Shown here piece after piece: positions 1 through 64,000 of a stretch of DNA of 64,000 nt. The stretch lies in contig DATKHY010000001.1 in NCBI GenBank assembly GCA_035544215.1, forward strand, positions 186,001 to 250,000, written 5' to 3'. Position numbers and translations under genes: made by a program. Numbering within the stretch: position 1 is the first letter of the stretch; the number at the start of each line of letters is the position of its first letter. Below the pieces are notes generated by a model. It made no database searches. It was not told where the DNA came from and saw nothing but the letters and a program-made list of their open reading frames with translations. The stretch comes from Candidatus Binatia bacterium (lineage in GTDB: Bacteria > Vulcanimicrobiota > Vulcanimicrobiia > Vulcanimicrobiales > Vulcanimicrobiaceae).

Positions 1-287
1 ATAAACTGGTCCGCGGTGAACGGTAGATTCCGGATCTCGCCATGGTCGCTAAGGTGGCTCTGGTTTTCGCGCCGCGGCTTGTACATGGTTAGGAACGCCG
101 CCCTCTGAGGATCTGGCCGATGCGGTATAACCCAAATCGGCGTGCCGTCCGACGTCCTTGCCTCGAGGTTCAGATTCGCAGCTTTCGCGCCTACGATCTG
201 CTCTCGGAACGCGTCTGCGGGAAAGTTCGTCGTGAGCGGCGAGCCATCAAAATGGGTGATCTGCCAAAACTCAATTGTGCGATGCAC
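1..287 (-). CDS. Hypothetical protein, C-terminal part outside the window
   Basis: An open frame enters from the left edge. Its upstream limit is an in-frame stop at 291-293, so the first usable start is the GTG at 285-287. About 95 residues are visible, including HFDGSPLTTNFP and DGTPIWVIPHRPDP. The composition is protein-like (mixed hydrophobic and charged, no low-complexity runs) and the frame stays open to the window edge. I do not recognise the family. No clear Shine-Dalgarno sequence precedes the GTG, so the start may be wrong or the 5' end may be lost. Confidence 0.35.
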   Translation of the reverse strand, partial: MHRTIEFWQITHFDGSPLTTNFPADAFREQIVGAKAANLNLEARTSDGTPIWVIPHRPDPQRAAFLTMYKPRRENQSHLSDHGEIRNLPFTADQF

Positions 288-378
288 TAGCTACGCCGCG
301 ATCAATGCCAATACCGGAACCGGAGGAAATGCCGCGCGGCAACCTGCCAACTGCACGGAGGCTCGCCGCGACCAGTCC

Positions 379-576
379 TCAGCGTACAGTGCCGTCCGGC
401 ATAATAGTGAAGGTCCGGTGTGAGCCGACGGGACCTCCTCGCGAGAACGGCATCATGATTGGCTTGTCGATCTTTCTTCCTGGCGGAGTACTCGTCCAGG
501 TCATGGTCCCGTCATCGATGGTGGCAATGAAGTTGCCGCCGAATGGGTCGTTCATAAGCCCAGCCCATAGCGTCAT
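379..576 (-). CDS. Small hypothetical protein (65 aa)
   Basis: This short frame on the same strand lies just upstream of the partial gene at the left edge. It contains NPPFGGN-like and MPDGTVR segments that read like real protein (MNDPFGGNFIATIDDGTMTW). It could be a free-standing small protein, or the N-terminal part of the partial gene after a frameshift, because the two frames differ and are separated by about 90 bases. Longer alternative frames exist on the other strand. No family recognised. Confidence 0.25.
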   Translation of the reverse strand: MTLWAGLMNDPFGGNFIATIDDGTMTWTSTPPGRKIDKPIMMPFSRGGPVGSHRTFTIMPDGTVR

Positions 577-984
577 GCCGCGATGATAGCATGACTTGAC
601 AGCGCTGGCTTATAAGGACTAGAGAAACACCATCCGATCGATTGGATGCTATCCGGACAAGCAGTGATGTCGGTTTGGGAAATGCGCACGCGTGGTCGCG
701 ATCGTCCACTTGCCATGAAGCCTCGTGCCGGATCCCCAACTCCGGGCCTGCGCCGCCTGCGACGGATGGGCGGGTTTTTAAGCCAGCGAGCGGATACCCC
801 GCAAAAAGTAGTCCTTGAGGTAGGCTTTTAGGGTGAGCTTTTGACGCCGAGATGGCTCCCGGAAAAGCTGCGCCACCTGGGGCTGCAATCGCCTCCCTGA
901 TCTCTGGCGCAATCTTCCCAAGCCGTCTTTGCTGTTTACAAGGTGATCTAGTCGTCCGCGAACGGCTTGTCTCCCGGCTCGGGC
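577..984. other. No gene recognised
   Basis: I find no convincing coding frame, RNA or repeat here. The short open frames have arginine-rich translations typical of non-coding GC-rich DNA. Confidence 0.5.
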
Positions 985-1458
985 TTATCTACCCGGATCG
1001 GTTCGTTTATAGTGGCCGCGCGCGAGACTTACTGAGTCGCCACCAGGACCTCCTGATAGGCCGTTCACTATGATCTTCGTAGCTTTCCCCCCCGCGGGAT
1101 AGTTGAAAAACATTACGGCCGAACCGCGCTTCGTACGTCCACAGCCCACGTCATGACAAGCAGTCGACGTGATTACGGTCTGCCCCTGGACCCAAAACTG
1201 CAATGTATCCAAAGCATGACTGCCTAGAGGTGTCGCCCCAACTTTCGTTCCCTTGCTCCTATTTATGCTGAACTGATAAATGGCCGGCGTTACCTGATCG
1301 CCCATCGCGAGGTGCTGACCGTCCCACTGCATCCCTCCGGGCCAGCCAATGTATTGGTTCAATGTGGGTACACTTGGCGCCCCACTCTTACAGATGAACG
1401 CAAACAGTGATTTGTTTGTCATCAATAACAGCTCCTCGACTGACGTGGACGAGAACAT
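985..1458 (-). pseudogene. Fragment of a secreted propeller-type lipoprotein
   Basis: The translated frame (157 aa) matches the C-terminal third of the intact lipoprotein at 57287-58258. It has a QWD...LA block, FWVQGQ against FWIQGN, a YPAGGK against YPSGGR motif, then GG..G.SVSLA against GG..VSVA, in the same order and spacing. The expected lipoprotein signal peptide and first lobes are absent: the frame begins abruptly and no upstream continuation is open. I therefore read it as a decayed 3' remnant of one member of the secreted family that recurs in this window. Its C-terminal 10 residues after SVSLA differ and are probably a read-through tail. Confidence 0.5.
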
Positions 1459-1641
1459 TGGCGGTATAGTCTTTCAAGACTTACAAATAGCCTACGAGAC
1501 ATCGCTAACCTTAGGTGCCGCTATCCGCGTCTCATGTCCCTTTGCGCTGCCCCGATGCGCTGACCCTCGAACAACGGAAGCCAAGCCGCGAGAACTGCGT
1601 AAGCGCCGATCCGACGCGGCTCGCGCCTTTCGCTGCCGAAC

Positions 1642-1911
1642 TCAAGCCGCCGGTCTACCCGGTGTGTACGGGCGTTCACACGACGATCCGTCCGGCGAGA
1701 CGTGCAATGGCATCTTCCGGTAGAGCCCTCCGACGAGCTCGTCCCGTATCTCGTTGAGGATTGTCCGCTGCTGCGGAACCGTGAGGCGTTGCAAGGTCAG
1801 CTTCAGCTCCTGAAGATGGTCGCGTGCGCACGTAGCGTCCATTAGCTGCTCCATCGATGGCGCCGGATAGTTCGAGTCCGGATCTTGCTGCGGCACGTCG
1901 AGATACCACAT
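1642..1911 (-). CDS. Small hypothetical protein (89 aa)
   Basis: A frame starting at the ATG at 1909-1911 (MWYLDVPQQDPDSN) contains an amphipathic helical stretch, LQELKLTLQRLTVPQQRTIL followed by NEIRDELVGGLY, that looks like genuine protein. A purine-rich AAAGGGCAGAG precedes the ATG. A longer frame from 2109 exists, but its first 66 residues are arginine/proline/alanine-rich and unconvincing. No family recognised. It lies divergently from the lipoprotein at 2019. Confidence 0.35.
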   Translation of the reverse strand: MWYLDVPQQDPDSNYPAPSMEQLMDATCARDHLQELKLTLQRLTVPQQRTILNEIRDELVGGLYRKMPLHVSPDGSSCERPYTPGRPAA

Positions 1912-2018
1912 CGCTCTGCCCTTTCGTGCCCTTCTGGCGCATGGTGAAGTCGCGGCCGCGAGGAATGCTGCCGCATGAGGCCGCGAGGCTACTGGATCGC
2001 CCCTTAGGAGGATCCCAT

Positions 2019-2432
2019 ATGAAGTGCAATCTCGTATTTGCATTAGTGATCGCTGTGGCGGCGGCTGCGCTCTTTGTCGGCTGCAACGCCGTCTCGGCAC
2101 AATCGACATCTCCCGGGTCTGTAAACCCCGAGGTATCGACCGGCGTCTTTCCAGCGTCGGCGTCGATGAGCCCGACCGGGCACAAGCGAGTCGGAACCTA
2201 CGTCTGGGTTTGGCATACAGCGAAGGTAAGCGGCTCCATCAAGTCCATCGAGGCCTATTGCCCACACCAATACTTCGTGACCGGAGGCGGCTATCGCGCT
2301 ATGGGCGCTTTCGTGTACGGCAGCACGCCGGACCCGGCTTTCGATGGGTGGATTCTTTTGGCTTACCCGCAGGGCTCGGGACCGCCATCCGTGAGCGTGA
2401 CCGTGTACGCTGCCTGCACCCCCGCGAAGTAG
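2019..2432 (+). CDS. Small lipoprotein of the secreted VTGGG family
   Basis: A strong Shine-Dalgarno sequence (AGGAGG, 2006-2011) eight bases before the ATG at 2019 decides the start; an open frame reaching back to 1857 is not needed. The 137-aa product has a hydrophobic signal (about residues 5-20) ending in a lipobox-like LFVGC, so it is probably exported and lipid-anchored. The mature part has the pattern CPHQYFVTGGGYR ... DGWILLAYP ... SVTVYAACTP. That pattern is typical of a widespread family of secreted proteins of unknown function in soil bacteria, with two conserved cysteines probably forming a disulphide. No operon partner is apparent. Confidence 0.75.
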   Translation: MKCNLVFALVIAVAAAALFVGCNAVSAQSTSPGSVNPEVSTGVFPASASMSPTGHKRVGTYVWVWHTAKVSGSIKSIEAYCPHQYFVTGGGYRAMGAFVYGSTPDPAFDGWILLAYPQGSGPPSVSVTVYAACTPAK

Positions 2433-2637
2433 TCTTTGGCCGCGCTCGACGCTGTTAACTATCGGTTATCGGTAACGATGCGAAGCGCGCCGGTCGCCGG
2501 AGTGCTCATCGTACTGGTTGCGTTCCGTGCGCGACGGCGTGTGTGATTCCAGGCTCTCTCGATAAAAAGGGAGAGGCGACTTGATGATCGCTCTCCCAAT
2601 CGGCGGAAACCCCGGTCGGTAAGCCGAGGCGGGTCTA

Positions 2638-2955
2638 TCATACCACTCTGCAGACAGGTGGGCTACTCGTTGTCACCAACCCCCGTTGCTCGCCCAGGGA
2701 CGCCGCAGTCTCTGCCGGCGCGAGCAAGTCGTCGCAGTGATAACATCGCTTCCCAATCGCCTGATCCGCCCGAAGACCTCTGCCGAGCGCCTCGGTCCTG
2801 TTGATGCACTTCGACTTGCGGCACGTAACGTCACCCGCACCGACGCGAACCCAGAAGCCGACGAAGATCATGCCGTATGGTCCTGCGCTCCGACGGCTCG
2901 GCAAGCCTTCCCGATCGGGGGTCAGGATGCCGCCGGGCGCAACCTTGAGGGCCAC
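2638..2955 (-). CDS. Possible zinc-ribbon small protein
   Basis: The 105-aa frame starts at GTG 2953-2955. Its middle contains CRKSKC (C-x4-C) and, about 25 residues later, CYHC (C-x2-C), an arrangement compatible with a single zinc ribbon; INRTEALGRG lies between. The first 40 residues and last 20 look less protein-like. A competing frame lies on the other strand, so confidence is limited. Function unknown. Confidence 0.33.
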   Translation of the reverse strand: MALKVAPGGILTPDREGLPSRRSAGPYGMIFVGFWVRVGAGDVTCRKSKCINRTEALGRGLRADQAIGKRCYHCDDLLAPAETAASLGEQRGLVTTSSPPVCRVV

Positions 2956-3183
2956 TGTGAGTATGCAGTCCCAGGTGGCAACCCTGAGCGAGACTTCCGT
3001 GCTCGGACGTAAACCGAGTGGTGGACGTGGTTAGCCCTCCAAGGCACCCCATCACGAACGCTCCTAACCGGGCGTTTTTGCTGCGCGCTACCCGAGAGCG
3101 TGCGGACCTGATGCTGTGCCACCACCCTGGCGCTGCTTAAGTCCGTCGTCTCTAAACCGTCCCATTGTGGGACGACGAGGCGA

Positions 3184-3522
3184 TTACGGTGCAGCGATGC
3201 GTTTCGAGTCCCGAATGTCGGTCCCGGTTTCTGCATCGATTACTTCACCGGTCGGTAAGGGATCGACACGACTTCGTTGGACGGCAACGCCGCTCGGCGC
3301 GAGGACAGTTCGGTCGTCAGCCTTGCGCGCATGACCAAGTGACCGCAACCGGCTAGAGTTTTTCATCATGCTGCTCCTCTGGATGGAACGATCGGAAGAC
3401 CGTCCACCGCTGGCAGGACCAGATTTTGACGACGAGCGGGCAGCGATAGCCGCCTCAGTCGTGGCGAGGAGCTCGACAAGAGCGTCCCCCTCGACAACCA
3501 CGAGGTCCTTTGCGAAGGGCAT
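3184..3522 (-). pseudogene. Decayed copy of the small protein at 50968-51228
   Basis: The first 25 residues (DLVVVEGDALVELLATTEAA) match EIMIDGEAIVEVLGQIEAAI of the small protein at 50968-51228. After that the frame turns into serine/arginine-rich sequence, and a sensible stretch (PTGEVIDAETGTDIRDSK) reappears only near the end. This suggests one or more indels. It is the outermost gene of copy A of the duplicated block. Function unknown. Confidence 0.4.
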
Positions 3523-3530
3523 TGGGCAAT

Positions 3531-3552
3531 AAAAAAACCGCCCGGAAGGCGG
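3531..3552 (-). terminator. Rho-independent terminator (copy A of block)
   Basis: CCGCC and GGCGG pair around a five-base loop. The minus strand continues into seven T residues (3531-3537 as A on the plus strand). A matching hairpin lies at the equivalent point of copy B (51231-51251), with TTTCTCCTG conserved beside it. Confidence 0.6.
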
Positions 3553-3660
3553 CTTTCTCCTGATGGGCAGCGGGCCTAGCTTAGCCCGAAATATTTTGAA
3601 ATGCTGCTGGTCAGAGGCACAAAGCGCGGATCACCGCTTTTGAGTTCGGTCGCCGATTTT

Positions 3661-3682
3661 CACCCGCATTTAAATGCGGGTG
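3661..3682. repeat. Perfect 22-bp palindrome, conserved in copy B
   Basis: CACCCGCATTTAAATGCGGGTG is a perfect palindrome. Its 18-bp core recurs exactly at 51636-51653 within the duplicated block, while flanking bases have diverged. It could be a protein-binding site or a transcript-end hairpin; there is no T-tract. Confidence 0.7.
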
Positions 3683-3829
3683 AAAACTGCTGCGCATCTC
3701 TGCACCACAATTATGACTTGCCCCTCAAAAAGAGTCAAGGCGACCGGCAAACCCAAACTCCGCTTTGCGACTTGGTCATCAAGCGGTGCCGGATCGTTCA
3801 CCGCGCCACCTCGATTAGACCGATCGCCC

Positions 3830-3987
3830 CGGGGTAAGGCGCTGCCATTGTCAACCCAGCGAAATGAACCGCATCGTCCTCGATAACGCGTACATCGACG
3901 ACCACGTGAAAGCCGCCGAGGCGGCGCACCAGCATGCACGTTTGACCTCCGTAACGGGGCGAAGGTCGTACCGTAGACTTCGATCAT
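3830..3987 (-). pseudogene. Frameshifted copy of the small protein at 51772-51939
   Basis: The ATG at 3985-3987, preceded by GGGAGAT, starts MIEVYGTTFA exactly as in copy B. Single-base losses near codons 10 and 17 relative to copy B then move the sense sequence (EVKR..., a GGFHVVVDV-like stretch, IEDDA) through different frames. The intact version is 55 aa. Confidence 0.5.
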
Positions 3988-4220
3988 CGATATCTCCCGC
4001 GAGCTCGACATCGGCGCTGCCGCACGGCGGCGTAGTTGAGCGCGAAGGGATCCGCGCGCAAGGCCGGGAGCGAATCGCAGCCGCGTCAGCGGTTACCTTG
4101 CCGACGGCGCACGCCTGCGCGGTAGCCTGGCCGGGCCGGCAGCGTCGGTATCGGGCGCGGGTGACCTTAGAAGCGGCGCGCCCTCTCGTCTTCTTCCTAT
4201 TTCGCATGTAAGGGGCCCGG

Positions 4221-4244
4221 GGTTCGAGTCCCCCATCTCCACCA
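4221..4244 (+). other. tRNA/tmRNA 3'-end-like sequence (attachment-site candidate), copy A
   Basis: The sequence has a T-loop (TTCGAGT), a run of C residues as the T-stem 3' strand, ATCTCC and CCA, the shape of a tRNA or tmRNA 3' end. The T-stem has a mismatch and the segment is one base short of the canonical 23. I found no 5' half (no GGAGATG or GGGGATG partner) upstream. I read it as a 3'-end fragment of the kind left at integrase attachment sites. The same 24 bases recur exactly at 52171-52194. Confidence 0.55.
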
Positions 4245-4297
4245 TTGAAATCGTTCGAAAAGTTCGACACAGTCGGCTTTTCAAGCGAAAGTGCCGG

Positions 4298-4329
4298 ACA
4301 AGGACGAGGCCATCTAACCTCGTCCTTGT
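4298..4329 (+). terminator. Strong hairpin after the tRNA-like 3' end
   Basis: A 12-bp perfect stem (ACAAGGACGAGG / CCTCGTCCTTGT) with an 8-base loop lies 53 bases after the CCA. This would be a natural terminator position for an RNA gene ending at 4244. The copy B counterpart (about 52250-52275) has mismatches. Confidence 0.6.
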
Positions 4330-4688
4330 TCCTCTATCTTCGGCAAAAATGGGAGAACTGTGGGGAGAAACAGCGCGTTCGGAGAATTGGCTAAGAAACG
4401 GTAGCCAGTGTCGCACGAGTTCGCGCCGATCCCCCGCAGTCAGGAAGCCGTCTCGCCCACAAAGTTTCCGGGGAATCTGTATCAGTGTGGCGACGTTGAC
4501 CACACCTTGGCGCCGCCACCCCGTTCAACGGATTAGACGGTCGGTTACGTACAGATTTCGAAGAACTCGCCGCAACCGATTCACCCACCAGCATGGAGCT
4601 CACGGGCCTTCCGATCCACCGTTATGCGATCGTTATACGAAGATCGGTCGATTCTGCGAAAGTGTAAGCAGCGTAAGGCGTTTTTCGC

Positions 4689-4835
4689 TGGCGCCAACGG
4701 GAATCGAACCCGTGATTCGGGGTCCCGGCCGCTCCCGTCGAATACCCGAGAGTCCTTTCGTGTACGGGTTTTCGCGTTTTTGAGTCCCGCCTAGTCCCTT
4801 CGAATCCCGACGAGTTTTGCGGAATCCGTTAGAGG
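4689..4835 (-). repeat. T-arm-like putative attachment sequence and flank, uninterrupted copy
   Basis: Read on the minus strand, ACGGGTTCGATTCCCGT forms a perfect five-pair T-arm followed by TGGCGCCA, like a tRNA 3' end without CCA. The plus strand continues GATTCGGGGTCCCGGCCGCT to about 4835. In copy B the left part (to GGGAATC) ends at 52650 and the right part (CCCGTG.ATCGGGGTCCCGG onward) resumes at about 56150. This copy therefore looks like the uninterrupted form of that site. A diverged relative lies at 8094-8195. Confidence 0.6.
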
Positions 4836-5198
4836 AGCAGGCGCTAGCTCCGCCGGTGAAGAGTCGGCATTTCGAGCAATGCTTTATCTACTCGCCCAGC
4901 GCGGCTTAAGACGGTACGCCCATCCGTTCCCGCTCTACGCGACCAGTGAAAAATCCTTACGCGTGGACCCTTAGAGATCGCGGTTCAGCCTGGAAGTATC
5001 TCGGGGCGGAGCTTTTCCGGCACGCGTCAAATCGAGCACGATTCGATGATCCTTAACCGTACGCGCAAGCACAGACAGTACGCCAAGAGAAAGCGCAGTG
5101 ACTCTTGGACCACTCAATCATTGCTTTGGACACGGAACTGAGACGATTTCACACTTAGCAACAGCTAGGCTAGAGCATATGGCGCAGCAAGTCTTGAA
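4836..5198. other. Intergenic region before the DUF4209 gene
   Basis: I see no gene here. The region must hold the promoter of the gene at 5199, but I cannot assign -35/-10 boxes with confidence. Codon use and base composition downstream are less GC-rich than elsewhere in the window. Confidence 0.4.
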
Positions 5199-7040
5199 AT
5201 GAACCGCGATCTAGCTCCAGCTATTCTTGGGTTGCCCGACGACTTTGAACTGACCGAGGAGATTGCGCGCGACCTTCAAGTAGACTCATTCATCGCAGGC
5301 GCATCGCTCGATCTAGGGCTTTTCCGCGCTGCCCAACTTTTGTTAGCCCCTCGGGACCAAGCAGCGGAGTCAGGTAACATCATAGCAGCCAATGCGCTTC
5401 AGTTACTGCTCGTTGTAGCGAACTTCGGGCTTTCCGACGATGCCCGGTCGCCTTTTGGCCACGCTGCTGCAGGCAACTTTGAGGACGGTCGTCCTTGGCA
5501 CACACCGCTACCCGAACACCTGACCGAGACACACGTTCGGGCGCTCATTGTTATGCTGCCTACAATACAGACGCCGATCTTGCGGGCAAGAATCGCCGAC
5601 GTTCTATGGCACCGTATAACACCGCGTCAGCCCGAGCACGCTCGCGCAGCTATTGAAGCCTATCTCAGGGTCGCCGCGGACACCTTTGATGCCGATCATT
5701 GGGTCATCTCCGAACAGCACTTCGGCCGCGCATTTAGCATCGCCACCCTTCTGGGCCAGAGTAACGCGGAGTTCGAAGCTGTAACAGCACAAGCTTGGGC
5801 GTTCTTAGAGCGACTCGAGAGTAACGATCATCTTTACTATACTGAACGTATTGTTTCTCGAATTCTAGAAACACTTGCGCCTGATCAAACAGACGATCTA
5901 ACAAGACGCGTGCGCTTCATTATCGATTCCGCCCTTGGTTCTCGTGATTTTGATCGAGCGAGGACGTATCTTAGCCTAGCGATTCAACTTGAGCGCCATG
6001 CTGGGCATACAGATCGTGCACGAATTCTGCGGTTAGAGCGCGCTGAAACATATGTCCAGGAAGCCACGATGTCACCCACGGAGACGCAGCGTAGTGTTTT
6101 CTTGCGAAAAGCGAGAACTGAACTACTCGATAGCGGCGCCTCCCGGGAACGCATCGCAGAGATTGCCGCTGCGATTGACGTTTCTCAAGCTCTCGCGATT
6201 CATGAGATGAGCGCTGTGACCACGTCCTTAAACCTCGGAGTAACTGCCGAGCATGTTCGGGCTTTGTTGCGAAATACTGAACCTATTGAAGGACTCTGGC
6301 GTCTCGCAGCGCTTCCCGTACTAAATTCGCGTTCGAAGGCTCGCGACAATGCAGAAGAGTCCATTTCTAGATATGTCTTTGCATTTGGCTTTGGTCGTCG
6401 CCCAGTCGCACATGATGGGCGACAAGAAGGCTACATACCTGGGTCAATCGGAAGCCGCAATGAAGACCGGGAGCAAGTGCTCAAATCCCAGATGCGAAAC
6501 TACGCGATGTATGGTAGGATGCAAGCCGTACTGGACGCGATTGAGCCGGGGCGCCGACAATTATTAATCAACCACGACTATACCCTGACCGAGATACATC
6601 AAGCGATATCAAGTCGTCCTTTGGTTCCAGCTGGCCATTCTCTACTATGGTCAAAAGCAATACACGCTGGCCTTATTGGCGAATACGATATTGCGGTACA
6701 TTTGCTAGCGCCACAGATCGAAAACGCGTTGCGTACCATACTACGGGCTTCTGGCGAGGTCGTTTACGTGACGCGCAATGACGTTCAGAGTCTGATTTCC
6801 CTAGAAGCGATTCTCGATCACCGTCGGCTTGCGCAGATTATTGATGACGATCACATCTTTGCCCTCGATTGCGTACTCGCCGAGCGCCTTGGAGCGAATA
6901 TCCGCAACCATGTAGCCCACGGAATAATGACGGATTCCGAAAGCAATTCCGTAGATGCCGCATACGTCTGGTGGCTGGCTCTTCGGTGTCTGTGTTTCTA
7001 TGGTCCGAACCCACTACCTCAAAACGAGCTATCGGGATAG
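5199..7040 (+). CDS. DUF4209 family protein with HEPN-type RNxxxH motif
   Basis: The 613-aa soluble, mostly helical protein ends in a region I recognise as DUF4209: LLAPQIENALRTILRASG, a SLEAILDH segment, FALDCVLAERLG, then IRNHVAHGIM. The last segment contains R569-N570 and H574, matching the R-x4-H (RNxxxH) signature of HEPN ribonuclease domains. The first 350 residues are helical-repeat-like. HEPN proteins commonly act as toxins or anti-phage effectors that cut RNA; whether this one is catalytic is inference. The next gene, 100 bases downstream on the same strand, also carries RNxxxH, and the pair is bracketed by T-arm-like repeats (4689-4835 and 8094-8195). The start is the first ATG; upstream Shine-Dalgarno is weak. 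Lower GC than its neighbours suggests transfer. Confidence 0.8.
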   Translation: MNRDLAPAILGLPDDFELTEEIARDLQVDSFIAGASLDLGLFRAAQLLLAPRDQAAESGNIIAANALQLLLVVANFGLSDDARSPFGHAAAGNFEDGRPWHTPLPEHLTETHVRALIVMLPTIQTPILRARIADVLWHRITPRQPEHARAAIEAYLRVAADTFDADHWVISEQHFGRAFSIATLLGQSNAEFEAVTAQAWAFLERLESNDHLYYTERIVSRILETLAPDQTDDLTRRVRFIIDSALGSRDFDRARTYLSLAIQLERHAGHTDRARILRLERAETYVQEATMSPTETQRSVFLRKARTELLDSGASRERIAEIAAAIDVSQALAIHEMSAVTTSLNLGVTAEHVRALLRNTEPIEGLWRLAALPVLNSRSKARDNAEESISRYVFAFGFGRRPVAHDGRQEGYIPGSIGSRNEDREQVLKSQMRNYAMYGRMQAVLDAIEPGRRQLLINHDYTLTEIHQAISSRPLVPAGHSLLWSKAIHAGLIGEYDIAVHLLAPQIENALRTILRASGEVVYVTRNDVQSLISLEAILDHRRLAQIIDDDHIFALDCVLAERLGANIRNHVAHGIMTDSESNSVDAAYVWWLALRCLCFYGPNPLPQNELSG

Positions 7041-7140
7041 TGCGCGGTGTGCTCTAATCTGTTGGGAACCGACAAGTTGTTGGACCGAAGTTCGTGCGTA
7101 GATCCAATGAACTAGGGGCCGCTCGTCGAAGCGGACTCAC

Positions 7141-7710
7141 ATGGCCGACGATGGTTCACCAAATATATGGGATGCCTGGAATTTCTTTGATATCCAGAAC
7201 CGTCAACTCGTGGCGGCCTATGATATGTTAAGAGTTCCGGTAGAATCTGGTGCGGGCCGCCACGTCGTACTTGTCGGATTGCTGGTGGCTCTTGGTTCCA
7301 TGAATGAGGGGACAAATGTCGCTTGCAGGTTGAATCCGCGCCTTGAGACAGTTCGCCTGAGGTTCGAGGAGCATCTACGCCGCTGGTATCGCTTGAGGAA
7401 CGACGTGGCGCACGTTTTCGAGCGCGTGTTCTCTCCACCAAGAAAGGGGCAGAACATCCCTTGGATTCCCGGGGGCCTTATCGTGGGCAGCTATAATGCC
7501 GCGACGGACACAGTTAGCACGGGAGCGGATCCTGAAGCGTCAGTTGTTCTTCACGAGGCCATAGAGAAGGCGTTTGAGCTAACAACTCTTCTCAAACTGG
7601 TTAACAGCGACATACGTGAGGCCGATTATGCCGAATATAGCCATCCTGTTCCCGCGCAGATTGAAGCGATTAGAGAAGAGCTGGCGGCTGAAATGCGGCC
7701 TTGCCCGTAA
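7141..7710 (+). CDS. Small protein with HEPN-type RNxxxH motif
   Basis: This 189-aa helical protein lies 100 bases after the DUF4209 gene on the same strand. Residues 86-91 read RNDVAH, in the context RRWYRLRNDVAHVFERV, again fitting the R-N-x3-H HEPN signature on a long helix. No signal peptide or membrane segment. I do not recognise a named family; WYRLRNDVAH resembles HEPN-like proteins of unknown function encoded near defence genes. Two adjacent HEPN-motif genes could form one RNA-targeting system or a toxin with a related partner, but no antitoxin (for example MNT nucleotidyltransferase) is visible beside them. Confidence 0.65.
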   Translation: MADDGSPNIWDAWNFFDIQNRQLVAAYDMLRVPVESGAGRHVVLVGLLVALGSMNEGTNVACRLNPRLETVRLRFEEHLRRWYRLRNDVAHVFERVFSPPRKGQNIPWIPGGLIVGSYNAATDTVSTGADPEASVVLHEAIEKAFELTTLLKLVNSDIREADYAEYSHPVPAQIEAIREELAAEMRPCP

Positions 7711-8093
7711 CCTAGGCGCGCGGTGCCATGCGCATGGTGCACCTGACTAGAACCGAACGAGGGGACTCTCGACGGGACTAAGCGGATCTTGCGACCGGAG
7801 CGTCATCGACAACGTCGGCGAGCGCAGCAGCTGAAACCAAAATAGCGAGAGCGTGTAGGAGGTTCTCCTAACGTCCCCGCCACTCACCTCTGAGCCTCAG
7901 TAGTCCCTGATAGTACTGGCACTTTTCGCCGTCTGCCTGTAAACGCTAATGAGCGCCACGGGTCGATTTTCGGAATTCTGTGGAGTAAACGGTGTAGTGT
8001 TGGCTGGGAAGCGGGATAAGAAAACTCGTTCCACTAACGCATTGCCTGGTCGCGCTCAGCGGTGGACTGATTTACTGCAAGATGACTGTTAAA

Positions 8094-8195
8094 CGAAGGC
8101 CGATCGAATCTACGAAAGCACCGAGGAATCAAGGTTTTTCGTGCCAACGTCACCGGGGAAGCGAACCCGCAAATCGAAGTCCCGGTCATTCCGTC
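8094..8195. repeat. Diverged copy of the T-arm attachment-like region
   Basis: CGAAGGCCGATCGAATCTAC, TTTTTCGTGCCAACG and GAACCCGCAAATCGAAGTCCCGGTC align, with many differences, to 4638-4735 (CGAAGATCGGTCGATTCTGC, TTTTTCGCTGGCGCCAACG, GAACCCGTGATTCGGGGTCCCGGCC). With that copy it brackets the two HEPN-motif genes as direct repeats about 3.4 kb apart. The rest of 7711-8569 holds no gene I can support. Confidence 0.45.
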
Positions 8196-8569
8196 GGACA
8201 CCGGATCTTCTCAACAAACCCTTGACGCCGCGGCCCTGCCGACTGCTGCGCAACCGCGCAACCATTTCGCGTCGACTCCATAAGAGCTTAGCAACCGATT
8301 TACAAAGGCCGGTTGCCGCGATCGCCGCGCTGGATTTGCGGCTTAGACGCCGCGCGCAGCGCCTACTAAGACGTCATTGTCACAGGGTATGATTTGCCCG
8401 TATGGGCTCTTTCCGAATGTGTGCGTGGCGGTCGCGAAATAGTAGGTTTCGTTCGCTACTGGAGTGAATGATGAGTTGTTGCGCGCGCGAACGGCGATGG
8501 CGCCTTTGGGTGGACTCGACGGTTGCCGGGCGGCTATGCGCCTTGCGCATTCGCCGAACACATGTTTAC

Positions 8570-9232
8570 TCAGGGAGCAGGGACAACTAGATTCTTCCAA
8601 CCTAGACCGAGAACGAGTTGCCAGACGAGCAGCGGCAGCAAGGAGAGCGCGACGTTGCGAGGCGTAAGTACCTGAAATGCGACGATCGCGACGGCCTGGA
8701 CTATCGTGAGTCCCAATCCAAACCAGGGCGCAGCAGCCGACGTGCGGACCCTAACCAGCTGCAACGATAAAAGGAGCATCGAGAGGGTCATCAGCGCGAT
8801 TGCCAGCTTGGTAGAGTATTGAATTATAATCGCGCCGGCCGCGATAGCCGCGCGCATGTCAACGCTTCCGTCACCGAGGGTTAACTGCGGCGCGGCAAAC
8901 GCCGGGATGAGAAATCCGTCAAAGCTTCCCGCGACGTAGATAGCGGCCGTCGCGGTCGCGAACGCCAGCGCTGCAAGCGCCACGAGCGGACGACTGAACC
9001 CAAGCTGCGCACAAAAGGCGAGGACGCACGTTGCAACGACGAGTTGCAGGCCGATGGCGACCGCATGTATCACGCCTAATTGGAAACGAGCCTTAAAGAG
9101 CAGCTCGAGAAGATCTTTGTCGCTAAGTCCGTGACTGCTGCGGGCGGCGGGATGGTTTAGAAGCGTGACGAAGATTAACACCGTGGCCCATATCAAAATT
9201 CGCGCAAAGGTACCGCCCTGTTTATCCTGCAT
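8570..9232 (-). CDS. Integral membrane protein, possibly DUF4386-like
   Basis: From the ATG at 9230-9232 (MQDKQGG) the product is 220 aa with about six hydrophobic segments: ARILIWATVLIFVTLL near the N-terminus, LGVIHAVAIGLQLVVATCVL, VALAALAFATATAAIYVAG, IALMTLSMLLLSLQL, TIVQAVAIVAF and LSLLPLLVWQLVLGLG. No transporter or enzyme motif is visible. The hydrophobic layout resembles small DUF4386-type membrane proteins, which I cannot confirm. A GTG start at 9274 is possible but would overlap the divergent TetR gene. Regulation by that TetR protein is the simplest inference from the head-to-head arrangement. Confidence 0.7.
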   Translation of the reverse strand: MQDKQGGTFARILIWATVLIFVTLLNHPAARSSHGLSDKDLLELLFKARFQLGVIHAVAIGLQLVVATCVLAFCAQLGFSRPLVALAALAFATATAAIYVAGSFDGFLIPAFAAPQLTLGDGSVDMRAAIAAGAIIIQYSTKLAIALMTLSMLLLSLQLVRVRTSAAAPWFGLGLTIVQAVAIVAFQVLTPRNVALSLLPLLVWQLVLGLGWKNLVVPAP

Positions 9233-9253
9233 GTCGATGAGGGTAGCGCCCCA

Positions 9254-9796
9254 GTGAGTAGATACAATAGACACTCGGGTCGAAGTGTCCGGAAAAGCCG
9301 TGACGCGATCGTCACGACATTCAACGGCCTCGTCTTAAACGGTTGGTATGCCGAGACGGGGGTAAGCGAACTCGTGGTGAAGGCGGGAGTTGGCCGTTCG
9401 ACGTTCTACGAGCACTTCGACGGCAAAACTGCCTTGCTCGTCGAATGCATGTATCCGCTGCTTTCGGTTCTAGCTGAGACGGCGTCCGGAATGGACGTGC
9501 CGCGGTTGGCGTGCGTTCTCGCGCATTTCGAGGAGCAGCGCGCTAACGCCTTAACAATCTTTCAAGGTACTAGGGAGCGCTCGGCCATCGAGGCGAGTCT
9601 CGCGAAGCTGATCGCGGAGCATCTACCTCGCAACGGAAGTACTTTGCCGCGCGGCGACATTGCGAAGACCCTTTCCCGCCTGTCGATCGGGCTCATCGGC
9701 GACTGGCTCGCTGCCGATCGTCGGGTTCATTGCACTGAGTTTGGCTCCGTGTTCCTGAGGACCGCGTCGACTTGCCGACGCGCTCTGATCATGTAA
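9254..9796 (+). CDS. TetR/AcrR family transcriptional regulator
   Basis: The 180-aa protein has a typical TetR N-terminal HTH at about residues 12-60. RDAIVTTFNGLVLNGW leads into VSELVVKAGVGRSTFYEHFD and GKTALLVECMYPLL, the recognition helix being VGRSTFYEHF. The C-terminal ligand-binding half is not recognisable. It starts at GTG 9254, which overlaps no gene if the divergent membrane protein begins at 9232. The shared 20-bp intergenic interval implies it controls the membrane gene and itself. Confidence 0.85.
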   Translation: MSRYNRHSGRSVRKSRDAIVTTFNGLVLNGWYAETGVSELVVKAGVGRSTFYEHFDGKTALLVECMYPLLSVLAETASGMDVPRLACVLAHFEEQRANALTIFQGTRERSAIEASLAKLIAEHLPRNGSTLPRGDIAKTLSRLSIGLIGDWLAADRRVHCTEFGSVFLRTASTCRRALIM

Positions 9797-9835
9797 CGTG
9801 AACGGAACGATAGCATAGGCTGGCTGCATTTTAGC

Positions 9836-9952
9836 TGCCTCCGGTATCCAAGGCTCGGAATTGTAGCAGCGGTCCTGCGTCGGGATCCTTGCCGTAAAAC
9901 GCTCGAGACATGGGTCCATAGTCCTGGGAGTCGCCGCGCGAAAACCCGCCCG
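9836..9952. repeat. ~115-bp direct repeat, left copy
   Basis: Sequence from GCCTCCGGTATCCAAG to GGAATCGCCGCG-type is shared with 16667-16787 with about a dozen substitutions and no large gaps. On the minus strand it reads as protein (GDSQDYGPM..RAFYGKDPD then LQFRALDTGGS stop), so both copies may be the last codons of a lost gene. The two copies flank the 10.3-16.6 kb peptide-use locus in the same orientation. Confidence 0.7.
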
Positions 9953-10289
9953 GCCGCCGCGCACAGTCACGAGCGCAAGCCCCGCACGGCCAAGTTCACG
10001 AACATCGAGAGCAAGCTGTCCAAGCCGCGGAATGCGCCGACCGAGCCAAAGCTCAAAACGAAGGGCTCGTACTCCTGGCGAGCAGGGCAGGCTCGTATTA
10101 TAGGCATACCCGCGGAGCGCGGAGCCGGCGCACAGCATTGCGTGAACGGTCGTCGGGTTCTGGGCGGACTTCTGATGTCCAACGTCCCACCGGAGTGAGA
10201 TCGAGCCTACGGGCCATGAGCTGACCGCCGCAGAGGGATCCAAGGGTGGTGCGGTCTGGACAACCGGGACGACGAGCGAGAGCATGCGA
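9953..10289. other. No gene recognised
   Basis: The region lies between the left ~115-bp repeat and the solute-binding protein gene. Frames that are open on the minus strand (SQSRAVRCGT-type) are low in protein character. Nothing else supported. Confidence 0.4.
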
Positions 10290-11834
10290 TTAGCCTCGAT
10301 GGGTCTCTCGCCATTGCGCGACGTTCCACAACGGACTGCCGACCGGGATTGGATGCAAACCCCGCATCGAGGCAGGCGCGACAATGGCATCTACGCGCCA
10401 GAACAATGTATAAAAGGGCAAGTCACGGATCAACACGCGCTGTTCGGCCGCATAAGCGCGTGCGCGGGTGGAGCGGTCAAACTCGTCTACAGCGGAACGA
10501 ACCAGCGCATCGACCCGTGGATTGGAGTAGGCGGCGACGTTGACGCCGTTCGGCGGCATCGAGTCCGACAGGACGAAGCGCGAATCGTCGGGGTCGGGCG
10601 AAACGGCGATGTAGGAGAAAAGCGCGATTTGAAACCGACCACCCATGAGCAGACCGCCGTCGTTTGCCGCAGCGAGAAGGAGGTTCGCCGAAACGTTCTT
10701 GAGCGCGACGTCGATCCCGGCGGCTTTGCACTGGGCTTGAGTCACGATCCCGAGCCAGTACCGCTCTTCGTCGCCCGTCGCGCTGACGAGCGTCATCTGG
10801 GGGTGCGCGATGCCAGCAAGGCGCAGTTCCCGGCGCGCAGCGCGCAGGTCGAACGGATAGAAATGCACGTGCGGGTCGCGCGCCCAAGAATCCGGGCCCT
10901 GGTCGAGCGGCGCCAGGCCTGCATAACCTCCGAAGAGCTGTGTGCGAATCCGAATCGGATCGAGCGCGTAGGCGATTGCTCTGCGGACGTGAACATTACT
11001 CTGCGGCCCGCTCCCGGACCGCAAGTTGAAGGTCAGGTGCTCCCATTGGAAGGTTGGCGTTGCAACGATTTGGAGTGACCGCTCGGATTGCAACGGCGTT
11101 AATGCCGGCGCCGACAGGTGCAAGGCAACTTCGACCTCGCCCGTGAGGAGCGCTAGAACCAGACCTTGTTCGTTTGGAATGATACGGATAACGACTCGCG
11201 CGAAAACCGCTCGACGATCTGCATAGGGGTTGCGCTCGAATACGAGCTCGGAGCCGCGATGCCACGCTACGAGGCGATAGGGTCCCGTTCCAATCGCCGG
11301 CGAATGCGATGAGACGAGCGCGCCTTGCCGAGTGTCAGCGAAGAGGGACAAGGCCGGTGCGTATTTCGCCTTTAGATGAATGCGCACGGTCCAGCGGGCC
11401 GGTGCATCGATCGCTCCAATGCGCGCGTACCCGCCGCGTACCGGAACGTTAGCGCGTGGGTCCACGAGCGAACGCCATGTAAAGATGACGTCGCGAGCGG
11501 TAACGGGCGATCCATCGCTCCAGCGAACGTTCCGTCGCAAATGATACACGATGGTCCGGCCGTCCGCGCTGATGCCGCAATTCGCGCGCGACGGCACTTC
11601 AATGGCAAGGTCGGGCAGAATCTCGCCGTGCGGCCCGAACTTCACCAAGCCGTCGCGCGTGAGCGCAAAAATATCGTTCGCTACGGCGAGGTTCGCGAGT
11701 CGAGGATCGAGTGAATCCGGTTCCTGCGCTTCACCAATAACGAGTGTGTTCGCGTCGAGCGCCGGGCGTGTGCAGGACGAGAGCGCGAAAGCTGCCAGGA
11801 GTATTGCCATGCACACGTGTATACAATCACGCAT
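10290..11834 (-). CDS. Peptide/nickel-type ABC transporter solute-binding lipoprotein (SBP family 5)
   Basis: The 514-aa protein starts MRDCIHVCMAILLAAFALSS with the lipobox LSSC, so it is exported and lipid-anchored. It has classic SBP_bac_5 features: an EAQEPDSLDPRLANLAVAND opening, the signature RNVRWSDGSPVTARDVIFTW, an IGTGPYRLVAWHRGSEL segment, then VRRAIAYALDPIRI and PPNGVNVAAYSNPRVDALV. It should capture oligopeptides for import, but no permease or ATPase genes are nearby, so it must serve a distant transporter or act as a receptor. Its ATG (11832-11834) overlaps the divergent GntR start, and a TGTATACA site sits just inside its coding start. Confidence 0.9.
   Translation of the reverse strand: MRDCIHVCMAILLAAFALSSCTRPALDANTLVIGEAQEPDSLDPRLANLAVANDIFALTRDGLVKFGPHGEILPDLAIEVPSRANCGISADGRTIVYHLRRNVRWSDGSPVTARDVIFTWRSLVDPRANVPVRGGYARIGAIDAPARWTVRIHLKAKYAPALSLFADTRQGALVSSHSPAIGTGPYRLVAWHRGSELVFERNPYADRRAVFARVVIRIIPNEQGLVLALLTGEVEVALHLSAPALTPLQSERSLQIVATPTFQWEHLTFNLRSGSGPQSNVHVRRAIAYALDPIRIRTQLFGGYAGLAPLDQGPDSWARDPHVHFYPFDLRAARRELRLAGIAHPQMTLVSATGDEERYWLGIVTQAQCKAAGIDVALKNVSANLLLAAANDGGLLMGGRFQIALFSYIAVSPDPDDSRFVLSDSMPPNGVNVAAYSNPRVDALVRSAVDEFDRSTRARAYAAEQRVLIRDLPFYTLFWRVDAIVAPASMRGLHPIPVGSPLWNVAQWRETHRG
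11818..11825. promoter_or_regulatory. TGTATACA operator candidate for the adjacent GntR regulator
   Basis: The palindrome TGTATACA lies 8 bases before the GntR start codon and within the first codons of the divergent solute-binding gene. FadR-type GntR repressors typically bind palindromes with a GT(n3)AC or GTATAC core. The same octamer occurs twice in tandem at 13875-13890, the only other divergent promoter of this locus. Confidence 0.6.
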
Positions 11835-12474
11835 GTTACGCACACTGAAGCTCGAAAGCACGGCAAGCGCGCTCGCAGAGCGCGTGCGCGAGGATATTCT
11901 GCAAGGAACGTTTGCTGCTGGCGATCCGCTTCCGCAGGAGGAGATCGCAGCGCGTTACGGAGTGAGCCGAAGCCCTTTGCGCGAAGCGCTTCGCCAGCTG
12001 GAGTCGGAGGGCTGGATCGATTACCAGCCTAATCGCGGTGCGGTCGTTGCGACGATCACCGCGAAAGACGTGCGCGAGCTCTATGCCGTGCGCCATATCT
12101 TGGAAGAAGGCGCGATCGAGCGCGCTATTCCGCAGCTCGATGACGCCCGGCTGCGTGAAGCAAAACGCATCGACAGCGAGCTGCGCCACACGACCGACCC
12201 GGCGAAGGCCGTCGTGTTGCATCGCGAGTTTCACGAGACGATCTACGGTGCTCTCGAGAATCCGCGCCTGATCGAAGCGATCTTTCGCCACCACGTGCGT
12301 GCGCAACGGTTGCCGGATCCCCAAGCCCGGATCGCTGCCGTTGCTAAGGCATCGCGCGTGGATCATCGAGTACTGCTCGAGGCCTGCGAGAGACGCGACC
12401 GGCGCGCGGCGGTGCACGCGACGCGCGAGCACCTCAATCATACGGAGGCGATCTTGCTCAAAGGACTCGAGTAG
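11833..12474 (+). CDS. GntR family regulator, FadR/FCD type
   Basis: The 213-aa protein has an N-terminal winged HTH (residues about 10-72) with the GntR signature: LAERVREDILQGTFAAGDPL, QEEIAARYGVSRSPLREALR and LESEGWIDYQPNRGAVVATI. The C-terminal all-helical FCD-like domain begins KDVRELYAVRHILEEGAIER and has conserved metal-site-like residues (DSELRHTTD, HREFHETIYG, HHVRAQ, EHLNHTEAIL). FCD proteins usually sense organic acids or amino-acid derivatives. It sits between the transporter lipoprotein and the peptidase. Its stop overlaps the convergent M20 gene end by 37 bases. TGTATACA sites at both divergent promoters point to local control. Confidence 0.9.
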   Translation: MLRTLKLESTASALAERVREDILQGTFAAGDPLPQEEIAARYGVSRSPLREALRQLESEGWIDYQPNRGAVVATITAKDVRELYAVRHILEEGAIERAIPQLDDARLREAKRIDSELRHTTDPAKAVVLHREFHETIYGALENPRLIEAIFRHHVRAQRLPDPQARIAAVAKASRVDHRVLLEACERRDRRAAVHATREHLNHTEAILLKGLE

Positions 12475-13865
12475 CGCGAGAAGCGCTCGAGAAGGTCGGC
12501 AATGGCGGATGCGCCGCGCACGAAATCCTCGAGACGTATATTCTCGTCTGGCGCGTGCTTGCAGGCGCCGGGGTAGCTGCAGCCGATGCCTGCAAAGGGA
12601 ATGCCGAGATGGCGCACGACGTGCGCAGCGGGCCCTGTTCCACCGACGAGCGGCGCCACGATCGGCTCCTTTCCGTAGTGTTCGCGCAGCACGTCGATGG
12701 TGAGCGCAATGAACGGATGATCGGGGTCACTGCAGGCCGCGGTAGATGCGGCGCCGGACGGTGCGACCTCGATATCGCCTAATCCGTGACGGGCGAGGTG
12801 CGAGCGCAAGGCTTGCAGCACCGTTTGCGGATCTTGCCCCGGAGCAAGACGGAAGTCGAGGCGGGCGTTCGCCGTCGCCGGGAGCACGGTCTTGTGGCCG
12901 CTTTCGATATGACCAGCCCAGAGGCCAGAGATGTTACATGTCGGTGAAAACACGGCTTCCCGCAAGGCGTATCCGCGGCGGCCGGCAACAAAGCGATCTA
13001 CGCCGTATTCGTTGCGATAAGTCGTTTCTTCATCGGGCATCGCGTGAAGCAGCTCGCGTTGCCGCTTCGTCGGCCCCGTTGCACCGGTATCGAACCCGTC
13101 GACTGTAATGCTGTCGCCTTCGCCTCGCATCGTTGCGAGCGCATGTACTAAACGCCACGCCGCGCTCGGCAATGCGTGCGCCCATCCGGAGTGAGCGTCG
13201 TGGCGCATGGTTCGCGCGCAGAGTTCGACGAACAGCAGCCCCCGAACGCCGAGCCAGATTTGAGGACGTCCTTCCCCATCGATCTGTCCGGCCTCCCAAA
13301 TGCATGCATCAGCGGAGAGCAAGTCGCAGTGCTGTGCAATGAACGTCTCGAGAGTGCGACTGCCGCTCTCCTCTTCGCCTTCGACGAAGAACGTGAGGCG
13401 GAGCGGAAGATCCTCACCGTATCGCTCGCGGAGAGTGTCTAGCGCCGCGAGGCGCGCGATGATCTCGCCCTTGTCGTCGATAACTCCACGCGCGAAGAGC
13501 TTCCCATCGCGCAACGTCGGTTCGAAGGGCGGCGACGTCCATTCGTCGAGCGGCTCCGGCGGCTGCACGTCGTAGTGATTGTAGAGCAAGACCGTACGGT
13601 CACCGTGGCCCACATGACCAACGACGACGGGGTTACCTCCAGCGGAGAGGACCTGCGTCTCGACTCCGCGTCGGCGTAAGGCCTGCGCGAGCCATCGCGC
13701 AGCCTCGGGGATTCCTGTGTCCTGGCTCGAGACGCTTGGGATGCGCGCAAAATCGCTTAGCTCTTGAACATATGCGTCCAGATTGCGCGCAACAAATGCG
13801 GTCCTGTCGTTCGCGCCCGAGTCCTCAACGATTTGTGGGTTGGCTCCCTCGTTTGACGACTCCAT
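12438..13865 (-). CDS. M20/M25/M40 family metallopeptidase
   Basis: The 475-aa cytosolic dipeptidase-type protein carries the M20 zinc-site motifs: LYNHYDVQPPEPLDEW (first His and Asp), ARGVIDDKGEII (bridging Asp), FFVEGEEESGS (catalytic Glu pair) and a C-terminal HAPDENIRLEDF (last His). A lid domain with RHDAHSGWAHALPSAAW lies between. The ATG at 13863-13865 (MESSNEG) is preferred, since an upstream alternative would read through the tandem TGTATACA operator. With the solute-binding protein and the TAP-type hydrolase it makes a peptide uptake and degradation locus. Divergently transcribed from the hydrolase across a 28-bp gap. Confidence 0.9.
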   Translation of the reverse strand: MESSNEGANPQIVEDSGANDRTAFVARNLDAYVQELSDFARIPSVSSQDTGIPEAARWLAQALRRRGVETQVLSAGGNPVVVGHVGHGDRTVLLYNHYDVQPPEPLDEWTSPPFEPTLRDGKLFARGVIDDKGEIIARLAALDTLRERYGEDLPLRLTFFVEGEEESGSRTLETFIAQHCDLLSADACIWEAGQIDGEGRPQIWLGVRGLLFVELCARTMRHDAHSGWAHALPSAAWRLVHALATMRGEGDSITVDGFDTGATGPTKRQRELLHAMPDEETTYRNEYGVDRFVAGRRGYALREAVFSPTCNISGLWAGHIESGHKTVLPATANARLDFRLAPGQDPQTVLQALRSHLARHGLGDIEVAPSGAASTAACSDPDHPFIALTIDVLREHYGKEPIVAPLVGGTGPAAHVVRHLGIPFAGIGCSYPGACKHAPDENIRLEDFVRGASAIADLLERFSRYSSPLSKIASV

Positions 13866-13874
13866 GTGCCATAG

Positions 13875-13890
13875 TGTATACATGTATACA
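13875..13890. promoter_or_regulatory. Tandem TGTATACA operator between M20 peptidase and hydrolase
   Basis: Two adjacent perfect palindromes TGTATACA TGTATACA fill most of the 28-bp gap between the divergent starts at 13865 and 13894. The octamer matches the single site at 11818-11825 upstream of the GntR gene. A bound FadR-type dimer or pair of dimers here would control both genes. Confidence 0.65.
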
Positions 13891-13893
13891 AGC

Positions 13894-15396
13894 ATGGGTC
13901 AAGCAATTTGGGTAACTGCCGCCGCGATCGTCATCACGCTTGGGTGGTTTCTCCCGGTACGCGAAGGCGCTGTGGCTTGGTCCACGCCGCCTGTTCTGCA
14001 GATGCACCCCTGCGTGGTGGGGCGCAGTCGCGCTCCGGCCGAGTGTGGGGCCTTCCGGGTTTACGAGAATCGCGCGGCGCATGCTGGGCGGACCATCGAG
14101 CTGGGCTTCATCTTGCTCAAGGCGCAGCATCCCAGCGGCCGGATGATCTATTTGAATCCAGGCGGCCCTGGCGGGCTTACTACGATTTACGCGAGCGTGC
14201 TTACGGGCAAGCAGCCCCCGACGTACATGAAGGCGCTCTGGATTCTACGTGACCGCTACGACATTCTGCTGCTCGACAATCGGGGCATAGGCGAGTCGCA
14301 TTCACTCGACTGCAGCACCATCTATTCACAAGCAAATCCAGCGCCGTACTATATGGAACTGTGGCCGTCGACAGCCTTGCGTGCATGCCGCGAGCGCGAG
14401 GCTCGGATCAGCAACTTGAGCCAGTACGTTACGGACAATGCGGTCGACGATCTCAACGACCTCCGCGCAGAGCTTGGATATCGGAAGATCGTGCTCTTTG
14501 GCGACTCGGGTGGAACCTATTTCTCTCTGATGTATATGCGGCGCCACCCCGCGAGCGTCGAGAGCGCCCTGCTCAACGGTGTCGCACCACCGCACCTGTT
14601 GATCGTCCCGCTTCCCGACGCGCACGCGGCCCAGCTTGCTGTCAACAACCTTATCCGCGAATGCGCGTCGGACGGCGAATGCCACGCCCACTTTCCGCTC
14701 CTGGAGCAGCATTTTGCAGCGCTACTGACGCGTCTCAACCGCGGCCCGATTGCAATCACCATTCGAAATGAGAGCACTCATCGGCTGCAGCAGGTCCTGC
14801 TTTCAAAAGAAGTCTTCGCGGATCGGATGCGACAGGCGCTTTACTCCTCCGGATTCGGCAAATACGTGCCGCTTGCGGTCGAGGACGCATACCGCGGTAA
14901 CGATCTAGCCTTGGGTGAACTGATTGATAGCGTGACGCTTTTTTTTGCGCACATCCTAGATACCGGTGCGAACCTTTCATACACCTGCGCCGAATATGTA
15001 CCATTCATTACCCCCGCGATGATGGCGCGTACGAGCGCAGGATCGTTCATGGGCGATTTGCGCGTGCGCGCTCAACAACGCGCCTGTGCAATTTGGAGCG
15101 TACGGCCCGTGCCGGCATCGGAGAACACGATTGTCAGCAGCACGCTACCGGTACTCATGGTTTCCGGCACGAACGATCCTGCAAGCCCGGCCATCTTCGC
15201 GCAGCAGGAGCTGCCGTATCTACCGAACGCGCAGCTCGTGTTGCAGCGCGGAGCAGGGCACACCGACGATTCCGACTGCACCGTTGGGCTGGAAGTGGAC
15301 TTCATACTCGCGCATTCTGCAAGAGGGCTTGATGCCGCGTCCTGCGCCGGCTCGTGGCACCGTCCGCCATTCGTGTATTCGTTGCCAGGCACGTGA
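13894..15396 (+). CDS. Alpha/beta hydrolase with TAP-like C-terminal domain (prolyl aminopeptidase type)
   Basis: The 500-aa protein begins with an N-terminal hydrophobic signal (IWVTAAAIVITLGWFL), so it is probably exported. The alpha/beta hydrolase fold shows an oxyanion segment YLNPGGPGG, LLLDNRGIGES, nucleophile elbow FGDSGGTY (Ser205) and, in the C-terminal TAP-like part, VSGTNDPASP (Asp) and GAGHT (His). This is the arrangement of tripeptidyl/prolyl aminopeptidases of family S33. It probably trims peptides outside the membrane and cooperates with the peptide-binding lipoprotein. The start at ATG 13894 lies after the tandem operator. The gene downstream starts 5 bases after its stop. Confidence 0.9.
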   Translation: MGQAIWVTAAAIVITLGWFLPVREGAVAWSTPPVLQMHPCVVGRSRAPAECGAFRVYENRAAHAGRTIELGFILLKAQHPSGRMIYLNPGGPGGLTTIYASVLTGKQPPTYMKALWILRDRYDILLLDNRGIGESHSLDCSTIYSQANPAPYYMELWPSTALRACREREARISNLSQYVTDNAVDDLNDLRAELGYRKIVLFGDSGGTYFSLMYMRRHPASVESALLNGVAPPHLLIVPLPDAHAAQLAVNNLIRECASDGECHAHFPLLEQHFAALLTRLNRGPIAITIRNESTHRLQQVLLSKEVFADRMRQALYSSGFGKYVPLAVEDAYRGNDLALGELIDSVTLFFAHILDTGANLSYTCAEYVPFITPAMMARTSAGSFMGDLRVRAQQRACAIWSVRPVPASENTIVSSTLPVLMVSGTNDPASPAIFAQQELPYLPNAQLVLQRGAGHTDDSDCTVGLEVDFILAHSARGLDAASCAGSWHRPPFVYSLPGT

Positions 15397-15401
15397 GGCA
15401 A

Positions 15402-16613
15402 ATGAGCGTAAGCGCCCGCAGCAGCCGGCTCCCGGCGATGGACATCCTCCGAGGTCTTGCCATCGTATTCATGGCGCTCGATCACGCCCGAGACTTCACG
15501 TCGAACATTTCCTTTGAGCCGGAGGACCTCACGCACACATTCCCGGCGCTGTTTTTCACGCGTTGGGTGACGCATTACAGCGCGCCAGTCTTTTTCTTCT
15601 TGGCAGGAACCGGAGCATATTTGATGTTGTCCAGGACAGGATCGATCCGCGCCGTGTCGCGTTTTCTTTGGACACGGGGGCTCTGGCTGATCCTCGTCGA
15701 GTTCACAATCGTGTGGTTCGCTTGGACGTTTCTCTTCCCCGGACATCTTTTCGGCGTTTTAGCGTCACTCGGCGTGTCCATGATCTTGCTCGCGGCTTTG
15801 ATTCGCCTCCCCATACCATGGCTCGCCGGCATTTCATTGCTAGTGATATGTGCGCACGACTTGCTCGATCCGATAACAGTGCACTCCGTCGGCAGCCTAG
15901 GTTGGATCTGGGCGCTCTTGCACGCGCGCACTGTGGTAGTGTTGCCTGTCATCAACTGGCCCACATTTGTGTTATTCCCGCTGATCCCGCTTGCGTTCGT
16001 GATGTCCGCGGGGTTTGCTTTTGGCACTGTGATGAGCCGCAGTACCGAGGAGCGGGTAAGAATAGCTGCAGTGATAGGGTGCGCCGCTACAGTGTCGTTC
16101 CTAATACTTCGTGGATTCAATCTGTATGGCAACCCCGCCGCGGCATTCGCCGCTTCCTCGCCGGGGCCGTGGCATCCGCGAGGGACGTTGGCCATGTCGG
16201 TCGTCTCGTTCTTGGACGTCGAAAAGTATCCGACCTCGCTGCAGTTTCTGTTGATGACGCTCGGTCCGGCGCTGATACTACTCGCCGTCGTCGACCGCGT
16301 GACGTCGCGAGGGCGCGTTCCCACGCTATTGCGCCCGATACTCGTATTCGGGCAAGTGCCATTTTTTTTCTACGTGCTTCACCTCTTCGTGATCCATCTT
16401 GCCGCGATTGGGATCTTTGTCACTATAGGCGCTCCCATCGGTTGGCTTTTGCACGGCGGATTTTTTGCGGCTCAGCCACCAGCCGGACTCGGACTCTCAT
16501 TGCCAGAAGTGTGGTTGTTTTGGCTTGCCGTCGTTGCCGCTTTATATTTTCCGTGCGCCGCTTTTGCGCGTTACAAGAAGCTGCACGATGACTGGTGGCT
16601 AAGCTACCTATGA
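15402..16613 (+). CDS. Heparan-alpha-glucosaminide N-acetyltransferase-like membrane protein (DUF1624)
   Basis: The 403-aa product has about ten membrane segments. The first shows the diagnostic RLPAMDILRGLAIVFMALDH, then THYSAPVFFFLAGTGAYLM, both typical of DUF1624/HGSNAT-type acyltransferases. The conserved Asp and His of the LDHARDF loop are present. A GAGG Shine-Dalgarno sequence precedes the ATG at 15402, five bases after the hydrolase stop, so the two are co-transcribed. The substrate is unknown; modification of a cell-envelope sugar is the usual guess for this family. A longer start at 15354 would overlap the hydrolase. Confidence 0.85.
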   Translation: MSVSARSSRLPAMDILRGLAIVFMALDHARDFTSNISFEPEDLTHTFPALFFTRWVTHYSAPVFFFLAGTGAYLMLSRTGSIRAVSRFLWTRGLWLILVEFTIVWFAWTFLFPGHLFGVLASLGVSMILLAALIRLPIPWLAGISLLVICAHDLLDPITVHSVGSLGWIWALLHARTVVVLPVINWPTFVLFPLIPLAFVMSAGFAFGTVMSRSTEERVRIAAVIGCAATVSFLILRGFNLYGNPAAAFAASSPGPWHPRGTLAMSVVSFLDVEKYPTSLQFLLMTLGPALILLAVVDRVTSRGRVPTLLRPILVFGQVPFFFYVLHLFVIHLAAIGIFVTIGAPIGWLLHGGFFAAQPPAGLGLSLPEVWLFWLAVVAALYFPCAAFARYKKLHDDWWLSYL

Positions 16614-16666
16614 TTCGCAGTCTCGCCATCGTGACGGCGTCATACCTGCCGCTTTACAATCCCGCA

Positions 16667-16787
16667 GATGCCTCCGGTATCCAAGCCTCGGAACTGTAGC
16701 GGCGGCCCTACGTCGGGATCCTTGCCGTAAAACGCTCGAAATATGGGTCCATAGTCCTGGGAATCGCCGCGAGAAAATCGTTTATCC
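16667..16787. repeat. ~115-bp direct repeat, right copy
   Basis: Same sequence and orientation as 9836-9952. On the minus strand it reads IPRTMDPYFERFTARIPT in one frame and GDSQDYGPIFRAFYGKDPD in another. The first frame extends upstream as LVFVAALRPGVGINDFLAA, so the repeat may be the remnant of a gene end present on both sides of the locus. Confidence 0.7.
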
Positions 16788-16984
16788 CTACCCCAGGGCG
16801 GAGTGCGGCCACGAAGACGAGTTCCGATGGCGTTTTCGATCCGTTCTCCGCAGTAGTGAGACCCGGCTTCCAGTCGCTAATGCTTGCAGCACATAGTCTG
16901 AAGACGTTGCCGCGGCCCAGCGTCGAGCAATCTCGGCATATATCATATAAAGGGAGCCACTCGAAATGAGCATCTCGAGATTTA

Positions 16985-17231
16985 CCGCGGAGACACCGTG
17001 CTTCGTTACTTCGAGGATCTTTCGAGCCGCGAGATTGCTTCGATCCTGAGAATACACGACGGTGCTGTGCGCTTTCGGCTCATGGTCGCCAAGCTACGAT
17101 TGCGTCAGCTGCTAGGAGGTTTTCAAAGATTCTACAGATTCCGCCGGCGAGGTGATGACCAATGCATTCCGAATTTGAGACAATGTGCGAGCATGCACGG
17201 GCAAGCATCTCCGTGCCGGAGATCCCGCTGA
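16985..17231 (+). pseudogene. Remnant of an ECF sigma-70 factor (region 4)
   Basis: From about 16998 the frame reads LRYFEDLSSREIASILRIHD then GAVRFRLMVAKLRLRQLL, the helix-turn-helix of sigma-70 region 4 (ECF type). Region 2 is missing upstream: the preceding frame is broken. Sense-looking pieces follow in changing frames (HSEFETMCEHARASISVPEI, then KDPTPENLRTIARDATFPVQ to about 17500). They could be debris of the cognate anti-sigma factor, although I cannot demonstrate that. Confidence 0.55.
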
Positions 17232-17909
17232 CAGTGGCGGTGCCGCAGCGGCCGCGGAGTTATGGAGAGGAGCTCACGTATCGTTCGGCCCTTCCGGTAC
17301 GGTGCAGATGTCGACGACGGACGAATTTCATGTCAAGAAGGATCCAACGCCGGAAAATCTTCGCACTATCGCTCGCGACGCAACGTTCCCGGTCCAAGTA
17401 TCCGAGCTTCCAGGCGCCGGCGACGGTCGAACCACCTGCTGCGGATCTGGCCCGCCAAAGTTTTTCAACCTGGTGAGCCCCGGCTCAGTTCGAGGTCATG
17501 CACCATCCGCTACCCGAGGGCGCGGTCACCCGGGGATAGGAGAAGGCCTTTCAAAACGAGGCCCCTCGGCACGAGCACGGGTTGGCTTATCTCGAATCTA
17601 TGGTTAGCTCTCGGGACCCTCCCCGTCCCGCTCGCAAATCAGGCAGATTCGGTGACCGTCGCGCTCTTCATGCAGGTCTTTTCGATGTTCACATTCGCTG
17701 CAGTTTAAGATATCAGTTGCGTCGATCGAGTCGAGTGTTGCGTCGCCTAGTTCCTTTTGCAGAATCAATGACTTTAATCAGGCTCTCCCAATAGCATCAT
17801 AGGCTGCTAGCGGTACCTGCCTACGGGAATGCTCTACCGAATCCTTAAGCACGTCACCACGATTCTGCACCCATCAAGAGTCCGCTTGAGTTGCAGTTCG
17901 ACGACCGTA
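17232..17909. other. Degenerate region after the sigma remnant
   Basis: Overlapping short frames on the plus strand carry fragments of protein-like sequence to about 17500. Beyond that I see nothing. No promoter, repeat or RNA supported. Confidence 0.4.
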
Positions 17910-18638
17910 CTATTTCGATAAAGCCACGCGTTCGGACAGCTCCAACTTATGACTGTCCCATTGGCTCCCTTGGTTCACGCTAGGTATGACGTTGGGATTC
18001 TTGAAGGCAAACGCTCCGTTTGGATTGGGCAGTACCCAGACGATGAGATCCCAAAGTGACGGGAATAAGAAAACGCGCTTAATCTGGCTGCCGCTAGCCG
18101 CCTTTCCCATTTTCACCACCGTGGTGGCACTTGGATTATCCGGATCGCCGCCGCCAGCCGCGAAGTCCTTTGCCATGATGTAGCCATAGCTCTCACCGTC
18201 TGCACCTGAGAAAATATAATGAACGTGCGCTGGGAAAGAAACCCACCGACCCGGCTCGATTCCCCAAATCTGTGGTCGCGCCGGAGAATTCGCCTTTAGG
18301 ACGGAATAGTCGGCGCCAAGTAGATGCCCGTTAACATCGTACCAAAGTTGACTTGGATGCTGCGGATCGGAACTTTGCCACTGCAGATTTGCGTAACTAA
18401 TTGCGCCGGTCTTATCCTCGTTGGTGTAGCGGAAGTAACCCGCCTTGATTGCATCAGCACTGGTAGGGAACCGAAAGGCCAGATCTTTCTGAATATCGTC
18501 GACGAAAGCTTGCTCGGCTTCGTGAGGATGTGGGTCTAGCGTTGGCGTTGGCGTTGGCGCCGGCGACTGAGCTGCCGCGACGAGCATGGTTGACGAAAAG
18601 CAAATTGTAAGGGTCAGTATCCTAGTAATAATCCACAT
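17910..18638 (-). CDS. Secreted hypothetical protein
   Basis: The 242-aa product has a signal peptide (about residues 4-22, ILTLTICFSSTMLVAAAQ) followed by a short SPAPTPTPTLDPHPHEAEQA linker. The mature domain contains TSADAIKAGYFRYTNEDKTG, SQLWYDVNGHLLGADYSVL, WGIEPGRWVSFPAHVHYIF and YIMAKDFAAGGGDPDNP. Histidines in the HPHEAEQ and FPAHVHYIF parts could bind metal, but I do not recognise the family. The gene is isolated, with an AT-rich stretch (TATTATACTTG on the minus strand) just upstream as likely promoter. Confidence 0.75.
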   Translation of the reverse strand: MWIITRILTLTICFSSTMLVAAAQSPAPTPTPTLDPHPHEAEQAFVDDIQKDLAFRFPTSADAIKAGYFRYTNEDKTGAISYANLQWQSSDPQHPSQLWYDVNGHLLGADYSVLKANSPARPQIWGIEPGRWVSFPAHVHYIFSGADGESYGYIMAKDFAAGGGDPDNPSATTVVKMGKAASGSQIKRVFLFPSLWDLIVWVLPNPNGAFAFKNPNVIPSVNQGSQWDSHKLELSERVALSK

Positions 18639-18881
18639 AGCGCATCAAGTATAATACCGTAGAGCGGCTGCCCTTTAACGCCAACCACGATAAGGCAATC
18701 ATGATTCACGATAAGGAGGATTTACCTGAGCCTTTGGCTCGAAGTCGCTGATTCTGACTCGCTCCCCGCGTATACGTAGGACGCTTTCCTCTGAAAATCG
18801 AGGCGTTTGGCACGCTAGCCGCCTCCATCTTGGAATCGGCTACAGATCATCGATAAACCGTACGAAGGTCGTGGAAAACTA

Positions 18882-19307
18882 ATGCGCGATCTCGAGACGA
18901 TACAGCGACGCCTGGACGCATCGCCGTTTGGGCCTTGGTGGGGATTGCTCGTCGAATCCGTTTCTAACGGTGGTTCGTCCGTGCGTCTGCCACATCGTCG
19001 AGAGCTCGAGCGATCAGGGGGCGCCCTTCACGGCGGATGCGTCGTTGTTGTTGCAGACGTTGCCGTTTGGGTCGCGATCATGACCGCAGTAGAGGGGAGC
19101 GAGGGTGCGCTCACAGTGCACTTGACGACCGATTATGTCGCAGCTGCCCGAGGAGACATAATAGGGACGGCGCGTTTGATTAAGGTCGGTCGCCGGTTGG
19201 CGGTAGGGGTCGCGGAGGTTCGCACAGATGACGGAACGATCGTCAGCACGCATCAAGTAACCTACGCTCTGCCGCCGGGCGTGGGTATCACTGAGGGTTC
19301 GAGCTAG
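18882..19307 (+). CDS. Hotdog-fold thioesterase (PaaI/4HBT type)
   Basis: The 141-aa protein shows the hotdog thioesterase core: LPHRRELERSGGALHGGCVV (the LHGG active-site loop), ADVAVWVAIMTA on the central helix, TVHLTTDYVAAARGD on the strand, then VGRRLAVGVAEVRTDDGTIV. Such enzymes hydrolyse acyl- or aryl-CoA esters in the cytosol. It starts at ATG 18882. Nothing nearby is clearly co-transcribed. An unused-looking AAGGAGG at about 18714 lies upstream in an otherwise empty stretch. Confidence 0.85.
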   Translation: MRDLETIQRRLDASPFGPWWGLLVESVSNGGSSVRLPHRRELERSGGALHGGCVVVVADVAVWVAIMTAVEGSEGALTVHLTTDYVAAARGDIIGTARLIKVGRRLAVGVAEVRTDDGTIVSTHQVTYALPPGVGITEGSS

Positions 19308-19529
19308 CCGTCCTTACCCGTGTCACCCGCCCACGTTCTTGTAGTGACCGTGGCAAAGAGCTTCCTGGAGACTTTCATGGCGTGCTTACGCCGCGGGATC
19401 ACGGCTGTTTCGCGCTGCGCGGCTATTCGTGTTTAACGATAACTTCATCGTGTTTTTCGAATTAGCTGATGGAGCACCTGGAGCACCCCAACGCGCTGCA
19501 GAACTCTGCACGCGAATCGAATCATGATA

Positions 19530-19735
19530 CGAAGATACCACCCGCAACAACTCCAGGACCATCGCATTTGTTCGCGAGATGCGTGAAACGGAATCGGGTA
19601 GGATTTCGGTCAGCTGCGAACTCACTGCGATACACATGGATCGACGCGTACGCAAAGCGCTGCCTTTTCCGAATCGAATAATGGAGACGGTCCAGTCCAT
19701 GCTGGAGCCGCTAAAAACGGACTTAATTAAAGTGT
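19530..19735 (+). pseudogene. C-terminal remnant of a second thioesterase
   Basis: In one frame the sequence reads FVREMRETESGRISVSCELT, AIHMDRRVRKALPFP and QSMLEPLK. This aligns with FIHEMRDTESFEVAATCEIT, AVHMNRRIGKAVPFP and RSMLEPPT of the thioesterase at 40095-40481. The N-terminal half, including the DHMGHMN active-site region, is absent. It lies just before the cassette at 19794-19846, mirroring the thioesterase of the 40-kb copy. Confidence 0.65.
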
Positions 19736-19793
19736 ACGAAGCGTGCTCGGCGGTCCTGTGGGAGAGGATGCTTCGTCGCCTTCATAAACGCCT

Positions 19794-19846
19794 TTGTCGG
19801 CAGAATGCTTGCATATGCACTAGGCTCATACTATCGCTCCGTCAAG
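19794..19846. promoter_or_regulatory. MarR/PhzF promoter-operator cassette, copy 1
   Basis: TTGTCG, then GCTTGCATATGCACTAG, then CTATCGCTCCGTCAAG. This aligns with 27605-27660 and 29956-30005 (opposite orientation) and with 40972-41025. On the minus strand TTGACG, 17 bases, TAGTGC resembles a sigma-70 promoter reading away from PhzF. The near-palindrome TTGCATATGCAC is the likely MarR-type operator. It lies about 95 bases before the PhzF gene. Confidence 0.6.
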
Positions 19847-19905
19847 GGCCTCAGCGCTTGGGACCCACTCCCCTTCTGCCCCCTCGGAGGATCGGCTGAA
19901 TCCGC

Positions 19906-20804
19906 GTGGAGCTCTCCTATCACATCGTCGACGTCTTCACGCCATACCGTTCCAGGGAAACCTCTTAGCGGTCTTCCCCTATACGCCCTCAACAGTCGAT
20001 TCGACCACAATGCAACGGATCGCTCGAGAGCTGAACCTATCGGAAACAACGTTCATACTTCCCGAGGAGTCGAGCGAACGCGGCACGCGCGTCCGGATTT
20101 TTTCGCCGACATCCGAAATGGAGTTTGCAGGGCACCCGACGACCGGAACGGCGTTCGTTATGCGGCGCCTGGCGATCGTGGCGGCGGATTCACAGTGCTT
20201 TGTTTTGAACGAAAACGTCGGACGGGTTCCCGTTCGAATCGATGAAGGGGGCAATCCGATAACTTGGCTAACGACTCCGCCGATTGAAAAGCTCGCGGAA
20301 TATCCGCGTGAGAGCTGCGCGTCTATGTTGGGGCTGGGCGAAAACCAGCTCATCGCCGATGTTCCGTGCGAGCTACTCTCGGCCGGCAATCCCAACAGCT
20401 ATATAGCGGTCCATAATCCGGCGATCGTAGATGAAGCTTGGCTCGATTCGACGGCGCTCTCGCAAGTGGTAAGCGATCGCACTTCCCCGACCTGCGTCTT
20501 TGTCTTTGCCCCTACGAAATCAGGTGCGTACTCGCGCATGTTTTCGCCACAGCTCGGGATAGCCGAAGACCCCGCAACCGGCAGCGCCACGGGGCCTCTC
20601 ACACTCTTCATGATGAAACACAGACTTATTTCCTCGGACGATGGTACTCGTTTTACCAGTGAACAGGGCGTGAAAATGGGGCGACGAAGTCTAATCCACG
20701 TGCAGGTGCATGGCAAAATGGGTGCCGATGGCATTGAAGTCGGTGGCCAGGTTGCGGAGGTTGCGACGGCAACGATGCGTTTACACACTCCCTCCCTCGC
20801 GTGA
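19906..20804 (+). CDS. PhzF family isomerase with an N-terminal frameshift
   Basis: PhzF proteins isomerise or epimerise small metabolites (for example DHHA in phenazine synthesis). GTG 19906 starts VELSYHIVDVFT, then one base appears missing, and the next frame continues IPFQGNLLAVFPYTPSTVDS into MQRIARELNLSETTFILPEE, which holds the catalytic Glu (SETTF). The C-terminal half has EFAGHPTTGTA, SRMFSPQLGIAEDPATGSAT and SEQGVKMGRR, all family hallmarks. An internal ATG at 20010 would give a 264-aa protein that keeps the Glu but lacks the first strands. A paralogue at 26646-27550 is shifted at nearly the same place. Upstream is the MarR-type operator cassette. Confidence 0.75.
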
Positions 20805-20934
20805 ACCGGCCGACGCGTACGTTCGACCCCTCGAAGGCAATCGTCTGGATTTAAACCGGTTGCGGCCGTGGACCTGAGCCGCGACCGCGGCCGCACTTTC
20901 GCTGAACGCTCGAAAAGGATTCGCAAAAACCACC

Positions 20935-21261
20935 ATGGACAACACTATCCTTCGGATATGGCACGTCTGGGCTTCCAAAGAAAAGGCCGATGCATTTCAT
21001 GACCTGTTTGAGGAAGTGATCGGCACGAAGATTCGAGCCCAGCACATCGACGGCTTTCAGGATATTCAACTGGTACGCCGTGACGTTGACGGGGACGTCG
21101 AGTTTCTGATCATCATGCGATTTGATTCCATCGATGCCATCAAGGCGTTTGCCGGCGACAATTACGAGAATGCGATCGTCCCGGAGAAGGCGCGAGCGGT
21201 CCTCGGTCACTGGGATGCCAGCGCGCTTATTTTTCGGCGCGTTGCAATCATTGCGCAGTAA
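20935..21261 (+). CDS. Antibiotic biosynthesis monooxygenase-like (ABM) domain protein
   Basis: The 108-aa protein is a single dimeric alpha-beta barrel domain: ILRIWHVWASKEKADAFHDL, the helix before QHIDGFQDIQLVRRDVDGDV, then EFLIIMRFDSIDAIKAFAGD and the C-terminal ALIFRRVAII strand. Such proteins include quinone monooxygenases and stress proteins; the substrate cannot be told. It lies 130 bases after the PhzF gene on the same strand, with an AT-rich spacer, so co-transcription is possible. Confidence 0.8.
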   Translation: MDNTILRIWHVWASKEKADAFHDLFEEVIGTKIRAQHIDGFQDIQLVRRDVDGDVEFLIIMRFDSIDAIKAFAGDNYENAIVPEKARAVLGHWDASALIFRRVAIIAQ

Positions 21262-21460
21262 AAAAGTCGGCCGCACGCCCATCGGTCTTAGCCATCTACG
21301 CGGGCAATGCATCGCTTGCTCGCTTTTAACGCTGCGAGCGCGCAATCGAATGCTACGAATCGAGAGAATATGGTACGCGCAAGGACCTGTCACGCCGAGC
21401 CTATCGGGCGACTGCGCTCGCTAAGGAGGCGAAGCGCGATCCCGAAGTGGAAATCGCAGT

Positions 21461-21928
21461 ATGCGAAAAGCAATCGCGCGACACCATAAGGATGTCAAGC
21501 CTACTGCGGAGTTCGTTGGATACGTCGGGTCGCTGCACCGCGCCATTCACAGCATAGGTTTATTCCTTGAAAGCGCGCTGGAAGGTAGGCTCTCTCAGCC
21601 CGAGGCCATGGTCCTCCTACACCTCTGGGGCAATCCCGACTCGACGATTAATGACGTGCATCGCGCATTTCTTCATCGCCGTTCTACGCTGACGAGCGTC
21701 CTCGATCGCCTGGAATCGAAGCAGATCTTGGAGCGGACCATTAGTAAAGACGATCGCCGCAATTTCGTACTCAAGCTTACGAAGTCTGGGCGAGAGCTCG
21801 CCGCGCGAGTAGCAGAATCCCTCGTCACGCTCGAAAACAGCGTGAACGCACGAAAGGCGGAATGCGCGTCGGCCTGGCGTCTTCTCGAGAAGACCGCCCT
21901 GGAGGCGGCCGAACTCGTGGGCGAATGA
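21461..21928 (+). CDS. MarR family transcriptional regulator
   Basis: The 155-aa protein shows the MarR winged helix. RLSQPEAMVLLHLWGNPDST leads into INDVHRAFLHRRSTLTSVLD (recognition helix) and RLESKQILERTISKDDRRNF, where the wing motif SKDDRR is a near-perfect MarR signature, then VLKLTKSGRELAARV. The flanking helices form the dimer interface. It probably regulates the divergent or neighbouring small-molecule genes; no operator is evident immediately upstream. Start at ATG 21461. Confidence 0.88.
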   Translation: MRKAIARHHKDVKPTAEFVGYVGSLHRAIHSIGLFLESALEGRLSQPEAMVLLHLWGNPDSTINDVHRAFLHRRSTLTSVLDRLESKQILERTISKDDRRNFVLKLTKSGRELAARVAESLVTLENSVNARKAECASAWRLLEKTALEAAELVGE

Positions 21929-21989
21929 CCTCTTAACACTTGGCCGCAGCTTGACATAATACGTTATCGTACTATACAATTTCGATATA

Positions 21990-22511
21990 ATGATGCCATT
22001 ACTCCCGCTTCTTGCTCTGCTTGCGCCCTCGCCAATCGCACCAATGGCCGAGTCGCCCGGTGGCCGCCTCCACGTGGAGCGGTCGTTCACGATCACGCTG
22101 AATGCGGGCACCGAAGTCGCCACTCGAGCCTTCGGTGCCGTTGCCGAGGAGCGTTGGGCCCCTGGATTCAGCCCGCTCTTTGCATATCCTAATCCGCCCA
22201 AAGACGTCGAGGGTGCGGTTTTTACGCTCCAAGTCCCGCGCACCCAAATATGGCTTCTACAAACCTGGGACATGGTCGACCATGTCGTGCGCTACGTTGC
22301 GGTCGATCCCGGCATCAAAATCTCGGTCATTGTTATTCGGGTCACGCCCTTTGGAACCAACCAGAGTCGCGCGACCGTTACGTACGACCGTACGTCGCTT
22401 AGTACGGCCGGCGATGCCGAGGTTGCGGAGTTTGCCAAGACCTTTGTAAACCAAGCGTCCGAGTGGGAAAACGCGATAAATGCGTACCTCGCCAAGACCG
22501 GTGCGCCGTAG
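21990..22511 (+). CDS. Secreted SRPBCC-type protein of unknown function
   Basis: The 173-aa product starts MMPLLPLLALLAPSPIAPMA, a short signal-like segment, so it may be exported. The body reads LHVERSFTITLNAGTEVATR, EERWAPGFSPLFAYP, AVFTLQVPRTQIWLLQTWDM, VRYVAVDPGIKISVIVIRVT, then TYDRTSLSTAGDAEVAEFAK. This is the strand/helix order of SRPBCC (START-like) ligand-binding proteins, especially those with an EE.WapGf..ly motif. Preceded by TATACAAT and other AT-rich sequence (21955-21985). Its stop overlaps the GTG start of the next gene (TAGTG), indicating coupling. Confidence 0.75.
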   Translation: MMPLLPLLALLAPSPIAPMAESPGGRLHVERSFTITLNAGTEVATRAFGAVAEERWAPGFSPLFAYPNPPKDVEGAVFTLQVPRTQIWLLQTWDMVDHVVRYVAVDPGIKISVIVIRVTPFGTNQSRATVTYDRTSLSTAGDAEVAEFAKTFVNQASEWENAINAYLAKTGAP

Positions 22512-22927
22512 TGGATGTAAAGGAGCTCGTTTCGCGGCTCGAATCCTTGTCGCTCTCCAACTCAGAATTCCACCATCGCCAGCACCTTGAACTCGCTTTC
22601 TGGTACTTGCAGAGTAAGGGCACCGAGGCCGGAAGCCAAGCCATTATTCGCGCGATCGAAACATTCGCGAAGCACCTCGGACATGCGGAGAAGTTTCACC
22701 AAACCATCACTCTTTGTTGGATTCGCTTAGTTGCTGCCGCCATCGCAGCGGCAGATTGCTACGAAACGCCGAACGCACTGATTTCCAAGCACCCGGAATT
22801 GCTCGATAAGCACCTGCCGCTACGCTTCTATTCTAGGGACGTACTTTTTAGTGACCAGGCGCGTACCCAATGGGTTGATCCCGACATCGAGCCGCTGCCG
22901 ACTGTCGTGGTGCCTGCACCCACGTAG
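22511..22927 (+). CDS. Conserved hypothetical protein (138 aa)
   Basis: It starts at GTG 22511, sharing a base with the stop of the gene before. The sequence LSNSEFHHRQHLELAFWYLQ, AIETFAKHLGHAEKFHQTIT and HPELLDKHLPLRFYSRDVLF resembles a conserved family of unknown function in soil bacteria, whose hallmark is an F.H..Hl..A block followed by a YH.TIT segment. The conserved histidines could bind a ligand or metal. Cytosolic. Co-expression with the SRPBCC-type gene is likely from the overlap. Confidence 0.7.
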   Translation: MDVKELVSRLESLSLSNSEFHHRQHLELAFWYLQSKGTEAGSQAIIRAIETFAKHLGHAEKFHQTITLCWIRLVAAAIAAADCYETPNALISKHPELLDKHLPLRFYSRDVLFSDQARTQWVDPDIEPLPTVVVPAPT

Positions 22928-22938
22928 TGAGGAATCAC

Positions 22939-23865
22939 CTAAGGATGGATGTCGATTTGGCAGTCCGGTTTCGTGCCAAGGGTCGACGGCTTTTCGGTCG
23001 ACACCACGACAGTTCTCTCCCGGTGCTGCGCTAGGAAAGCGCGCAGCATCCGCTCCAGCCGTTGCGTGGCCGGTGTAGCGTCCACTCCTTTCCGCCTCGC
23101 AACACCGATCTTCATTATGGCATCCCATCCAACGGGTCGGCGAAGCACCGTCTTGGGCGGTGGCGGCGTTACCCCGCTCGCCGGCACGATCGCGATGCCT
23201 AAGCCTGCCTGCACCGCAGCTTTGCGCCCTTCTAGCGAATTAATCGTGATGAAAGGGAGCGGCGAGCAAGAAGGGTGCAAAAAGGCCTTGCCAAGTACAC
23301 GACGCGTGGCTTGAGAATCCTCCACGATAAGGGGCTCTCCAGCAAGGTCGGCCAACCCAATCTCCCGATAACTTGCCAACCGATGCTCAGCCGGCAGGAG
23401 ATAGCACAATGACTCAATCAGCAATGACTCGAAGGCGATGTCCTCAGTTTTATACGTCTCCGAAGCAATAAGAAAGTCTAGAGTCCCTGAGCGTAACGAA
23501 CGATACAACGCCTGCTCGGCGCTGACTTCTACTGAGACCATAACCGACTCCGAATCCCGAACAAACTCCCGCAAAATACGGGCTAGGTGCACGTTAACGA
23601 ATGGTTCGACGCAGCCAAGCCGCACGTTGCCGCTAACGCCCGAAGCGAACTGCGCCAATGACGTCCGCACGTCGCTCGCGTGACGAAGCAGACCCACTGC
23701 CGAGTCTCTGAGAAGCCGCCCTGCCTCCGTGGCGATGAGTCGTTTACCGTTTCGTTGAAACAGTTCGATGCCAACCTGATTTTCAAGCTGCTGAATATGC
23801 TGCGTGACCGTCGACTGCGCGTATCCCAATTCGTTGGCGGCCGCGTTCATACTTCCGTTCTCCAT
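22939..23865 (-). CDS. LysR family transcriptional regulator
   Basis: The N-terminal winged HTH reads MNAAANELGYAQSTVTQHIQ then QLENQVGIELFQRNGKRLIA, followed by the LysR effector-binding domain (VRLGCVEPFVNVHLARILRE, LDFLIASETY, AVQAGLGIAIVPASGV). The ATG used here lies inside the first HTH helix. The frame stays open upstream, and the typical LysR opening LDLRLLQTFCSV precedes it (23866-23899), so the true start is probably about 12 codons or more earlier. No ATG/GTG/TTG is available there, which suggests a rare start codon or a mutated start. It lies directly downstream of PhzF on the same strand. Confidence 0.85.
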   Translation of the reverse strand: MENGSMNAAANELGYAQSTVTQHIQQLENQVGIELFQRNGKRLIATEAGRLLRDSAVGLLRHASDVRTSLAQFASGVSGNVRLGCVEPFVNVHLARILREFVRDSESVMVSVEVSAEQALYRSLRSGTLDFLIASETYKTEDIAFESLLIESLCYLLPAEHRLASYREIGLADLAGEPLIVEDSQATRRVLGKAFLHPSCSPLPFITINSLEGRKAAVQAGLGIAIVPASGVTPPPPKTVLRRPVGWDAIMKIGVARRKGVDATPATQRLERMLRAFLAQHRERTVVVSTEKPSTLGTKPDCQIDIHP

Positions 23866-23954
23866 GACGGAACAAAACGTCTGCAGCAGCCGCAGATCGA
23901 GAACAGAGGCAGAGAGCCGCTGGCCGTTGTCTCGAACCGAGGTTAAAGGCGCAA

Positions 23955-24830
23955 TCAGATAGCGATCTCTTCCTCGGTTACAACCCGAGCCGAACCCTGG
24001 ACTGCGGTGCGAATGGTAGTACCGTCACGGTTTTCGACGATGACCTGAATCGAACTCGGTGCCCCCATCGCGTAACCCTGAGCGACTTGAACGTAATACT
24101 GGCCGGGAGCGCAGTCTGTATCATACTTGGCGAAGTATCCCCCCAACGCTCCAGCCGCAACTCCCGTTGCGGCATCCTCTAGGAATCCAGCCCGCAGTGG
24201 AAACTGCCGAGCCTCGACGTCTGCATGGAGCTTATTTGTTTGCCGCGTAAAGGGATATATTCCGGTCACACCCGTTGATTCACAAAGACACCACAATGCG
24301 TCATAATCCGGCTTCAAGGAGTTTAGGATGCGCCAATCTTTAAGCGGAACGATGAGTTTCGGTCGAGACACTGAAACTGATTGAACGGGGCCCCGATCGG
24401 TTACAACGTCGCTAGGCTCGATGTTCAGCACGCGAGCGACGTCAGTTGGATCGGCGAGTTTGCCGAACGTGGGCGGAAGCTGCTCCAACGTTACGAGTGG
24501 GTCGTGTTCTCCGTCGATAACCGTCACGTCGAAATCCCCAGTTATGGTTTCCACGAGAATCCGCCCTACCGAGGACCTACCTCCCACGGCAACGCTGACG
24601 CCAGCGATGGTAGCGTGACCAGACACACCCATTTCGTGGTCAGGAACGAAATATCGCATGCGGATACTACCGCCGCGCTGCGCCGGCAAAATGAACACCG
24701 TGTCAAGTCCGAAACGGCGGGCCAATCCAAGCATCGCCGTATCAGACAACGCGGCAGCATCGGTCACGACGGGGCAGGGGTTTCCCCCTCCGGGGTTTGC
24801 TGCGAAGACTTGAGTGTGGACGACTCTCAC
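23955..24830 (-). CDS. PhzF family isomerase, intact but with Asp in place of catalytic Glu
   Basis: The 291-aa protein has full-length PhzF architecture: MRVVHTQVFAANPGGGNPCP (the GGNP loop), DHEMGVSGHATIAGVSVAVG, then FLEDAATGVAAGALGGYFAK (the DpATG..agal phosphate/ligand loop). The catalytic position, normally Glu in L(S/N)ET(A/T)F, is Asp43 in GLDTVF. That may reduce or change activity. It lies between the NIPSNAP gene (95 bases upstream) and LysR (downstream) on one strand, so the three may be an operon regulated by the LysR protein. Confidence 0.85.
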   Translation of the reverse strand: MRVVHTQVFAANPGGGNPCPVVTDAAALSDTAMLGLARRFGLDTVFILPAQRGGSIRMRYFVPDHEMGVSGHATIAGVSVAVGGRSSVGRILVETITGDFDVTVIDGEHDPLVTLEQLPPTFGKLADPTDVARVLNIEPSDVVTDRGPVQSVSVSRPKLIVPLKDWRILNSLKPDYDALWCLCESTGVTGIYPFTRQTNKLHADVEARQFPLRAGFLEDAATGVAAGALGGYFAKYDTDCAPGQYYVQVAQGYAMGAPSSIQVIVENRDGTTIRTAVQGSARVVTEEEIAI

Positions 24831-24925
24831 GATTTTTCGCTGTGCGTATGCCTAAGCATCCGGATCGGCCGCAAAGCCGTCGCACTTGCGAAGTGAACTC
24901 TTCATACACGGGCGGCACACGACGG

Positions 24926-25291
24926 TCATCTCTCCGCGCTCACAGGGCCGCTCAACATCCCCGAAGGCAGCAGTACAATGGTCTGACTTATGCCTTCGAT
25001 CATGTCGCCGGTGACCACTCTTAGGCTTTCCCATTCATCGCACTCATGGAACGCCTTCAGCATTTGTTCGCGATGGCTGAGCGATGGGAACGTTCTCAGC
25101 CAAACAATCGTATCGCTCTTTTCAAGGTCGCAAAATGGCCCGACGAATGCTATTCCAACCGAACGGAAAAGCGGTGCTACCTTAGTGTGAAAACATTGTA
25201 GAAACTCTTCGCGACGGCCCACTTTGAGCTGATATGTGCGGATCTCTGTTATTACTTCACTATACTGCGCCGCCGCGGGCTTATCGCTCAT
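24926..25291 (-). CDS. NIPSNAP family protein
   Basis: The 121-aa dimeric alpha-beta barrel protein has the NIPSNAP signature ITEIRTYQLKVGRREEFLQC followed by FHTKVAPLFRSVGIAFVGPF, DTIVWLRTFPSLSHREQMLK and AFHECDEWESL. The biochemical role is unknown; members often accompany small-molecule catabolic enzymes. AGGAGG lies just upstream of the ATG at 25289-25291. It heads a likely NIPSNAP-PhzF-LysR run. Confidence 0.85.
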   Translation of the reverse strand: MSDKPAAAQYSEVITEIRTYQLKVGRREEFLQCFHTKVAPLFRSVGIAFVGPFCDLEKSDTIVWLRTFPSLSHREQMLKAFHECDEWESLRVVTGDMIEGISQTIVLLPSGMLSGPVSAER

Positions 25292-25384
25292 AGACTATCC
25301 TCCTTTGCTAGTGGCTCTAATAAATCGCTGCCGTCAGCATGCATTCGCAATTCCACGTGTCTCTTACGGCGCTGCCTCGAGAGG

Positions 25385-26506
25385 TTAGCGCGGCAACGCA
25401 GCATCGATCACCTGATCCAGCGTAGCTAACCGATTCAACGCGTCCGCGAAGCGGCCGCCGGCCGCGCCGAATCCGATACGGAAGTGCTCAGGCTCGCCGA
25501 AACAATCGCCTGGTACGAGCAGCACGCCGTGCTCGGCCGCCGCACGGCAAAACGCTCGCGTGCCCTCGCCCGATCGCAGCCACGGATAAGCCGTCAATCC
25601 GCCGCGCGGCGGGATCCAGCCGAACGTATCGCGGCGCTCCGCCATAAACGCGTCGAGCGCAGCAAGATTACGGGTCGCCGTCTCCTGCGTCTTCCCCCAG
25701 ACTTTCTCGCGCGCGCGCACCGCAACTTCGGCCAATATTTCGCCGGCCGAGGAGTTCGAGACCGAAAAATAGGATCGCGCGTTCTTATAGGCTTCGCGGC
25801 GGCGTGCGTCGCGTTCCACGATCCACCCCGCTCGGGTTCCGGCTAGCGGAAACGCTTTCGAGAAATCGCTGACGACCGTCGCGTTCTGTAATCGCACCGC
25901 CGATTGCGTAGCGGCCCCGTGATAGATCGGATGGTAGACCTCGTCGCTGACGAGCGTGATGCCGCGTGCGGACGTAAAATCGTGCAAGACATTCATCTCG
26001 GCATCGCTCAACGTAGTGCCGGTCGGGTTGTGCGGGTTATTGACGAGAACGAGCGTGGTGTTGCTATCGGTCAGCGCTTTGATCTCGGCAATGTCGATTT
26101 GGAATCCGTTCTGGCGCCGAATCTTGTAAAAGCGCGTCTCGACTCCGAGCGATTCGGGTAAGGTCGAGAACGTCGGGAAACCGGATTGCGGAAGAACGAC
26201 GTTCGCTCCGGGTGCCGCTGCGAGCCAGAAGAGAATGAGCAGAGCTTCAGAAGCGCCTGCAACGATCTGGACGCATTCTTCATCGACAGCGTGCATCTCG
26301 GCGATCGCCGCGCGCAACCCGAGGGAACCGGAAGCGCGCCCGTAGGTCAGTTCGTGATTCAAATAGCGTTCGCGCTGGGCTTCGTCGGCTAGGTCCAGAA
26401 TTTCGTTCGCGGTCCACACGGGTCCCGTGCTGCCGCCGAGATCGAAGTCGATGTCGTGAGCGTAGGTGTCCATCCAGATATCGAGCGCGAATGGTTTGAG
26501 CTCCAT
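25385..26506 (-). CDS. Pyridoxal-phosphate aminotransferase, class I/II
   Basis: The 373-aa cytosolic fold-type I protein contains a LTYGRASGSLGLRAAIAEMH substrate-binding region, LVLVNNPHNPTGTTLSD (Asn of the PLP pocket), ITLVSDEVYHPIYHG (Asp/Tyr contacting PLP) and FSKAFPLAGTRAGW, where Lys217 forms the Schiff base. A C-terminal Arg that binds the carboxylate lies in HFRIGFGAAGGRF. It is most similar in style to capreomycidine-synthase/aspartate-aminotransferase-like proteins; the substrate is not predictable. A single gene between NIPSNAP and PhzF2, both on the same strand but separated by over 90 bases. Confidence 0.9.
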   Translation of the reverse strand: MELKPFALDIWMDTYAHDIDFDLGGSTGPVWTANEILDLADEAQRERYLNHELTYGRASGSLGLRAAIAEMHAVDEECVQIVAGASEALLILFWLAAAPGANVVLPQSGFPTFSTLPESLGVETRFYKIRRQNGFQIDIAEIKALTDSNTTLVLVNNPHNPTGTTLSDAEMNVLHDFTSARGITLVSDEVYHPIYHGAATQSAVRLQNATVVSDFSKAFPLAGTRAGWIVERDARRREAYKNARSYFSVSNSSAGEILAEVAVRAREKVWGKTQETATRNLAALDAFMAERRDTFGWIPPRGGLTAYPWLRSGEGTRAFCRAAAEHGVLLVPGDCFGEPEHFRIGFGAAGGRFADALNRLATLDQVIDAALPR

Positions 26507-26645
26507 ACTATCCTCTCAATGTGATCGCAGTACGGGGTTTCGAACTCCTAAAGCGTCGATCATGACCATTGATCCACGGGGCAGTACGACTACGCCAGCT
26601 TGGGGGTACCTTCGCGACCTTCACTGCACTCAAACGGTTCGTACC

Positions 26646-27550
26646 CTATGCCGTTACCAGCGACGGGGCCGGGATGCTCATGACACCCCTTGCCAACTCG
26701 GCAACGTGCCCGCCAACGTCGATGCCCCCACCGCCCCTCTCACCGTGTACATATACGTGCAAGAAGCTCTGCCGGCCCATTTGGGTTCCCTGTTCGCTAA
26801 CCAAGCGTGTACCGTCGGCGCTTTTGGCCAGGCCGTGTTTCATCATAAAAAGCGCTAAAGGACCGGTGGCACTCCCCGTGGCCGGATCTTCTGCGACCCC
26901 GATCTGCGGACCAAACATACGCGAGTACGCTCCGGTATTGGTGACCGCGAAGACGAACACTTGAGTCGGTGTCGCGCGGCCTTTTACGATTTCTTCGAAA
27001 ACCGGCAGGTCGAGGCGCGCTAGGTCAACCGTCGCGGGACGGTCGACCGCTATAAAGATAAAGGCATTCCCGGCGGTGAGAAGCTCGCATGGGACGTCCG
27101 CAAGGAGCTGATCCGTTTCAAGCCCCACCATCGCCGCACAGCGTTCGCGCGGGTATTCCGCGAGTGTCATGATGGGGGGCGTCGTCAACCAAATAACGGG
27201 ATCCTCCCCTTCATCGACTCGAACGGCAACGTCGCCAACGTTTTCTTGAAGAACGAAATTCATGGCGCTGCGGGGCACGATGCCGCTCGCGCGTATGACG
27301 TACGCCGCGCCGATCGTCGGAACGCCCGCGAACGGTAGTTCCGCGTCGGGCGTAAAGATGCGCACGCGCGTCCGGCGATCGTTCGAGTCTTCGCGAATTA
27401 TGAAGCTGGTTTCGGGCGGGTTCAGCTCGCGAGCTACCCTCTGCATCGTCCCAGTGTCGAGCCCGGTAGCGTCGGGGAAGACGGCGTGGGGATTGCCCCC
27501 TCAAGGGGCACCGACGTAAAAACGTCGAGGATGTAATAGGACAGGTCCAT
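26646..27550 (-). CDS. PhzF family isomerase (second paralogue) with an N-terminal frameshift
   Basis: ATG 27550 with an upstream AGAGG starts MDLSYYILDVFTSVPLEG. A G5 run follows, and the sense sequence continues in another frame as NPHAVFPDATGLDTGT into MQRVARELNPPETSFIIRED, with the catalytic Glu in PETSF. Downstream are LPFAGVPTIGAA, SRMFGPQIGVAEDPATGSAT and SEQGTQMGRQ. An internal ATG at 27446 gives 266 aa. The shift is net -1 modulo 3, like that of the paralogue at 19906-20804, with which it shares about half its residues. A copy of the operator cassette lies 80 bases upstream. Confidence 0.75.
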
Positions 27551-27604
27551 GCGATCGATGCCTCTTTGGTCTTGGACTGGGGCACTTTCGCCGACGAGCG
27601 CCCC

Positions 27605-27660
27605 TTCACGAAACGATAACACGGAGAGCATTGCATATGCAAGCCTTGTGCCCACAACTA
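27605..27660. promoter_or_regulatory. MarR/PhzF promoter-operator cassette, copy 2
   Basis: It contains the perfect 12-bp palindrome TTGCATATGCAA (27631-27642), flanked by ACGAAACGATAACAC on one side and GCCTTGTGCCCACAAC on the other. On the minus strand TTGTGG, 16 bases, TGCAAT reads towards PhzF. The other three copies share the same order and spacing. Confidence 0.65.
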
Positions 27661-27705
27661 ACTACTGGTAGGAAGGCACCGCTGGGTTTGGTCCTTGGCC
27701 CGAGC

Positions 27706-29796
27706 CTAGGGATGCAGGTAGTTCGCGAGCCAGCCGGCGATCAGGTTGAGCCGTTCGACCCGGTGAATCGGCGAGCCCGTCCGCGAAAGGTTGTGATTCT
27801 CGTTAGGCACCGCGACGTACGTGACGTCGCGCCCGAGAATCTTCAGCGCGGTGAACTCTTGGAGCGTTTGGTCGATCGTCGCGCGCGTATCGAGATCGGA
27901 GTGCAAGATGAGAAGCGACGCCCTGACATTTTCGACGTACGTCAACGGCGAGAACTTTGCATACGAGGTGCTCGCTGGATCCCACGGGGGGCCCCAGGTG
28001 TAATATCCACCACCCAATCCGTTCTTGCCCGCGAAGTCTGCGGCGAGGTTTTCGCTCTGCAAGAAACTGCCGACGCGCTCACCTACCGCCGCCTTGTAAC
28101 GATTGGTATGCGCGATCACCCACAGCACCGCGTAACCGCCGTACGAACCGCCCAGCACGCCCAAACGATCGCTATCCACGTCGGGCCGCTCGACGGCCAC
28201 GTTCATCGCGGCCTCGACATCGGCGAACATCGCGTCGCCGAAGTCGCTTTCCAACGCTTCTTCAAAAGCATAACCATGCCCAGTGCTGCCCGCTGGATCC
28301 GTAAAGACGATGTTGTACCCCAGCGACGCGTAGTATTGAAACTCCTGAAAGAACGTATCACCAAACTGGAGTTCCGGCCCGCCGTGAATTTCGAGCAGCG
28401 TCGCGTGCTTTGTGCCGCGCGTACCCCCTGTCGCCGGCATAAACCATGCCTGGACCTTCGCATTGGGCCCTTGCGATTGGCCAGCCGGAACGTCGACCCA
28501 GAACTCTTGCGGTGTGGAGAGCGTTACCAAGGCCAAATACGCGGCGTTGACGTTGGTGAGCTGGCGCGTCTCGCCCGTCGCCAGGTCAGCCACATAGACG
28601 TCGGCCGGATGGGTAAAATCGCTGTATAGATAGGCGGCCGTTTTGCCGTCAGCGGATATGCTGCACGACCATGCCTCGCCCTTGGGCGCGGTCACGTCCG
28701 TGAGTTCGCCGTTAGCCAGATCGACGATTCGCAAGTTCGAGTATCCCGGTCCGTCGACATTGACCAGCGCCTGCTTCCCGTTGGGCAGCGGCCGCATGCA
28801 CAGTCCGCCGTCTTCCCTCATGTCGCCCAGCACAGAATCGCCCCATGATACGGTGTTCTTGGCAACGATCGTCTGTGCGTCGTTGCCGTCGATCTTTGTC
28901 GAATCCAACGAAGCATACGCCGCATTATCGGTGACCCCGCTGCGAAAGGTCAAAATGCGATTTCCGTCCACGCTATAGAACAGCCCGTTGTTTGCGACGT
29001 CTTCTGATGGAAGTTTTGAGGGTTGACCGCCGTTAGCGGACACAATGTAGACGTCGTTCGGTCCCTGGTCGACCGATTCGCGCTGCAGTGAATCGAACAG
29101 AATTGTGCGGTCGTCGGGTGACCAGGCGTCGAACGCCTCGCTCCAGCGTCCGAACGTGAGCTGCTTGGCGTTGCCGCCGTCGGCGTCCACGATCCAAATG
29201 TGCAAATGATCCTGATACGTGTACCCTTGGCCGTTGGTCTCAAAAAAAAGCCGGTCGATCGTGCGGATGTCGCTCTTCTTCTCCTCGTCGGTTGGCTCGA
29301 AACCCGCTTTCGTGAAATCCACGTATGTGTTCGGCTGCGCGTCGGGCGAGTTAACCGACAGCGCAATATGTTTGCCGTCGTGGGAAACGACCGGCGACGA
29401 AACACCTGGCGCGAGGCGCGTGAGCTGCACGACCTGCTTGGTGCCTAACGTGTAGCGGTAGAGCTGCGGCATGGCCCCAGGTGCCCTTCGAATGAACACG
29501 AAGCTCGCGCCGTCGGGCATCCACGCGTAGTCGCCGTCGCCAATTTTTCCGGTGACGTTGGCGGTTATCGCGCCGGTGCGGACTTCGATCAGATCGATGG
29601 CGCGCTCGTAGGAGTTCTTTGGCCCGTTCATTTTCTTCGTCCCGACGAGGACGTGCGCTCCATCGGGCGACAGCAGCGCCGCATTCAAGAACGTCATTTT
29701 GAAGAGGTCCTCAGCTGCGACCGGCCTGGTCTGCGCCGAGGCCATGCAGGGAAGCAACGCGGCTGCCAACGTTGTGACGATGTCCCGATATCTCAC
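27706..29796 (-). CDS. S9 family prolyl oligopeptidase-type serine peptidase, secreted
   Basis: The 696-aa protein starts at GTG 29796, chosen because AAGGGAG lies 6-7 bases upstream; another GTG at 29844 lacks such a site. A signal peptide (DIVTTLAAALLPCMASAQ) is followed by a seven-bladed WD/PD40-like propeller (blades such as SPDGAHVLVGTK, SHDGKHIALSVN, SPDDRTILFDSL) and a C-terminal alpha/beta hydrolase domain. The catalytic triad reads Ser551 in GVLGGSYGGYAV, Asp in HSDLD at about 634-636, and His668 in PNENHNLS. It is a dipeptidyl/acylaminoacyl peptidase acting outside the cytoplasm. The divergent MarR gene and the shared operator at 29956-30005 suggest MarR control. Confidence 0.92.
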   Translation of the reverse strand: MRYRDIVTTLAAALLPCMASAQTRPVAAEDLFKMTFLNAALLSPDGAHVLVGTKKMNGPKNSYERAIDLIEVRTGAITANVTGKIGDGDYAWMPDGASFVFIRRAPGAMPQLYRYTLGTKQVVQLTRLAPGVSSPVVSHDGKHIALSVNSPDAQPNTYVDFTKAGFEPTDEEKKSDIRTIDRLFFETNGQGYTYQDHLHIWIVDADGGNAKQLTFGRWSEAFDAWSPDDRTILFDSLQRESVDQGPNDVYIVSANGGQPSKLPSEDVANNGLFYSVDGNRILTFRSGVTDNAAYASLDSTKIDGNDAQTIVAKNTVSWGDSVLGDMREDGGLCMRPLPNGKQALVNVDGPGYSNLRIVDLANGELTDVTAPKGEAWSCSISADGKTAAYLYSDFTHPADVYVADLATGETRQLTNVNAAYLALVTLSTPQEFWVDVPAGQSQGPNAKVQAWFMPATGGTRGTKHATLLEIHGGPELQFGDTFFQEFQYYASLGYNIVFTDPAGSTGHGYAFEEALESDFGDAMFADVEAAMNVAVERPDVDSDRLGVLGGSYGGYAVLWVIAHTNRYKAAVGERVGSFLQSENLAADFAGKNGLGGGYYTWGPPWDPASTSYAKFSPLTYVENVRASLLILHSDLDTRATIDQTLQEFTALKILGRDVTYVAVPNENHNLSRTGSPIHRVERLNLIAGWLANYLHP

Positions 29797-29955
29797 TCGA
29801 TCTCCCTTCGATGCGGGCCTCCCGGGATTCGCAATCTCAATCACAGTGGCTATATCTTAGCAGCCACCCATCGCGCGGCGATCTCCGAGCCCCGGGGCGA
29901 AGTGTACTGGCGCGAGCGCGCCGCTTTAACAAACTCCCAGCGTTCTGGATACGCC

Positions 29956-30005
29956 TCTTGACGAAACGATAGCACAAGAGTATTGTATATGCAAGTCTTG
30001 TGCGA
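29956..30005. promoter_or_regulatory. MarR promoter-operator cassette, copy 3, between S9 peptidase and MarR
   Basis: On the plus strand TTGACG (29958-29963), 17 bases and TATTGT (29981-29986) form a good sigma-70 promoter. It predicts transcription from about 29993, giving a leader of only a few bases before the GTG at 30000. TTGTATATGCAA (29983-29994) overlaps the -10. On the minus strand TTGGTC, 16 bases, TACAAT points to the peptidase. Confidence 0.65.
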
Positions 30006-30464
30006 CCAACTACTTTTAAGAATGAGGCAGAGCACGCGCTTCCGCAGGGCAGGGAGCTTTGCGCCTGCACCACGTTGCGAGAACTCGCGCGTCGCGCCAC
30101 GGCGATGTACGACGGCGTTCTCCAGCCGCTGGGCATGAAGCTGACACAGTACGGCGTTCTCGCGCGCCTCGATCGACTGGTTCATTGCAACCTTGCGGAA
30201 TTAGCGGAGGCGTGCGACCTTGATGTTACATCCCTGTCGCGGGGATTACGTCCCGTAATTGCCAACGGCTGGGTCAAGTCGGGACAGGGCAAGGATGATC
30301 GTACGAAGCGATATGAGCTAACGGCTTATGGCAAGCAAGTCCTGCGAAAGGCTTTCGCACTCTGGTTGAAAGCGCAGGGCCGCTTGCACGAGGTTATTGG
30401 GCCGGAACATATTCGAGCGCTCAAGGGTCTCTGCGGAATTCTAAGGGGAGTGTGTCTTGGCTAA
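30000..30464 (+). CDS. MarR family transcriptional regulator
   Basis: The 154-aa protein begins with a cysteine-containing helix (ELCACTTLRELARRATAMYD, with two Cys that could sense oxidants), then LTQYGVLARLDRLVHCNLAE and LAEACDLDVTSLSRGLRPVI (recognition helix). The wing reads SGQGKDDRTKRYELTAYGKQ. A paralogue, frameshifted, is at 40540-40959. GTG 30000 is the only plausible start and follows the promoter almost directly. Its last codons overlap the TTG start of RidA by 8 bases. It probably represses the divergent S9 gene and its own operon through the TTGTATATGCAA site. Confidence 0.88.
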   Translation: MRPTTFKNEAEHALPQGRELCACTTLRELARRATAMYDGVLQPLGMKLTQYGVLARLDRLVHCNLAELAEACDLDVTSLSRGLRPVIANGWVKSGQGKDDRTKRYELTAYGKQVLRKAFALWLKAQGRLHEVIGPEHIRALKGLCGILRGVCLG

Positions 30465-30822
30465 AAAGTCGATCGCAAGGCTAACGCCTGGCCCGCGCAT
30501 GAGCCAAGGCGTCGTGCACGGTGGACTGCTGTATACTGTCGGCCAGGTCGATAAGGAATCTACCGACGTAGGTGAACAAACGACAAACGTGCTGGCAAAG
30601 ATCGACGCCCTCTTAGCGCAAGTGCAAAGCTCGAAATCGCAAGTGCTGTCGGCAAGTATTTGGCTTTCCGACATGGCGACTTTCGATGAAATGAACCAGG
30701 CGTGGGAGCGGTAGAATGATCCGCACAATCCCGCTGCTCGCGCAACGGTCGGGAGCGCCCTCGCAGCGCCGGAATACAAAGTCGAAATTGCGGTCATCGC
30801 CGTGGCGGGCAAGGCACCATAG
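30457..30822 (+). pseudogene. RidA family protein interrupted by an in-frame amber codon
   Basis: Reading from TTG 30457 (Shine-Dalgarno AAGGGGAG), the frame is a complete RidA/YjgF domain of 121 codons: GVVHGGLLYTVGQVDKESTD, VLAKIDALLAQVQSSKSQVL, IWLSDMATFDEMNQAWER, then TAG at 30712-30714, then NDPHNPAARATVGSALAAPE and YKVEIAVIAVAGKAP to the TAG at 30822. The stop replaces one residue before NDPHNP, normally Trp or Val in relatives. RidA proteins deaminate reactive enamines. Everything else is conserved, and the next ATG follows directly, so the mutation is recent, an error, or read through. Confidence 0.8.
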
Positions 30823-31593
30823 ATGGATCTCCTGGTTAGCGGCCGCGTCGCCTTAGTGACCGGCGCAAGTTCCGGAATCGGCGAAGCCGTCGCGCTCTCG
30901 CTCGCAAAGGAAGGCGCAACCGTTGCTTTGGCTGCTCGGCGCCTCGAACGACTGGAGCAGGTAGCAGAGAACGCACGCAAGTTGGGAGCCGCAAAAGTCA
31001 AGACGTTTCATTTTGATCAGGCGGACCTAACGTCGGGTGCCAACCTCGTTTCCGAGGTTTGTAGTGCTCTTGGGCCTATCGACATTCTGATCGCCAACGG
31101 CGGTGGCCCAAAGCCGGGAACCTATCTGCAAACACAACTCGAGGACTGGGATCGCGGCTATGGTCTGGTTCTGCGAAGCATGCTCCAGCTCGTTAACGGG
31201 ACTCTGCCGGAAATGAGAGCCAGACACTGGGGCCGGATTGTGGCCCTTACGTCCATGTCCGTAAAAGAGCCAATTCCTAATCTCGTCCTCTCCAACTCGT
31301 TACGGACGGCACTCGTCTCTGCCTTAAAGACGCTTTCGATAGAAGTTGCTTCCGACGGCGTCACTATTAACTCCATTGCTACCGGACGAATTCTTACAGA
31401 TCGCCTCTTGCAGTTGTACGGCAACGACGAGGAGGCGATTAAAGCTGCTGCACAGCGCGACGTTCCGATCGGCCGCGCAGCGACCCCGAGCGAGTTTGCC
31501 CCGCTCGTCACCTTCCTCTGCGGTGATCCCGCGAGCTACATCACCGGACAAACGATTGCGATCGATGGTGGTTATATTAAGTCGCTGTTTTGA
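30823..31593 (+). CDS. SDR family oxidoreductase of the atypical BKR-like subgroup
   Basis: The 256-aa Rossmann protein has TGASSGIG (14-21) for NAD(P), NGGGPKPG, then ALTSMSVKEPIPNLVLSNSL and RTALVSALKTLSIEVA. The canonical YxxxK is replaced by LSNSLR, as in the BKR-like SDR subgroup known to lack the active-site Tyr. The C-terminal SYITGQTIAIDGGYIKSLF is typical. Its ATG abuts the RidA stop (TAGATG), so MarR, RidA and SDR form one coupled operon. The reaction is unknown, and a conventional carbonyl reduction is doubtful without the Tyr. Confidence 0.9.
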   Translation: MDLLVSGRVALVTGASSGIGEAVALSLAKEGATVALAARRLERLEQVAENARKLGAAKVKTFHFDQADLTSGANLVSEVCSALGPIDILIANGGGPKPGTYLQTQLEDWDRGYGLVLRSMLQLVNGTLPEMRARHWGRIVALTSMSVKEPIPNLVLSNSLRTALVSALKTLSIEVASDGVTINSIATGRILTDRLLQLYGNDEEAIKAAAQRDVPIGRAATPSEFAPLVTFLCGDPASYITGQTIAIDGGYIKSLF

Positions 31594-31635
31594 TCCGATG
31601 TACCGCGCAGCCCAACTTATTTCGTAGGAAACGCC

Positions 31636-31917
31636 ATGCATCTAAATGAAATCGCCGCATCGCGCAGGAGTGACTCGTCGTTGACGCCCGCCGCGCTAGG
31701 CCAACTTCTCGAGCCCTGGCTGCACGGGAAAGGCCCTCTTCGCGCACGGCTCAAGGATGCCGTTGAGAAGGCGATTTTGGAAGGGTTAATCGCCGACGGC
31801 ACGCGCCTGCCATCGGAGCGTGGATTCGCCGATGCCGGCGGCGTGAGTCGCAGCACGATCGTCTCCGCTTACGACATGCTTGAGGAAGACGGACTCATCG
31901 AGCGACGGCGCGGCAGT
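31636..31917 (+). pseudogene. MocR/GntR-type regulator truncated after its DNA-binding domain
   Basis: Residues 30-94 are a GntR winged helix of the MocR (PLP-dependent) type: GPLRARLKDAVEKAILEGLI, ADGTRLPSERGFADAGGVSR, STIVSAYDMLEEDGLIERRR then GS. The aminotransferase-like domain that should follow is missing. From 31918 the DNA encodes, on the opposite strand, part of a carbohydrate-binding-type protein. The frame continues open to 32259 only as antisense sequence. The start ATG is 31636. Non-functional or an HTH-only derivative. Confidence 0.75.
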
Positions 31918-32313
31918 GAAATCGTCCGTACCGAAACCGACGTTATTCGTCGACTGCAACGCCGTCACCGGAATATTGTCTTGAACGCAATCAAAGCGAA
32001 CATAGACGTTATTTGCGTCGTGCAAGACATAGGAGCGCGTCGACAGCCGGCCCGGAACGCGCGTGGTGACGTTGAAAAAATCCGAACCCAGTTGAGCCTT
32101 CTGCCAGGCCCCACCGTCGAAGGAAGTAGGTTCGAGTCCGTTAGGAACTGGCTGCACCTGAAAACTCGACTGGTAGGTTACGGCTGCTGCTACGGGAATA
32201 GGTACCACACCGATCGCAGCACACAGGGCCGTGATATGTATTGCGGGCGCGCGTATTAACGAGAGGCCCTGACGGACTACGGTCGTCCCGCGAAAGGTGG
32301 TGGTCGGGGCCAT
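31918..32313 (-). pseudogene. N-terminal fragment of a secreted CBM9-like/DUF5916-type protein
   Basis: The minus-strand frame has a signal-like ALCAAIGVVPIPVAAAVTYQ, then NGLEPTSFDGGAWQKAQLGS, YVLHDANNVYVRFDCVQDN and TNNVGFGTDDF. This is the start of proteins with a family-9 carbohydrate-binding-like domain. Similarity stops at DDF, exactly at 31918, where the MocR fragment ends on the other strand. The C-terminal barrel expected in such proteins is absent. Confidence 0.65.
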
Positions 32314-32792
32314 ATGCAGTAAGATGTTCCGTAAGCGCTTCTAATGGCACGAGAGTCGATCACCGATCCTCGCTGCTCTATTGAGTATATTGAAGGCTCA
32401 CGGCAACGGATGCGATGGCCACATGGGGTCAAAGTGGTCCAAAATCCCGCACGATAAACGCCGCTACCGGCCCGCGCTAACCGAGAAGCGAATGAATCGT
32501 GCGGTCTTGATCGCCGGAAAACCGGCAGTCCTTGTGAGGAGAACTTGGCTGCGCTCCTCTTTGAGCGCGAGAGGCCGGTACCAACGACGGAGATCGTTCG
32601 GCCGGACGCTGCCCCGACAAGCTCCTTCTAAGTGTTATTGGGATTTTGGAGCCTTATCCGACGGAAGCCTCGTGCCTCTTAACCCGTATTCCTCGGAGGA
32701 CTTGCCGGAGACTATCTTAGCACGGTCATTTTTGCGGAACAACTGTTCAACGTCCGAGCGAAGAAAATTCGCTAATGCGCGACGCTGCGAAG
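32314..32792. other. No gene recognised
   Basis: The frames open here are serine/arginine-rich and lack domain features. Nothing supported between the truncated secreted gene and the phosphoesterase. Confidence 0.45.
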
Positions 32793-33533
32793 TTAGCTCT
32801 TCAGCTCCGCCTTACTGTACAACTCAAGCATTTGCGCTGCGGCAGGCGGACTCATAATGTCGAACTCCGGCGGGTTCGGAAATCCGACCTCGGCCACGCG
32901 TTGACGTGCGCGCTCGCGGTCGTAGCAGGTGTGTCGCAGATCGGCGTCGGGGCCGAGCAAGAGCCAATCCGCACTCGCCGAGCCGAACGGCATGCCGACG
33001 CTCCCGGCGTTGATAACGCGCGTCTTACCGATCATGCGGTCGAATTGCATGTGGGTGTGCCCACAGACTACGACATCCGCGTTGACGCGGGCGAATACTG
33101 GTAACAAGCGTGCTTCGTCGGTCCGGGAGGTGAAAATTTCGTTATCGTCTCGCGGCGTGGCGTGGCAGAAGAGAACCTTCCCAATCTGAGGGATCTGTAG
33201 TGTCACAGTCTTAGGCCACGTCGCGATCCACTCGTCATGCTCAGGTTCGAGATGGCGTGCACTCCAGCGGAGCATGTCCAGGGCATAGGGCGGAAGCTTC
33301 TTATTCTCGTCTCCATGAAGCATCGCGATCACCTCACGATCGCTATTCCCCATTAGATAATGAACCGGCACGGATAACGCCCGCAGCTTCTTCAGGCACT
33401 CATCTTGCATCGGCCCGCTCAGCACATCGCCCCCTACGACGACTTGATCAATCGCAAGATGTTGAAGTTCGCTCAGAACGGATTCGAGCGCTGGTAGGTT
33501 GCCGTGGATGTCGTAAAGGGCAGCTACTCGCAT
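32793..33533 (-). CDS. Metallophosphoesterase, YfcE/MJ0936-like
   Basis: The 246-aa calcineurin-like enzyme shows all the metal motifs in order: ALYDIHGN (D8, H10), VVVGGDVLSGP, YLMGNSDRE (Asn/Asp), LFCHATPRDD and VVCGHTHMQFDR. RVINAGSVGMPFG follows, typical of bacterial phosphodiesterases with two metal ions. Cytosolic; the physiological substrate is unknown. Isolated gene, start at ATG 33531-33533 with an AT-rich region upstream. Confidence 0.92.
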   Translation of the reverse strand: MRVAALYDIHGNLPALESVLSELQHLAIDQVVVGGDVLSGPMQDECLKKLRALSVPVHYLMGNSDREVIAMLHGDENKKLPPYALDMLRWSARHLEPEHDEWIATWPKTVTLQIPQIGKVLFCHATPRDDNEIFTSRTDEARLLPVFARVNADVVVCGHTHMQFDRMIGKTRVINAGSVGMPFGSASADWLLLGPDADLRHTCYDRERARQRVAEVGFPNPPEFDIMSPPAAAQMLELYSKAELKS

Positions 33534-33560
33534 AGATTTTTATTTAAGCTTAACAGGGTC

Positions 33561-35396
33561 TCACACGTACTCGGCGAGGGTGAGGTCCACGTTGCGCGTG
33601 GCGCCGTTTTTGCTCTTTACAACGAGGTGCACGACGGTGCCCGGTGCGCCCAAGAATAGCTCGCGCAGATGGCGCAGCGAAAGCGTCGAAGATCCGTTAG
33701 CCGCGGTGATGACATCCCCTTTGATGAGCCCCGCTTCCGCCGCCGGCGTATGGGGACGCACGTCGATGATCGTGATCGCGCCCGTATTCAATAGGAACAT
33801 CCCGCTGCGGTCCCATTGATCCGGATTGTTGAAAGCAGCGTTGGGCGTGAGCGTCATCGTCAGCGCGCGATAGTCGAGGGTCATGGTGAAACGTTTCCAC
33901 ACTGCGCCGCCGACGTTCGCGCCGAGATCCGGGGCCGCGAACGCGCCCTCCGTTTGCGTCGTGTAGTCGCCAATGAGATTCGGAAGGTTGAATCCTCCGA
34001 ACGTAAGCGACCGCAGACGGCCAAGCCTACCGAGCGCCGGGCCACCGACACCAAAACCGCTCACCCCGGTAGCCGTGAGCTTCGCTGGAATAAGGTTTGG
34101 GTGGGCCTGCAGAAACGGGGCGTAGAACGTTACCGAATCGCGTGCGCCAGTATCGAGCGTGCAGGTGGTGGGGACGCCGTCGATGGCGCAGGCAAACTGC
34201 GGTACCGATTGGTTCTGCGTGATCGGTACGATGCTTGCGCCGGTTGGAGCAGTGTACGTGCCTGGCGTATTGAAAGTTACCGTATTGTTCCCATAGTCAA
34301 ACGTTGTGATGAAACGCGATAGCACTTCGTAGCCTATCACCCCGTCGGTCGGTATCCCCGTACTCATCCCGACGCCCTTGCGCATCGGAAGTACCGCAAA
34401 TACCTGATTGGCTACGATCGCGCCACCGACTTGCAGCGTTTTGACCGTCGCAAAGCTTGATGCTTCGGTCGCATTTCCAACGCCGCTCACTTGCAGTGAT
34501 CCGCCGCCGAGCGCGTCGATCTCCTTAGCAACGTCAGTGTCGAGGATATTCCCACCGCCGGTGTCAAAGATGAAGTGATATGGGCCCTTGCCGTTGAGCA
34601 TGACGTCAATGTAGACGTGATTTTCTGAAAGGCGAATCGGGACCGTTGTCGACGCCGCACCGCCGGAGATCGAAAAATCGTGCGGCGCCGAGTGCGGCTT
34701 GGCCAAATGTGCCGTACCGCCGCGCGAATTGACGTTAACAGCGGTCGCGGCGAATGACGTGTTGTTGCCTTCGCTTGTAGCGATGTCGACGCGATACGGA
34801 ATCATGAGTCCGTGCACGGGACGATAATCACCCATCGTCATCGTCGACACAATCGGGCCGTACTTCTGCACCATTTTGACCGGCAGGTGCGTTGTCGCAT
34901 CGAACCAGAAGTCAAAGGGCACCTTGGACTTGGGCGGCGCTACGGTGAGCAACTGGTAATGCTTCCCCTTCTCGCTTTTCGCGCCGCCCCAGACAACCGA
35001 CGCGCCGCCATAACCGGGCGTCCAGAGATCGTAGTTGCCGAAATACGCTTGATTGATCGCAGTGGAACGCCCCATGACGCTGTCGTCGACAATCACCAGG
35101 CCCGTTTGATCGAGAATCCAGCTTTCGTTCCCATCCCAGCCGGTGCCGCCACCGAGCGGTGGCGTCGAAAATATCGAGGCCTGGCGCGTGCCACCCATCT
35201 CGTTCCAGCTGGCGCCGCTGCCGGAGAGGCCGGTAGCGACGACCTTGCCACGCGTATGAACCGTTTGGATCGAGCGCATTGCGCTAATGTGTAGCGCCAC
35301 GCCAGATCGTTTGATGAGCGTCGTAACGCGGGGATCGGGCGCGGCCGCAAGCAATGCGGGCAACACACACGCAAGTAGTGCCTGTTGAAGCTTCAT
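33561..35396 (-). CDS. Secreted double retropepsin-like aspartic protease with C-terminal PDZ domain
   Basis: The 611-aa protein has a signal peptide (MKLQQALLACVLPALLAAAP). Residues 20-240 are a beta-rich region resembling outer-membrane lipoprotein carriers (DFWFDATTHLPVKMV, GLMIPYRVDI). Two retropepsin half-sites follow: YHFIFDTGGGN (Asp278) with DGVIGYEVLS, and TCTLDTGARDS (Asp415) with LGANVGGAVWKRF. The C-terminal 85 residues form a PDZ domain (AGLIKGDVITAANGSSTLSL). One chain thus carries two DTG motifs, as needed for a self-contained active site. It probably degrades or processes envelope proteins; partners are not visible. Confidence 0.88.
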   Translation of the reverse strand: MKLQQALLACVLPALLAAAPDPRVTTLIKRSGVALHISAMRSIQTVHTRGKVVATGLSGSGASWNEMGGTRQASIFSTPPLGGGTGWDGNESWILDQTGLVIVDDSVMGRSTAINQAYFGNYDLWTPGYGGASVVWGGAKSEKGKHYQLLTVAPPKSKVPFDFWFDATTHLPVKMVQKYGPIVSTMTMGDYRPVHGLMIPYRVDIATSEGNNTSFAATAVNVNSRGGTAHLAKPHSAPHDFSISGGAASTTVPIRLSENHVYIDVMLNGKGPYHFIFDTGGGNILDTDVAKEIDALGGGSLQVSGVGNATEASSFATVKTLQVGGAIVANQVFAVLPMRKGVGMSTGIPTDGVIGYEVLSRFITTFDYGNNTVTFNTPGTYTAPTGASIVPITQNQSVPQFACAIDGVPTTCTLDTGARDSVTFYAPFLQAHPNLIPAKLTATGVSGFGVGGPALGRLGRLRSLTFGGFNLPNLIGDYTTQTEGAFAAPDLGANVGGAVWKRFTMTLDYRALTMTLTPNAAFNNPDQWDRSGMFLLNTGAITIIDVRPHTPAAEAGLIKGDVITAANGSSTLSLRHLRELFLGAPGTVVHLVVKSKNGATRNVDLTLAEYV

Positions 35397-35439
35397 ATTC
35401 GCATGTACGAGCGACCCGGAAGCGATGTTTCGGGCTGCC

Positions 35440-35655
35440 GGCTCTTTTCACGAATGCACCGACCTGAGCTCTTTTCGCAACTCGCCTGAGCCGGGATTCC
35501 CCATATATTCGGCCTTGGACTCGTCCCACGTCTCGATGACGGTCCAGAAGGTTAGCGTCTTGCGCGACGTAGGCGAGGTTGGGCTCGCCGGCGGCGGCGC
35601 GGTGGCGGTAGGTGAAATCGACACTTAGCGGTATAAGCGGAGCCTTTGCCCACAA
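35440..35655 (-). pseudogene. Remnant of a small dimeric alpha-beta barrel protein
   Basis: Two frames on the minus strand carry consecutive sense pieces. The first contains HRAAAGEPNLAYVAQD; the second reads SRKTLTFWTVIETWDESKAE, YMGNPGSGELRKELRSVHS and a stop. The second piece resembles monooxygenase-like barrel proteins (LTFWTVWES...). A single-base shift near 35575 and the lack of a clear 5' end indicate decay. Confidence 0.45.
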
Positions 35656-36101
35656 GGCCGGTCGTCCCGTTCATCGGCGGCTCCGCGGAAAGCACGGGAA
35701 CAATCACGACAGCGCCGACCGCTAGCGCGGGCGATACCGTAATGGCAAAAGCGTAGACGAAGCCAAGCCTACGTCCCCTTCGTGCTTCCGGCGTAGAAGA
35801 TCACTTTGAAAATCGCCTCAGGCACTGTGACGAGTCTGTTCGGATCGCCGTACGCCAGGTAGAACTCCTCGTTGCCTAGGCACAAGTGATACGTGACCGA
35901 GACGTTCGAGCACTTCCCCTCGCAATCTCCACCCCCGCGAACCGCCGCTTCCATCGCCCGAGCCTACGTAGTGCTATGTCGGCTTCGCGAACTCTGCGTT
36001 GCTCGGCGCCAACGTCACGCGGACCTCGCGGTACGTCGTGTCCGTGACCGCACCGACCGTGACCGTTCACCTGCTGCTAGCCCGCGTCTAGGAGGTACGC
36101 G
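35656..36101. other. No gene recognised
   Basis: No convincing coding frame. A short minus-strand frame (35769-35954) contains YHLCLGNEEFYLAYGDPNRL, which looks protein-like, but it has no support from family or start signal. Confidence 0.35.
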
Positions 36102-36260
36102 ATGGAGACACTGTCGGCGACCAGGCCCGGAACGTTAACGATCCCGACGATTGCCGTTTTCATGTTTCCACAGGGTGCCGTTGAAGCCGTCGACCTCGAC
36201 AAAAGGTTCAGTGCGAAAGGTTTGCCGATAGAATCAAATAGTGAGATCGACGTCTTGTAA
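36102..36260 (+). CDS. Very small open frame with a strong ribosome-binding site
   Basis: AGGAGG lies 7 bases before ATG 36102. The 52-residue product METLSATRPGTLTIPTIAVF ... LPIESNSEIDVL has one short hydrophobic stretch (LTIPTIAVFMF). There is no recognisable family. The ribosome-binding site is the only positive evidence, so it may be fortuitous. Confidence 0.25.
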   Translation: METLSATRPGTLTIPTIAVFMFPQGAVEAVDLDKRFSAKGLPIESNSEIDVL

Positions 36261-36357
36261 GAGGGTACCGGAGCCGCCGCCGGCGACCGTGATAGCGTAG
36301 CGTGGAGTAAGGAGATAATCGCAGCCTGAATAACCTATCACAATAAGAGTCAGCTAG

Positions 36358-37806
36358 TTAGACCGAGGTCGTTACCGATTTGGTGACGAGGTAGCCGTCG
36401 AGACCCTCGGTGCCCCCTTCGAAGCCATGACCCGATTCTTTGACGCCGCCGAAGGGAATTTCCGCGGGGCCCAGCGCGAAATGATTGATGCCGATCATAC
36501 CGGCCTGCACGTCGTTCGAAATCTGTAGCTGCTCGGCGAAGTCGCGCGTGAATGCGTACGAAGCGAGGCCGTAGGGCAGCGCGTTGGCCGCTTCGATCCC
36601 CGTCGTGAGGTCGGGGACTTTGAGCATGATCGCGATCGGACCGAACGGTTCTTCCTTGAGCAGCCGCGCACGCTCCGGAACATCGCCGATGACCGTAGGC
36701 GCGTAGTAAAAGCCCGTATCGCCGACGCGTCTGCCCCCCGTGTGAATCCGCGCGCCATTCGCTTTAGCTTCTTCTACCATGCCTTCAACCGCGTCGCGGC
36801 GGCGCTCGTTTGAAAGCGTCGCCATCTGCGTCTCGTCATGCAAACCAGGGCCGATACGCAATGAATCGGACGCGCGCGCAAAGCCGTCGACGAACTCGTC
36901 ATAGATGCGTTCATTGATGAGAAATCTCGTGGGCGAGATACAGACTTGGCCAGCGTTACGGTATTTGACGCTAACGGAAAGTTCCACCGCTCTAGGTAGG
37001 TCGGCGTGTTCGGTGACAAGCACCGGCGCGTGCCCGCCGAGTTCGAGAGTGATCGGCTTGACGCCGTTGGCGCAGAGCCGGGCCAAGTGCTTGCCGACTG
37101 AAACGGACCCGGTAAACGAGACCTTGCGAATCACTGGGGAGGCAATCAATACTTCCGAGATATGCGACGGGACCCCGAAGACGACGTTGACAACGTCGGG
37201 TGGAAGTCCAGCATCGAGCAGGGCTTGCACGAGCGCAAGCGCTGTGCCCGGTGTCTCTTCGTCGGGCTTGATTATAATCGAGCAGCCTGCTGCGAGCGAG
37301 CATGCGAGTTTTCGCGCGGGAAGAATCGCGGGAAAGTTCCAGGCGGTAAACGCAGCCACCGGGCCGATCGGCTCGCGCAGCACGAGCTGGCGCACCGTTC
37401 GCCAGCGTGACGGTACCACTCGCCCGTAAATGCGGCGAGCTTCTTCCGCACACCATTCGAGGATCTCCGCCGACGACGTAACTTCAACCCGCGATTCGCG
37501 CAGCGGTTTGCCTTGCTCGATCGTCATGATCCGCGCGATCGCTTCAAGGCGCTCACGGATCAGCGTTCCCGCTTGGCGCAATATTCCGGCTCGGTCCATC
37601 GCCGAGGTTTTTCGCCACACCTCAAAACCGCGCGCAGCCGATGCGAGCGCGCGCGTCAAATCCTCATCGGTGGCTTTCGGCAACCGTCCGATCTCGGCGC
37701 CGGCGGCGGGATCGATTACGGGCAGCGACTCGCGCGCATCGGCCCGGATCTTCTCACCGGCAAGGACCATCGCCAGATCGGCGTACGCATTCGTTAGCGA
37801 TTGCAC
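36358..37806 (-). CDS. gabD-like: NAD(P)-dependent aldehyde dehydrogenase, succinate-semialdehyde type
   Basis: The 482-aa enzyme has the ALDH fold with FTAWNFPAILPARKLACSLA and CSIIIKPDEETP (cofactor binding), KVSFTGSVSVGKHL, the catalytic ELGGHAPV (Glu255) and GQVCISPTRF (Cys289), then LKEEPFGPIAIM and SGHGFEGGTEGLDGYLVTKS. The last segment is typical of succinate-semialdehyde/GabD-type dehydrogenases. It oxidises an aldehyde such as succinic semialdehyde to the acid in the cytosol. A stand-alone gene: the neighbours are a secreted protein and empty DNA. Confidence 0.92.
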   Translation of the reverse strand: MQSLTNAYADLAMVLAGEKIRADARESLPVIDPAAGAEIGRLPKATDEDLTRALASAARGFEVWRKTSAMDRAGILRQAGTLIRERLEAIARIMTIEQGKPLRESRVEVTSSAEILEWCAEEARRIYGRVVPSRWRTVRQLVLREPIGPVAAFTAWNFPAILPARKLACSLAAGCSIIIKPDEETPGTALALVQALLDAGLPPDVVNVVFGVPSHISEVLIASPVIRKVSFTGSVSVGKHLARLCANGVKPITLELGGHAPVLVTEHADLPRAVELSVSVKYRNAGQVCISPTRFLINERIYDEFVDGFARASDSLRIGPGLHDETQMATLSNERRRDAVEGMVEEAKANGARIHTGGRRVGDTGFYYAPTVIGDVPERARLLKEEPFGPIAIMLKVPDLTTGIEAANALPYGLASYAFTRDFAEQLQISNDVQAGMIGINHFALGPAEIPFGGVKESGHGFEGGTEGLDGYLVTKSVTTSV

Positions 37807-37830
37807 TAGCGACCCGATGTTATAAGCACT

Positions 37831-38325
37831 TCACGGTAAAATAAGTTCACGAATCAATTCAGTGCCAAGAACTTTTCTGTATTGATTCCGAAACACTCGG
37901 GCCTCGTTCTGGCATTCGGGGCTACAGATTACTCTGTTGGTCACATCGTCTATTTCTGCTTGTTTATCCAGGGCTGCTGCGCCGTTCTTAAACGTGATGA
38001 AGAGAATAAAATTTGGAAGACCGGGAGATCTTGGATTAGCCCTGAAGACGTGGTAATCCATGATGAATCCTTCTTTCTTCAAGGCTTCCATGGTCGGCTT
38101 CCATTTCGCGGTTAACCATGCGATGTAGTCGTCATAATGCCCATACTCGACTTCGATGTAGTCCTCCTCAGTGACGGCCCCTTCAGCGTACTGGGGCACA
38201 TCCTGGGCAGGTGTATTCTGGGCAGGTGTATTCTGGGCAGGTGTCTCTTGGGCACGTGCGCTAGGCATTAGCACAAACGACCAAGCTACGGCAAGACACG
38301 TGGATAGAATAACGGTCCGAATCAC
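37831..38325 (-). CDS. Secreted hypothetical protein with PAQNT repeats
   Basis: The 164-aa product has a signal peptide (VILSTCLAVAWSFVLMPSAR ending ARAQ), then three five-residue repeats (PAQNT PAQNT PAQDV). The mature domain contains IEVEYGHYDDYIAWLTAKWK, EGFIMDYHVFRANPRSPGLP and FILFITFKNG, the strand/helix pattern of a ferredoxin-like/ABM-type barrel. I have seen similar secreted proteins in soil bacteria without known function. The two cysteines in ICSPEC could form a disulphide. Confidence 0.78.
   Translation of the reverse strand: MIRTVILSTCLAVAWSFVLMPSARAQETPAQNTPAQNTPAQDVPQYAEGAVTEEDYIEVEYGHYDDYIAWLTAKWKPTMEALKKEGFIMDYHVFRANPRSPGLPNFILFITFKNGAAALDKQAEIDDVTNRVICSPECQNEARVFRNQYRKVLGTELIRELILP
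38204..38248. repeat. Three 15-bp tandem repeats inside the secreted protein gene
   Basis: The unit TGGGCAGGTGTATTC occurs twice exactly and once with two changes. It encodes PAQNT on the minus strand just after the signal peptide. Its length could vary between strains. Confidence 0.8.
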
Positions 38326-38743
38326 CTTTCTCTGCTCCTATTGTGATATTTCTCTGCTTGACGAATGCGAGATGGAATCGCCGCTTGGCCCCACTCTAAA
38401 CGCGCTTTGGACAGGCCTGACTGAAACCGACCCCAGATCGCTGGAGCCCCAACGACGAACAAACATCGCCGACCCTCATTGGCCCTCTAACTGAATGTGG
38501 GAGCGAAGGTTAGCAAATGCAATGGCCACTCCGCACTCAAGTGGTATGAACTTCTGCGTCAAGGGAGATTTTGACGTTGACCCGCTTCGTGGAGGCCCGG
38601 GGATTTGGGCATTACGCGGCTATGAGCCTCGCCCGGCTAGTAGACCATCGCGATCCACGATAATGCCCGCAGCGCGGCGAGGTTCTTTACGGCGACGACT
38701 AGGATGGGCTCGTAACAATCGCCTACAAGCACGGAGGCGAACG
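38326..38743. other. No gene recognised
   Basis: No supported frame. The minus-strand sense piece of the next gene stops at 38744. Confidence 0.4.
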
Positions 38744-39028
38744 CTACAACCCCGCACTGAGCCACACGATCGTGTTTCCTTCCCAGCCCCGAGACGTCGT
38801 TAAGCCATATCCGCCGATATCGTCATACTCAACGTCGACCCAGCGTTTCGTGTATGCATCGTAAGTGATTTTGTCGCTGGAAGTGCACTTGTATGGATAC
38901 CACGGAACGGGATTCCAAACCGATGTCTGTTCGATCCACCGGCCATCCGGACTCACGGCATAGGTTACTGTCGCTGCGTACGGCGTGGGACGGTTCGAGC
39001 TTTGCTTACTGCCCAGCAAGACTCTCAC
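38744..39028 (-). pseudogene. Fragment of a secreted protein of unknown function
   Basis: The frame reads YAATVTYAVSPDGRWIEQTS, WYPYKCTSSDKITYDAYTKR and WVDVEYDDIGGYGLTTSRGW then EGNTIVW. This resembles small secreted proteins whose repeated theme is a C-x-YTV-PDGRW block followed by DVGNFGGYG and GNTIVW. The N-terminal signal and the part after NTIVW are missing or out of frame. A short hydrophobic stretch (AIGLIFVGVVLGLLVF) on the same strand at 39110-39160 might be its displaced signal segment. Confidence 0.45.
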
Positions 39029-39598
39029 TTAACTAGTTTCGGATCGCGTATGGAGCATGTCGATATTGATGCATCGTTGCTGTCGCCTTTGGAATTGGCG
39101 CTTGCTGCTGCGTAGCGCAGTCAGAGCTGGTTCGAAAGACAAGTAACCCGAGCACGACACCGACGAAGATGAGCCCGATAGCGGTGGTAACATCACGTAA
39201 CGTTTCTGCTTCTCCGGAAACCGCGATGCAATGAACACGTCGGCGCATCATAAGCTTTGACGGCCTCCTGATATCGAGCGCAGTATCACGAGACCGGGCG
39301 TCCACTATCATTTAGATCATGAATCATAAGCAACTCTGCGGACCATTGCCGACCTCTTCCAAGAACGCTGCGCTTTAAGGGTATCCGGATGCGGCCAGAA
39401 ATCCGATGGCCACCTGAACGAAAAGTGGCCTGTCTAGGACTCGCCTAGGCATCCTTGGGACTAAAACTCAGACCAATTCTGCGCGATCTGGCCATTGTCG
39501 TGAGCGCCAGCTGTTTTATTAATTTAGGGAGGAGGCTGGCTCAGGGACTTTGCCCGACCTAGTGATGTGAATGTAGGTAATCAACTGCGTGCTCAAGC
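39029..39598. other. Mostly empty; one hydrophobic segment
   Basis: On the minus strand a frame of about 70 residues (39033-39250) has one membrane-like helix, TTAIGLIFVGVVLGLLVF. Otherwise I see no gene, repeat or RNA. Confidence 0.35.
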
Positions 39599-40025
39599 AT
39601 GATGAAGAGCCGTAAGCCGGGGCCGCGACTGCAAATGCGATACGACGTAGCCGTGTTGTTATTTATTGTCGTAATCCTTAGCCGGGGAACGTCGGCGCAG
39701 GCAGGCGACACGGGGGTCCTCCTCGGTGTGGTGGTCGATGCTGACACTTCGGCTCGGGTCAAAGGTGCGACAGTCACAGTGCGCGCAAGTGAGCCAGCTG
39801 AAAACCCGAGTATAACGACGGATGCTCTAGGTCTTTTCACATTTTTTGACGTTATCGCCGGATATCTATACCATGACCGTCACGAGGAGCGGATATGAAA
39901 CGATCAGCCTTCCAGGCCAGATCGTTTTCTCCGACCGGTGGCTGATTCTTAGGGTGCGTCTGCTCAAAATACGGCCGTCGCATTCCAACGGCACGACTTT
40001 AGCTCATGCCAACGTCAACGCTTGA
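39599..40025 (+). pseudogene. Frameshifted carboxypeptidase-regulatory-like (TonB-receptor N-terminal) domain protein
   Basis: ATG 39599 is followed by a signal peptide (YDVAVLLFIVVILSRGTSAQ) and VLLGVVVDADTSARVKGATV, TVRASEPAENPSITTDALGL, FTFFDV, the beginning of a CarboxypepD_reg-like fold. A frameshift near 39860 follows. The other frame continues DIYTMTVTRSGYETISLPGQ to a stop at about 40025. Such domains open TonB-dependent receptors; the receptor barrel is absent, so this is a short domain or a remnant. Confidence 0.6.
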
Positions 40026-40094
40026 CGGGAGCTCGGGGCGCTGCAGCCGCTACTAACGTACCGCGGTTCCGTATATCCTTGGCACTGCGATCAC

Positions 40095-40481
40095 ATGGGT
40101 CACATGAACGTGATGTGGTACGTCGGCAAGTTCGACGAAGCTAGCTGGCAATTCTTCGGCGCTTTAGGACTCACGGGAACCTACCTACGAGAGACCGAGA
40201 GTGGCCTCGCCGCGGTTCAGCAGAACCTTACCTATAAGAAGGAACTGTTCGCAGGTTCCGTGGTCGACATCGTCTCCCGGGTGGTCTCCATTCGTCGGAA
40301 GGTGATCGTATTTATACACGAGATGCGCGACACTGAATCATTCGAGGTCGCGGCAACATGCGAAATCACTGCAGTGCACATGAATCGACGCATCGGCAAA
40401 GCGGTGCCTTTTCCGAGCCAAATCGTGAAGACGGTCCGCTCGATGTTGGAGCCGCCTACTAGCTCGGACACCGCCAAATAA
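40095..40481 (+). CDS. 4HBT-type acyl-CoA thioesterase, N-terminus uncertain
   Basis: The sequence LLTYRGSVYPWHCDHMGHMN VMWYVGKFDEASWQFF (split here at residue boundaries) shows the 4HBT signature D-x-x-GHMN...Y...F(D/E)EA. ATG 40095 lies inside it, after the catalytic Asp, so the real start should be upstream. The frame is open back to 40026, directly after a TGA, but contains no ATG/GTG/TTG. Either a CTG is used or the start is lost. The rest (QNLTYKKELFAGSVVDIVSR, FIHEMRDTESFEVAATCEIT) is intact. A decayed relative is at 19530-19735. Confidence 0.75.
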   Translation: MGHMNVMWYVGKFDEASWQFFGALGLTGTYLRETESGLAAVQQNLTYKKELFAGSVVDIVSRVVSIRRKVIVFIHEMRDTESFEVAATCEITAVHMNRRIGKAVPFPSQIVKTVRSMLEPPTSSDTAK

Positions 40482-40539
40482 TGCTCCGCGACGCGTCCGC
40501 TTTTTCGATACTTGAGCTATCATCTAGAGGGTGCGAAGC

Positions 40540-40959
40540 GCCCTCGAAAGGCGTGCAAGCGCCTCAACCTGCTCCGAAGCAATGACTCCGTGTACACGGG
40601 CCTGCGCCTCTCTCCAGAGCGTGAACGCCTTTCGCAGCAATTGTTTGCCGCGAGCCGCAACTCATAGCGCTTGGTGCGGTGGTCCTTGCCGCATCCGGCG
40701 TGGATGAAGCCGGCATCGATAAGAGGCGGAGTCCCCGCGACAGCGACGTGACGTCTAAGTCACAGGCCTTTGAAAGCTCCACCAAACTGCAGTGGACCAG
40801 AGTATCAAGACGAGCAAGGACGGTGTATTGCGTCGTCTTTATCCCCGTCGGTTCGAGAAAGCTATCGTAGATTGCCGTCGCGTGTCGCGCCAGACCTCGA
40901 AGCGTCGTGCACGCGCATCGCTGCCGGCCCTGCGGGAGGACGTGTCCGTGGGCCTTCAT
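40540..40959 (-). pseudogene. MarR family regulator with a C-terminal frameshift
   Basis: ATG 40957-40959 begins MKAHGHVLPQGRQRCACTTL, RGLARHATAIYDSFLEPTGI, QYTVLARLDTLVHCSLVELS and DLDVTSLSRGLRLL. This matches the MarR protein at 30000-30464 closely through the recognition helix. After LRLL the frame shifts: the other frame gives IDAGFIHAGCGKDHRTKRYE and a helix resembling KAFTLWREAQARVHGV. The protein lacks its wing unless recoded. It is divergent from the PhzF remnant across cassette copy 4. Confidence 0.7.
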
Positions 40960-40971
40960 AAGGACTCTTGT

Positions 40972-41025
40972 TGGTACAATACTTGCATCTACAGTACTCC
41001 CGTGCTATCGTTCCCGTTACGGGGC
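40972..41025. promoter_or_regulatory. MarR/PhzF promoter-operator cassette, copy 4
   Basis: TTGTTGGTACAATACTTGCA, TCTACAGTACTC and GTGCTATCGTTCCCGT align with copies 1-3, with the palindrome decayed to TTGCATCTACAG. The alignment with copy 1 continues 100 bases further, through the ribosome-binding site (CCTCCTAGGAGG versus CCCCCTCGGAGG) into the PhzF start, so the two are homologous units. Confidence 0.6.
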
Positions 41026-41074
41026 TCAGGCCCTTCGGACCACTTCTCTCCACCTCCTAGGAGGACCAGTTCGC

Positions 41075-41173
41075 GTGGAGTTGCCGTTTCAGGTCGTTGA
41101 CGAGTTCGCGACCGTACCGCTCGAGGGAAATCCTTTAGCGCTGTTTCCGGGCGCCAAGAGATATCTCGAATGA
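41075..41173 (+). pseudogene. N-terminal remnant of a PhzF gene
   Basis: GTG 41075, after AGGAGG, encodes VELPFQVVDEFATVPLEGNP and LALFPGAKRYLE, then TGA. This is the first 28 or so residues of the PhzF fold (compare VELSYHIVDVFT and LEGNPHAVFPDA in the other copies), followed directly by the RidA-like gene. The stop overlaps the ATG of that gene (ATGA). Most of PhzF has been deleted here. Confidence 0.7.
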
Positions 41174-41640
41174 CAATTAGAGATCGGCTACGGCAGCTAG
41201 ACGTGGAGCTTCCTGATCTTGCGCCAACGTTCGAGTTCCTCGCCATCAATACTGTCGGTGATTTGGTTTTCGTTTCGGGACACGCGCCCTTTTTCGGCGG
41301 AGAGTATCGCTATCGCGGAAAAGTCGGGCGAGAGATCGATCTGCCGACTGCGCAGTCCGCAGCTGAGTGCGCGGCTCTCGGTTGCCTGGCGTCACTTGAG
41401 CACGCTCTCGGTACGCTTGAGAGCATCCGTCGCGTGGTAAAGGTCAACGGCTACGTGAACTGTACGGAAGACTTCGTGAACTTACCCCTGGTGACGGACA
41501 AGGCGTCAACCCTGTTGATCGCATTATTTGGTGAGTCAGGCCGGCATGCGCGAACGACCGTGGGCGTGAGCAGTCTACCGTTAGGCGTCGCAGTCGAAAT
41601 CGAGCTCATCGTGCAGTTGGATGCGCGATTAGACCCCTAG
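41170..41640 (+). CDS. RidA family protein (YjgF-like, RidA3-type)
   Basis: The 156-aa protein belongs to the larger RidA subgroup: LPDLAPTFEFLAINTVGDLV, FVSGHAPFFGG, LPTAQSAAECAALGCLASLE, IRRVVKVNGYVNCTEDFVNL and GESGRHARTTVGVSSLPLGV AVEIELIVQLDA (shown in parts). The conserved Arg before the TTVGV.LP.G loop, which binds the imine product's carboxylate, is present. It probably removes reactive enamine/imine intermediates, or has a diverged role, as many RidA3 members do. ATG overlaps the stop of the PhzF remnant. Confidence 0.85.
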   Translation: MTIRDRLRQLDVELPDLAPTFEFLAINTVGDLVFVSGHAPFFGGEYRYRGKVGREIDLPTAQSAAECAALGCLASLEHALGTLESIRRVVKVNGYVNCTEDFVNLPLVTDKASTLLIALFGESGRHARTTVGVSSLPLGVAVEIELIVQLDARLDP

Positions 41641-41692
41641 AGGTCTGGGGCGCGGCCCATCGGACTACGATATTCGTGAAGCGTAAGGCACA

Positions 41693-41968
41693 TTAGGGGG
41701 TGCATGCAGATCCTGCTCGGACTATTGGTGGCGTCTCTCGCGCCGCAACCAACCACCATTCCGCTCTCGCCCTTGTTTGCGAATCAAGCAACTGTAAAGG
41801 CGACCGTAGATGCGCCTTGATGGAAGCCCGGCGCGCCTCGAGGTTCAGCAGCTCTCGCTTTAGGGATGCGATTCGCTCTTCTTCTGTCGGCACGCCTGAT
41901 AGCTGCGCTACCGGCGGGCGGGGAGCCTTGTGCTGCGATTGCGAGGGCTCAGGCAAGCGACATACCAC
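41693..41968 (-). CDS. Small protein with a charged helix
   Basis: The frame contains PTEEERIASLKRELLNLEAR RASIKAHL, a strongly charged amphipathic helix that could form a coiled coil. Flanks are proline-rich. It is 91 aa if started at GTG/ATG 41968. No family recognised. It stands convergent to the RidA gene. Confidence 0.35.
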   Translation of the reverse strand: MVCRLPEPSQSQHKAPRPPVAQLSGVPTEEERIASLKRELLNLEARRASIKAHLRSPLQLLDSQTRARAEWWLVAARETPPIVRAGSACTP

Positions 41969-42018
41969 CCTGCTGTAAGTTCATCTCTTCAAAAAGGCGT
42001 AAGGAGCCTTGAAACCTA

Positions 42019-42295
42019 ATGGCGTTTGGGTTATACTCCGGGGTGAGTACCGTGCGCGTTGGGGGCATAGTTTTCCAGGTGTTCCCCTACGACCACGAAC
42101 CGCGGCACGTCCAAGGGTTGTACGCCGGCACTGAGGTCGTCATTGACCTGCTCGACGATCGGGCGGTAGCGCTCGCTGATCGCATCGACGCGATCTCACC
42201 TGCTGACGCAAAGCGGAGCGACGTAAAAAATTGCTGACGCCGCCCGGGATCATTTCGACGAGCTCGTCGCGGCTTGGGAGAAGATGCATCCATGA
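42019..42295 (+). CDS. DUF4160-like protein, frameshifted in an A6 run
   Basis: From ATG 42019 (AAGGAG at 42000-42005) the frame reads VRVGGIVFQVFPYDHEPRHV, then AGTEVVIDLLDDRAVALADR, the DUF4160 pattern of a short strand followed by Y..E..H.HV. At GTAAAAAATTGC the frame ends in TGA. Skipping one A gives KIADAARDHFDELVAAWEKM HP and a TGA that overlaps the ATG of the DUF2442 gene. The natural product is about 91 aa. DUF4160/DUF2442 pairs occur widely and are suspected toxin-antitoxin-like modules. Either a mutation, a read error or slippage at A6. Confidence 0.65.
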
Positions 42296-42723
42296 CTAAG
42301 AAAGCGCGCGTCCTTACGACTGATGCGGAGATCGACGCGGCTATCGCCCTGGCGAAGCTCCGCGAGCCTTATCGTCCGAAGGCCGTTGCCGCGGAGTACC
42401 GTGCGAAAGACGACGTCATCGCGATCAAGCTTGCGTCCGGCGTCGAGCTCGTGATCCCGCGCAGGCTGCTGCAGGGCCTGGAGAATGCGAGCCCTGAGCA
42501 ACTTGCAAAAGTTGAGATTTGGGGGCCGGGCTCCAGCCTTAATTGGAAAGCGCTCGACGTCGACCATTACGTGCCGAGCTTGATCGAGGGCGTTTTCGGG
42601 AATCGTCGCTGGATGAGCGAACTCGGCAAACGCGGCGGCGCGGTGCGCAGCGAAGCGAAAGCACGAGCAGCACGGGTTAATGGCCGTAAAGGTGGCCGAC
42701 CCCGCAAACGCAGCGCCGCCTAG
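42292..42723 (+). CDS. DUF2442 domain-containing protein
   Basis: The 143-aa protein shows the DUF2442 core: YRAKDDVIAIKLASGVELVI, PRRLLQGLENASPEQLAKVE, then IWGPGSSLNWKALDVDHYVP and SLIEGVFGNRRWMSELGKRG. The C-terminal tail (RSEAKARAARVNGRKGGRPR KRSAA) is basic and could bind nucleic acid. ATG 42292 overlaps the stop of the DUF4160-like gene (ATGA), so the two are translated together. Confidence 0.85.
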   Translation: MTKKARVLTTDAEIDAAIALAKLREPYRPKAVAAEYRAKDDVIAIKLASGVELVIPRRLLQGLENASPEQLAKVEIWGPGSSLNWKALDVDHYVPSLIEGVFGNRRWMSELGKRGGAVRSEAKARAARVNGRKGGRPRKRSAA

Positions 42724-42735
42724 TGTTGCGCAGAA

Positions 42736-42760
42736 AGGCAGCCGACTCGTGAGGCTGCCT
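42736..42760. terminator. Bidirectional hairpin terminator
   Basis: AGGCAGCC and GGCTGCCT form an 8-bp stem with a 9-base loop between the convergent DUF2442 gene and the gene fragment at 42781. There is no long T-tract. Confidence 0.5.
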
Positions 42761-42780
42761 ATATGTTCAGACGAATCTTG

Positions 42781-42996
42781 TCACGTCCGCTCGATCATCT
42801 GCGGTGCGAGCTTGTAAAGATCGGTCATGAATTGAACCGTGGCCTCCGCGGGCCCTTCGAAGGCGAACGAGCAATCATTGAAGGTGCAGCCACTTAGCTG
42901 ATAAGGGCCTGTGCCACTGAATACGATCGCGCAATTATCGAAGACGCAGTCCTCGAAACGCTGACTATCGATGTTGACTCGGGTTTGAGCCCATTT
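42781..42996 (-). pseudogene. Small protein gene cut off by the IS3 element
   Basis: The minus-strand frame RVNIDSQRFEDCVFDNCAIV, FSGTGPYQLSGCTFNDCSFA and FEGPAEATVQFMTDLYKLAP ends in QMIERT and TGA. It matches a conserved small family in which a C-F-x-N-C repeat alternates with strands. The family's first dozen residues are missing because the IS end begins at about 42998. I did not find the 5' part beyond the other IS end. Confidence 0.65.
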
Positions 42997-44168
42997 CTTA
43001 AGCCGCCGGCAATTGTGGGATGGGTTCAGTTGTCAGGGTTTCAGCAAATTCCTTCGGCGTGAGGTAGTTGAGCGACGAGTGCGGGCGGACTTCGTTGTAA
43101 TCGATCAGCCAGGCATCTGCGGCGTTGCGAAGTTCTGGTAGCGCCCGAAAGACCTGTACGTTGAGAAACTCGTCTCGGACACGTGCGTTGAACGATTCAA
43201 TCCACGCGTTTTGAGCGGGCTTTCCCGGATCGATGAAGTGCAGCAGCACATTGTGGTCGAATCGACCATTGCAGCGTTGCGCCGGCGACGTTTTCGGGGC
43301 CGTTATCGACGCGGAGGCGGCCTGGGTATCCTCGAACCTCGGCGATGTCATCGAGCGTGCGGATCACCCGTCGGCTGCTCAGCGAGAAGTCCGGATCGAG
43401 CGCAAGGCCCTCGCGAGTAAACCGGTCTTCGATCGTGAGTAACCGAACTTTTCGCTTGGTCATCAAGTACTCGTGCATGAAGTCTAGGCCCCATTCCTCA
43501 TTGATTCTTGTGGGAGGCGGCGAGACGTTGCCGCGTACCAACCGCACGCGCCGCTTCCTGCGCGGCCGCACTTGCAAACGCTCGTCGCAGTACAGCCGAC
43601 GGAGGCGCTTATGGTTCATCACGATACCCTCCCGCCTCAGGAGTATCTTCAGCCGCCGCCAGCCAAAGCGCGGCCGCTCCTGTGCGATACAGCGCAGCCG
43701 ATCGCGGACCAGCTCGTCGTCGGGTGCTTTGCAAGGCTTGTATCGCACCGTCGGGCGCGGGCAGTGCGCGAGGCGGCAGGCTTGGCGTTCACTCAAGCCC
43801 TCAACTCGGAGCGCCCTCACCGCTGCTTTGCACGCTGAGGGCCCCACCCGTTTTGGAATCACCTCGGACATCGCTCGGATCTCGAGCGCCTGGCGGGCGA
43901 TGATCCGTTCCATTTGCGAGTTTTCGGACTCGAGCTCTTTGAGCCGTGACAGATCACTGACGTCGAGGCCGCCGTATTTGCTGCGCCACAGCCGCAACGT
44001 GTTGACGTGAACGCCGTGTTTGCGAGCGAGCTCTGCGTCCGGTCGACCTGCGTCGAGCTCTTTGAGGATCGCGACGATTTGCACTTCGGTGTAGCGCCGC
44101 TTGCGCATGCGGGTCTCCTTTGTAGGCCATCTTGGCCGGAAACCCACAATTCCCGTTGGACTAGTTTT
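42996..44168. mobile_element. IS3-family insertion sequence (IS-A)
   Basis: The element is about 1.17 kb. The ends carry partly matching inverted sequences (CGGCAATTGTGGGATGGGTT near 43009 and, on the other strand, CGGGAATTGTGGGTTTCCGG near 44150). I cannot define exact tips or a target duplication. Its transposase gene is broken, so it is not autonomous. The right end resembles that of IS-B (61580-61625: CCGGAAACTCACAACTCCCG). Confidence 0.75.
42998..44105 (-). pseudogene. IS3-family transposase (orfA-orfB in one frame), frameshifted
   Basis: The frame starts MRKRRYTEVQIVAILKELDA (HTH of OrfA), with the leucine-zipper-like LSRLKELESENSQMERIIAR, then the OrfB part: RQACRLAHCPRPTVRYKP, RPRFGWRRLKILLRREGIVM and the DDE core. 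First Asp in WGLDFMHEY, second in LRVDNGPEN, then a frameshift near 43270, and Glu in NAWIESFNARVRDEF in the next frame, ending LNYLTPKEFAETLTTEP to 42998. OrfA and OrfB are fused without the usual -1 overlap. An earlier start at 44147 is possible. Confidence 0.8.
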
Positions 44169-44570
44169 CGGGGCTCAAACCCCTTCTCGATCGACGCCTC
44201 GGCCTCGGCCCGATCGCTGAAAGTCTGTCCGGCACGCCGTTACCGCCGAGGCACGCCCCTACGGCCGCTTCAACGGGCAGAAGTGGCTTGTAGCAGGATG
44301 GATTACAGCCAGGCGCCAGCTATTGCGCTAGACGGTGTTTAGTATTTATAACACTCCAGAGGGCGCTTTTTGTTAAGGCCGCGGTAGGCCCAGGGCCATC
44401 GGGCAGAACGTCCGAGCGAACGTAGCTTCAGAATCCGTTCACGACGTTGCGTTCGCGACCGCACGCAGCGCAATCCGCTCGCGGAAGGCACGGTCACTGA
44501 GAGAAGAGCATCATAGTCGACTTATTTGTTGACGTCCTCTTCCGCATTGGCGATGCAACCATCATTTACA
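44169..44570. other. No gene recognised
   Basis: Sequence to the right of IS-A. A short sense-like piece (FSDRAEAEASIEKGFEPRKL on the minus strand) borders the IS end. Nothing else. Confidence 0.35.
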
Positions 44571-45707
44571 TCATTTATCTGAAGGCGTATAGGCAGCTCC
44601 ACCCAAGCCAGTCGCCATGTAAACACCGCGCTCCACTATCCAAGTGTTTGCCGGAACCTTACCGACCTCGAGTGCGTCGAGTTCGGAGTCCCCGATCGCC
44701 ATGGCGCTATCTGTTTGGTTAAAGCCACCGTCATACGGGTAGCCCAAAAGGCTAACAGGCCCCAGCGTCCTGATCTGCGATCCGCTCTCATCCAACTGAT
44801 ATACATCGCGAGTGACGCAGTCGATGATGTTGATCACAGTTGACGCCTTGCTCGCGTAAACTCCGCCTGGGCAAGCGAGTTTAGTGCCAGGGGCGATGAT
44901 GGACTCCATCGACGGAGAGGAGCTGAAGGGCGCAGCCTCTTCCGCGGCTCCGTACCCGCACCTACCTCGCTGGCATCCATAGTAGTCGAACCAGAGGTTC
45001 CCATTTGAGTCGAGATCACCGAAATAGAGTTTCTGCACGGGTTGCCCGTAAGGGAAAATGTAAAGCGTCGGCTCCGTGGAAGGCGAACCCGCCGGCCAAA
45101 ATTCATACCCCGCGCCCGATTTGGCGTTGCAGTTCGTGCTATATAGCAAGAATATAACGTTGCTCGCATTCGAAGCACCGTCGTAGCCACGGCCGAAGAA
45201 GCTCGAGCCTGGACAGTTCGTGGCAGGTCCGGTAGGGTACGTCGCGACGACCGTGCCCTCACTATTATATTCCTGGTAAGCGCTTTGGCGACCCGTCGTT
45301 GAGTTCTCGCAGGCAGTCCAAATGTTTCGAGCGTGGTCGACTTTAACGCTATTCGGGAATAAGCAGCCAGTCGCCTCAGTATCGATCGCGAAGATCGTTT
45401 TCCTCAGATTACGCTTATCCTGACCCACGAGATAGTTGAAGTTTATCAATGAAGCCCAAAGACCGACGCTGCCGCCGGGCGCCTTCAGGGGAAAATGCAG
45501 CCGCGGGCGCGGCTGCAGTGCTTGTACGACGTTTCGGACCTGAGGTTCCACGCTCGTCGCCTGACTCGGGGGAAATGGAACGTTCGCATTTGGAGGGCCT
45601 TGAGATGACGCGGCGCAGCCGGCAACGAATGCTGCCGCAGCGACGGTAGCCATGACTGATGACAAATGCATGCTTTGAAACGTCTCCCTTACATTAGCGG
45701 ATTGCAT
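44571..45707 (-). CDS. Secreted lipoprotein, propeller-like
   Basis: The product has a lipoprotein signal ATVAAAAFVAGC, so it is anchored outside the cytoplasmic membrane. MHLSSVMATV at 45671 is the likelier start (GGGAGACG upstream); 45707 gives 12 more residues. The body has repeated strands with aromatic and glycine motifs (SVKVDHARNIWTACENSTTG, YEFWPAGSPSTEPTLYIFPY, DLDSNGNLWFDYYGC) and eight or more cysteines, likely disulphide-bonded. It resembles NHL/Vgb-like propellers. One of several related secreted proteins in the window. Function unknown. Confidence 0.75.
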   Translation of the reverse strand: MQSANVRETFQSMHLSSVMATVAAAAFVAGCAASSQGPPNANVPFPPSQATSVEPQVRNVVQALQPRPRLHFPLKAPGGSVGLWASLINFNYLVGQDKRNLRKTIFAIDTEATGCLFPNSVKVDHARNIWTACENSTTGRQSAYQEYNSEGTVVATYPTGPATNCPGSSFFGRGYDGASNASNVIFLLYSTNCNAKSGAGYEFWPAGSPSTEPTLYIFPYGQPVQKLYFGDLDSNGNLWFDYYGCQRGRCGYGAAEEAAPFSSSPSMESIIAPGTKLACPGGVYASKASTVINIIDCVTRDVYQLDESGSQIRTLGPVSLLGYPYDGGFNQTDSAMAIGDSELDALEVGKVPANTWIVERGVYMATGLGGAAYTPSDK

Positions 45708-45896
45708 CTAACTACCCTTACTGAAATGCCTGATCGCGCTCAACGATAACCGGAGGAAGCCTCCCGGGAACGGGTAGAGCTTCGTCGGGACAATGGAGTG
45801 AGGCGTTGAGCCCGGCCGGAAGGAGCGGGCCCAACGACTCCCCCTCGGTTCGGTCGTACCTTTGAGGACGCGTTTGGACCGAGTCGAGGTTCGCTC

Positions 45897-46862
45897 TTAC
45901 CGCTCGAAAGGATAAGTTGCGATGCCGCTGGGCCGATAGAGACCATTCGAAGGGCCTAGTGTCTTCAGCAAGCTGCCGCCGGGGTAGCTCAAGACGTAGA
46001 CTTCGTCGACTCCTGAATCGACAACGAACAACTTGGTGCTCCTAGCATTGAGCGCATCAGCGTGGTAGTCAGATGCGCCGGAAACGGTGATCGTCTTGCT
46101 GATCGAGCTGTACGGTGGCGGGATGATGTCCACACCTACGGACTGATCGCAGGCCACGAGATCGCCCTTATTGTCAAGCTGGAGCCCCCCGGCAGAGCCA
46201 AGAACGGCACCGAGCAAGGTGATCTTGCAGCCCGAGAGCCCCTGCTTGTACTCGACTAATTCGCCGGCGTTGGTGCTCGGGTTGTCGCCGGAAACGAAGA
46301 CATCGCCCTTGCCGTCAACAGCGATGCCCGAGTTGTTCAGGCCGGTGTAGCAGCTATTGATCGGGATGTTACTCGACTGCGGATACTCCACCACGGACGC
46401 CCCCGAGGTGCCGCTGCTGGCAACATAAACGTTGCCCTTCGTATCAGTTGCTACGTTAATCGGATCGGTGACGCTGGTGTTGTTGTATGTGAAGATAAGT
46501 GATCCAGCCTTATTGTACTCGGTAACGCTGACGCCGGATCCGAACGATGGGCTCGCGGCGTAGGCGTTTTCACTGGCGTCCACCCAAGCGCCGACCGGAA
46601 CAGGGACCGAGATTGATCCCGTTTGGTGATACGTGTCGTCGAAGATCATGAGTTCGCCGAGTATGGGATCCGCGATCACGAGCTCTTTGAGGGGTCGATG
46701 CCTACGGTGGTGGTCCGGGCTTGCCGCGTTAACCACGGAGAGTTTCTGGGCCGCGCTTTCAGGCAATGTCGATAGCATGCCCGGTGAACCGTAGCCGGAG
46801 CATGCGGCTAGCAGCGACCAGCAACCTAGAGCAACGGACAAGAGTCCTAACTTGACTCGCAC
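45897..46862 (-). CDS. Secreted NHL-repeat-like lipoprotein
   Basis: The start is GTG 46862, with AAAAGGAG about 9 bases upstream; a longer frame to 47114 lacks such a site. VKLGLLSVALGCWSLLAAC is a lipoprotein signal with lipobox LAAC. The 321-aa protein contains repeated NHL-type blades: KELVIADPILGELMIFDD, NVATDTKGNVYVASSGTSGA, GIAVDGKGDVFVSGDNPSTN, GLQLDNKGDLVACDQSVGVD, KLFVVDSGVDEVYVLSYPGG. The blades end GLYRPSGIATYPF. An extracytoplasmic ligand- or protein-binding propeller is the most I can say. Confidence 0.82.
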   Translation of the reverse strand: MRVKLGLLSVALGCWSLLAACSGYGSPGMLSTLPESAAQKLSVVNAASPDHHRRHRPLKELVIADPILGELMIFDDTYHQTGSISVPVPVGAWVDASENAYAASPSFGSGVSVTEYNKAGSLIFTYNNTSVTDPINVATDTKGNVYVASSGTSGASVVEYPQSSNIPINSCYTGLNNSGIAVDGKGDVFVSGDNPSTNAGELVEYKQGLSGCKITLLGAVLGSAGGLQLDNKGDLVACDQSVGVDIIPPPYSSISKTITVSGASDYHADALNARSTKLFVVDSGVDEVYVLSYPGGSLLKTLGPSNGLYRPSGIATYPFER

Positions 46863-47246
46863 AAAAGTTCTCCTTTTGGCAAATGGTAAAGAGTAGTATA
46901 ACCGGGTTGGTCCGCGCCGATACGCGAACTGTCGCTCGCGTTCTCGGCGTCGTGTCGTGTTCGGCATCGGAAGGTTATGATTAACAAGCGCTGACGTGTT
47001 CCTAGCACCTCTGTTTGAGAAGCCCCAACTCCACCGGTTAGAGGAGGGCTCATTTAGTAGCGCCAACTTAAGACGACCTCCAGCCAGTGGCAAGAATGGC
47101 TGTTTTTGGCACAAAACTATGATTGACCGTCCGGTAGAAGAACCAAGCGTTTTAGCAGTGTGGGCGCAGTGCTCTCGGCGCTCGACGCGGTCCGCGCCTC
47201 AATTTGACCGTATCGGATTGACCGTATCGGAGTTCATAGCATCTAA
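46863..47246. other. Divergent promoter region
   Basis: No gene supported. It separates the lipoprotein (minus) from the large regulator (plus). A direct repeat GACCGTATCGGA(T/G)T occurs twice at 47209-47232, just before the regulator start. Confidence 0.45.
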
Positions 47247-48920
47247 ATGAGGGGCGCCGGCGATGGACCCGCGGTGTCGGATGTCGACGAACTTCCAGCC
47301 AAAGCCATCGCGCATTTGTTTCGAAATTTAGATGACCCAATTAGGCTGCAACGAAATCCTGTAGCGCGCCATTTGTTTCGAGATCCGATAACGGGATGCC
47401 TTGACGCCAAGAGGACCCGCACCGCCGTTTTCGAGCTCCGCCGCTTAATCCTTGATGGTCTCGAAACCGCCAAGGACGCGGACCTAATACGCGGGCGCGA
47501 TCGCCAAGCTCAACGTCAATACGCGATTATTCGTAAACTCTACTTCGACGGCGACCCAGTTCAGGCTGTAGCGAAATACCTAGGGATCTCGATTAGGCAG
47601 CTATATCGCGAGCGCTCCGAGATTTTCGCGAGAATCGCTGCCCACATCTGGCGGAATCAGCTCTCAGCACGAATGCACGTCGAAAGCGGCTTTACATCAT
47701 TCGACTTCGAGGTTGAGCGCGCGAAGATGTCCGCCGAGGTTGGCAACGCTTCCGAATCATATGCGATACTAAATGCATTGCTAAATCATTGTGGATGCGT
47801 TTCGGACAAAGCAAATGTTGCTTGCACCGTGGCATCGATCGCCGTTAATTTCGGTGACCGCCAGGTTGCGCGCGCAAACATCGGACTCATAAGAATGTTT
47901 CTGGAGCAAGCGAAATCAGAGTGGAGTGTTCCAATAGTACGCGATCTGATCGTGGGCCGGCTCTCACTTATATTGGCCGCGCTTCGGCGAGCCGAGGGTG
48001 ATGCCAAGCGAGCTAAGCTGGCGTTGAACCGTGCTGCCGAGATTGCGAATCACTTGAACGACTCCAGCCCTGACTGCGCGCGCTTCTGCGCAGATGTAGC
48101 ATTCGAGCGCGCGGAGGCGCTACTGCTGGAAGGGCAATTTGCACCTGCCAAGGCGATTCTCAACTCTGCGTCGCTGAACGCAGCGATGGCGATGATCCCT
48201 GAGATTTCGCGCGTCCATTGGCAAATGACGCTTGCGCTGCTGTCCCTAACGAATGGTGGAGAGCGTGGAGAAAGCCCAGGTGGACTAGATGCGCTACGTG
48301 ATGCCCTGTCGCGCGCTCGATCCTGCGGCTCGTCTCGGCTCACCCTTCGCGCCATGCACGGCCTCGCCGTATATCTAGTTCACTGCGGTATGTTTGACGA
48401 GGCTGCACGCGCCACGCAATCCTTGATAGCGATGGCGATCCACTTTCCCAATACAAGGGTACGAGCCCAGACACTTGTGGAAGCTGCGGATGTTGTGCTT
48501 CTAACCTCCGGCCCTTCGAACGTCGTCAAGCTTCTGGAAAAGGCGGACCCCTACCTGATTGAGGGCAACGTGGATTGGTTCGGATCGAAGATCCTCAGAG
48601 CGCGCAGCTACAATCTAGGGTCAGCTTTTCGCGACGCTTGGGAGGCCGCATTAGCTGCGGAAGCCGGCGCGCAGCGCCTCGGGAGCCATCGGTTTTTGAG
48701 CGCAGCCTGGCGAGAGATGGCGCTCGCCGCTTATGGGTGCGGGAAAGTTGCTGACGCTTCGGAACGCATCACGGCCGCCGTCGCAGAACTGGAGCACGGA
48801 GCGCCGCCCATCGCAGCATTGTCCACTTACACAGCGGCGGCGACGATCACGCGCGACGCGCGCTGGCGCAAGCGAGCGCGGCTTTTGGAACGCGAACTCG
48901 CTGCACTTAACGATCGTTGA
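47247..48920 (+). CDS. Regulator-like protein: HTH followed by helical repeats
   Basis: The 557-aa protein has an N-terminal region (about residues 20-135) with RRLILDGLETAKDADLIRGR, QYAIIRKLYFDGDPVQAVAK and YLGISIRQLYRERSEIFARI. The last segment is a sigma-region-4-like helix-turn-helix. Residues 150-550 are TPR-like helical repeats (MSAEVGNASESYAILNALLN, AEGDAKRAKLALNRAAEIAN, CGMFDEAARATQSLIAMAIH). It looks like a transcriptional activator with a large sensory repeat domain, analogous in layout to MalT/SARP-type regulators but without an ATPase. It may regulate the divergent lipoprotein; the paired GACCGTATCGG motif before the start could be its site. Confidence 0.75.
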   Translation: MRGAGDGPAVSDVDELPAKAIAHLFRNLDDPIRLQRNPVARHLFRDPITGCLDAKRTRTAVFELRRLILDGLETAKDADLIRGRDRQAQRQYAIIRKLYFDGDPVQAVAKYLGISIRQLYRERSEIFARIAAHIWRNQLSARMHVESGFTSFDFEVERAKMSAEVGNASESYAILNALLNHCGCVSDKANVACTVASIAVNFGDRQVARANIGLIRMFLEQAKSEWSVPIVRDLIVGRLSLILAALRRAEGDAKRAKLALNRAAEIANHLNDSSPDCARFCADVAFERAEALLLEGQFAPAKAILNSASLNAAMAMIPEISRVHWQMTLALLSLTNGGERGESPGGLDALRDALSRARSCGSSRLTLRAMHGLAVYLVHCGMFDEAARATQSLIAMAIHFPNTRVRAQTLVEAADVVLLTSGPSNVVKLLEKADPYLIEGNVDWFGSKILRARSYNLGSAFRDAWEAALAAEAGAQRLGSHRFLSAAWREMALAAYGCGKVADASERITAAVAELEHGAPPIAALSTYTAAATITRDARWRKRARLLERELAALNDR

Positions 48921-49003
48921 GATAAGTTTTCGCGGCTGACCACTCGCCGGCAGGAGCGCGGCGAGCAAACGCGTGCGCAGAAGAACACAGCCAGATACGC
49001 AAA

Positions 49004-49031
49004 GAGCCGCCCGCTGTTTCGCGAGCGGCTC
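49004..49031. terminator. Hairpin between convergent genes
   Basis: GAGCCGCCCGC and GCGAGCGGCTC pair with one mismatch around a 6-base loop, between the end of the regulator gene and the convergent fragment at 49074. Confidence 0.5.
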
Positions 49032-49073
49032 AATGTTAGGTGCGCGACGAGTGTTATCTTGTCGCTGCCCTCA

Positions 49074-49330
49074 CTAAAACGAGAGCGAAAAGACTGTGCC
49101 AAGGCCGTTTGAATTAGTATTGTTTGTCATACCGTACAGCGTGCCGTTAACGTTAATCATGGCGTTATTTTGCCAGCTGCCGTCGCACCCGCCGGTGAAG
49201 CTGTAGACGACGATTTCCGGGCCGTTTGGCAACAGCGCAAAGATCGCCCCGCACCCGGGGTACGACGAGCACCCGATCCCACCGCCCTTCGGAGTCATGC
49301 CGAACAGTGTGCCGTTAACGTTGGTTAGGC
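49074..49330 (-). pseudogene. C-terminal fragment of a choice-of-anchor (TIGR03803/GloVer-repeat) secreted protein
   Basis: The frame carries two and a half copies of the repeat: NVNGTLFGMTPKGGGIGCSS with GCGAIFALLPNGPEIVVYSF, and NVNGTLYGMTNNTNSNGLGT VFSLSF. This is the tandem repeat of secreted proteins usually 350-500 aa long. The upstream part is out of frame, and only about 85 residues remain. Confidence 0.65.
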
Positions 49331-49682
49331 CGTGACGGGTACCTATTTTCGCGTCCCTTGATTTGGAACGTATAGCGAGTAGCAACGATCTGGCGGCATC
49401 GAGCCCGATGTCGTTCCAATACGAGTTGCACACCACGCCCTGCGGAACCGCGAATTCCTTCGGTTTCTAAATCGTAAGCTTGGCCTTTCCCGACGGATTA
49501 TTAAGCCGGCCAGTTTGCGAGAATCCATTTCGCAGCGACGCTGATTTGCTTGTCGTCAGCATAGTTGAGTCGCTAACGGTGCCGATGAGCTCGTTTTCTG
49601 ATAAATGTGCGCGTGCACGACATGTAAAGGTGCACCACAAGCGTTAGGCTAGCGAGCGGCGTCAGCCCTTCCAGTACGGTGG
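49331..49682. other. No gene recognised
   Basis: Probably further debris of the repeat protein (sense-like SYWNDIGLDAARSLLLAIR on the minus strand). No other element. Confidence 0.35.
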
Positions 49683-50657
49683 CTAACGCGGCCCGAGAGC
49701 GAGTCCGCTCACCTGCGCCTGCGGAATGAAGCTTTTCTTCGGCGTCCGTTTCCCGGGCGCGTACACCGTAATTCCCCCAATATACGTGCCGACGTAGAGC
49801 GTTCCGTCGGCGGCGGCCGTGAGAGTGACGACCGCCTCTTCGGTATGCACGATGCGCGATGGACTCGTTGCACCCGGCGCGTAGACCGAGATCAACTGCC
49901 CGCCGCCCACATAGAGATTCCCCGCTCCGTCGGTCGCGATCAGCCCACCGTAGGCTTTCTTAAGGTTGAGATTGACGAAGGTCGACGAACCTGTATCGAG
50001 ACGGAACACCGCCCCGCCTTGACCTAGCTTGTGATTCTCGAGCGCAGCGACCCCGACGAGCAGAGCGCCAGTTGAGTCGAAGGCCATACCCTGCGGCACT
50101 GATATCTGGCCAATCGATGGGACAACGTACTCATTGGCATAGGTCTGACTACCCGGCGGATAGACGTCGATCACTTGTTGGCCTTGGCCGTTCTCTCCCT
50201 GGGCATAGACGTTCTGCGCCGAGTCGGCGGCGACGATGTCACCATAACGCTTGAGCACGAGTGAGAAAAATGGACTCGTGCCTCCGGCCTTGAATTCCTC
50301 GATCGTCTCATACGGATACTGGCGGTTGTCGGTGAATGCGTACAAAACGCCGGTTTGATCCACCCATACGCTGGTAACTCGCGGCAGTCCATCCCTGATA
50401 TCGCCGACTTCGTGCGGGTTTTTACCGGTGGAATAGAGAGGCACCCCGCCAAGGATGTTTCCGATGTAGAGATCCTGCGAACCCCTCGCAGGCCGGTTTC
50501 CGAGCGTTCTGCCGAGCCGCGCCGCATGCGCGCCGTCCGGCGCCTTCAGCGCCCCCGTCGTTGGCGTTCCCGCAAGTGAAGAGCATCCGGCGAGTGCGAG
50601 CGCGATGGCGGCCAAACCGTGAATCGAGCGCAAAGAGGAACGATTGCTACCCGGCAT
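49683..50657 (-). CDS. Secreted propeller-like lipoprotein
   Basis: ATG 50657 is preferred because GGAGG lies 6 bases upstream (an alternative ATG at 50687 has none). SSLRSIHGLAAIALALAGCS ends in a lipobox (LAGC). The 324-aa body repeats a blade motif: VTSVWVDQTGVLYAFTDNRQ, DIVAADSAQNVYAQGENGQG, GMAFDSTGALLVGVAALENH, GLIATDGAGNLYVGGGQLIS VYAPGA, LTAAADGTLYVGTYIGGITV. A paralogue of the lipoproteins at 45897 and 57287 in layout (YAPG, YPPGS motifs). Function unknown. Confidence 0.82.
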   Translation of the reverse strand: MPGSNRSSLRSIHGLAAIALALAGCSSLAGTPTTGALKAPDGAHAARLGRTLGNRPARGSQDLYIGNILGGVPLYSTGKNPHEVGDIRDGLPRVTSVWVDQTGVLYAFTDNRQYPYETIEEFKAGGTSPFFSLVLKRYGDIVAADSAQNVYAQGENGQGQQVIDVYPPGSQTYANEYVVPSIGQISVPQGMAFDSTGALLVGVAALENHKLGQGGAVFRLDTGSSTFVNLNLKKAYGGLIATDGAGNLYVGGGQLISVYAPGATSPSRIVHTEEAVVTLTAAADGTLYVGTYIGGITVYAPGKRTPKKSFIPQAQVSGLALGPR

Positions 50658-50967
50658 GTGCAACCTCCAACGGACGTTGTCGCCCAAATTGGGCGACTGG
50701 AATCAGTCTGTAGCGGACTCATGAAGAATCTCTGAACGTGCCCGACGATATCGTCCCGCAATCACAAAGAGAACGGTATGCCAGCCGCGCCGCGGAACTC
50801 GCTTCTAGTAGCACAGAAGGCCCGGCAAAGGGGCATCGCCGGAGGGGGCGCATATAGCGACACCCGCCGAGCTTACCGAGTCGGCTGGAGCTTCGCGGCT
50901 TACTTCGCGGAGCGCGGCTTACATGCGCTGCCGGCGAGCCTGCGCAATCGTCGCGCTCTACGTGACA
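50658..50967. other. No gene recognised
   Basis: Upstream region of the lipoprotein and left boundary of copy B of the duplicated block. The plus-strand frames are arginine-rich and unconvincing. Confidence 0.4.
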
Positions 50968-51228
50968 TCACGGCCGACGCGCGCGAAGCTCGCGACGCTT
51001 CGGCTCTCTCTCGCCGTCCCCGAAAGGGATCGCAAAATAGGCCAAGTCGCGCCCACGATGTACAAAATGGGCCGGCGAATTGTTAGCGGCGTCGCGCGCA
51101 CGAATGGCGCTCACGGGCCCATCGGCCTCTCGCACTAGAATAGCGGCCTCGATCTGCCCCAAAACCTCGACGATGGCCTCGCCATCGATCATAATTTCGT
51201 CGCGTTCCGTTGGTGGCACTGGCAACAA
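50968..51228 (-). CDS. Small hypothetical protein of the duplicated block
   Basis: The 86-aa frame contains EIMIDGEAIVEVLGQIEAAI, LVREADGPVSAIRARDAANN and HRGRDLAYFAIPFGDGERE. An ATG at 51192 (MIDGEAIV) is an alternative to the TTG at 51228. The decayed partner is at 3184-3522 in copy A. It lies just downstream, on the minus strand, of the hairpin at 51231-51251. Conservation in two copies supports it being, or having been, a gene. Function unknown. Confidence 0.5.
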   Translation of the reverse strand: MLPVPPTERDEIMIDGEAIVEVLGQIEAAILVREADGPVSAIRARDAANNSPAHFVHRGRDLAYFAIPFGDGEREPKRRELRARRP

Positions 51229-51230
51229 TA

Positions 51231-51251
51231 AGCCGCCTGTTTTAGGCGGTT
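51231..51251. terminator. Hairpin, copy B counterpart of 3531-3552
   Basis: CCGCC and GGCGG pair around TGTTTTA. It sits at the same place relative to the flanking small gene as the copy A hairpin, with TTTCTCCTG beside it. No T-tract. Confidence 0.5.
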
Positions 51252-51629
51252 TCTCCTGGGCGGCGAAAAAGGGAGCTACGCGAGAGGCACTCGATGACGG
51301 ACCTTCGCACGTAGTCGAGCGATCCGAGCGTTGACCTAGTTCAACTCGTCTCTGTGCAGTTCGAAAATCTCGCGAAAGATCGCTTCAGCTCAGCCGCCAG
51401 ATCAGGGCGGCGCAGAAAGAGAGTCGCCCAATTGGGCTTCGATCAATAGTACGCAGTAGAGACCACGAGCAAAGCAGCCGCCTCGCTAACCGTAATGGCT
51501 TCAGGAACAGTATTCCACGGATTAGCGATATTCGGGTCTACCGTAGCTCTTTGCGCACTTCGGAATACGGATGGAAGTGAACGGCACAAAAAATGAGGGC
51601 AGCGCCCCCGCTGCAACCTGACCCTTGGA
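51252..51629. other. No gene recognised
   Basis: Copy B is longer than copy A in this interval. I find no coding frame or structure to explain the extra 200-300 bases. Confidence 0.35.
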
Positions 51630-51635
51630 TTATCG

Positions 51636-51653
51636 CCCGCATTTAAATGCGGG
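51636..51653. repeat. Perfect 18-bp palindrome shared with copy A
   Basis: CCCGCATTTAAATGCGGG, identical to the core at 3663-3680. It is followed in both copies by CTGCACCACAATTAT within about 35 bases. Confidence 0.7.
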
Positions 51654-51771
51654 TATAATTCGAACGCAGCGCTGCACCACAATTATCGCGCGCGCAACTC
51701 GCAACGTCAAGTGGCCGGTGGGTGGCGGCGACGTGAGGCTTCCAGTGGCGAACGTGGCTCACCGCGCTACT

Positions 51772-51939
51772 TCAACGACCAAGGGTAATCGTGCTGCCGT
51801 CGTCTAGCCACAGACGAGTGGCATCATCCTCGATGAGACGTACGTCGACGACCACGCGAAAGCCGGCGAGCCGGCGCACCAGCATGCCACGTTTGATCTC
51901 CTTAACGCGAGCGAAGGTCGTACCATAGACTTCGATCAT
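51772..51939 (-). CDS. Small protein of the duplicated block (55 aa)
   Basis: ATG 51937-51939, with GGAGG 6 bases upstream, starts MIEVYGTTFARVKEIKRGML, then VRRLAGFRVVVDVRLIEDDA and TRLWLDDGSTITLGR. The composition suggests a small beta-rich (SH3-like) domain. Copy A (3830-3987) keeps the start and ribosome-binding site but is frameshifted. No family recognised. Conservation plus the ribosome-binding site make it a credible gene of the duplicated element. Confidence 0.6.
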   Translation of the reverse strand: MIEVYGTTFARVKEIKRGMLVRRLAGFRVVVDVRLIEDDATRLWLDDGSTITLGR

Positions 51940-52170
51940 CGCTATCCTCCGGCGGCATCGACATCGCGCTGCCGCACGGCCGCCCAACCGCGCGCGAAGG
52001 GACCCGCCCGCACCGCCGGAGCGAAGCGCAGCCGCGTCAGCGGTTGCCTTGCGAGTGGGACACGCCAGCGCGGTAGCTTGGCCGAGTGGCAGCGCCGATA
52101 TCGATGCAGCGCGTGACCTTAAAATGGCATGCCCTCATGTTCTTCTTCCTATTTCCCACGTAAGGGGTCG

Positions 52171-52194
52171 CGGGTTCGAGTCCCCCATCTCCAC
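52171..52194 (+). other. tRNA/tmRNA 3'-end-like sequence, copy B
   Basis: Exact repeat of 4221-4244: GGTTCGAGTCCCCCATCTCC ACCA. The T-stem is imperfect and no 5' half was found. The bases before it differ from copy A (TCGCG for CCCGG), so the conserved part is precisely the T-loop, acceptor strand and CCA. That pattern is expected of a recombination site rather than of a functional RNA. Confidence 0.55.
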
Positions 52195-52634
52195 CATCGA
52201 AATCGCTCGAAAAGTTCGACACAGTCAGCTTTTCAAGCGAAAGGCCGGAGAAGGACGAGGCCGTGTAACCTCGCCTTCCTCGTCTATCTTCGGCAAAAAT
52301 GGGAGAACTGTGGGGAGAAACAGCGCGTTCGGAGAATTGGCTAAGAAACGGTAGCCAGTGTCGCACGAGTTCGCGCCGATCGCCCGCAGTCAGGAAGGTG
52401 TCTCGGTCACAAAGTTTCCGGGGAAATTGTATCAGTGTGGCGGCGTTGACCACACCTCGGCGCCGCCATCCGTTCAACGGAATGCCGGTTGGTTACGTAC
52501 AGATTTCGAGGACCTGCCCGAACCGATCCACCCACTAGTATTGAACTCGCGGGCCTCCGATCCACCGTTATACGGTCGTTATACGAAGATCGAGCGAATC
52601 TCCAAAAATGCAAGCAGAGTAAGGCGTCTTTCGC

Positions 52635-52650
52635 TGCGCCAACGGGAATC
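52635..52650 (-). other. Left half of the interrupted T-arm attachment-like sequence
   Basis: TGCGCCAACGGGAATC matches 4690-4704 of the uninterrupted copy, but the next bases (AAAAGCG) do not match CGAACCC. The break falls in the T-loop. The matching right half begins at 56144-56165. Confidence 0.6.
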
Positions 52651-52809
52651 AAAAGCGATACCAACTCTGGAACGCCACGGAATGACGAGGAAAAAAAGCC
52701 GTAAATATTAGAGAGCGCGCTCAGCGCGTACCCCTACGCTCCACGGCATTCCACTAAAATCCGTGGGCCAAATGTGGGCCGTTTGTTACACTCGTCCTCA
52801 CGGCTTGCC

Positions 52810-53553
52810 TCATCCGGGCCTCAAGGTTCTGAGAGCCGCACAGACTACGTAATAGGCGCAGAGCTTATTCGACGCCGGCGTTGGGTCCGGAGCAAGCCAT
52901 GAAATGTTCACGCGGAACGCGGATATCATGCAGAGCACATCTAGAGCACCAACGGCTTTATAGAAATTGACCGGTCGACCGTAATCACCGTCGCTGAACG
53001 CCCCGTGAAGCATACCGTGTCGATTCATCTTGTCAGCTAGTGGATAGTTCGACGACGCTTCGTAGAGATAGGCGTGCGTAAATTCGACGAACGCGTCCAT
53101 CATTGTTAGGATCTCGCCGACGTCACCGATCTGTCTCTGAGCGGCCTCTTTCTTGCAATCTTTCGCCAGCGCCGCAAACACGGTTTTGACGCCAACCTTA
53201 TCGCCCGATGGGAGATCGCGACTCTTAGCGAGTTTTCTCGCCGTGCCTTCGATTACCGGGAGCAATCCCGACACCGCGACGTGTCCCAAGCCCGAAAAAT
53301 GGGCCTCTACGGCCTCCGCGATGATCCCGTAATATTCATTTATGGTCGGTGTAGTAGCGTATCGCTCTTGAACCATTGCGGCGAGGTGCGGTGCCGAATA
53401 CGCTTGAGCCAAGAAGCTCTCGAGCTGATGCGGGTCGGTGATCTTTCCCACATCGATCTCGGTCTTTATCGTGGTTAGAAAGCCGAGCTGCAGGTACGGC
53501 GGAATAAACCAACCGACGCCGTTTAGGGCTTTCTTATGGTCCTCGAGGTTCAT
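52810..53553 (-). CDS. Helical protein with an RxxxxH (HEPN-like) motif
   Basis: The 247-aa soluble protein ends with YPLADKMNRHGMLHGAFSDG DYGRPVNFYKAVGALDVLC. The NRHGMLHG segment (R178...H183), followed by a conserved (Y)G.P.N..K...LLD helix, matches a known group of HEPN-like proteins with NRH-x3-HG. HEPN domains are often RNases in toxin or anti-phage systems; activity here is inference. It is the first gene of the 3.5-kb segment inserted in the attachment-like sequence of copy B and is transcribed back towards the copy. Adjacent genes on the far side are phage-like. Confidence 0.65.
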   Translation of the reverse strand: MNLEDHKKALNGVGWFIPPYLQLGFLTTIKTEIDVGKITDPHQLESFLAQAYSAPHLAAMVQERYATTPTINEYYGIIAEAVEAHFSGLGHVAVSGLLPVIEGTARKLAKSRDLPSGDKVGVKTVFAALAKDCKKEAAQRQIGDVGEILTMMDAFVEFTHAYLYEASSNYPLADKMNRHGMLHGAFSDGDYGRPVNFYKAVGALDVLCMISAFRVNISWLAPDPTPASNKLCAYYVVCAALRTLRPG

Positions 53554-53563
53554 CCTACGTCAT

Positions 53564-54117
53564 TCACCGGGTGGCAGTAGGCGTTGGATAGGGCGTCGGG
53601 TAGTACAGGCCGGGTGCGATCGGGACGTGCGTATCGCCCTCTTTCCAGATGAGGCCGTCACCATAGCGTGCATATTGCGCGTGGCAGATCACATTTGTGA
53701 CGGCTCCGGCTGAGTTTTCCTGAACCGTGGCTCCAATAGCTCCTGTAAGCGTGCACCGCGCGTGAATCTGAATGCCGGGCGAGAACGTACCAAGCCAATC
53801 CAGCCCGAGGCTTTGCGTGATCGCACTGAACGTGTCTTGAACGTCAAAGAGGAAGCGGACGCCGTCGAGCGGCTGCGGGCTGACGTTGGTGAAATCGACG
53901 GCCGCAGCGATGTAGAAGTTCTTTTGGTCAGGATAATCGAGGGGATAACGCCGCCGGGCCCCGGCTTGTCCACCAGCACTGCGCGGCAGCTATCAATTCG
54001 CACCGGTGAGGATCCTGACATGACCGCCTCGGTCGTCAGCGTCTGGCTGGCGCCCGCCGGCAGTGCCGCGCTGGCGGCAATAGCGCAGAGCGCCAATCCA
54101 AGTAATGGCTTGGTCAC
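53564..54117 (-). CDS. Secreted hypothetical protein, single frameshift
   Basis: GTG 54115-54117 starts VTKPLLGLALCAIAASAALP AGAS, a signal peptide, then LTTEAVMSGSSPVRIDSCRA VLVDKPGPGG. A one-base shift in the GGGGCCCGGCGGC run (about 53955) follows. The other frame continues RYPLDYPDQKNFYIAAAVDF, TNVSPQPLDGVRFLFDVQDT F ... ICHAQYARYGDGLIWKEGDT and ends TPYPTPTATR. The joined product is about 184 aa. No family recognised. The shift lies in a GC-rich run where sequencing errors are common. Confidence 0.6.
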
Positions 54118-54216
54118 AGAGACGCCTTCGGCGGCCGCGTTGGCCGGTCCCCGCGATGGCGCGGCAGCCTCGATTGCAGCTTGCCTTTTGGCATCCGTTC
54201 TGGTACACTTGCGGGC

Positions 54217-54498
54217 ATGGGAGACAAGGTTCGCGAGAACCTCCTTCGCCGAATGGCCGAGCGTCAGGGCTATGCGTTGCGGCGGTCGCGCCGACGCGAC
54301 CCACTCGCTCGAGACTTCGGCATCTACTGGATCGTCGATCCGGCCAAAAACGTGGTCATAGCGAGCGGAAGCCACTACGGCCACGGCATGGATCTCGACG
54401 AGGTCGAGAAATGGCTCCGGCGCCCAGGAAAGGCTCGAAACCGGGTTCCCCAAAGCATTCTGCAGCGAGAGCGTCGTGTCACCGACGCCCCCGCCTAG
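54217..54498 (+). CDS. Conserved small basic hypothetical protein (93 aa)
   Basis: ATG 54217 starts MGDKVRENLLRRMAERQGYA, then LRRSRRRDPLARDFGIYWIV and DPAKNVVIASGSHYGHGMDL DEVEKWLRRP. This matches a family of small proteins found in many actinobacterial and mobile-element contexts: basic N-terminal helix, DFG.YW.VDP strand, L(D/T)LDEVE.WL helix. Function unknown. A frame reaching back to 54181 lacks a better start. Confidence 0.7.
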   Translation: MGDKVRENLLRRMAERQGYALRRSRRRDPLARDFGIYWIVDPAKNVVIASGSHYGHGMDLDEVEKWLRRPGKARNRVPQSILQRERRVTDAPA

Positions 54499-54520
54499 CC
54501 AACCGGAAAGGACCTTCCGA

Positions 54521-54839
54521 ATGACCGACACTACCATACCACGCACGGGCCGCTTTTTCGAACGTCATCGATCTGGCCGCCGAGCGTGAGCGTCGGCGAC
54601 CATCAAACCCTGTTGATAAGGCGACCGCGTTTTCTGAGGCCCTGCAGATGGCTACGCAGTTGCCCATCTCGGAAGTGAGCGCATTTTTTGCCACGCCGCG
54701 GCGGGCTGCGCACGTGCCCACCTTCACACCACAGCAGCCGGACCTTGCAGATGAACCTGCGAACGAACTCGCGCGAATCAATGCCCTGTCGACTTTCGTT
54801 TTGGAGACGGCATTCCGGAATTTAGTAGGCTCCAGATGA
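54521..54839 (+). CDS. Small hypothetical protein with a frameshift in a T5 run
   Basis: ATG 54521, after GGAAAGGA, starts MTDTTIPRTGRFF. At CGCTTTTTCG the frame soon meets a TGA. Dropping one T gives FSNVIDLAAERERRRPSNPV DKATAFSEALQMATQLPIS ... ELARINALSTFVLETAFRNL VGSR, with TGA at 54837-54839 overlapping the next ATG. The joined product is about 105 aa and helical. The short frame from 54648 is its C-terminal part. No family recognised. Confidence 0.55.
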
Positions 54840-55192
54840 GCGACACACGCCTACCATTGATCCCTGATCTGACCGCCGCCGAAGGTATTGTGATCCACTG
54901 GCTACGCACCACCGCCGGCACGTCGGCCACCTCCGATCCAGATAATTTGGAATCTGCAGCGGCCGATATGCTGGTGGAGCAAAGTGACTTAAGCCACGCT
55001 GATCTCGGCGCAGCCTTCGGCGTGGGGGCAGCGTTCGGCGTTCGCGTCGCACTGGCCGTAGTAAACGCGCCCCTTGGCGGCTTAGAATACGCGCTCGAAT
55101 CCGCCGCGTCTGAAGCGGTTACCATGCTCAAGATCTACGCTGAGGATCGCGAGCAAGACCGGAAGATGATCGAAGCGCGAGGCTCGAAATGA
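54836..55192 (+). CDS. Hypothetical protein (118 aa)
   Basis: Its ATG overlaps the stop of the gene before (ATGA), indicating co-translation. It reads LIPDLTAAEGIVIHWLRTTA, DNLESAAADMLVEQSDLSHA and GVRVALAVVNAPLGGLEYAL ESAASEAVTMLKIYAEDREQ. Mostly helical and acidic. No family recognised. Its place among small overlapping genes is phage- or island-like. Confidence 0.6.
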   Translation: MSDTRLPLIPDLTAAEGIVIHWLRTTAGTSATSDPDNLESAAADMLVEQSDLSHADLGAAFGVGAAFGVRVALAVVNAPLGGLEYALESAASEAVTMLKIYAEDREQDRKMIEARGSK

Positions 55193-55247
55193 GAGCTTTG
55201 ATACGTCGGCACGCGCGACGGGCGCGGTAAAGCGAGAGGTTGAAAAG

Positions 55248-55484
55248 TTGAGCACGTCTCGCCGCGCCCCCGTCACTGCACTCGATGGCGTCGGTGACGA
55301 GTACGTGCTCAACCCCAAGGAGATCGGCGCGATTCTCGATATGCACCCAGCGACCGTCACGGATATGTGCGCCCGAGGCATCATTGCGGGGGCCTTTCGC
55401 GCCGGTAACCGCTGGCGTCTTCAGGCCCGCGAGCTGCGTGCGCATATCAAAAGTAGCCGCGTCCCGTGGAATCGTCAACAGTAG
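55248..55484 (+). CDS. Helix-turn-helix protein, excisionase-like
   Basis: The 78-aa protein starts at TTG 55248 (GAGAGG upstream). It contains YVLNPKEIGAILDMHPATVT DMCARGIIAGAFRAGNRWRL QARELRAHI: the MerR-like/HTH_17 fold of excisionases, with VTDMCARG on the recognition helix and GNRWRL on the wing. In an inserted segment bounded by attachment-like sequences, a recombination directionality factor is the natural role. No integrase is present in the same segment. Confidence 0.75.
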   Translation: MSTSRRAPVTALDGVGDEYVLNPKEIGAILDMHPATVTDMCARGIIAGAFRAGNRWRLQARELRAHIKSSRVPWNRQQ

Positions 55485-55494
55485 TGTAGCCGGC

Positions 55495-55989
55495 TCACTC
55501 GCGCCTCAGCGACGGTCGCGCAGTCCACTTTTTCAGACCCCCGAATGAATGCACGACGTCGAGATGGCCTTCCTCACCTAGACGATCAATTACAAGTTCG
55601 AGTAGGCCGGGGGCGTGATCCACGCAGACGGCGATCAGCTCGTCCAAGTTATGAGCTTTGTCGTCCAAAATTGCATTGATGGTTTCGCGACGTGCCGTTT
55701 GGTAGGGTCGGTGCTCGAAACCGTCAACGTAACGCGTGAGACCCGGCAATGTGGGCTCGATTGAGACTGGCAACAGTCCACCACGCGCGGGTGGTTGCTT
55801 GATAAAGCGCCTCCGAACAAGCTCCGCTAGTGTCCCTCGCAGGTCTTCATCGCTAAATCCCTGATCGCGGGCGAACGCCGAAACGAAGCCCATGTCGACG
55901 AGGGGCATTGTGCTCTCCAGGCGCTGTCGGCAAATGAAAGTGAACAGCGACTCGTCGGTCGGGCTGAGGCCAGAAAGTGTACTTGTCAT
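55495..55989 (-). CDS. Hypothetical protein with winged-helix-like regions
   Basis: The 164-aa protein reads SPTDESLFTFICRQRLESTM, GFSDEDLRGTLAELVRRRFI, then ETINAILDDKAHNLDELIAV CVDHAPGLLELVIDRLGEEG HLDVVHSFGGLKKW. The two segments look like successive winged helices with short wings. It is convergent to the excisionase-like gene. No named family. It could be a regulator of the segment. Confidence 0.6.
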   Translation of the reverse strand: MTSTLSGLSPTDESLFTFICRQRLESTMPLVDMGFVSAFARDQGFSDEDLRGTLAELVRRRFIKQPPARGGLLPVSIEPTLPGLTRYVDGFEHRPYQTARRETINAILDDKAHNLDELIAVCVDHAPGLLELVIDRLGEEGHLDVVHSFGGLKKWTARPSLRRE

Positions 55990-56121
55990 TCGTGTAAGGT
56001 TCGCCGTGACGGTACCACCGATTCCTCTGGAACAAGTGTTCCACTCCGATCCGGCGATTTAAAGGGGGCGGCGTCGTCCAAATGTGGGCCAGTGGGACGC
56101 CGGTCAACCACGAAAATCAGG

Positions 56122-56141
56122 CGCACAAAGCTCTTTGTGCG
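56122..56141. repeat. 20-bp palindrome beside the attachment-like sequence
   Basis: CGCACAAAGCTCTTTGTGCG is an inverted repeat with 9-bp arms and a 2-base centre, three bases before the T-arm sequence at 56144. It could be a recombinase or excisionase site or a transcript-end hairpin. Confidence 0.55.
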
Positions 56142-56143
56142 TA

Positions 56144-56310
56144 CTCCAGCGGGACTGCAACCCGTGTATCGGGGTCCCGGCCGCTCCCGTCGATTACAGG
56201 AAACTCCCTTCCTGTACGGGCTTTCGCGTTTTAGAGTCCCGGTTAGTCCCTTCGGATCCCCGCGCGTTTTGACAAGTCCGTTGGATCGCCGTTAGAGAAA
56301 CAAGCGCCAT
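56144..56310 (-). repeat. Right half of the interrupted T-arm sequence and flank
   Basis: CTCCAGCGGGACTGCAACCC GT, then ATCGGGGTCCCGGCCGCTCC CGTCGA, ... TACGGGCTTTCGCGTTTTAG AGTCCCGGTTAGTCCCTTCG, aligns with 4695-4835. The flank matches copy A far beyond the T-arm. This shows the 52651-56143 segment was inserted into, or juxtaposed with, this site after the duplication. Confidence 0.65.
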
Positions 56311-57286
56311 CTTTCCCGCTCTGACAAGGCCCGCGTTCCGAGATTCTTATGGCTACGGCACTAGTTCCGGAGTTGGTTCTCGGTGCTACCAGCTTTGACT
56401 AATGAGCGCCAGCTCAGCCAAGCGTATGGCGCACGCTTTGTTCGATACTCCCAGCCCGTGCGCCCTACCCGGAAGAACGAAGGGTCGCGGGCCTGCCGGC
56501 CCACTCAGCCCCCCACACGCAGTTCGTAGTGGTGTGCCGGCTCCAAGATTGTTACAAGCTAGCCTAGCCGCGAGGCGATCGAGTAATCTGATCGACGGCG
56601 TTTCACCGCCTCGCAATGTGACAACTGGCCGTCAGGAGGCATCGCTGCGGCGTTTTGAGAGCCGCCAGTAGATTCTGAAAGGGAGCGGACCATATTCAAA
56701 CAGACGGCGAAGCTCGCAAACGAACAGCAATTTTGCGAACTGCGTGAGAAAAATGACGCAAGGAACATTACTATCGGCGTTGCTTGGAACGCCACAACCG
56801 CCGCCGTACTTTCGATGTCAAGGCTGAAGCGATTCGCTACGATTGATCAGGCGCGATGGCTAGTCCTTACCTGTAGGCCATACGTCAAATCGTGGCTGCG
56901 CTTCTTGGAATCCGAGGTGCGGGACGCAGCTGCTGGCGGTCTAAGCTCGGTCTCTCATCAACTCTTGACACCGCCGTCACCTTAACACCTCCGTCTTGCA
57001 AGGGTACGGTGCTAGGCCTATCGCGCTGCCTCCAGCGGCCGTGCAGGTAGAAGCAGATGGGTCGCGTTGGGGTACCTGGACAGGGCGTGGCGATCATCGC
57101 TCGGAGCGCTCCGAGGGAACACAGCTTTACGGCGACGAGAGGCCACTAATCGGCCAGGTGGCTGCGCAGCTGTGCCCGGGGTCAGCTTTTGGGCTCATCG
57201 GCCTCGCAGCTGCGGTGGAACCTGAGCGTCCTGCCGAGAACGTACCAAGTCATGGACGCGTTTACGTGTCGAGAGGGAACAAAACT
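56311..57286. other. No gene firmly supported
   Basis: A plus-strand frame open from about 56655 to 56983 (ERTIFKQTAKLANEQQFCEL ... WLVLTCRPYVKSWLRFLESE) looks protein-like but has no start codon until its middle and no known family; it may be a 5'-truncated gene. Otherwise empty. Confidence 0.35.
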
Positions 57287-58258
57287 ATGAAGACTTTAGA
57301 TTTGGGCCGCTGTACTTTAGGCATTTTTGCGGCCACGGCGATGCTCGGCGGGTGCGACGGATCGCACCCCCCCCTCGGAGGACCCGTCGCGGCATCGAAA
57401 ATGGTGGCGATCGCGACAACGACGCGCGCAGACAATACTCGGCTACTGCGAAAAGCCACGAGCTCGGATCTATTGTACGTCATCGGCGGCGACCGCGTGT
57501 ATATGCTTTCATACCCGACCGGGCAACCCTTCGGCAGCTTCAGCGTAAATGGGCCCAGACAACTGTGCTCAGATGGTAAAGGAAACGTCTTTCTGACGCT
57601 CGATTCCGATCAGATTGCGGAGTACCCCCATGGCAGCACGACTCCGATCCGGACGCTGAGTGACCCCGGGGAAGGCCCGACAGGGTGCTCGGTCGATCCG
57701 ACAACTGGAAACCTTGCCGTCGCGAACGGAGGGAGTGGCAGCGGCAGCAATGCCAATGTCGTGGTCTACGCGGGAGGTAGCGGTTCTCCTGAAACGTTTA
57801 CCGACGCGAGTTTCGCCCATTTCGCGTTCTGCGGGTATGACAACGCGGGAAATCTTTTTGCGAATGGCGTCAGCCCCAGCGGTCAGTTTCGATTGGCCGA
57901 GCTTCCCAAGGGGAGCTCTACATTCACCGACATAACGCTCGATAAGCGGGTCGTAGGTGGTGGCGGCGGTAGCATCCAATGGGATGACAAATACATGGCG
58001 CTGGCAGCTCAAGAAGGTCTCATTTACAGAATTACTGGTTCCAGCGGGCACGTTCTCGGCACGGTGAAGCTGAAAGCCCGGAAGCCGTATCCTATTTTTT
58101 GGATACAGGGCAATCGAATAGTTAGTCACTATGCAATAACGAAGCTCGGCCTTTGGAAGTATCCGTCGGGCGGCAGGCCTATCAGCAAGATCGCGGGCTT
58201 TTTGATCGGCAGGAGCGGACTTGGTGGCGTAACCGTGAGCGTCGCAACGACAAACTAG
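57287..58258 (+). CDS. Secreted propeller-like lipoprotein
   Basis: ATG 57287 (GAGAGGGAAC upstream) begins MKTLDLGRCTLGIFAATAML GGCDG, a lipoprotein signal with lipobox LGGC. The long open frame to 56996 is not needed. The 323-aa body has blades such as DLLYVIGGDRVYMLSYPTGQ, QLCSDGKGNVFLTLDSDQIA, EYPHGSTTPIRTLSDPGEGP, FCGYDNAGNLFANGVSPSGQ and SIQWDDKYMALAAQEGLIYR. A decayed paralogue is at 985-1458. Probable surface protein; function unknown. It lies in the segment bounded by attachment-like sequences at 56144 and 62139. Confidence 0.82.
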   Translation: MKTLDLGRCTLGIFAATAMLGGCDGSHPPLGGPVAASKMVAIATTTRADNTRLLRKATSSDLLYVIGGDRVYMLSYPTGQPFGSFSVNGPRQLCSDGKGNVFLTLDSDQIAEYPHGSTTPIRTLSDPGEGPTGCSVDPTTGNLAVANGGSGSGSNANVVVYAGGSGSPETFTDASFAHFAFCGYDNAGNLFANGVSPSGQFRLAELPKGSSTFTDITLDKRVVGGGGGSIQWDDKYMALAAQEGLIYRITGSSGHVLGTVKLKARKPYPIFWIQGNRIVSHYAITKLGLWKYPSGGRPISKIAGFLIGRSGLGGVTVSVATTN

Positions 58259-58576
58259 CTCGAGAATCCGACCGCGCCAACGCGGATCAAGGACAAACCG
58301 AAGCTGCGAGTTTTTGGCGGACGGCTCGGCAGCAAAGCTTCACATGCGCGAAGCCTAAGTCAGCAAAAGCGGAGATCATCGGCACTCTAAAAAACTCGAT
58401 TCGAGGGGGGCGGCTCGGTAAACCTCACTGTCATTGCGTTCATGGCAACGCGCCATTGCCTGGAGCAACTCGGGGCCGACTCGCGGATTCTTAAATCGAA
58501 GACATGCCAACTAAGAACCTCCTTATTCGCCAGGGTCTCATGCCATCCGGTTGCCTCGCCAGCAGGGAGAAATATT

Positions 58577-60451
58577 ATGTCTACGTACCCCAGCTCGTTT
58601 TATAATGTCGTCGATTTTGGTTCAAAGAGTTGGACAGCAAACAACAGCGGCAGTACGGCCGCAAGCGATAATACGGCTTGCATTCAAGGTGCGGTCACGT
58701 ACGCCCAGAGTCACGGAGGCGGCATAATCATCCTTCCCGACGTTGGGACCGATGGCACCTTTGGCATATTCTACGTGTCTGGTATTGTGACCATCGATGC
58801 TTCCGTTTCTAGTGCTTCAATTCTGATAATGGGAACTGGAACAACCATCCTTAAAAAGATCGACGGTTTGGACATGTTTGACATCAACGGCTCTACGTCG
58901 GAGAGCGACAATTTGGGAGTTGGGTTTCAAGACTTTGCCGTCATTTACGACCCGAGCATCACGAACGCCACGGGCACTGCGTTTAATTTTAACATCGCTA
59001 CTAACGGGCGACTCTTTCGTATCTACATCGAAAATGCGCCGACTGCTGTGACATTTGAGAATACAGGGCAATGTAGTATGCTCCAGTGTACAGTCGCATA
59101 CACATCCGCTTATAGTAACACGAGTACTTCCTTGTCGAGCCTCCAAATTACCGGAGCGCAGACCTGGATCGACCAATGCCTCTTCAAATACCAAGGTGGT
59201 ACTACCGTTGTGCAGACGGCTGTCACGATAGGTGAGTCATCTTACACGCACCTCATCGATTCGCAATTCAGCGATTTCCCTGCGGCAGGCATCGTGCTTG
59301 ATGGAGCGCTTTTTAAGTCAGGTTCGCCGGGGACGATAAAAGGGCCGGTGTTCATGGGTGTCCGCGTTAGTAGCCCCTCCTATTGCGTTCAGACAAAACC
59401 GAAAGTCTATGACGCGGCCTTCATAGAATGCCACTTTCAAGCCACGGATGGCACGACGCCGGCCACCGGACTATTTATTGACAATGCAGGCAGCGGCATA
59501 AACGGGGATATTGATACTATCAGATTTGTTTCTTGCAATTGTAAGCAGTATGCAAGCTACGGACTCCAGATCAACGCTGGACAAAATATTCAGGTCACGG
59601 GAGGCTGCTATTCCGGAAATGGCAGCGCCTCAACGGGCGGCGGCGTTGGGATTGCCATCACGGGCCCGGCTACGGAAGTCCAGATTGTCGGAGCCAATTG
59701 CGCTGGACCGACCGAAACGAACTCGTTTACTCAGCAGTACGGAATCTCCATCACCGGCGGCCAAGATATTCAGCTCATCGGCGTTATTTGCTCTGGAACC
59801 GGCACCAGTTTGACCGGAAATGCCGGGACAGGTATCTACATAAACGGAACGACGGTATCGGACGTTCGGATCACGGGAGCCATCTGCAATGGTTCACTAT
59901 TTGGCAACACTGCCGAACAGCGATACGGAATATACGTTAAGGGAGCGTCGGGAATCGTTATCGACAGTTCGTATTTTGGTGGAAATACGGCGTGGGGGAT
60001 ATACCTTGATGCCGTGGTCAATGGCGTTACGATTAGCAATTGCGACTTTTACGCAAATGCCGACGGCGGTATCAACATAATTCCCGGCGGTTTAACGACA
60101 TCTACGAAAAACATCTTTGTCAGAGACTGCAACATTGTAGGGGCCTCTAGTTATGCGACCGCCATTCAGACTACGGCGTCCACAGGCTATTCGAACGTGC
60201 AAATCACTAACTCCGCCGGTTACAACGATCAGAAACCGCATCTGGCAACGAGTGTGCCATCAGGAACATTCAGCGGAAGTACCCACAACTACTATGGTCC
60301 CGTCGTATTCTATTACTGGGGCGGCACGGGAGACGTAACAATTGACGGTGTGGCTACGACCCTGACTTTTGGAAGCTTTGAACTCAATCCGGTTGAGAAC
60401 GCCTCAATCGCGAGCGGTGGCGGTGGTAGCTTTATCATGATCGGTAAATAG
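58577..60451 (+). CDS. Right-handed beta-helix protein, pectate-lyase-3 superfamily (tailspike-like)
   Basis: ATG 58577 (AGGGAG upstream) begins MSTYPSSFYNVVDFGSKSWT, followed by DNTACIQGAVTYAQSHGGGI IILPDVG: the diagnostic opening of Pectate_lyase_3 proteins (phage tailspikes, glycan lyases, polygalacturonases). The 624-aa chain continues with about 20 short parallel strands rich in Ser/Gly/Asn and ITG..I.I.G motifs. No signal peptide is visible, unlike secreted plant-wall enzymes, so a phage-tail or surface-display origin is possible. Catalytic residues cannot be assigned. Lower GC than its neighbours suggests acquisition. Confidence 0.8.
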   Translation: MSTYPSSFYNVVDFGSKSWTANNSGSTAASDNTACIQGAVTYAQSHGGGIIILPDVGTDGTFGIFYVSGIVTIDASVSSASILIMGTGTTILKKIDGLDMFDINGSTSESDNLGVGFQDFAVIYDPSITNATGTAFNFNIATNGRLFRIYIENAPTAVTFENTGQCSMLQCTVAYTSAYSNTSTSLSSLQITGAQTWIDQCLFKYQGGTTVVQTAVTIGESSYTHLIDSQFSDFPAAGIVLDGALFKSGSPGTIKGPVFMGVRVSSPSYCVQTKPKVYDAAFIECHFQATDGTTPATGLFIDNAGSGINGDIDTIRFVSCNCKQYASYGLQINAGQNIQVTGGCYSGNGSASTGGGVGIAITGPATEVQIVGANCAGPTETNSFTQQYGISITGGQDIQLIGVICSGTGTSLTGNAGTGIYINGTTVSDVRITGAICNGSLFGNTAEQRYGIYVKGASGIVIDSSYFGGNTAWGIYLDAVVNGVTISNCDFYANADGGINIIPGGLTTSTKNIFVRDCNIVGASSYATAIQTTASTGYSNVQITNSAGYNDQKPHLATSVPSGTFSGSTHNYYGPVVFYYWGGTGDVTIDGVATTLTFGSFELNPVENASIASGGGGSFIMIGK

Positions 60452-60695
60452 CAACATTCGTCGGGTTGACCTGCGGTTGCCATTCATGCAGCTGATCACG
60501 AGCACCCGTTCACGCTACCGAAGATAGGTGGAGAGTTTTCGTAGTTGGAGGTCTCCCCGTTTTTACGCCACGACCTCTCCAGAAATGGCGACGCGTTGAG
60601 TGAGTGGACTTGCCCCCAACGCTAGGCTAACGAGCATTGTGATCTTCGCCGGCTAGCTCGCCATTGGACTTGCCCCCATGATGTCTAAGGCAATT

Positions 60696-61277
60696 TCAGG
60701 CCACGGATAGTTGTGAGGGTGGGTTGATTTTGTGCCGCTCCGCGAACTCCCTCGGCGTCAGGTTGCCGAGCGAAGAATGCGGTCGGAAGTCGTTGTAGTC
60801 GGCTCGCCACTCGGCAGCAGAGCGGCGCGCCTCAAAGATCGTTACGAAGACCTGGGTGTTCAACAGCTCGTCGCGGACGCGGCCGTTGAGCGACTCGATA
60901 TGCGCGTTCTGTGTCGGCTTGCCAGGGTCGGAGAAGCGTAGAGCAATGCTCCGCTCGGCGCCCCAACGCAGCATCGCGTGGCTCGTAAACTCGGAACCAT
61001 GATCGAAGCGAATCATCTCAGGGAAGCCTCGCTCGAAGGCCAGGTCCTCCAGGCTTCGGATGACGTCGTGGCTGCCAAACGAGAAGCCGATTTCCAGCGC
61101 TAAGCACTCCCGCGTGAAGTCGTCGACGATATTCATGGCCCGGATGGTTCTGCCGTTCGTGAGGCGAATCGGCTCATCACTTGGGCGCTTCGAACGGTAG
61201 CTGAGCGTACTTCGCGTGCAGGAGATCAGCCGACACGCTTGGCGTTGGGTCAATCCGTCGCCCTGCAACGCTCTCAC
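60696..61277 (-). pseudogene. IS3 transposase OrfB with an internal deletion
   Basis: The 193-aa frame starts MRALQGDGLTQRQACRLISC TRSTLSYRSKRPSDEPIR, then jumps to LTNGRTIRAMNIVDDFTREC LALEIGFSF. The central HTH_21 domain and the first catalytic Asp (normally WSMDFVSD before LTNGR) are missing, in frame. The second Asp (FDHGSEFTS) and Glu (HIESLNGRVRDEL) remain. The C-terminus is LGNLTPREFAERHKINPP. It cannot transpose. Confidence 0.8.
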
Positions 61278-61282
61278 CGCGT

Positions 61283-61575
61283 CTTTCCGCGCTGAGGGCC
61301 CCAGCCGTTTTTTGCGATCAGGTTCCTCATCGCGTCAATCTCGAGCGTCTGTCGAGCGATGATGCGCTGCATCTGCGTGTGTTCGGCTTCGAGCTGCTTG
61401 AGGCGAACGAGATCGCTGGTTTCGAGGCCGGCATACTTATCGCGCCAAAGCCGGATCGTATTCGGATGAAGGCCGTGCTTTCGGGCCAGCTCCGTCGCCG
61501 GCGTACCCGCCTCTAACTCTTTGAGGATCCCGACGATCTTGGCTTCGCTGAATCGGCTTTTTTCAAGAGCGAGTC
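61283..61575 (-). pseudogene. IS3 transposase OrfA, start lost
   Basis: The frame KSRFSEAKIVGILKELEAGT PATELARKHGLHPNTIRLWR DKYAGLETSDLVRLKQLEAE then QMQRIIARQTLEIDAMRNLI AKNGW is a typical OrfA with HTH and leucine zipper. The start region (CTTGAAAAAAGCC) is one A short of putting an initiator in frame. Confidence 0.7.
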
Positions 61576-61689
61576 TCCTTGCTGGGCTCTACGCCCGGAA
61601 ACTCACAACTCCCGCTGGCCCGTTTTAGGCCTTACACGTCAGCCTGCGCTTATAGCCGAAGGCGTCTCGACGCGTCACAATTGATCGGC

Positions 61690-62058
61690 AGACCGCCGAC
61701 TTGCTAGCCGGGGGCCGCACCTACAGCAGCGCGCAGGCGGAGGAGAAGCTCTTTCTCGGTGGCGCCTATCAAGACGAAGACTTGCTCTTCGCTCGGGCAG
61801 ACGGCTCACCAGTCGACCCGTGGAAGTTCGGCCGCGCCGTGCTCGACTGCATTAAGCGGGCCAGAGTTACGCCCATCACGTTGCACGGTCTTCGGGGACA
61901 CTCACGTGAGTCTGTGTGCGCAAACGGGCGTCCCGATCGAGGTCGTCAGTCAGCGCCTCGGCCATGCGTCAATCGGTGTCACAGTCGGGCGTTATCTGCA
62001 CGTCTACCTAAGCCGAGACGCCGAGGCGGCCGATGCCCTGGGCCGCCTGGTCGGCTAA
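61690..62058 (+). pseudogene. C-terminal half of a tyrosine recombinase (phage-type integrase), frameshifted
   Basis: The first frame reads AGGRTYSSAQAEEKLFLGGA YQDEDLLFARADGSPVDPWK FGRAVLDCIKRARVTPITLH GLR (catalytic box with Arg). At about 61895 the frame shifts, and the next reads THVSLCAQTGVPIEVVSQRL GHASIGVTVGRYLHVYL, with the LGH histidine and the catalytic Tyr in GRYLHV. The N-terminal SAM-like and core-binding domains are missing. It lies 80 bases before a tRNA 3'-end sequence (62139-62161), the usual integrase-attachment arrangement. Confidence 0.8.
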
Positions 62059-62138
62059 AGTCTAAGGAAAAAGAGGCTCTGCATTTGATGCACAGCGCCT
62101 CAGGTGTCGCGAAAACTCCTCTAAAATAAGGACGATTT

Positions 62139-62161
62139 TGGTATCCCCAGCGGGATTCGAA
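62139..62161 (-). other. tRNA 3'-end fragment (attachment-site candidate)
   Basis: On the minus strand TTCGAATCCCGCTGGGGATA CCA is exactly the last 23 nucleotides of a tRNA: T-loop TTCGAAT, stem strand CCCGC, acceptor strand TGGGGAT, discriminator A and CCA. The plus-strand sequence right of it (GTGTAAAC) is not tRNA, so only the 3' end is present. CC(A)CAGCGGGA.T is shared with 56144-56165. It sits next to the integrase remnant. Confidence 0.65.
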
Positions 62162-62353
62162 GTGTAAACAATGCGGTCCTGCCCAATCCGTCCCGCTACT
62201 GAAACGTCCAATATTATAAGGGTTTTCGACGCCTAGCGATTCTGAACGATACTGACCGATTCGGACCTTTTCTGACCCGTCTGTTACATTTGCGTTACAT
62301 CGAGACCCCAAAAAGCTTCTGTCCGGGGCTATTGGCTAAGCTGGCTGGAGAGC

Positions 62354-63133
62354 TTACTCGTCGCTCTGAGCCGCCTGCTCCAGGTCGTGGGACAAGGCTC
62401 CCGAGATTCGGTCCTCGACGGTATGGAGTAGCTCGCTCGCCATAACCAAGATACGAAGCACGCTCAGTGAGTCGCGCCAACCGACGTAGCGATGCGAGGG
62501 TGGATTTTTGTATACGGCCATCGCGCCGCTGAACAACTCTCGATAGCCGTTCTCCTCGCCCGGGTCGCCGTATACGTTTCGTAACGGGCCGCCCTCACCA
62601 AAGGCGCGCCTCATCAATGGGACCCCGAGGTCGGAGTCGGTGAAGCCTCCGGCTTGTCTCACGGCAACCTCGACGCATTTCATTCCCGCCGCCACGGCCG
62701 AATCAAAGAACTGGGGCCCGCGCTCGTAGAGCGGAAGAGCGGTTGCGACGATGTCTCGATGAAGAAGGGCGCGCGGGTCCGTTATTGTCGTGATGAAGTC
62801 GGTCAGCTTTGTACCGGATTCCGCAAGCTCCTTGCCTTGGCGCGATAGCATGCGTCCCATTGCGCTGCCGGAATAAGCGCGAAACTCACCCACTAAAAGT
62901 CCATATCGGTCAAGGTAGGCAACGCCTTCCATCAGGACTCGGTCGAGGTCTTCGTTGCGTCCGTATCCGCTGTCAATGATACGTCGCACGGTATCAGCGG
63001 GAACGAACGAGGGGCGGTCCTTGGGAAAGAGCCGAATCAGCAACTGCGCCGCCTCCTCTGGCGAATAGGCCAACAGTTGTTCTCTCTCTGGCAAGCTCTG
63101 TTGGGCGCGAAACTGGCTATACCCGTCAATCAT
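62354..63133 (-). CDS. TIGR02391 family (Hypoth_Ymh, abortive-infection-associated) protein
   Basis: The 259-aa soluble protein has an N-terminal helical region (AYSPEEAAQLLIRLFPKDRP, LMEGVAYLDRYGLLVGEF) and the C-terminal TIGR02391 domain: ALLHRDIVATALPLYERGPQ, FFDSAVAAGMKCVEVAVRQA, DLGVPLMRRAFGEGGPL, then YRELFSGAMAVYKNPPSHRY. The last segment corresponds to the family's G..RNP.AH motif, with Lys in place of Arg. Members are often encoded in defence islands and show HEPN-like helices. It lies immediately beyond the attachment-like sequence. Start at the ATG at 63131-63133. Confidence 0.8.
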   Translation of the reverse strand: MIDGYSQFRAQQSLPEREQLLAYSPEEAAQLLIRLFPKDRPSFVPADTVRRIIDSGYGRNEDLDRVLMEGVAYLDRYGLLVGEFRAYSGSAMGRMLSRQGKELAESGTKLTDFITTITDPRALLHRDIVATALPLYERGPQFFDSAVAAGMKCVEVAVRQAGGFTDSDLGVPLMRRAFGEGGPLRNVYGDPGEENGYRELFSGAMAVYKNPPSHRYVGWRDSLSVLRILVMASELLHTVEDRISGALSHDLEQAAQSDE

Positions 63134-63385
63134 GGCTCGTTGATTTGGTTTTGAGTGACGGTCGTCCTCGATGGCTCTAGGGCAGGTCGAACTTCAGGGC
63201 ATCGAGTCTCTCATTCACAGCATCGACAGCACCGTTGAAGCTTTGCACCATTTCCACAAACGCAGGGTCGAATCGGTGACACATTTTCCGGTGTCTCTGC
63301 TACCCGCGCCTCGTGGATTCGCTGCCGCCCCATCACCCTAGGATTTTGCGGTCGGGTCGAACAGACCGAGTTGTATAATGCCCCC

Positions 63386-63607
63386 ATGTATCTAAAATCT
63401 GTCCGCTGTCCGAACCTCTGCGAGCCGTCTCGCGTCAGCAAACCCAGCCTGCGGGAAGTCCAATACCCCGACGGCATGCGGTAATGGTGCGGGTACTGCC
63501 ACGAAGCCTTTGAACCAAGCCGCGTTATCAAGGTCAGGCTGGCGGAGCCAAAGCCCCGAAAGACACCCAAGCGGAAGCCGCGCCGAACCCGCGTCGGGCA
63601 TCGCTAA
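63386..63607 (+). pseudogene. Zinc-ribbon small protein with an in-frame ochre codon
   Basis: From ATG 63386 the frame reads MYLKSVRCPNLCEPSRVSKP SLREVQYPDGMR, TAA (63482-63484), WCGYCHEAFEPSRVIKVRL then a basic tail KPRKTPKRKPRRTRVGHR and TAA. Two cysteine pairs (C-x3-C, C-x2-C) on either side of the stop would make one zinc ribbon, so the stop splits a single domain of 73 residues. The reading sense on both sides argues for a real gene that has just been inactivated, or a base error. Confidence 0.6.
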
Positions 63608-63722
63608 AGGCTAGTCGCAAGCTCTCTCTTCGGGAGCCCCGAGCGACGCCACTGCCGCGATCTATTCACTGTCCATAGGTTCGCGACGGCGGCTTAGCCT
63701 TACGCGCCCCGTGTTTGGCTGC

Positions 63723-64000
63723 ATGATGAGGCATCTCAAGAAGGGCGGGCATCCTCGGCTCTCAGGCTCCACGGTCCTGCGAGCATGTCCCCACGGGTCA
63801 AGGAGCCTTCTTACCGGCTTGGGGCGGACATGCAGCCTTATGTACGGCCCAGCCTTGTGCAACGATGTAACGGTGATAGCGCAGGGCGCGACCGTGGTCA
63901 TCGTACAGGCCCAGGACCAAGGGTTCTGGTCTACCGTCACTTCCGGCGTTCTCTCGATGCTCGCATTCAGCGCCCTGAAAGTCCTTGGGGCTCGGCTCGC
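63723..64000 (+). CDS. Hypothetical protein running off the right edge
   Basis: A frame from ATG 63723 stays open to the window end. Its C-terminal half reads MYGPALCNDVTVIAQGATVV IVQAQDQGFWSTVTSGVLSM LAFSALKVLGARL, with a hydrophobic segment (SGVLSMLAFSALKVLGA) like a membrane anchor. The first 40 residues are less convincing, and an ATG at 63840 is an alternative start. No family recognised. Confidence 0.4.
   Translation, partial: MMRHLKKGGHPRLSGSTVLRACPHGSRSLLTGLGRTCSLMYGPALCNDVTVIAQGATVVIVQAQDQGFWSTVTSGVLSMLAFSALKVLGARL

Follow-up and report, generated by a model that had tools for sequence, protein, structure and literature searches.

The locus analyzed here, which lies within a 64,000-nucleotide stretch of DNA from Candidatus Binatia bacterium (the window), raises the question whether a GntR family regulator controls its own gene along with adjacent peptide-related genes and, if so, through which DNA sites. 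An earlier sequence-only reading proposed an autoregulated local regulon for peptide uptake and degradation. Our analysis suggests that the regulator very probably controls its own gene, the gene for a peptide-binding protein and those for two peptidases via two predicted operator palindromes. To the complete model, an autoregulated, self-contained GntR regulon with four promoters and two double operators, in the second of which the box is also a shared -10 element, we assign a probability of about 75%.

Gene content of the locus and identity of the regulator

The genes of the locus are as follows.

10290..11810, reverse strand: solute-binding protein, SBP family 5 (peptide/nickel class); PF00496 (SBP_bac_5), 1.5e-61
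11833..12474, forward strand: gntR, GntR wHTH + FCD regulator, 213 aa, VanR-like; PF00392, 4.3e-21; PF07729, 7.2e-18
12438..13865, reverse strand: M20 peptidase, dipeptidase-like; PF01546, 2e-28; PF07687 (M20_dimer), 9.8e-13
13894..15396, forward strand: TAP-type alpha/beta hydrolase (S33-like) with a hydrophobic N-terminus; PF00561, 7.3e-14; PF08386, 1.2e-11
15354..16613, forward strand: HGSNAT_cat membrane protein, its gene beginning before the hydrolase gene has ended; PF07786, 2.6e-14

The gene names given in the sequence-only reading are borne out by Pfam, which detects GntR with FCD, SBP_bac_5, M20 with M20_dimer, and Abhydrolase_1 with TAP-like domains in the respective products. The M20 peptidase gene and gntR overlap at their 3' ends by 37 bp, and the HGSNAT_cat gene is probably co-transcribed with the hydrolase gene. 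The top NCBIfam models for the M20 peptidase are the dipeptidases PRK06446 and PRK08201, both scoring below the cut-off. The solute-binding protein appears to have a short, lipoprotein-like N-terminus, and its start possibly lies further upstream; its closest relative (51% identical, in genome G030) lacks an exact site nearby, and this partner of gntR is not conserved among relatives. A scan of seven proteins encoded at 8570-16613 brought up no permease. Of the proposed peptide uptake and degradation, the latter is supported by the recurrence of peptidase partners discussed below, whereas uptake is represented by the one SBP family 5 gene.

The gntR product is a member of the FCD class of the GntR superfamily (PF00392, 74.8 bits, cut-off 27; PF07729, 65.6 bits, cut-off 24.3). 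The effector domain comprises six helices in the VanR group and seven in FadR. The structure model of the gntR product (pLDDT 90.3) contains six C-terminal helices (77-101, 104-119, 123-141, 144-152, 163-186 and 190-210), and the predicted operator has GT and AC 2 nt apart, in line with the consensus published for this group (PMC4494728); on these features, the protein is assigned to the VanR group, and the original designation, FadR-type GntR, can be refined accordingly. A Foldseek search with the model retrieved, among other matches, the Atu1419-DNA complex 6za3 (E 1.8e-9, about 23% identity). Atu1419, a GntR/FCD protein of the VanR group from Agrobacterium fabrum, contacts DNA through Ser44, Arg45, Thr46 and Arg49 and holds zinc on Asn137, His141, His192 and His214 (PMC7797058). 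In a local match with a one-residue offset, S45, R46, S47 and R50 of the gntR product occupy the positions of these DNA-contact residues, and H130, H134, H178 and H200 are placed, by sequence alone, at those of the zinc ligands (an FCD metal site was defined as Asn/Asp/His plus three His ligands). The last of these His residues is absent from the retropepsin-linked GntR relatives.

Two double sites in the genome

The octamer TGTATACA occurs at 11818-11825, 13875-13882 and 13883-13890, with no further copy in the whole window; these three copies compare with 0.25 expected, and none of 100 shuffles contained three or more. The whole genome (3,230,016 bases) contains six copies and four of the reversed pattern, so that a few boxes are expected by chance. 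The sequence-only reading had named a high genomic background of the box as grounds for its own rejection; the box proved to be rare. The remaining copies are located within open frames (C3:50047 and C9:65772) or at the ATG of an open frame (C4:68732), and none of the three has a neighbouring second box (5 to 7 mismatches on either side). The genome scan for the tandem site that had been suggested earlier, performed with the 16-mer TGTATACATGTATACA and up to 3 mismatches, identified two places, 13875-13890 (exact) and 11810-11825 (TGCACACGTGTATACA, 3 mismatches), both at the gntR locus (control, 0). The earlier box map is accordingly retained for the exact copies, one at the gntR/solute-binding pair and two in tandem at the M20/TAP pair; the former, then taken for a lone box, is part of a double site in which one box is degenerate.

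11810..11825, no strand: operator 1, degenerate box TGCACACG followed by an exact box (11818-11825), between gntR and the solute-binding gene
13875..13890, no strand: operator 2, two exact boxes forming one 16-bp palindrome, between the M20 peptidase and TAP-type hydrolase genes

Operator 2 has a member of the M20 family on one side and one of the TAP family on the other, so that two genes of peptidase families share a predicted operator.

Association of the box with gntR in relatives

Among the upstream regions (-300 to +30, 14,520 bases in total) of 44 GntR homologues from the candidate phylum Eremiobacterota, to which the bacterium is assigned, 17 contain the exact box (22 sites), compared with two boxes in 136,115 bases outside such regions, both from operator 2 of the window, and none for control octamers. 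At the other 27 loci, those of the close homologues in G087 and G022 included, the box is not found within this interval; in G113 and G115, it instead precedes an operon-leading S9 gene. The exact box is present at all three TAP loci with an adjoining gntR and at none of the other 27. An M20 homologue (E<=1e-80) is encoded in 4 of the 117 genomes of the class, adjoined by a gntR homologue every time, and the double site (at most one mismatch) was detected in 5 of 60 genomes, always beside a gntR gene. In relatives, then, the sites go with gntR rather than with the target genes, which supports their interpretation as GntR operators. The idea that operator 2 was recently acquired from relatives or passed on to them is not supported: the 55-56 base surroundings are alike at only 24-30 positions, mostly within the operator itself.

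In a 43-row tree of GntR homologues (L131 of G036 and L126, too short, were left out, and L025 of G053 was not included), the 10 peptidase-linked rows, labelled after the neighbourhoods had been inspected, fall on one side with weak support (54/89). In a repeat build, these rows need two changes, and a tree uniting them is not rejected (p-AU 0.594); without the long rows L015, L128, L019 and L020, the support is 98/96, with 98% of bootstraps. One row labelled "other", L011, adjoins an Asp_protease_2 protein, and the neighbours of L012 and L016 resemble it by eye. Peptidase linkage thus extends beyond the labelled group.

The partners of GntR across relatives bear on the most serious alternative, namely, that the regulon exists yet responds to and serves something other than peptide nutrition, such as the turnover of a particular compound, of peptides from the cell wall or of a modified amino acid. 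The M20 and alpha/beta hydrolase families act also on non-peptide amides and esters, SBP family 5 transports also nickel, glutathione and opines (NCBIfam matches), an HGSNAT_cat protein is seemingly part of the same transcript, and neighbouring GntR lineages adjoin a mandelate-racemase-like enzyme and proline racemase, all of which is compatible with such a role. We nevertheless consider it less likely than not because the partner family varies in relatives (M20, S33, S9, S58 and aspartyl-protease-like) yet stays peptidase-like.

Predicted promoter geometry at the putative operators

A -35 element was accepted when it matched TTGACA in at least 5 of 6 positions, 16-18 bp from the box. At the six double sites (operator 2 and those of five relatives), a -35-like TTGAC box is present on all 12 sides, against a background of 2.0%, whereas single-box sites in relatives have a -35 on just 4 of 24 sides. 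The predicted elements at operator 2 are as follows.

13853..13858, forward strand: TTGACG, hydrolase promoter, 18 bp before TATACA (13877-13882)
13897..13902, reverse strand: TTGACC, M20 promoter; the -10 follows after 16 bp (TATACA, 13880-13875) or 18 bp (TACACT, 13878-13873)

The predicted RNA start of the hydrolase gene is at 13889, with the ATG 5 nt downstream, and that of the M20 gene is at 13868 or 13866, with the ATG at 13865. The divergent predicted starts are 23 bp apart at five of the six double sites (21 or 23 at operator 2), and 23 bp is among the three preferred spacings (10, 18 and 23) of RNA starts at bidirectional promoters (PMC12825309). In the double sites of the five relatives, the gntR start codon falls exactly on the predicted RNA start. 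TATAAT-like hexamers are too few within the window for a test of leaderless starts.

At operator 1, no -35-like box was found on either side (best, 2 of 6 matches), so the promoter model fails to explain this operator, the autoregulatory one. The missing -35 would fit an activator-dependent promoter, and GntR might accordingly activate rather than repress some promoters. Such a role appears improbable given that the boxes sit on the -10, a position from which a bound protein usually blocks RNA polymerase, and that the boxes of Atu1419, which also lie over -10 elements, mediate repression (PMC7797058).

Proposed mechanism of regulation

We propose that a GntR/FCD dimer would bind the boxes at both double operators. 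From operator 1, it would repress the promoters of gntR itself and of the solute-binding gene; from operator 2, it would repress the M20 peptidase and TAP-type hydrolase promoters. The box of operator 2 would serve as the common -10 of two overlapping, opposed promoters. Each has its -35 box in the opposite gene, just inside the beginning of the coding sequence, and a bound repressor would therefore block polymerase both ways. RNA would begin at the start codons or a few bases before them, yielding leaderless or nearly leaderless transcripts. The adjacent second box may let another dimer bind and so tighten control; operator 1, in which one of the boxes is poor and a -35 is lacking, would be the weaker operator. 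As inducer, an amino acid or a short peptide seems most likely, bound in a putative metal-centred FCD pocket. A counterpoint is that two dimers may get in each other's way when their boxes are spaced at 8 bp. The autoregulated local regulon envisaged at the outset gains credence from the rarity of the sites, the confinement of double sites to the locus, their association with gntR, and the match to the Atu1419 operator core.

Conceivably, the sites are recognised in trans by another GntR/FCD regulator encoded in the same genome, considering that the box is common to related GntR proteins with other targets (methylmalonyl-CoA mutase and enoyl-CoA hydratase loci); there is little reason to favor this possibility because the gntR product is the only one of its kind in its genome (one match of 31 candidates at E<=0.001) and both double sites are within 2.1 kb of gntR. 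A scan of named genomes yielded no match with the window GntR as the lone query; with the GntR alignment, box and gntR co-occur at 32 of 33 cyanobacterial loci (counted by record titles) among the best 80 of 599 stretches, a biased sample. That the boxes are merely -10 elements or chance occurrences, with no GntR operator involved, is highly improbable: TATACA and TACAnT do look like -10 elements, with start codons 1 to 11 bases on, but a general -10 is expected to be common, whereas this box is found only 6 times in 3.23 Mb, is missing from all 27 TAP loci lacking gntR, and co-occurs with gntR in the phylum and in the cyanobacterial sample, its rarity and the boxless TAP loci being decisive.

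A tentative extension of the repressor model, to which we give slightly less than even odds, is that a GntR clade of Eremiobacterota controls at least five peptidase families via a compact sequence that is at once the repressor palindrome and the -10 used in both directions by a bidirectional, leaderless promoter, the enzyme changing while the regulator stays. If so, a single dimer would silence the two divergent genes together, and further peptidase genes would be recruited to the regulon when they arrive next to the regulator and its element. At six natural loci, a predicted repressor site and a predicted shared -10 are superimposed, which makes two-way control by one protein testable in vitro with short DNA, and the regulon would provide a regulatory handle on peptide degradation within this candidate phylum.

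Comparison with known systems

The box and the regulator family are already known; what is new is the content of the regulon and the proposed fusion of promoter and operator. The listings from our literature search contained no paper on a GntR peptidase regulon of this kind, and matches for the octamer were mostly unrelated primers and vectors. The bidirectional promoters described by Warman and colleagues resemble the predicted ones in having a symmetric shared -10 and RNA starts 23 bp apart and are mostly tied to mRNA synthesis; according to this 2026 paper, their control was wholly unknown before it (PMC12825309). The regulated examples in the available text involve activators, MerR-type SoxR and AcrR, and include no palindromic repressor site serving as a shared -10. 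The FadR/HutC divergons (Suvorova 2015) similarly combine GT..AC palindromes with a 2-nt gap, divergent pairs, and single or double sites, with weak extra boxes located 7-12 nt off the centre. Neither "promoter" nor "peptide" appears as a word in the main text of that study, and Eremiobacterota are absent from the available part of its taxon table (PMC4494728).

Like NanR of Escherichia coli, which binds (GGTATA)3 cooperatively with one dimer per repeat (PMC8012715), the window GntR is a predicted GntR/FCD repressor with closely packed repeats. The repeats of NanR, however, are direct and its operator lies downstream of the polymerase site, whereas here each box is palindromic and lies over the -10; furthermore, the cooperativity of NanR, which is the best precedent for dimers so closely packed, requires an N-terminal extension that is absent from the window GntR (PMC8012715).

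Another close parallel is Atu1419, which binds ATGTATACAT, overlapping -10 boxes (PMC7797058). The crystallised operator contains the core TGTATACA, it is positioned over the -10, the regulator's own gene is among the targets, and the wHTH contact residues and the four putative metal-ligand positions correspond in sequence. The Atu1419 boxes are 190 bp apart and bound by a tetramer that loops the DNA, whereas the boxes here abut at 8 bp. Finally, Atu1419 controls hydroxycinnamate catabolism, with methylenetetrahydrofolate as the proposed effector, whereas the predicted targets here are peptidases.

The GntR locus and its putative double operators

The locus comprises five genes with assignments from a domain scan:

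10290-11810, minus strand: solute-binding protein (SBP) family 5 gene
11833-12474, plus strand: gntR (GntR + FCD domains)
12438-13865, minus strand: M20 peptidase
13894-15396, plus strand: TAP-type alpha/beta hydrolase (TAP)
15354-16613, plus strand: HGSNAT_cat membrane protein

The gntR and M20 genes are convergent and share 37 bp at their 3' ends (12438-12474), which would make their mRNAs antisense to each other over part of their length. Elsewhere in the window, a TetR-type gene (9254-9796, plus strand) and a gene for a small hydrophobic protein (8570-9274, minus strand) form a further divergent pair with very close spacing; their called starts overlap at 9254-9274.

An exact search of the 64,000 nt found the octamer TGTATACA (hereafter, the box) at 11818, 13875 and 13883 and no further copy in the window. 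This is the placement given in the sequence-only reading, but the gntR/solute-binding site, described there as a lone box, is a double site with a degenerate left box, TGCACACG. A genome scan for the tandem site, which that reading had proposed, was run on the 16-bp sequence allowing at most 3 mismatches and returned only 11810-11825 (operator 1) and 13875-13890 (operator 2); thus, at this threshold, the double operators of the genome number exactly two. They are separated by 2.07 kb, and each lies within the tiny gap of a divergent gene pair. The genomic background of the box, which had been set as a test, is low: 6 copies in 3.23 Mb vs 4 for the backward control. Three of the 6 lie outside the locus, within or exactly at the start of open frames, and no second box was found beside them. 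As a whole, the observation of these sites is confirmed and strengthened.

Conservation of the box with the regulator

Among 46 GntR loci gathered, 44 could be oriented, and the exact box occurs in the zone from -300 to +30 of the gntR start in 17 of these (22 boxes in 14,520 bases); the remaining 136,115 bases contain 2 boxes, both of which are operator 2 of the window. Four control octamers had zero occurrences. In the best 80 of 599 matching stretches from named genomes, the box is present in 36 loci, 32 of them cyanobacterial (33 cyanobacterial loci in this best-80 sample, counted from record titles). Of the 30 TAP loci, three have an adjoining gntR (the window and the relatives G047 and G053), and these three contain the box; the other 27 lack it, the two nearest TAP homologues (62 and 64% identity) among them. 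This result tells regulator-linked conservation apart from target-linked conservation.

An M20 homologue (E<=1e-80) was detected in 4 of 117 class genomes (the window's own, G047, G081 and G113), in each case beside a gntR homologue. The gene orders in relatives are:

G047: M20-gntR divergent from TAP, with ATTGTATACAAT in between
G053: TAP divergent from gntR, then contig end
G081: box-gntR-S9-M20
G113: box-S9-M20-gntR
G115: box-S9-gntR-S58

The G115 locus (L137) is identical to that of Candidatus Eremiobacterota bacterium RYN_347 (L180). In six further genomes, the gntR partner is an aspartyl-protease-like protein, identified by Pfam in G112, G003 and G036 and by tblastn similarity in G008, G014 and G102; G036 also carries an SBP family 5 gene, which is convergent and only 30% identical. 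Given these M20, TAP, S9, S58 and aspartyl-protease-like neighbourhoods, a GntR of this type has a peptidase-like partner gene in 12 genomes, including that of the window, and the comparison of operators in relatives that had been suggested shows that in all 12 the regulator, the peptidase or both have the exact box at their promoter. As a clade, the peptidase-linked GntR proteins have weak support when all rows are used and strong support when four long rows are taken out. The assignment of the locus to a predicted GntR regulon is well supported by these sequence comparisons.

The box also occurs in other settings. Among the matches listed, gntR of the nearest cyanobacterial homologues is often preceded by two boxes with a spacing of 14 or 21 bp; that of Nostoc sp. 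LEGE 06077 (L147, ~4495-4575) is divergent from a gene for a LeuA-like 2-isopropylmalate synthase. Another GntR lineage with the box (L041:9968; L042:8985; L141:7141 and 7185) has two boxes 44 bp apart in several genomes, and methylmalonyl-CoA mutase is among the gntR neighbours in L041. In G023 (L044:3834), the box and a one-mismatch box nine bases away lie between GntR and enoyl-CoA hydratase genes. The GntR lineage of L011 lacks the box and is divergent from an Asp_protease_2 protein; an 18-bp palindrome, TAGATAATATATTATCTA, is located at the start of its GntR gene (L011:1473-1490), with the core present in L012 and absent from L016.

A possible fusion of promoter and operator

Six double sites (window, G003, G008, G014, G036 and G112) show a TTGACA-like hexamer on both strands (12/12 sides), which agrees with TTGACA in five or more of its six bases and is followed, after 16-18 bp, by a -10 register within the operator; random positions of the same loci give 2.0% per side. 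Since G003 and G014 are near copies of each other, at most five loci and ten sides are independent. Of the 24 sides of single-box sites, 4 have such a -35, against a background of 1%. The distance between the predicted RNA starts is 23 bp in five loci; for the window it is 21 bp, or 23 bp if the other register is taken. In the five relatives with double sites, the gntR start codon is 0 bases from the predicted RNA start, and that of the aspartyl-protease-like gene lies 1 to 4 bases after it in four relatives and 22 bases after it in the remaining one. The start codons of the window follow by 5 bases for the hydrolase and 3 for M20; with TATACA as the -10 of gntR and of the solute-binding gene, theirs would follow by 1 base. 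Operator 1 has no such -35 on its sides, which counts against a uniform promoter model. We put forward the fusion of promoter and operator as a new, testable proposal: a dimer bound to the box would cover the -10 for both directions and repress by occlusion.

Comparison with known systems

A literature search, chiefly over non-subscription papers, found neither a GntR peptidase regulon nor a repressor palindrome that is itself a shared -10. The box agrees with the FadR-subfamily consensus and divergon rules of Suvorova 2015 (PMC4494728). Other reports describe tightly packed NanR operators, each repeat taking one dimer (PMC8012715), AlkR binding over two -10 regions (PMC12042122), and bidirectional promoters with a shared -10 (PMC12825309). 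For Atu1419, the published work (PMC7797058) describes complexes crystallised with ATGTATACAT, boxes that cover -10 elements, DNA contacts by Ser44, Arg45, Thr46 and Arg49, and zinc ligands Asn137 and three His. The predicted model of the window GntR (pLDDT 90.3) has 3c7j as the top match in a structure search; chains of Atu1419 occupy ranks 4 to 10 and recur further down the list (E ~1e-9). The window protein has S45, R46, S47 and R50 at places matching the DNA contacts and H130, H134, H178 and H200 at those matching the zinc ligands; many relatives have Ile at position 47, so the contact at this position is not needed for the box. Atu1419 thus provides a structural precedent for the proposed occlusion by the window GntR.
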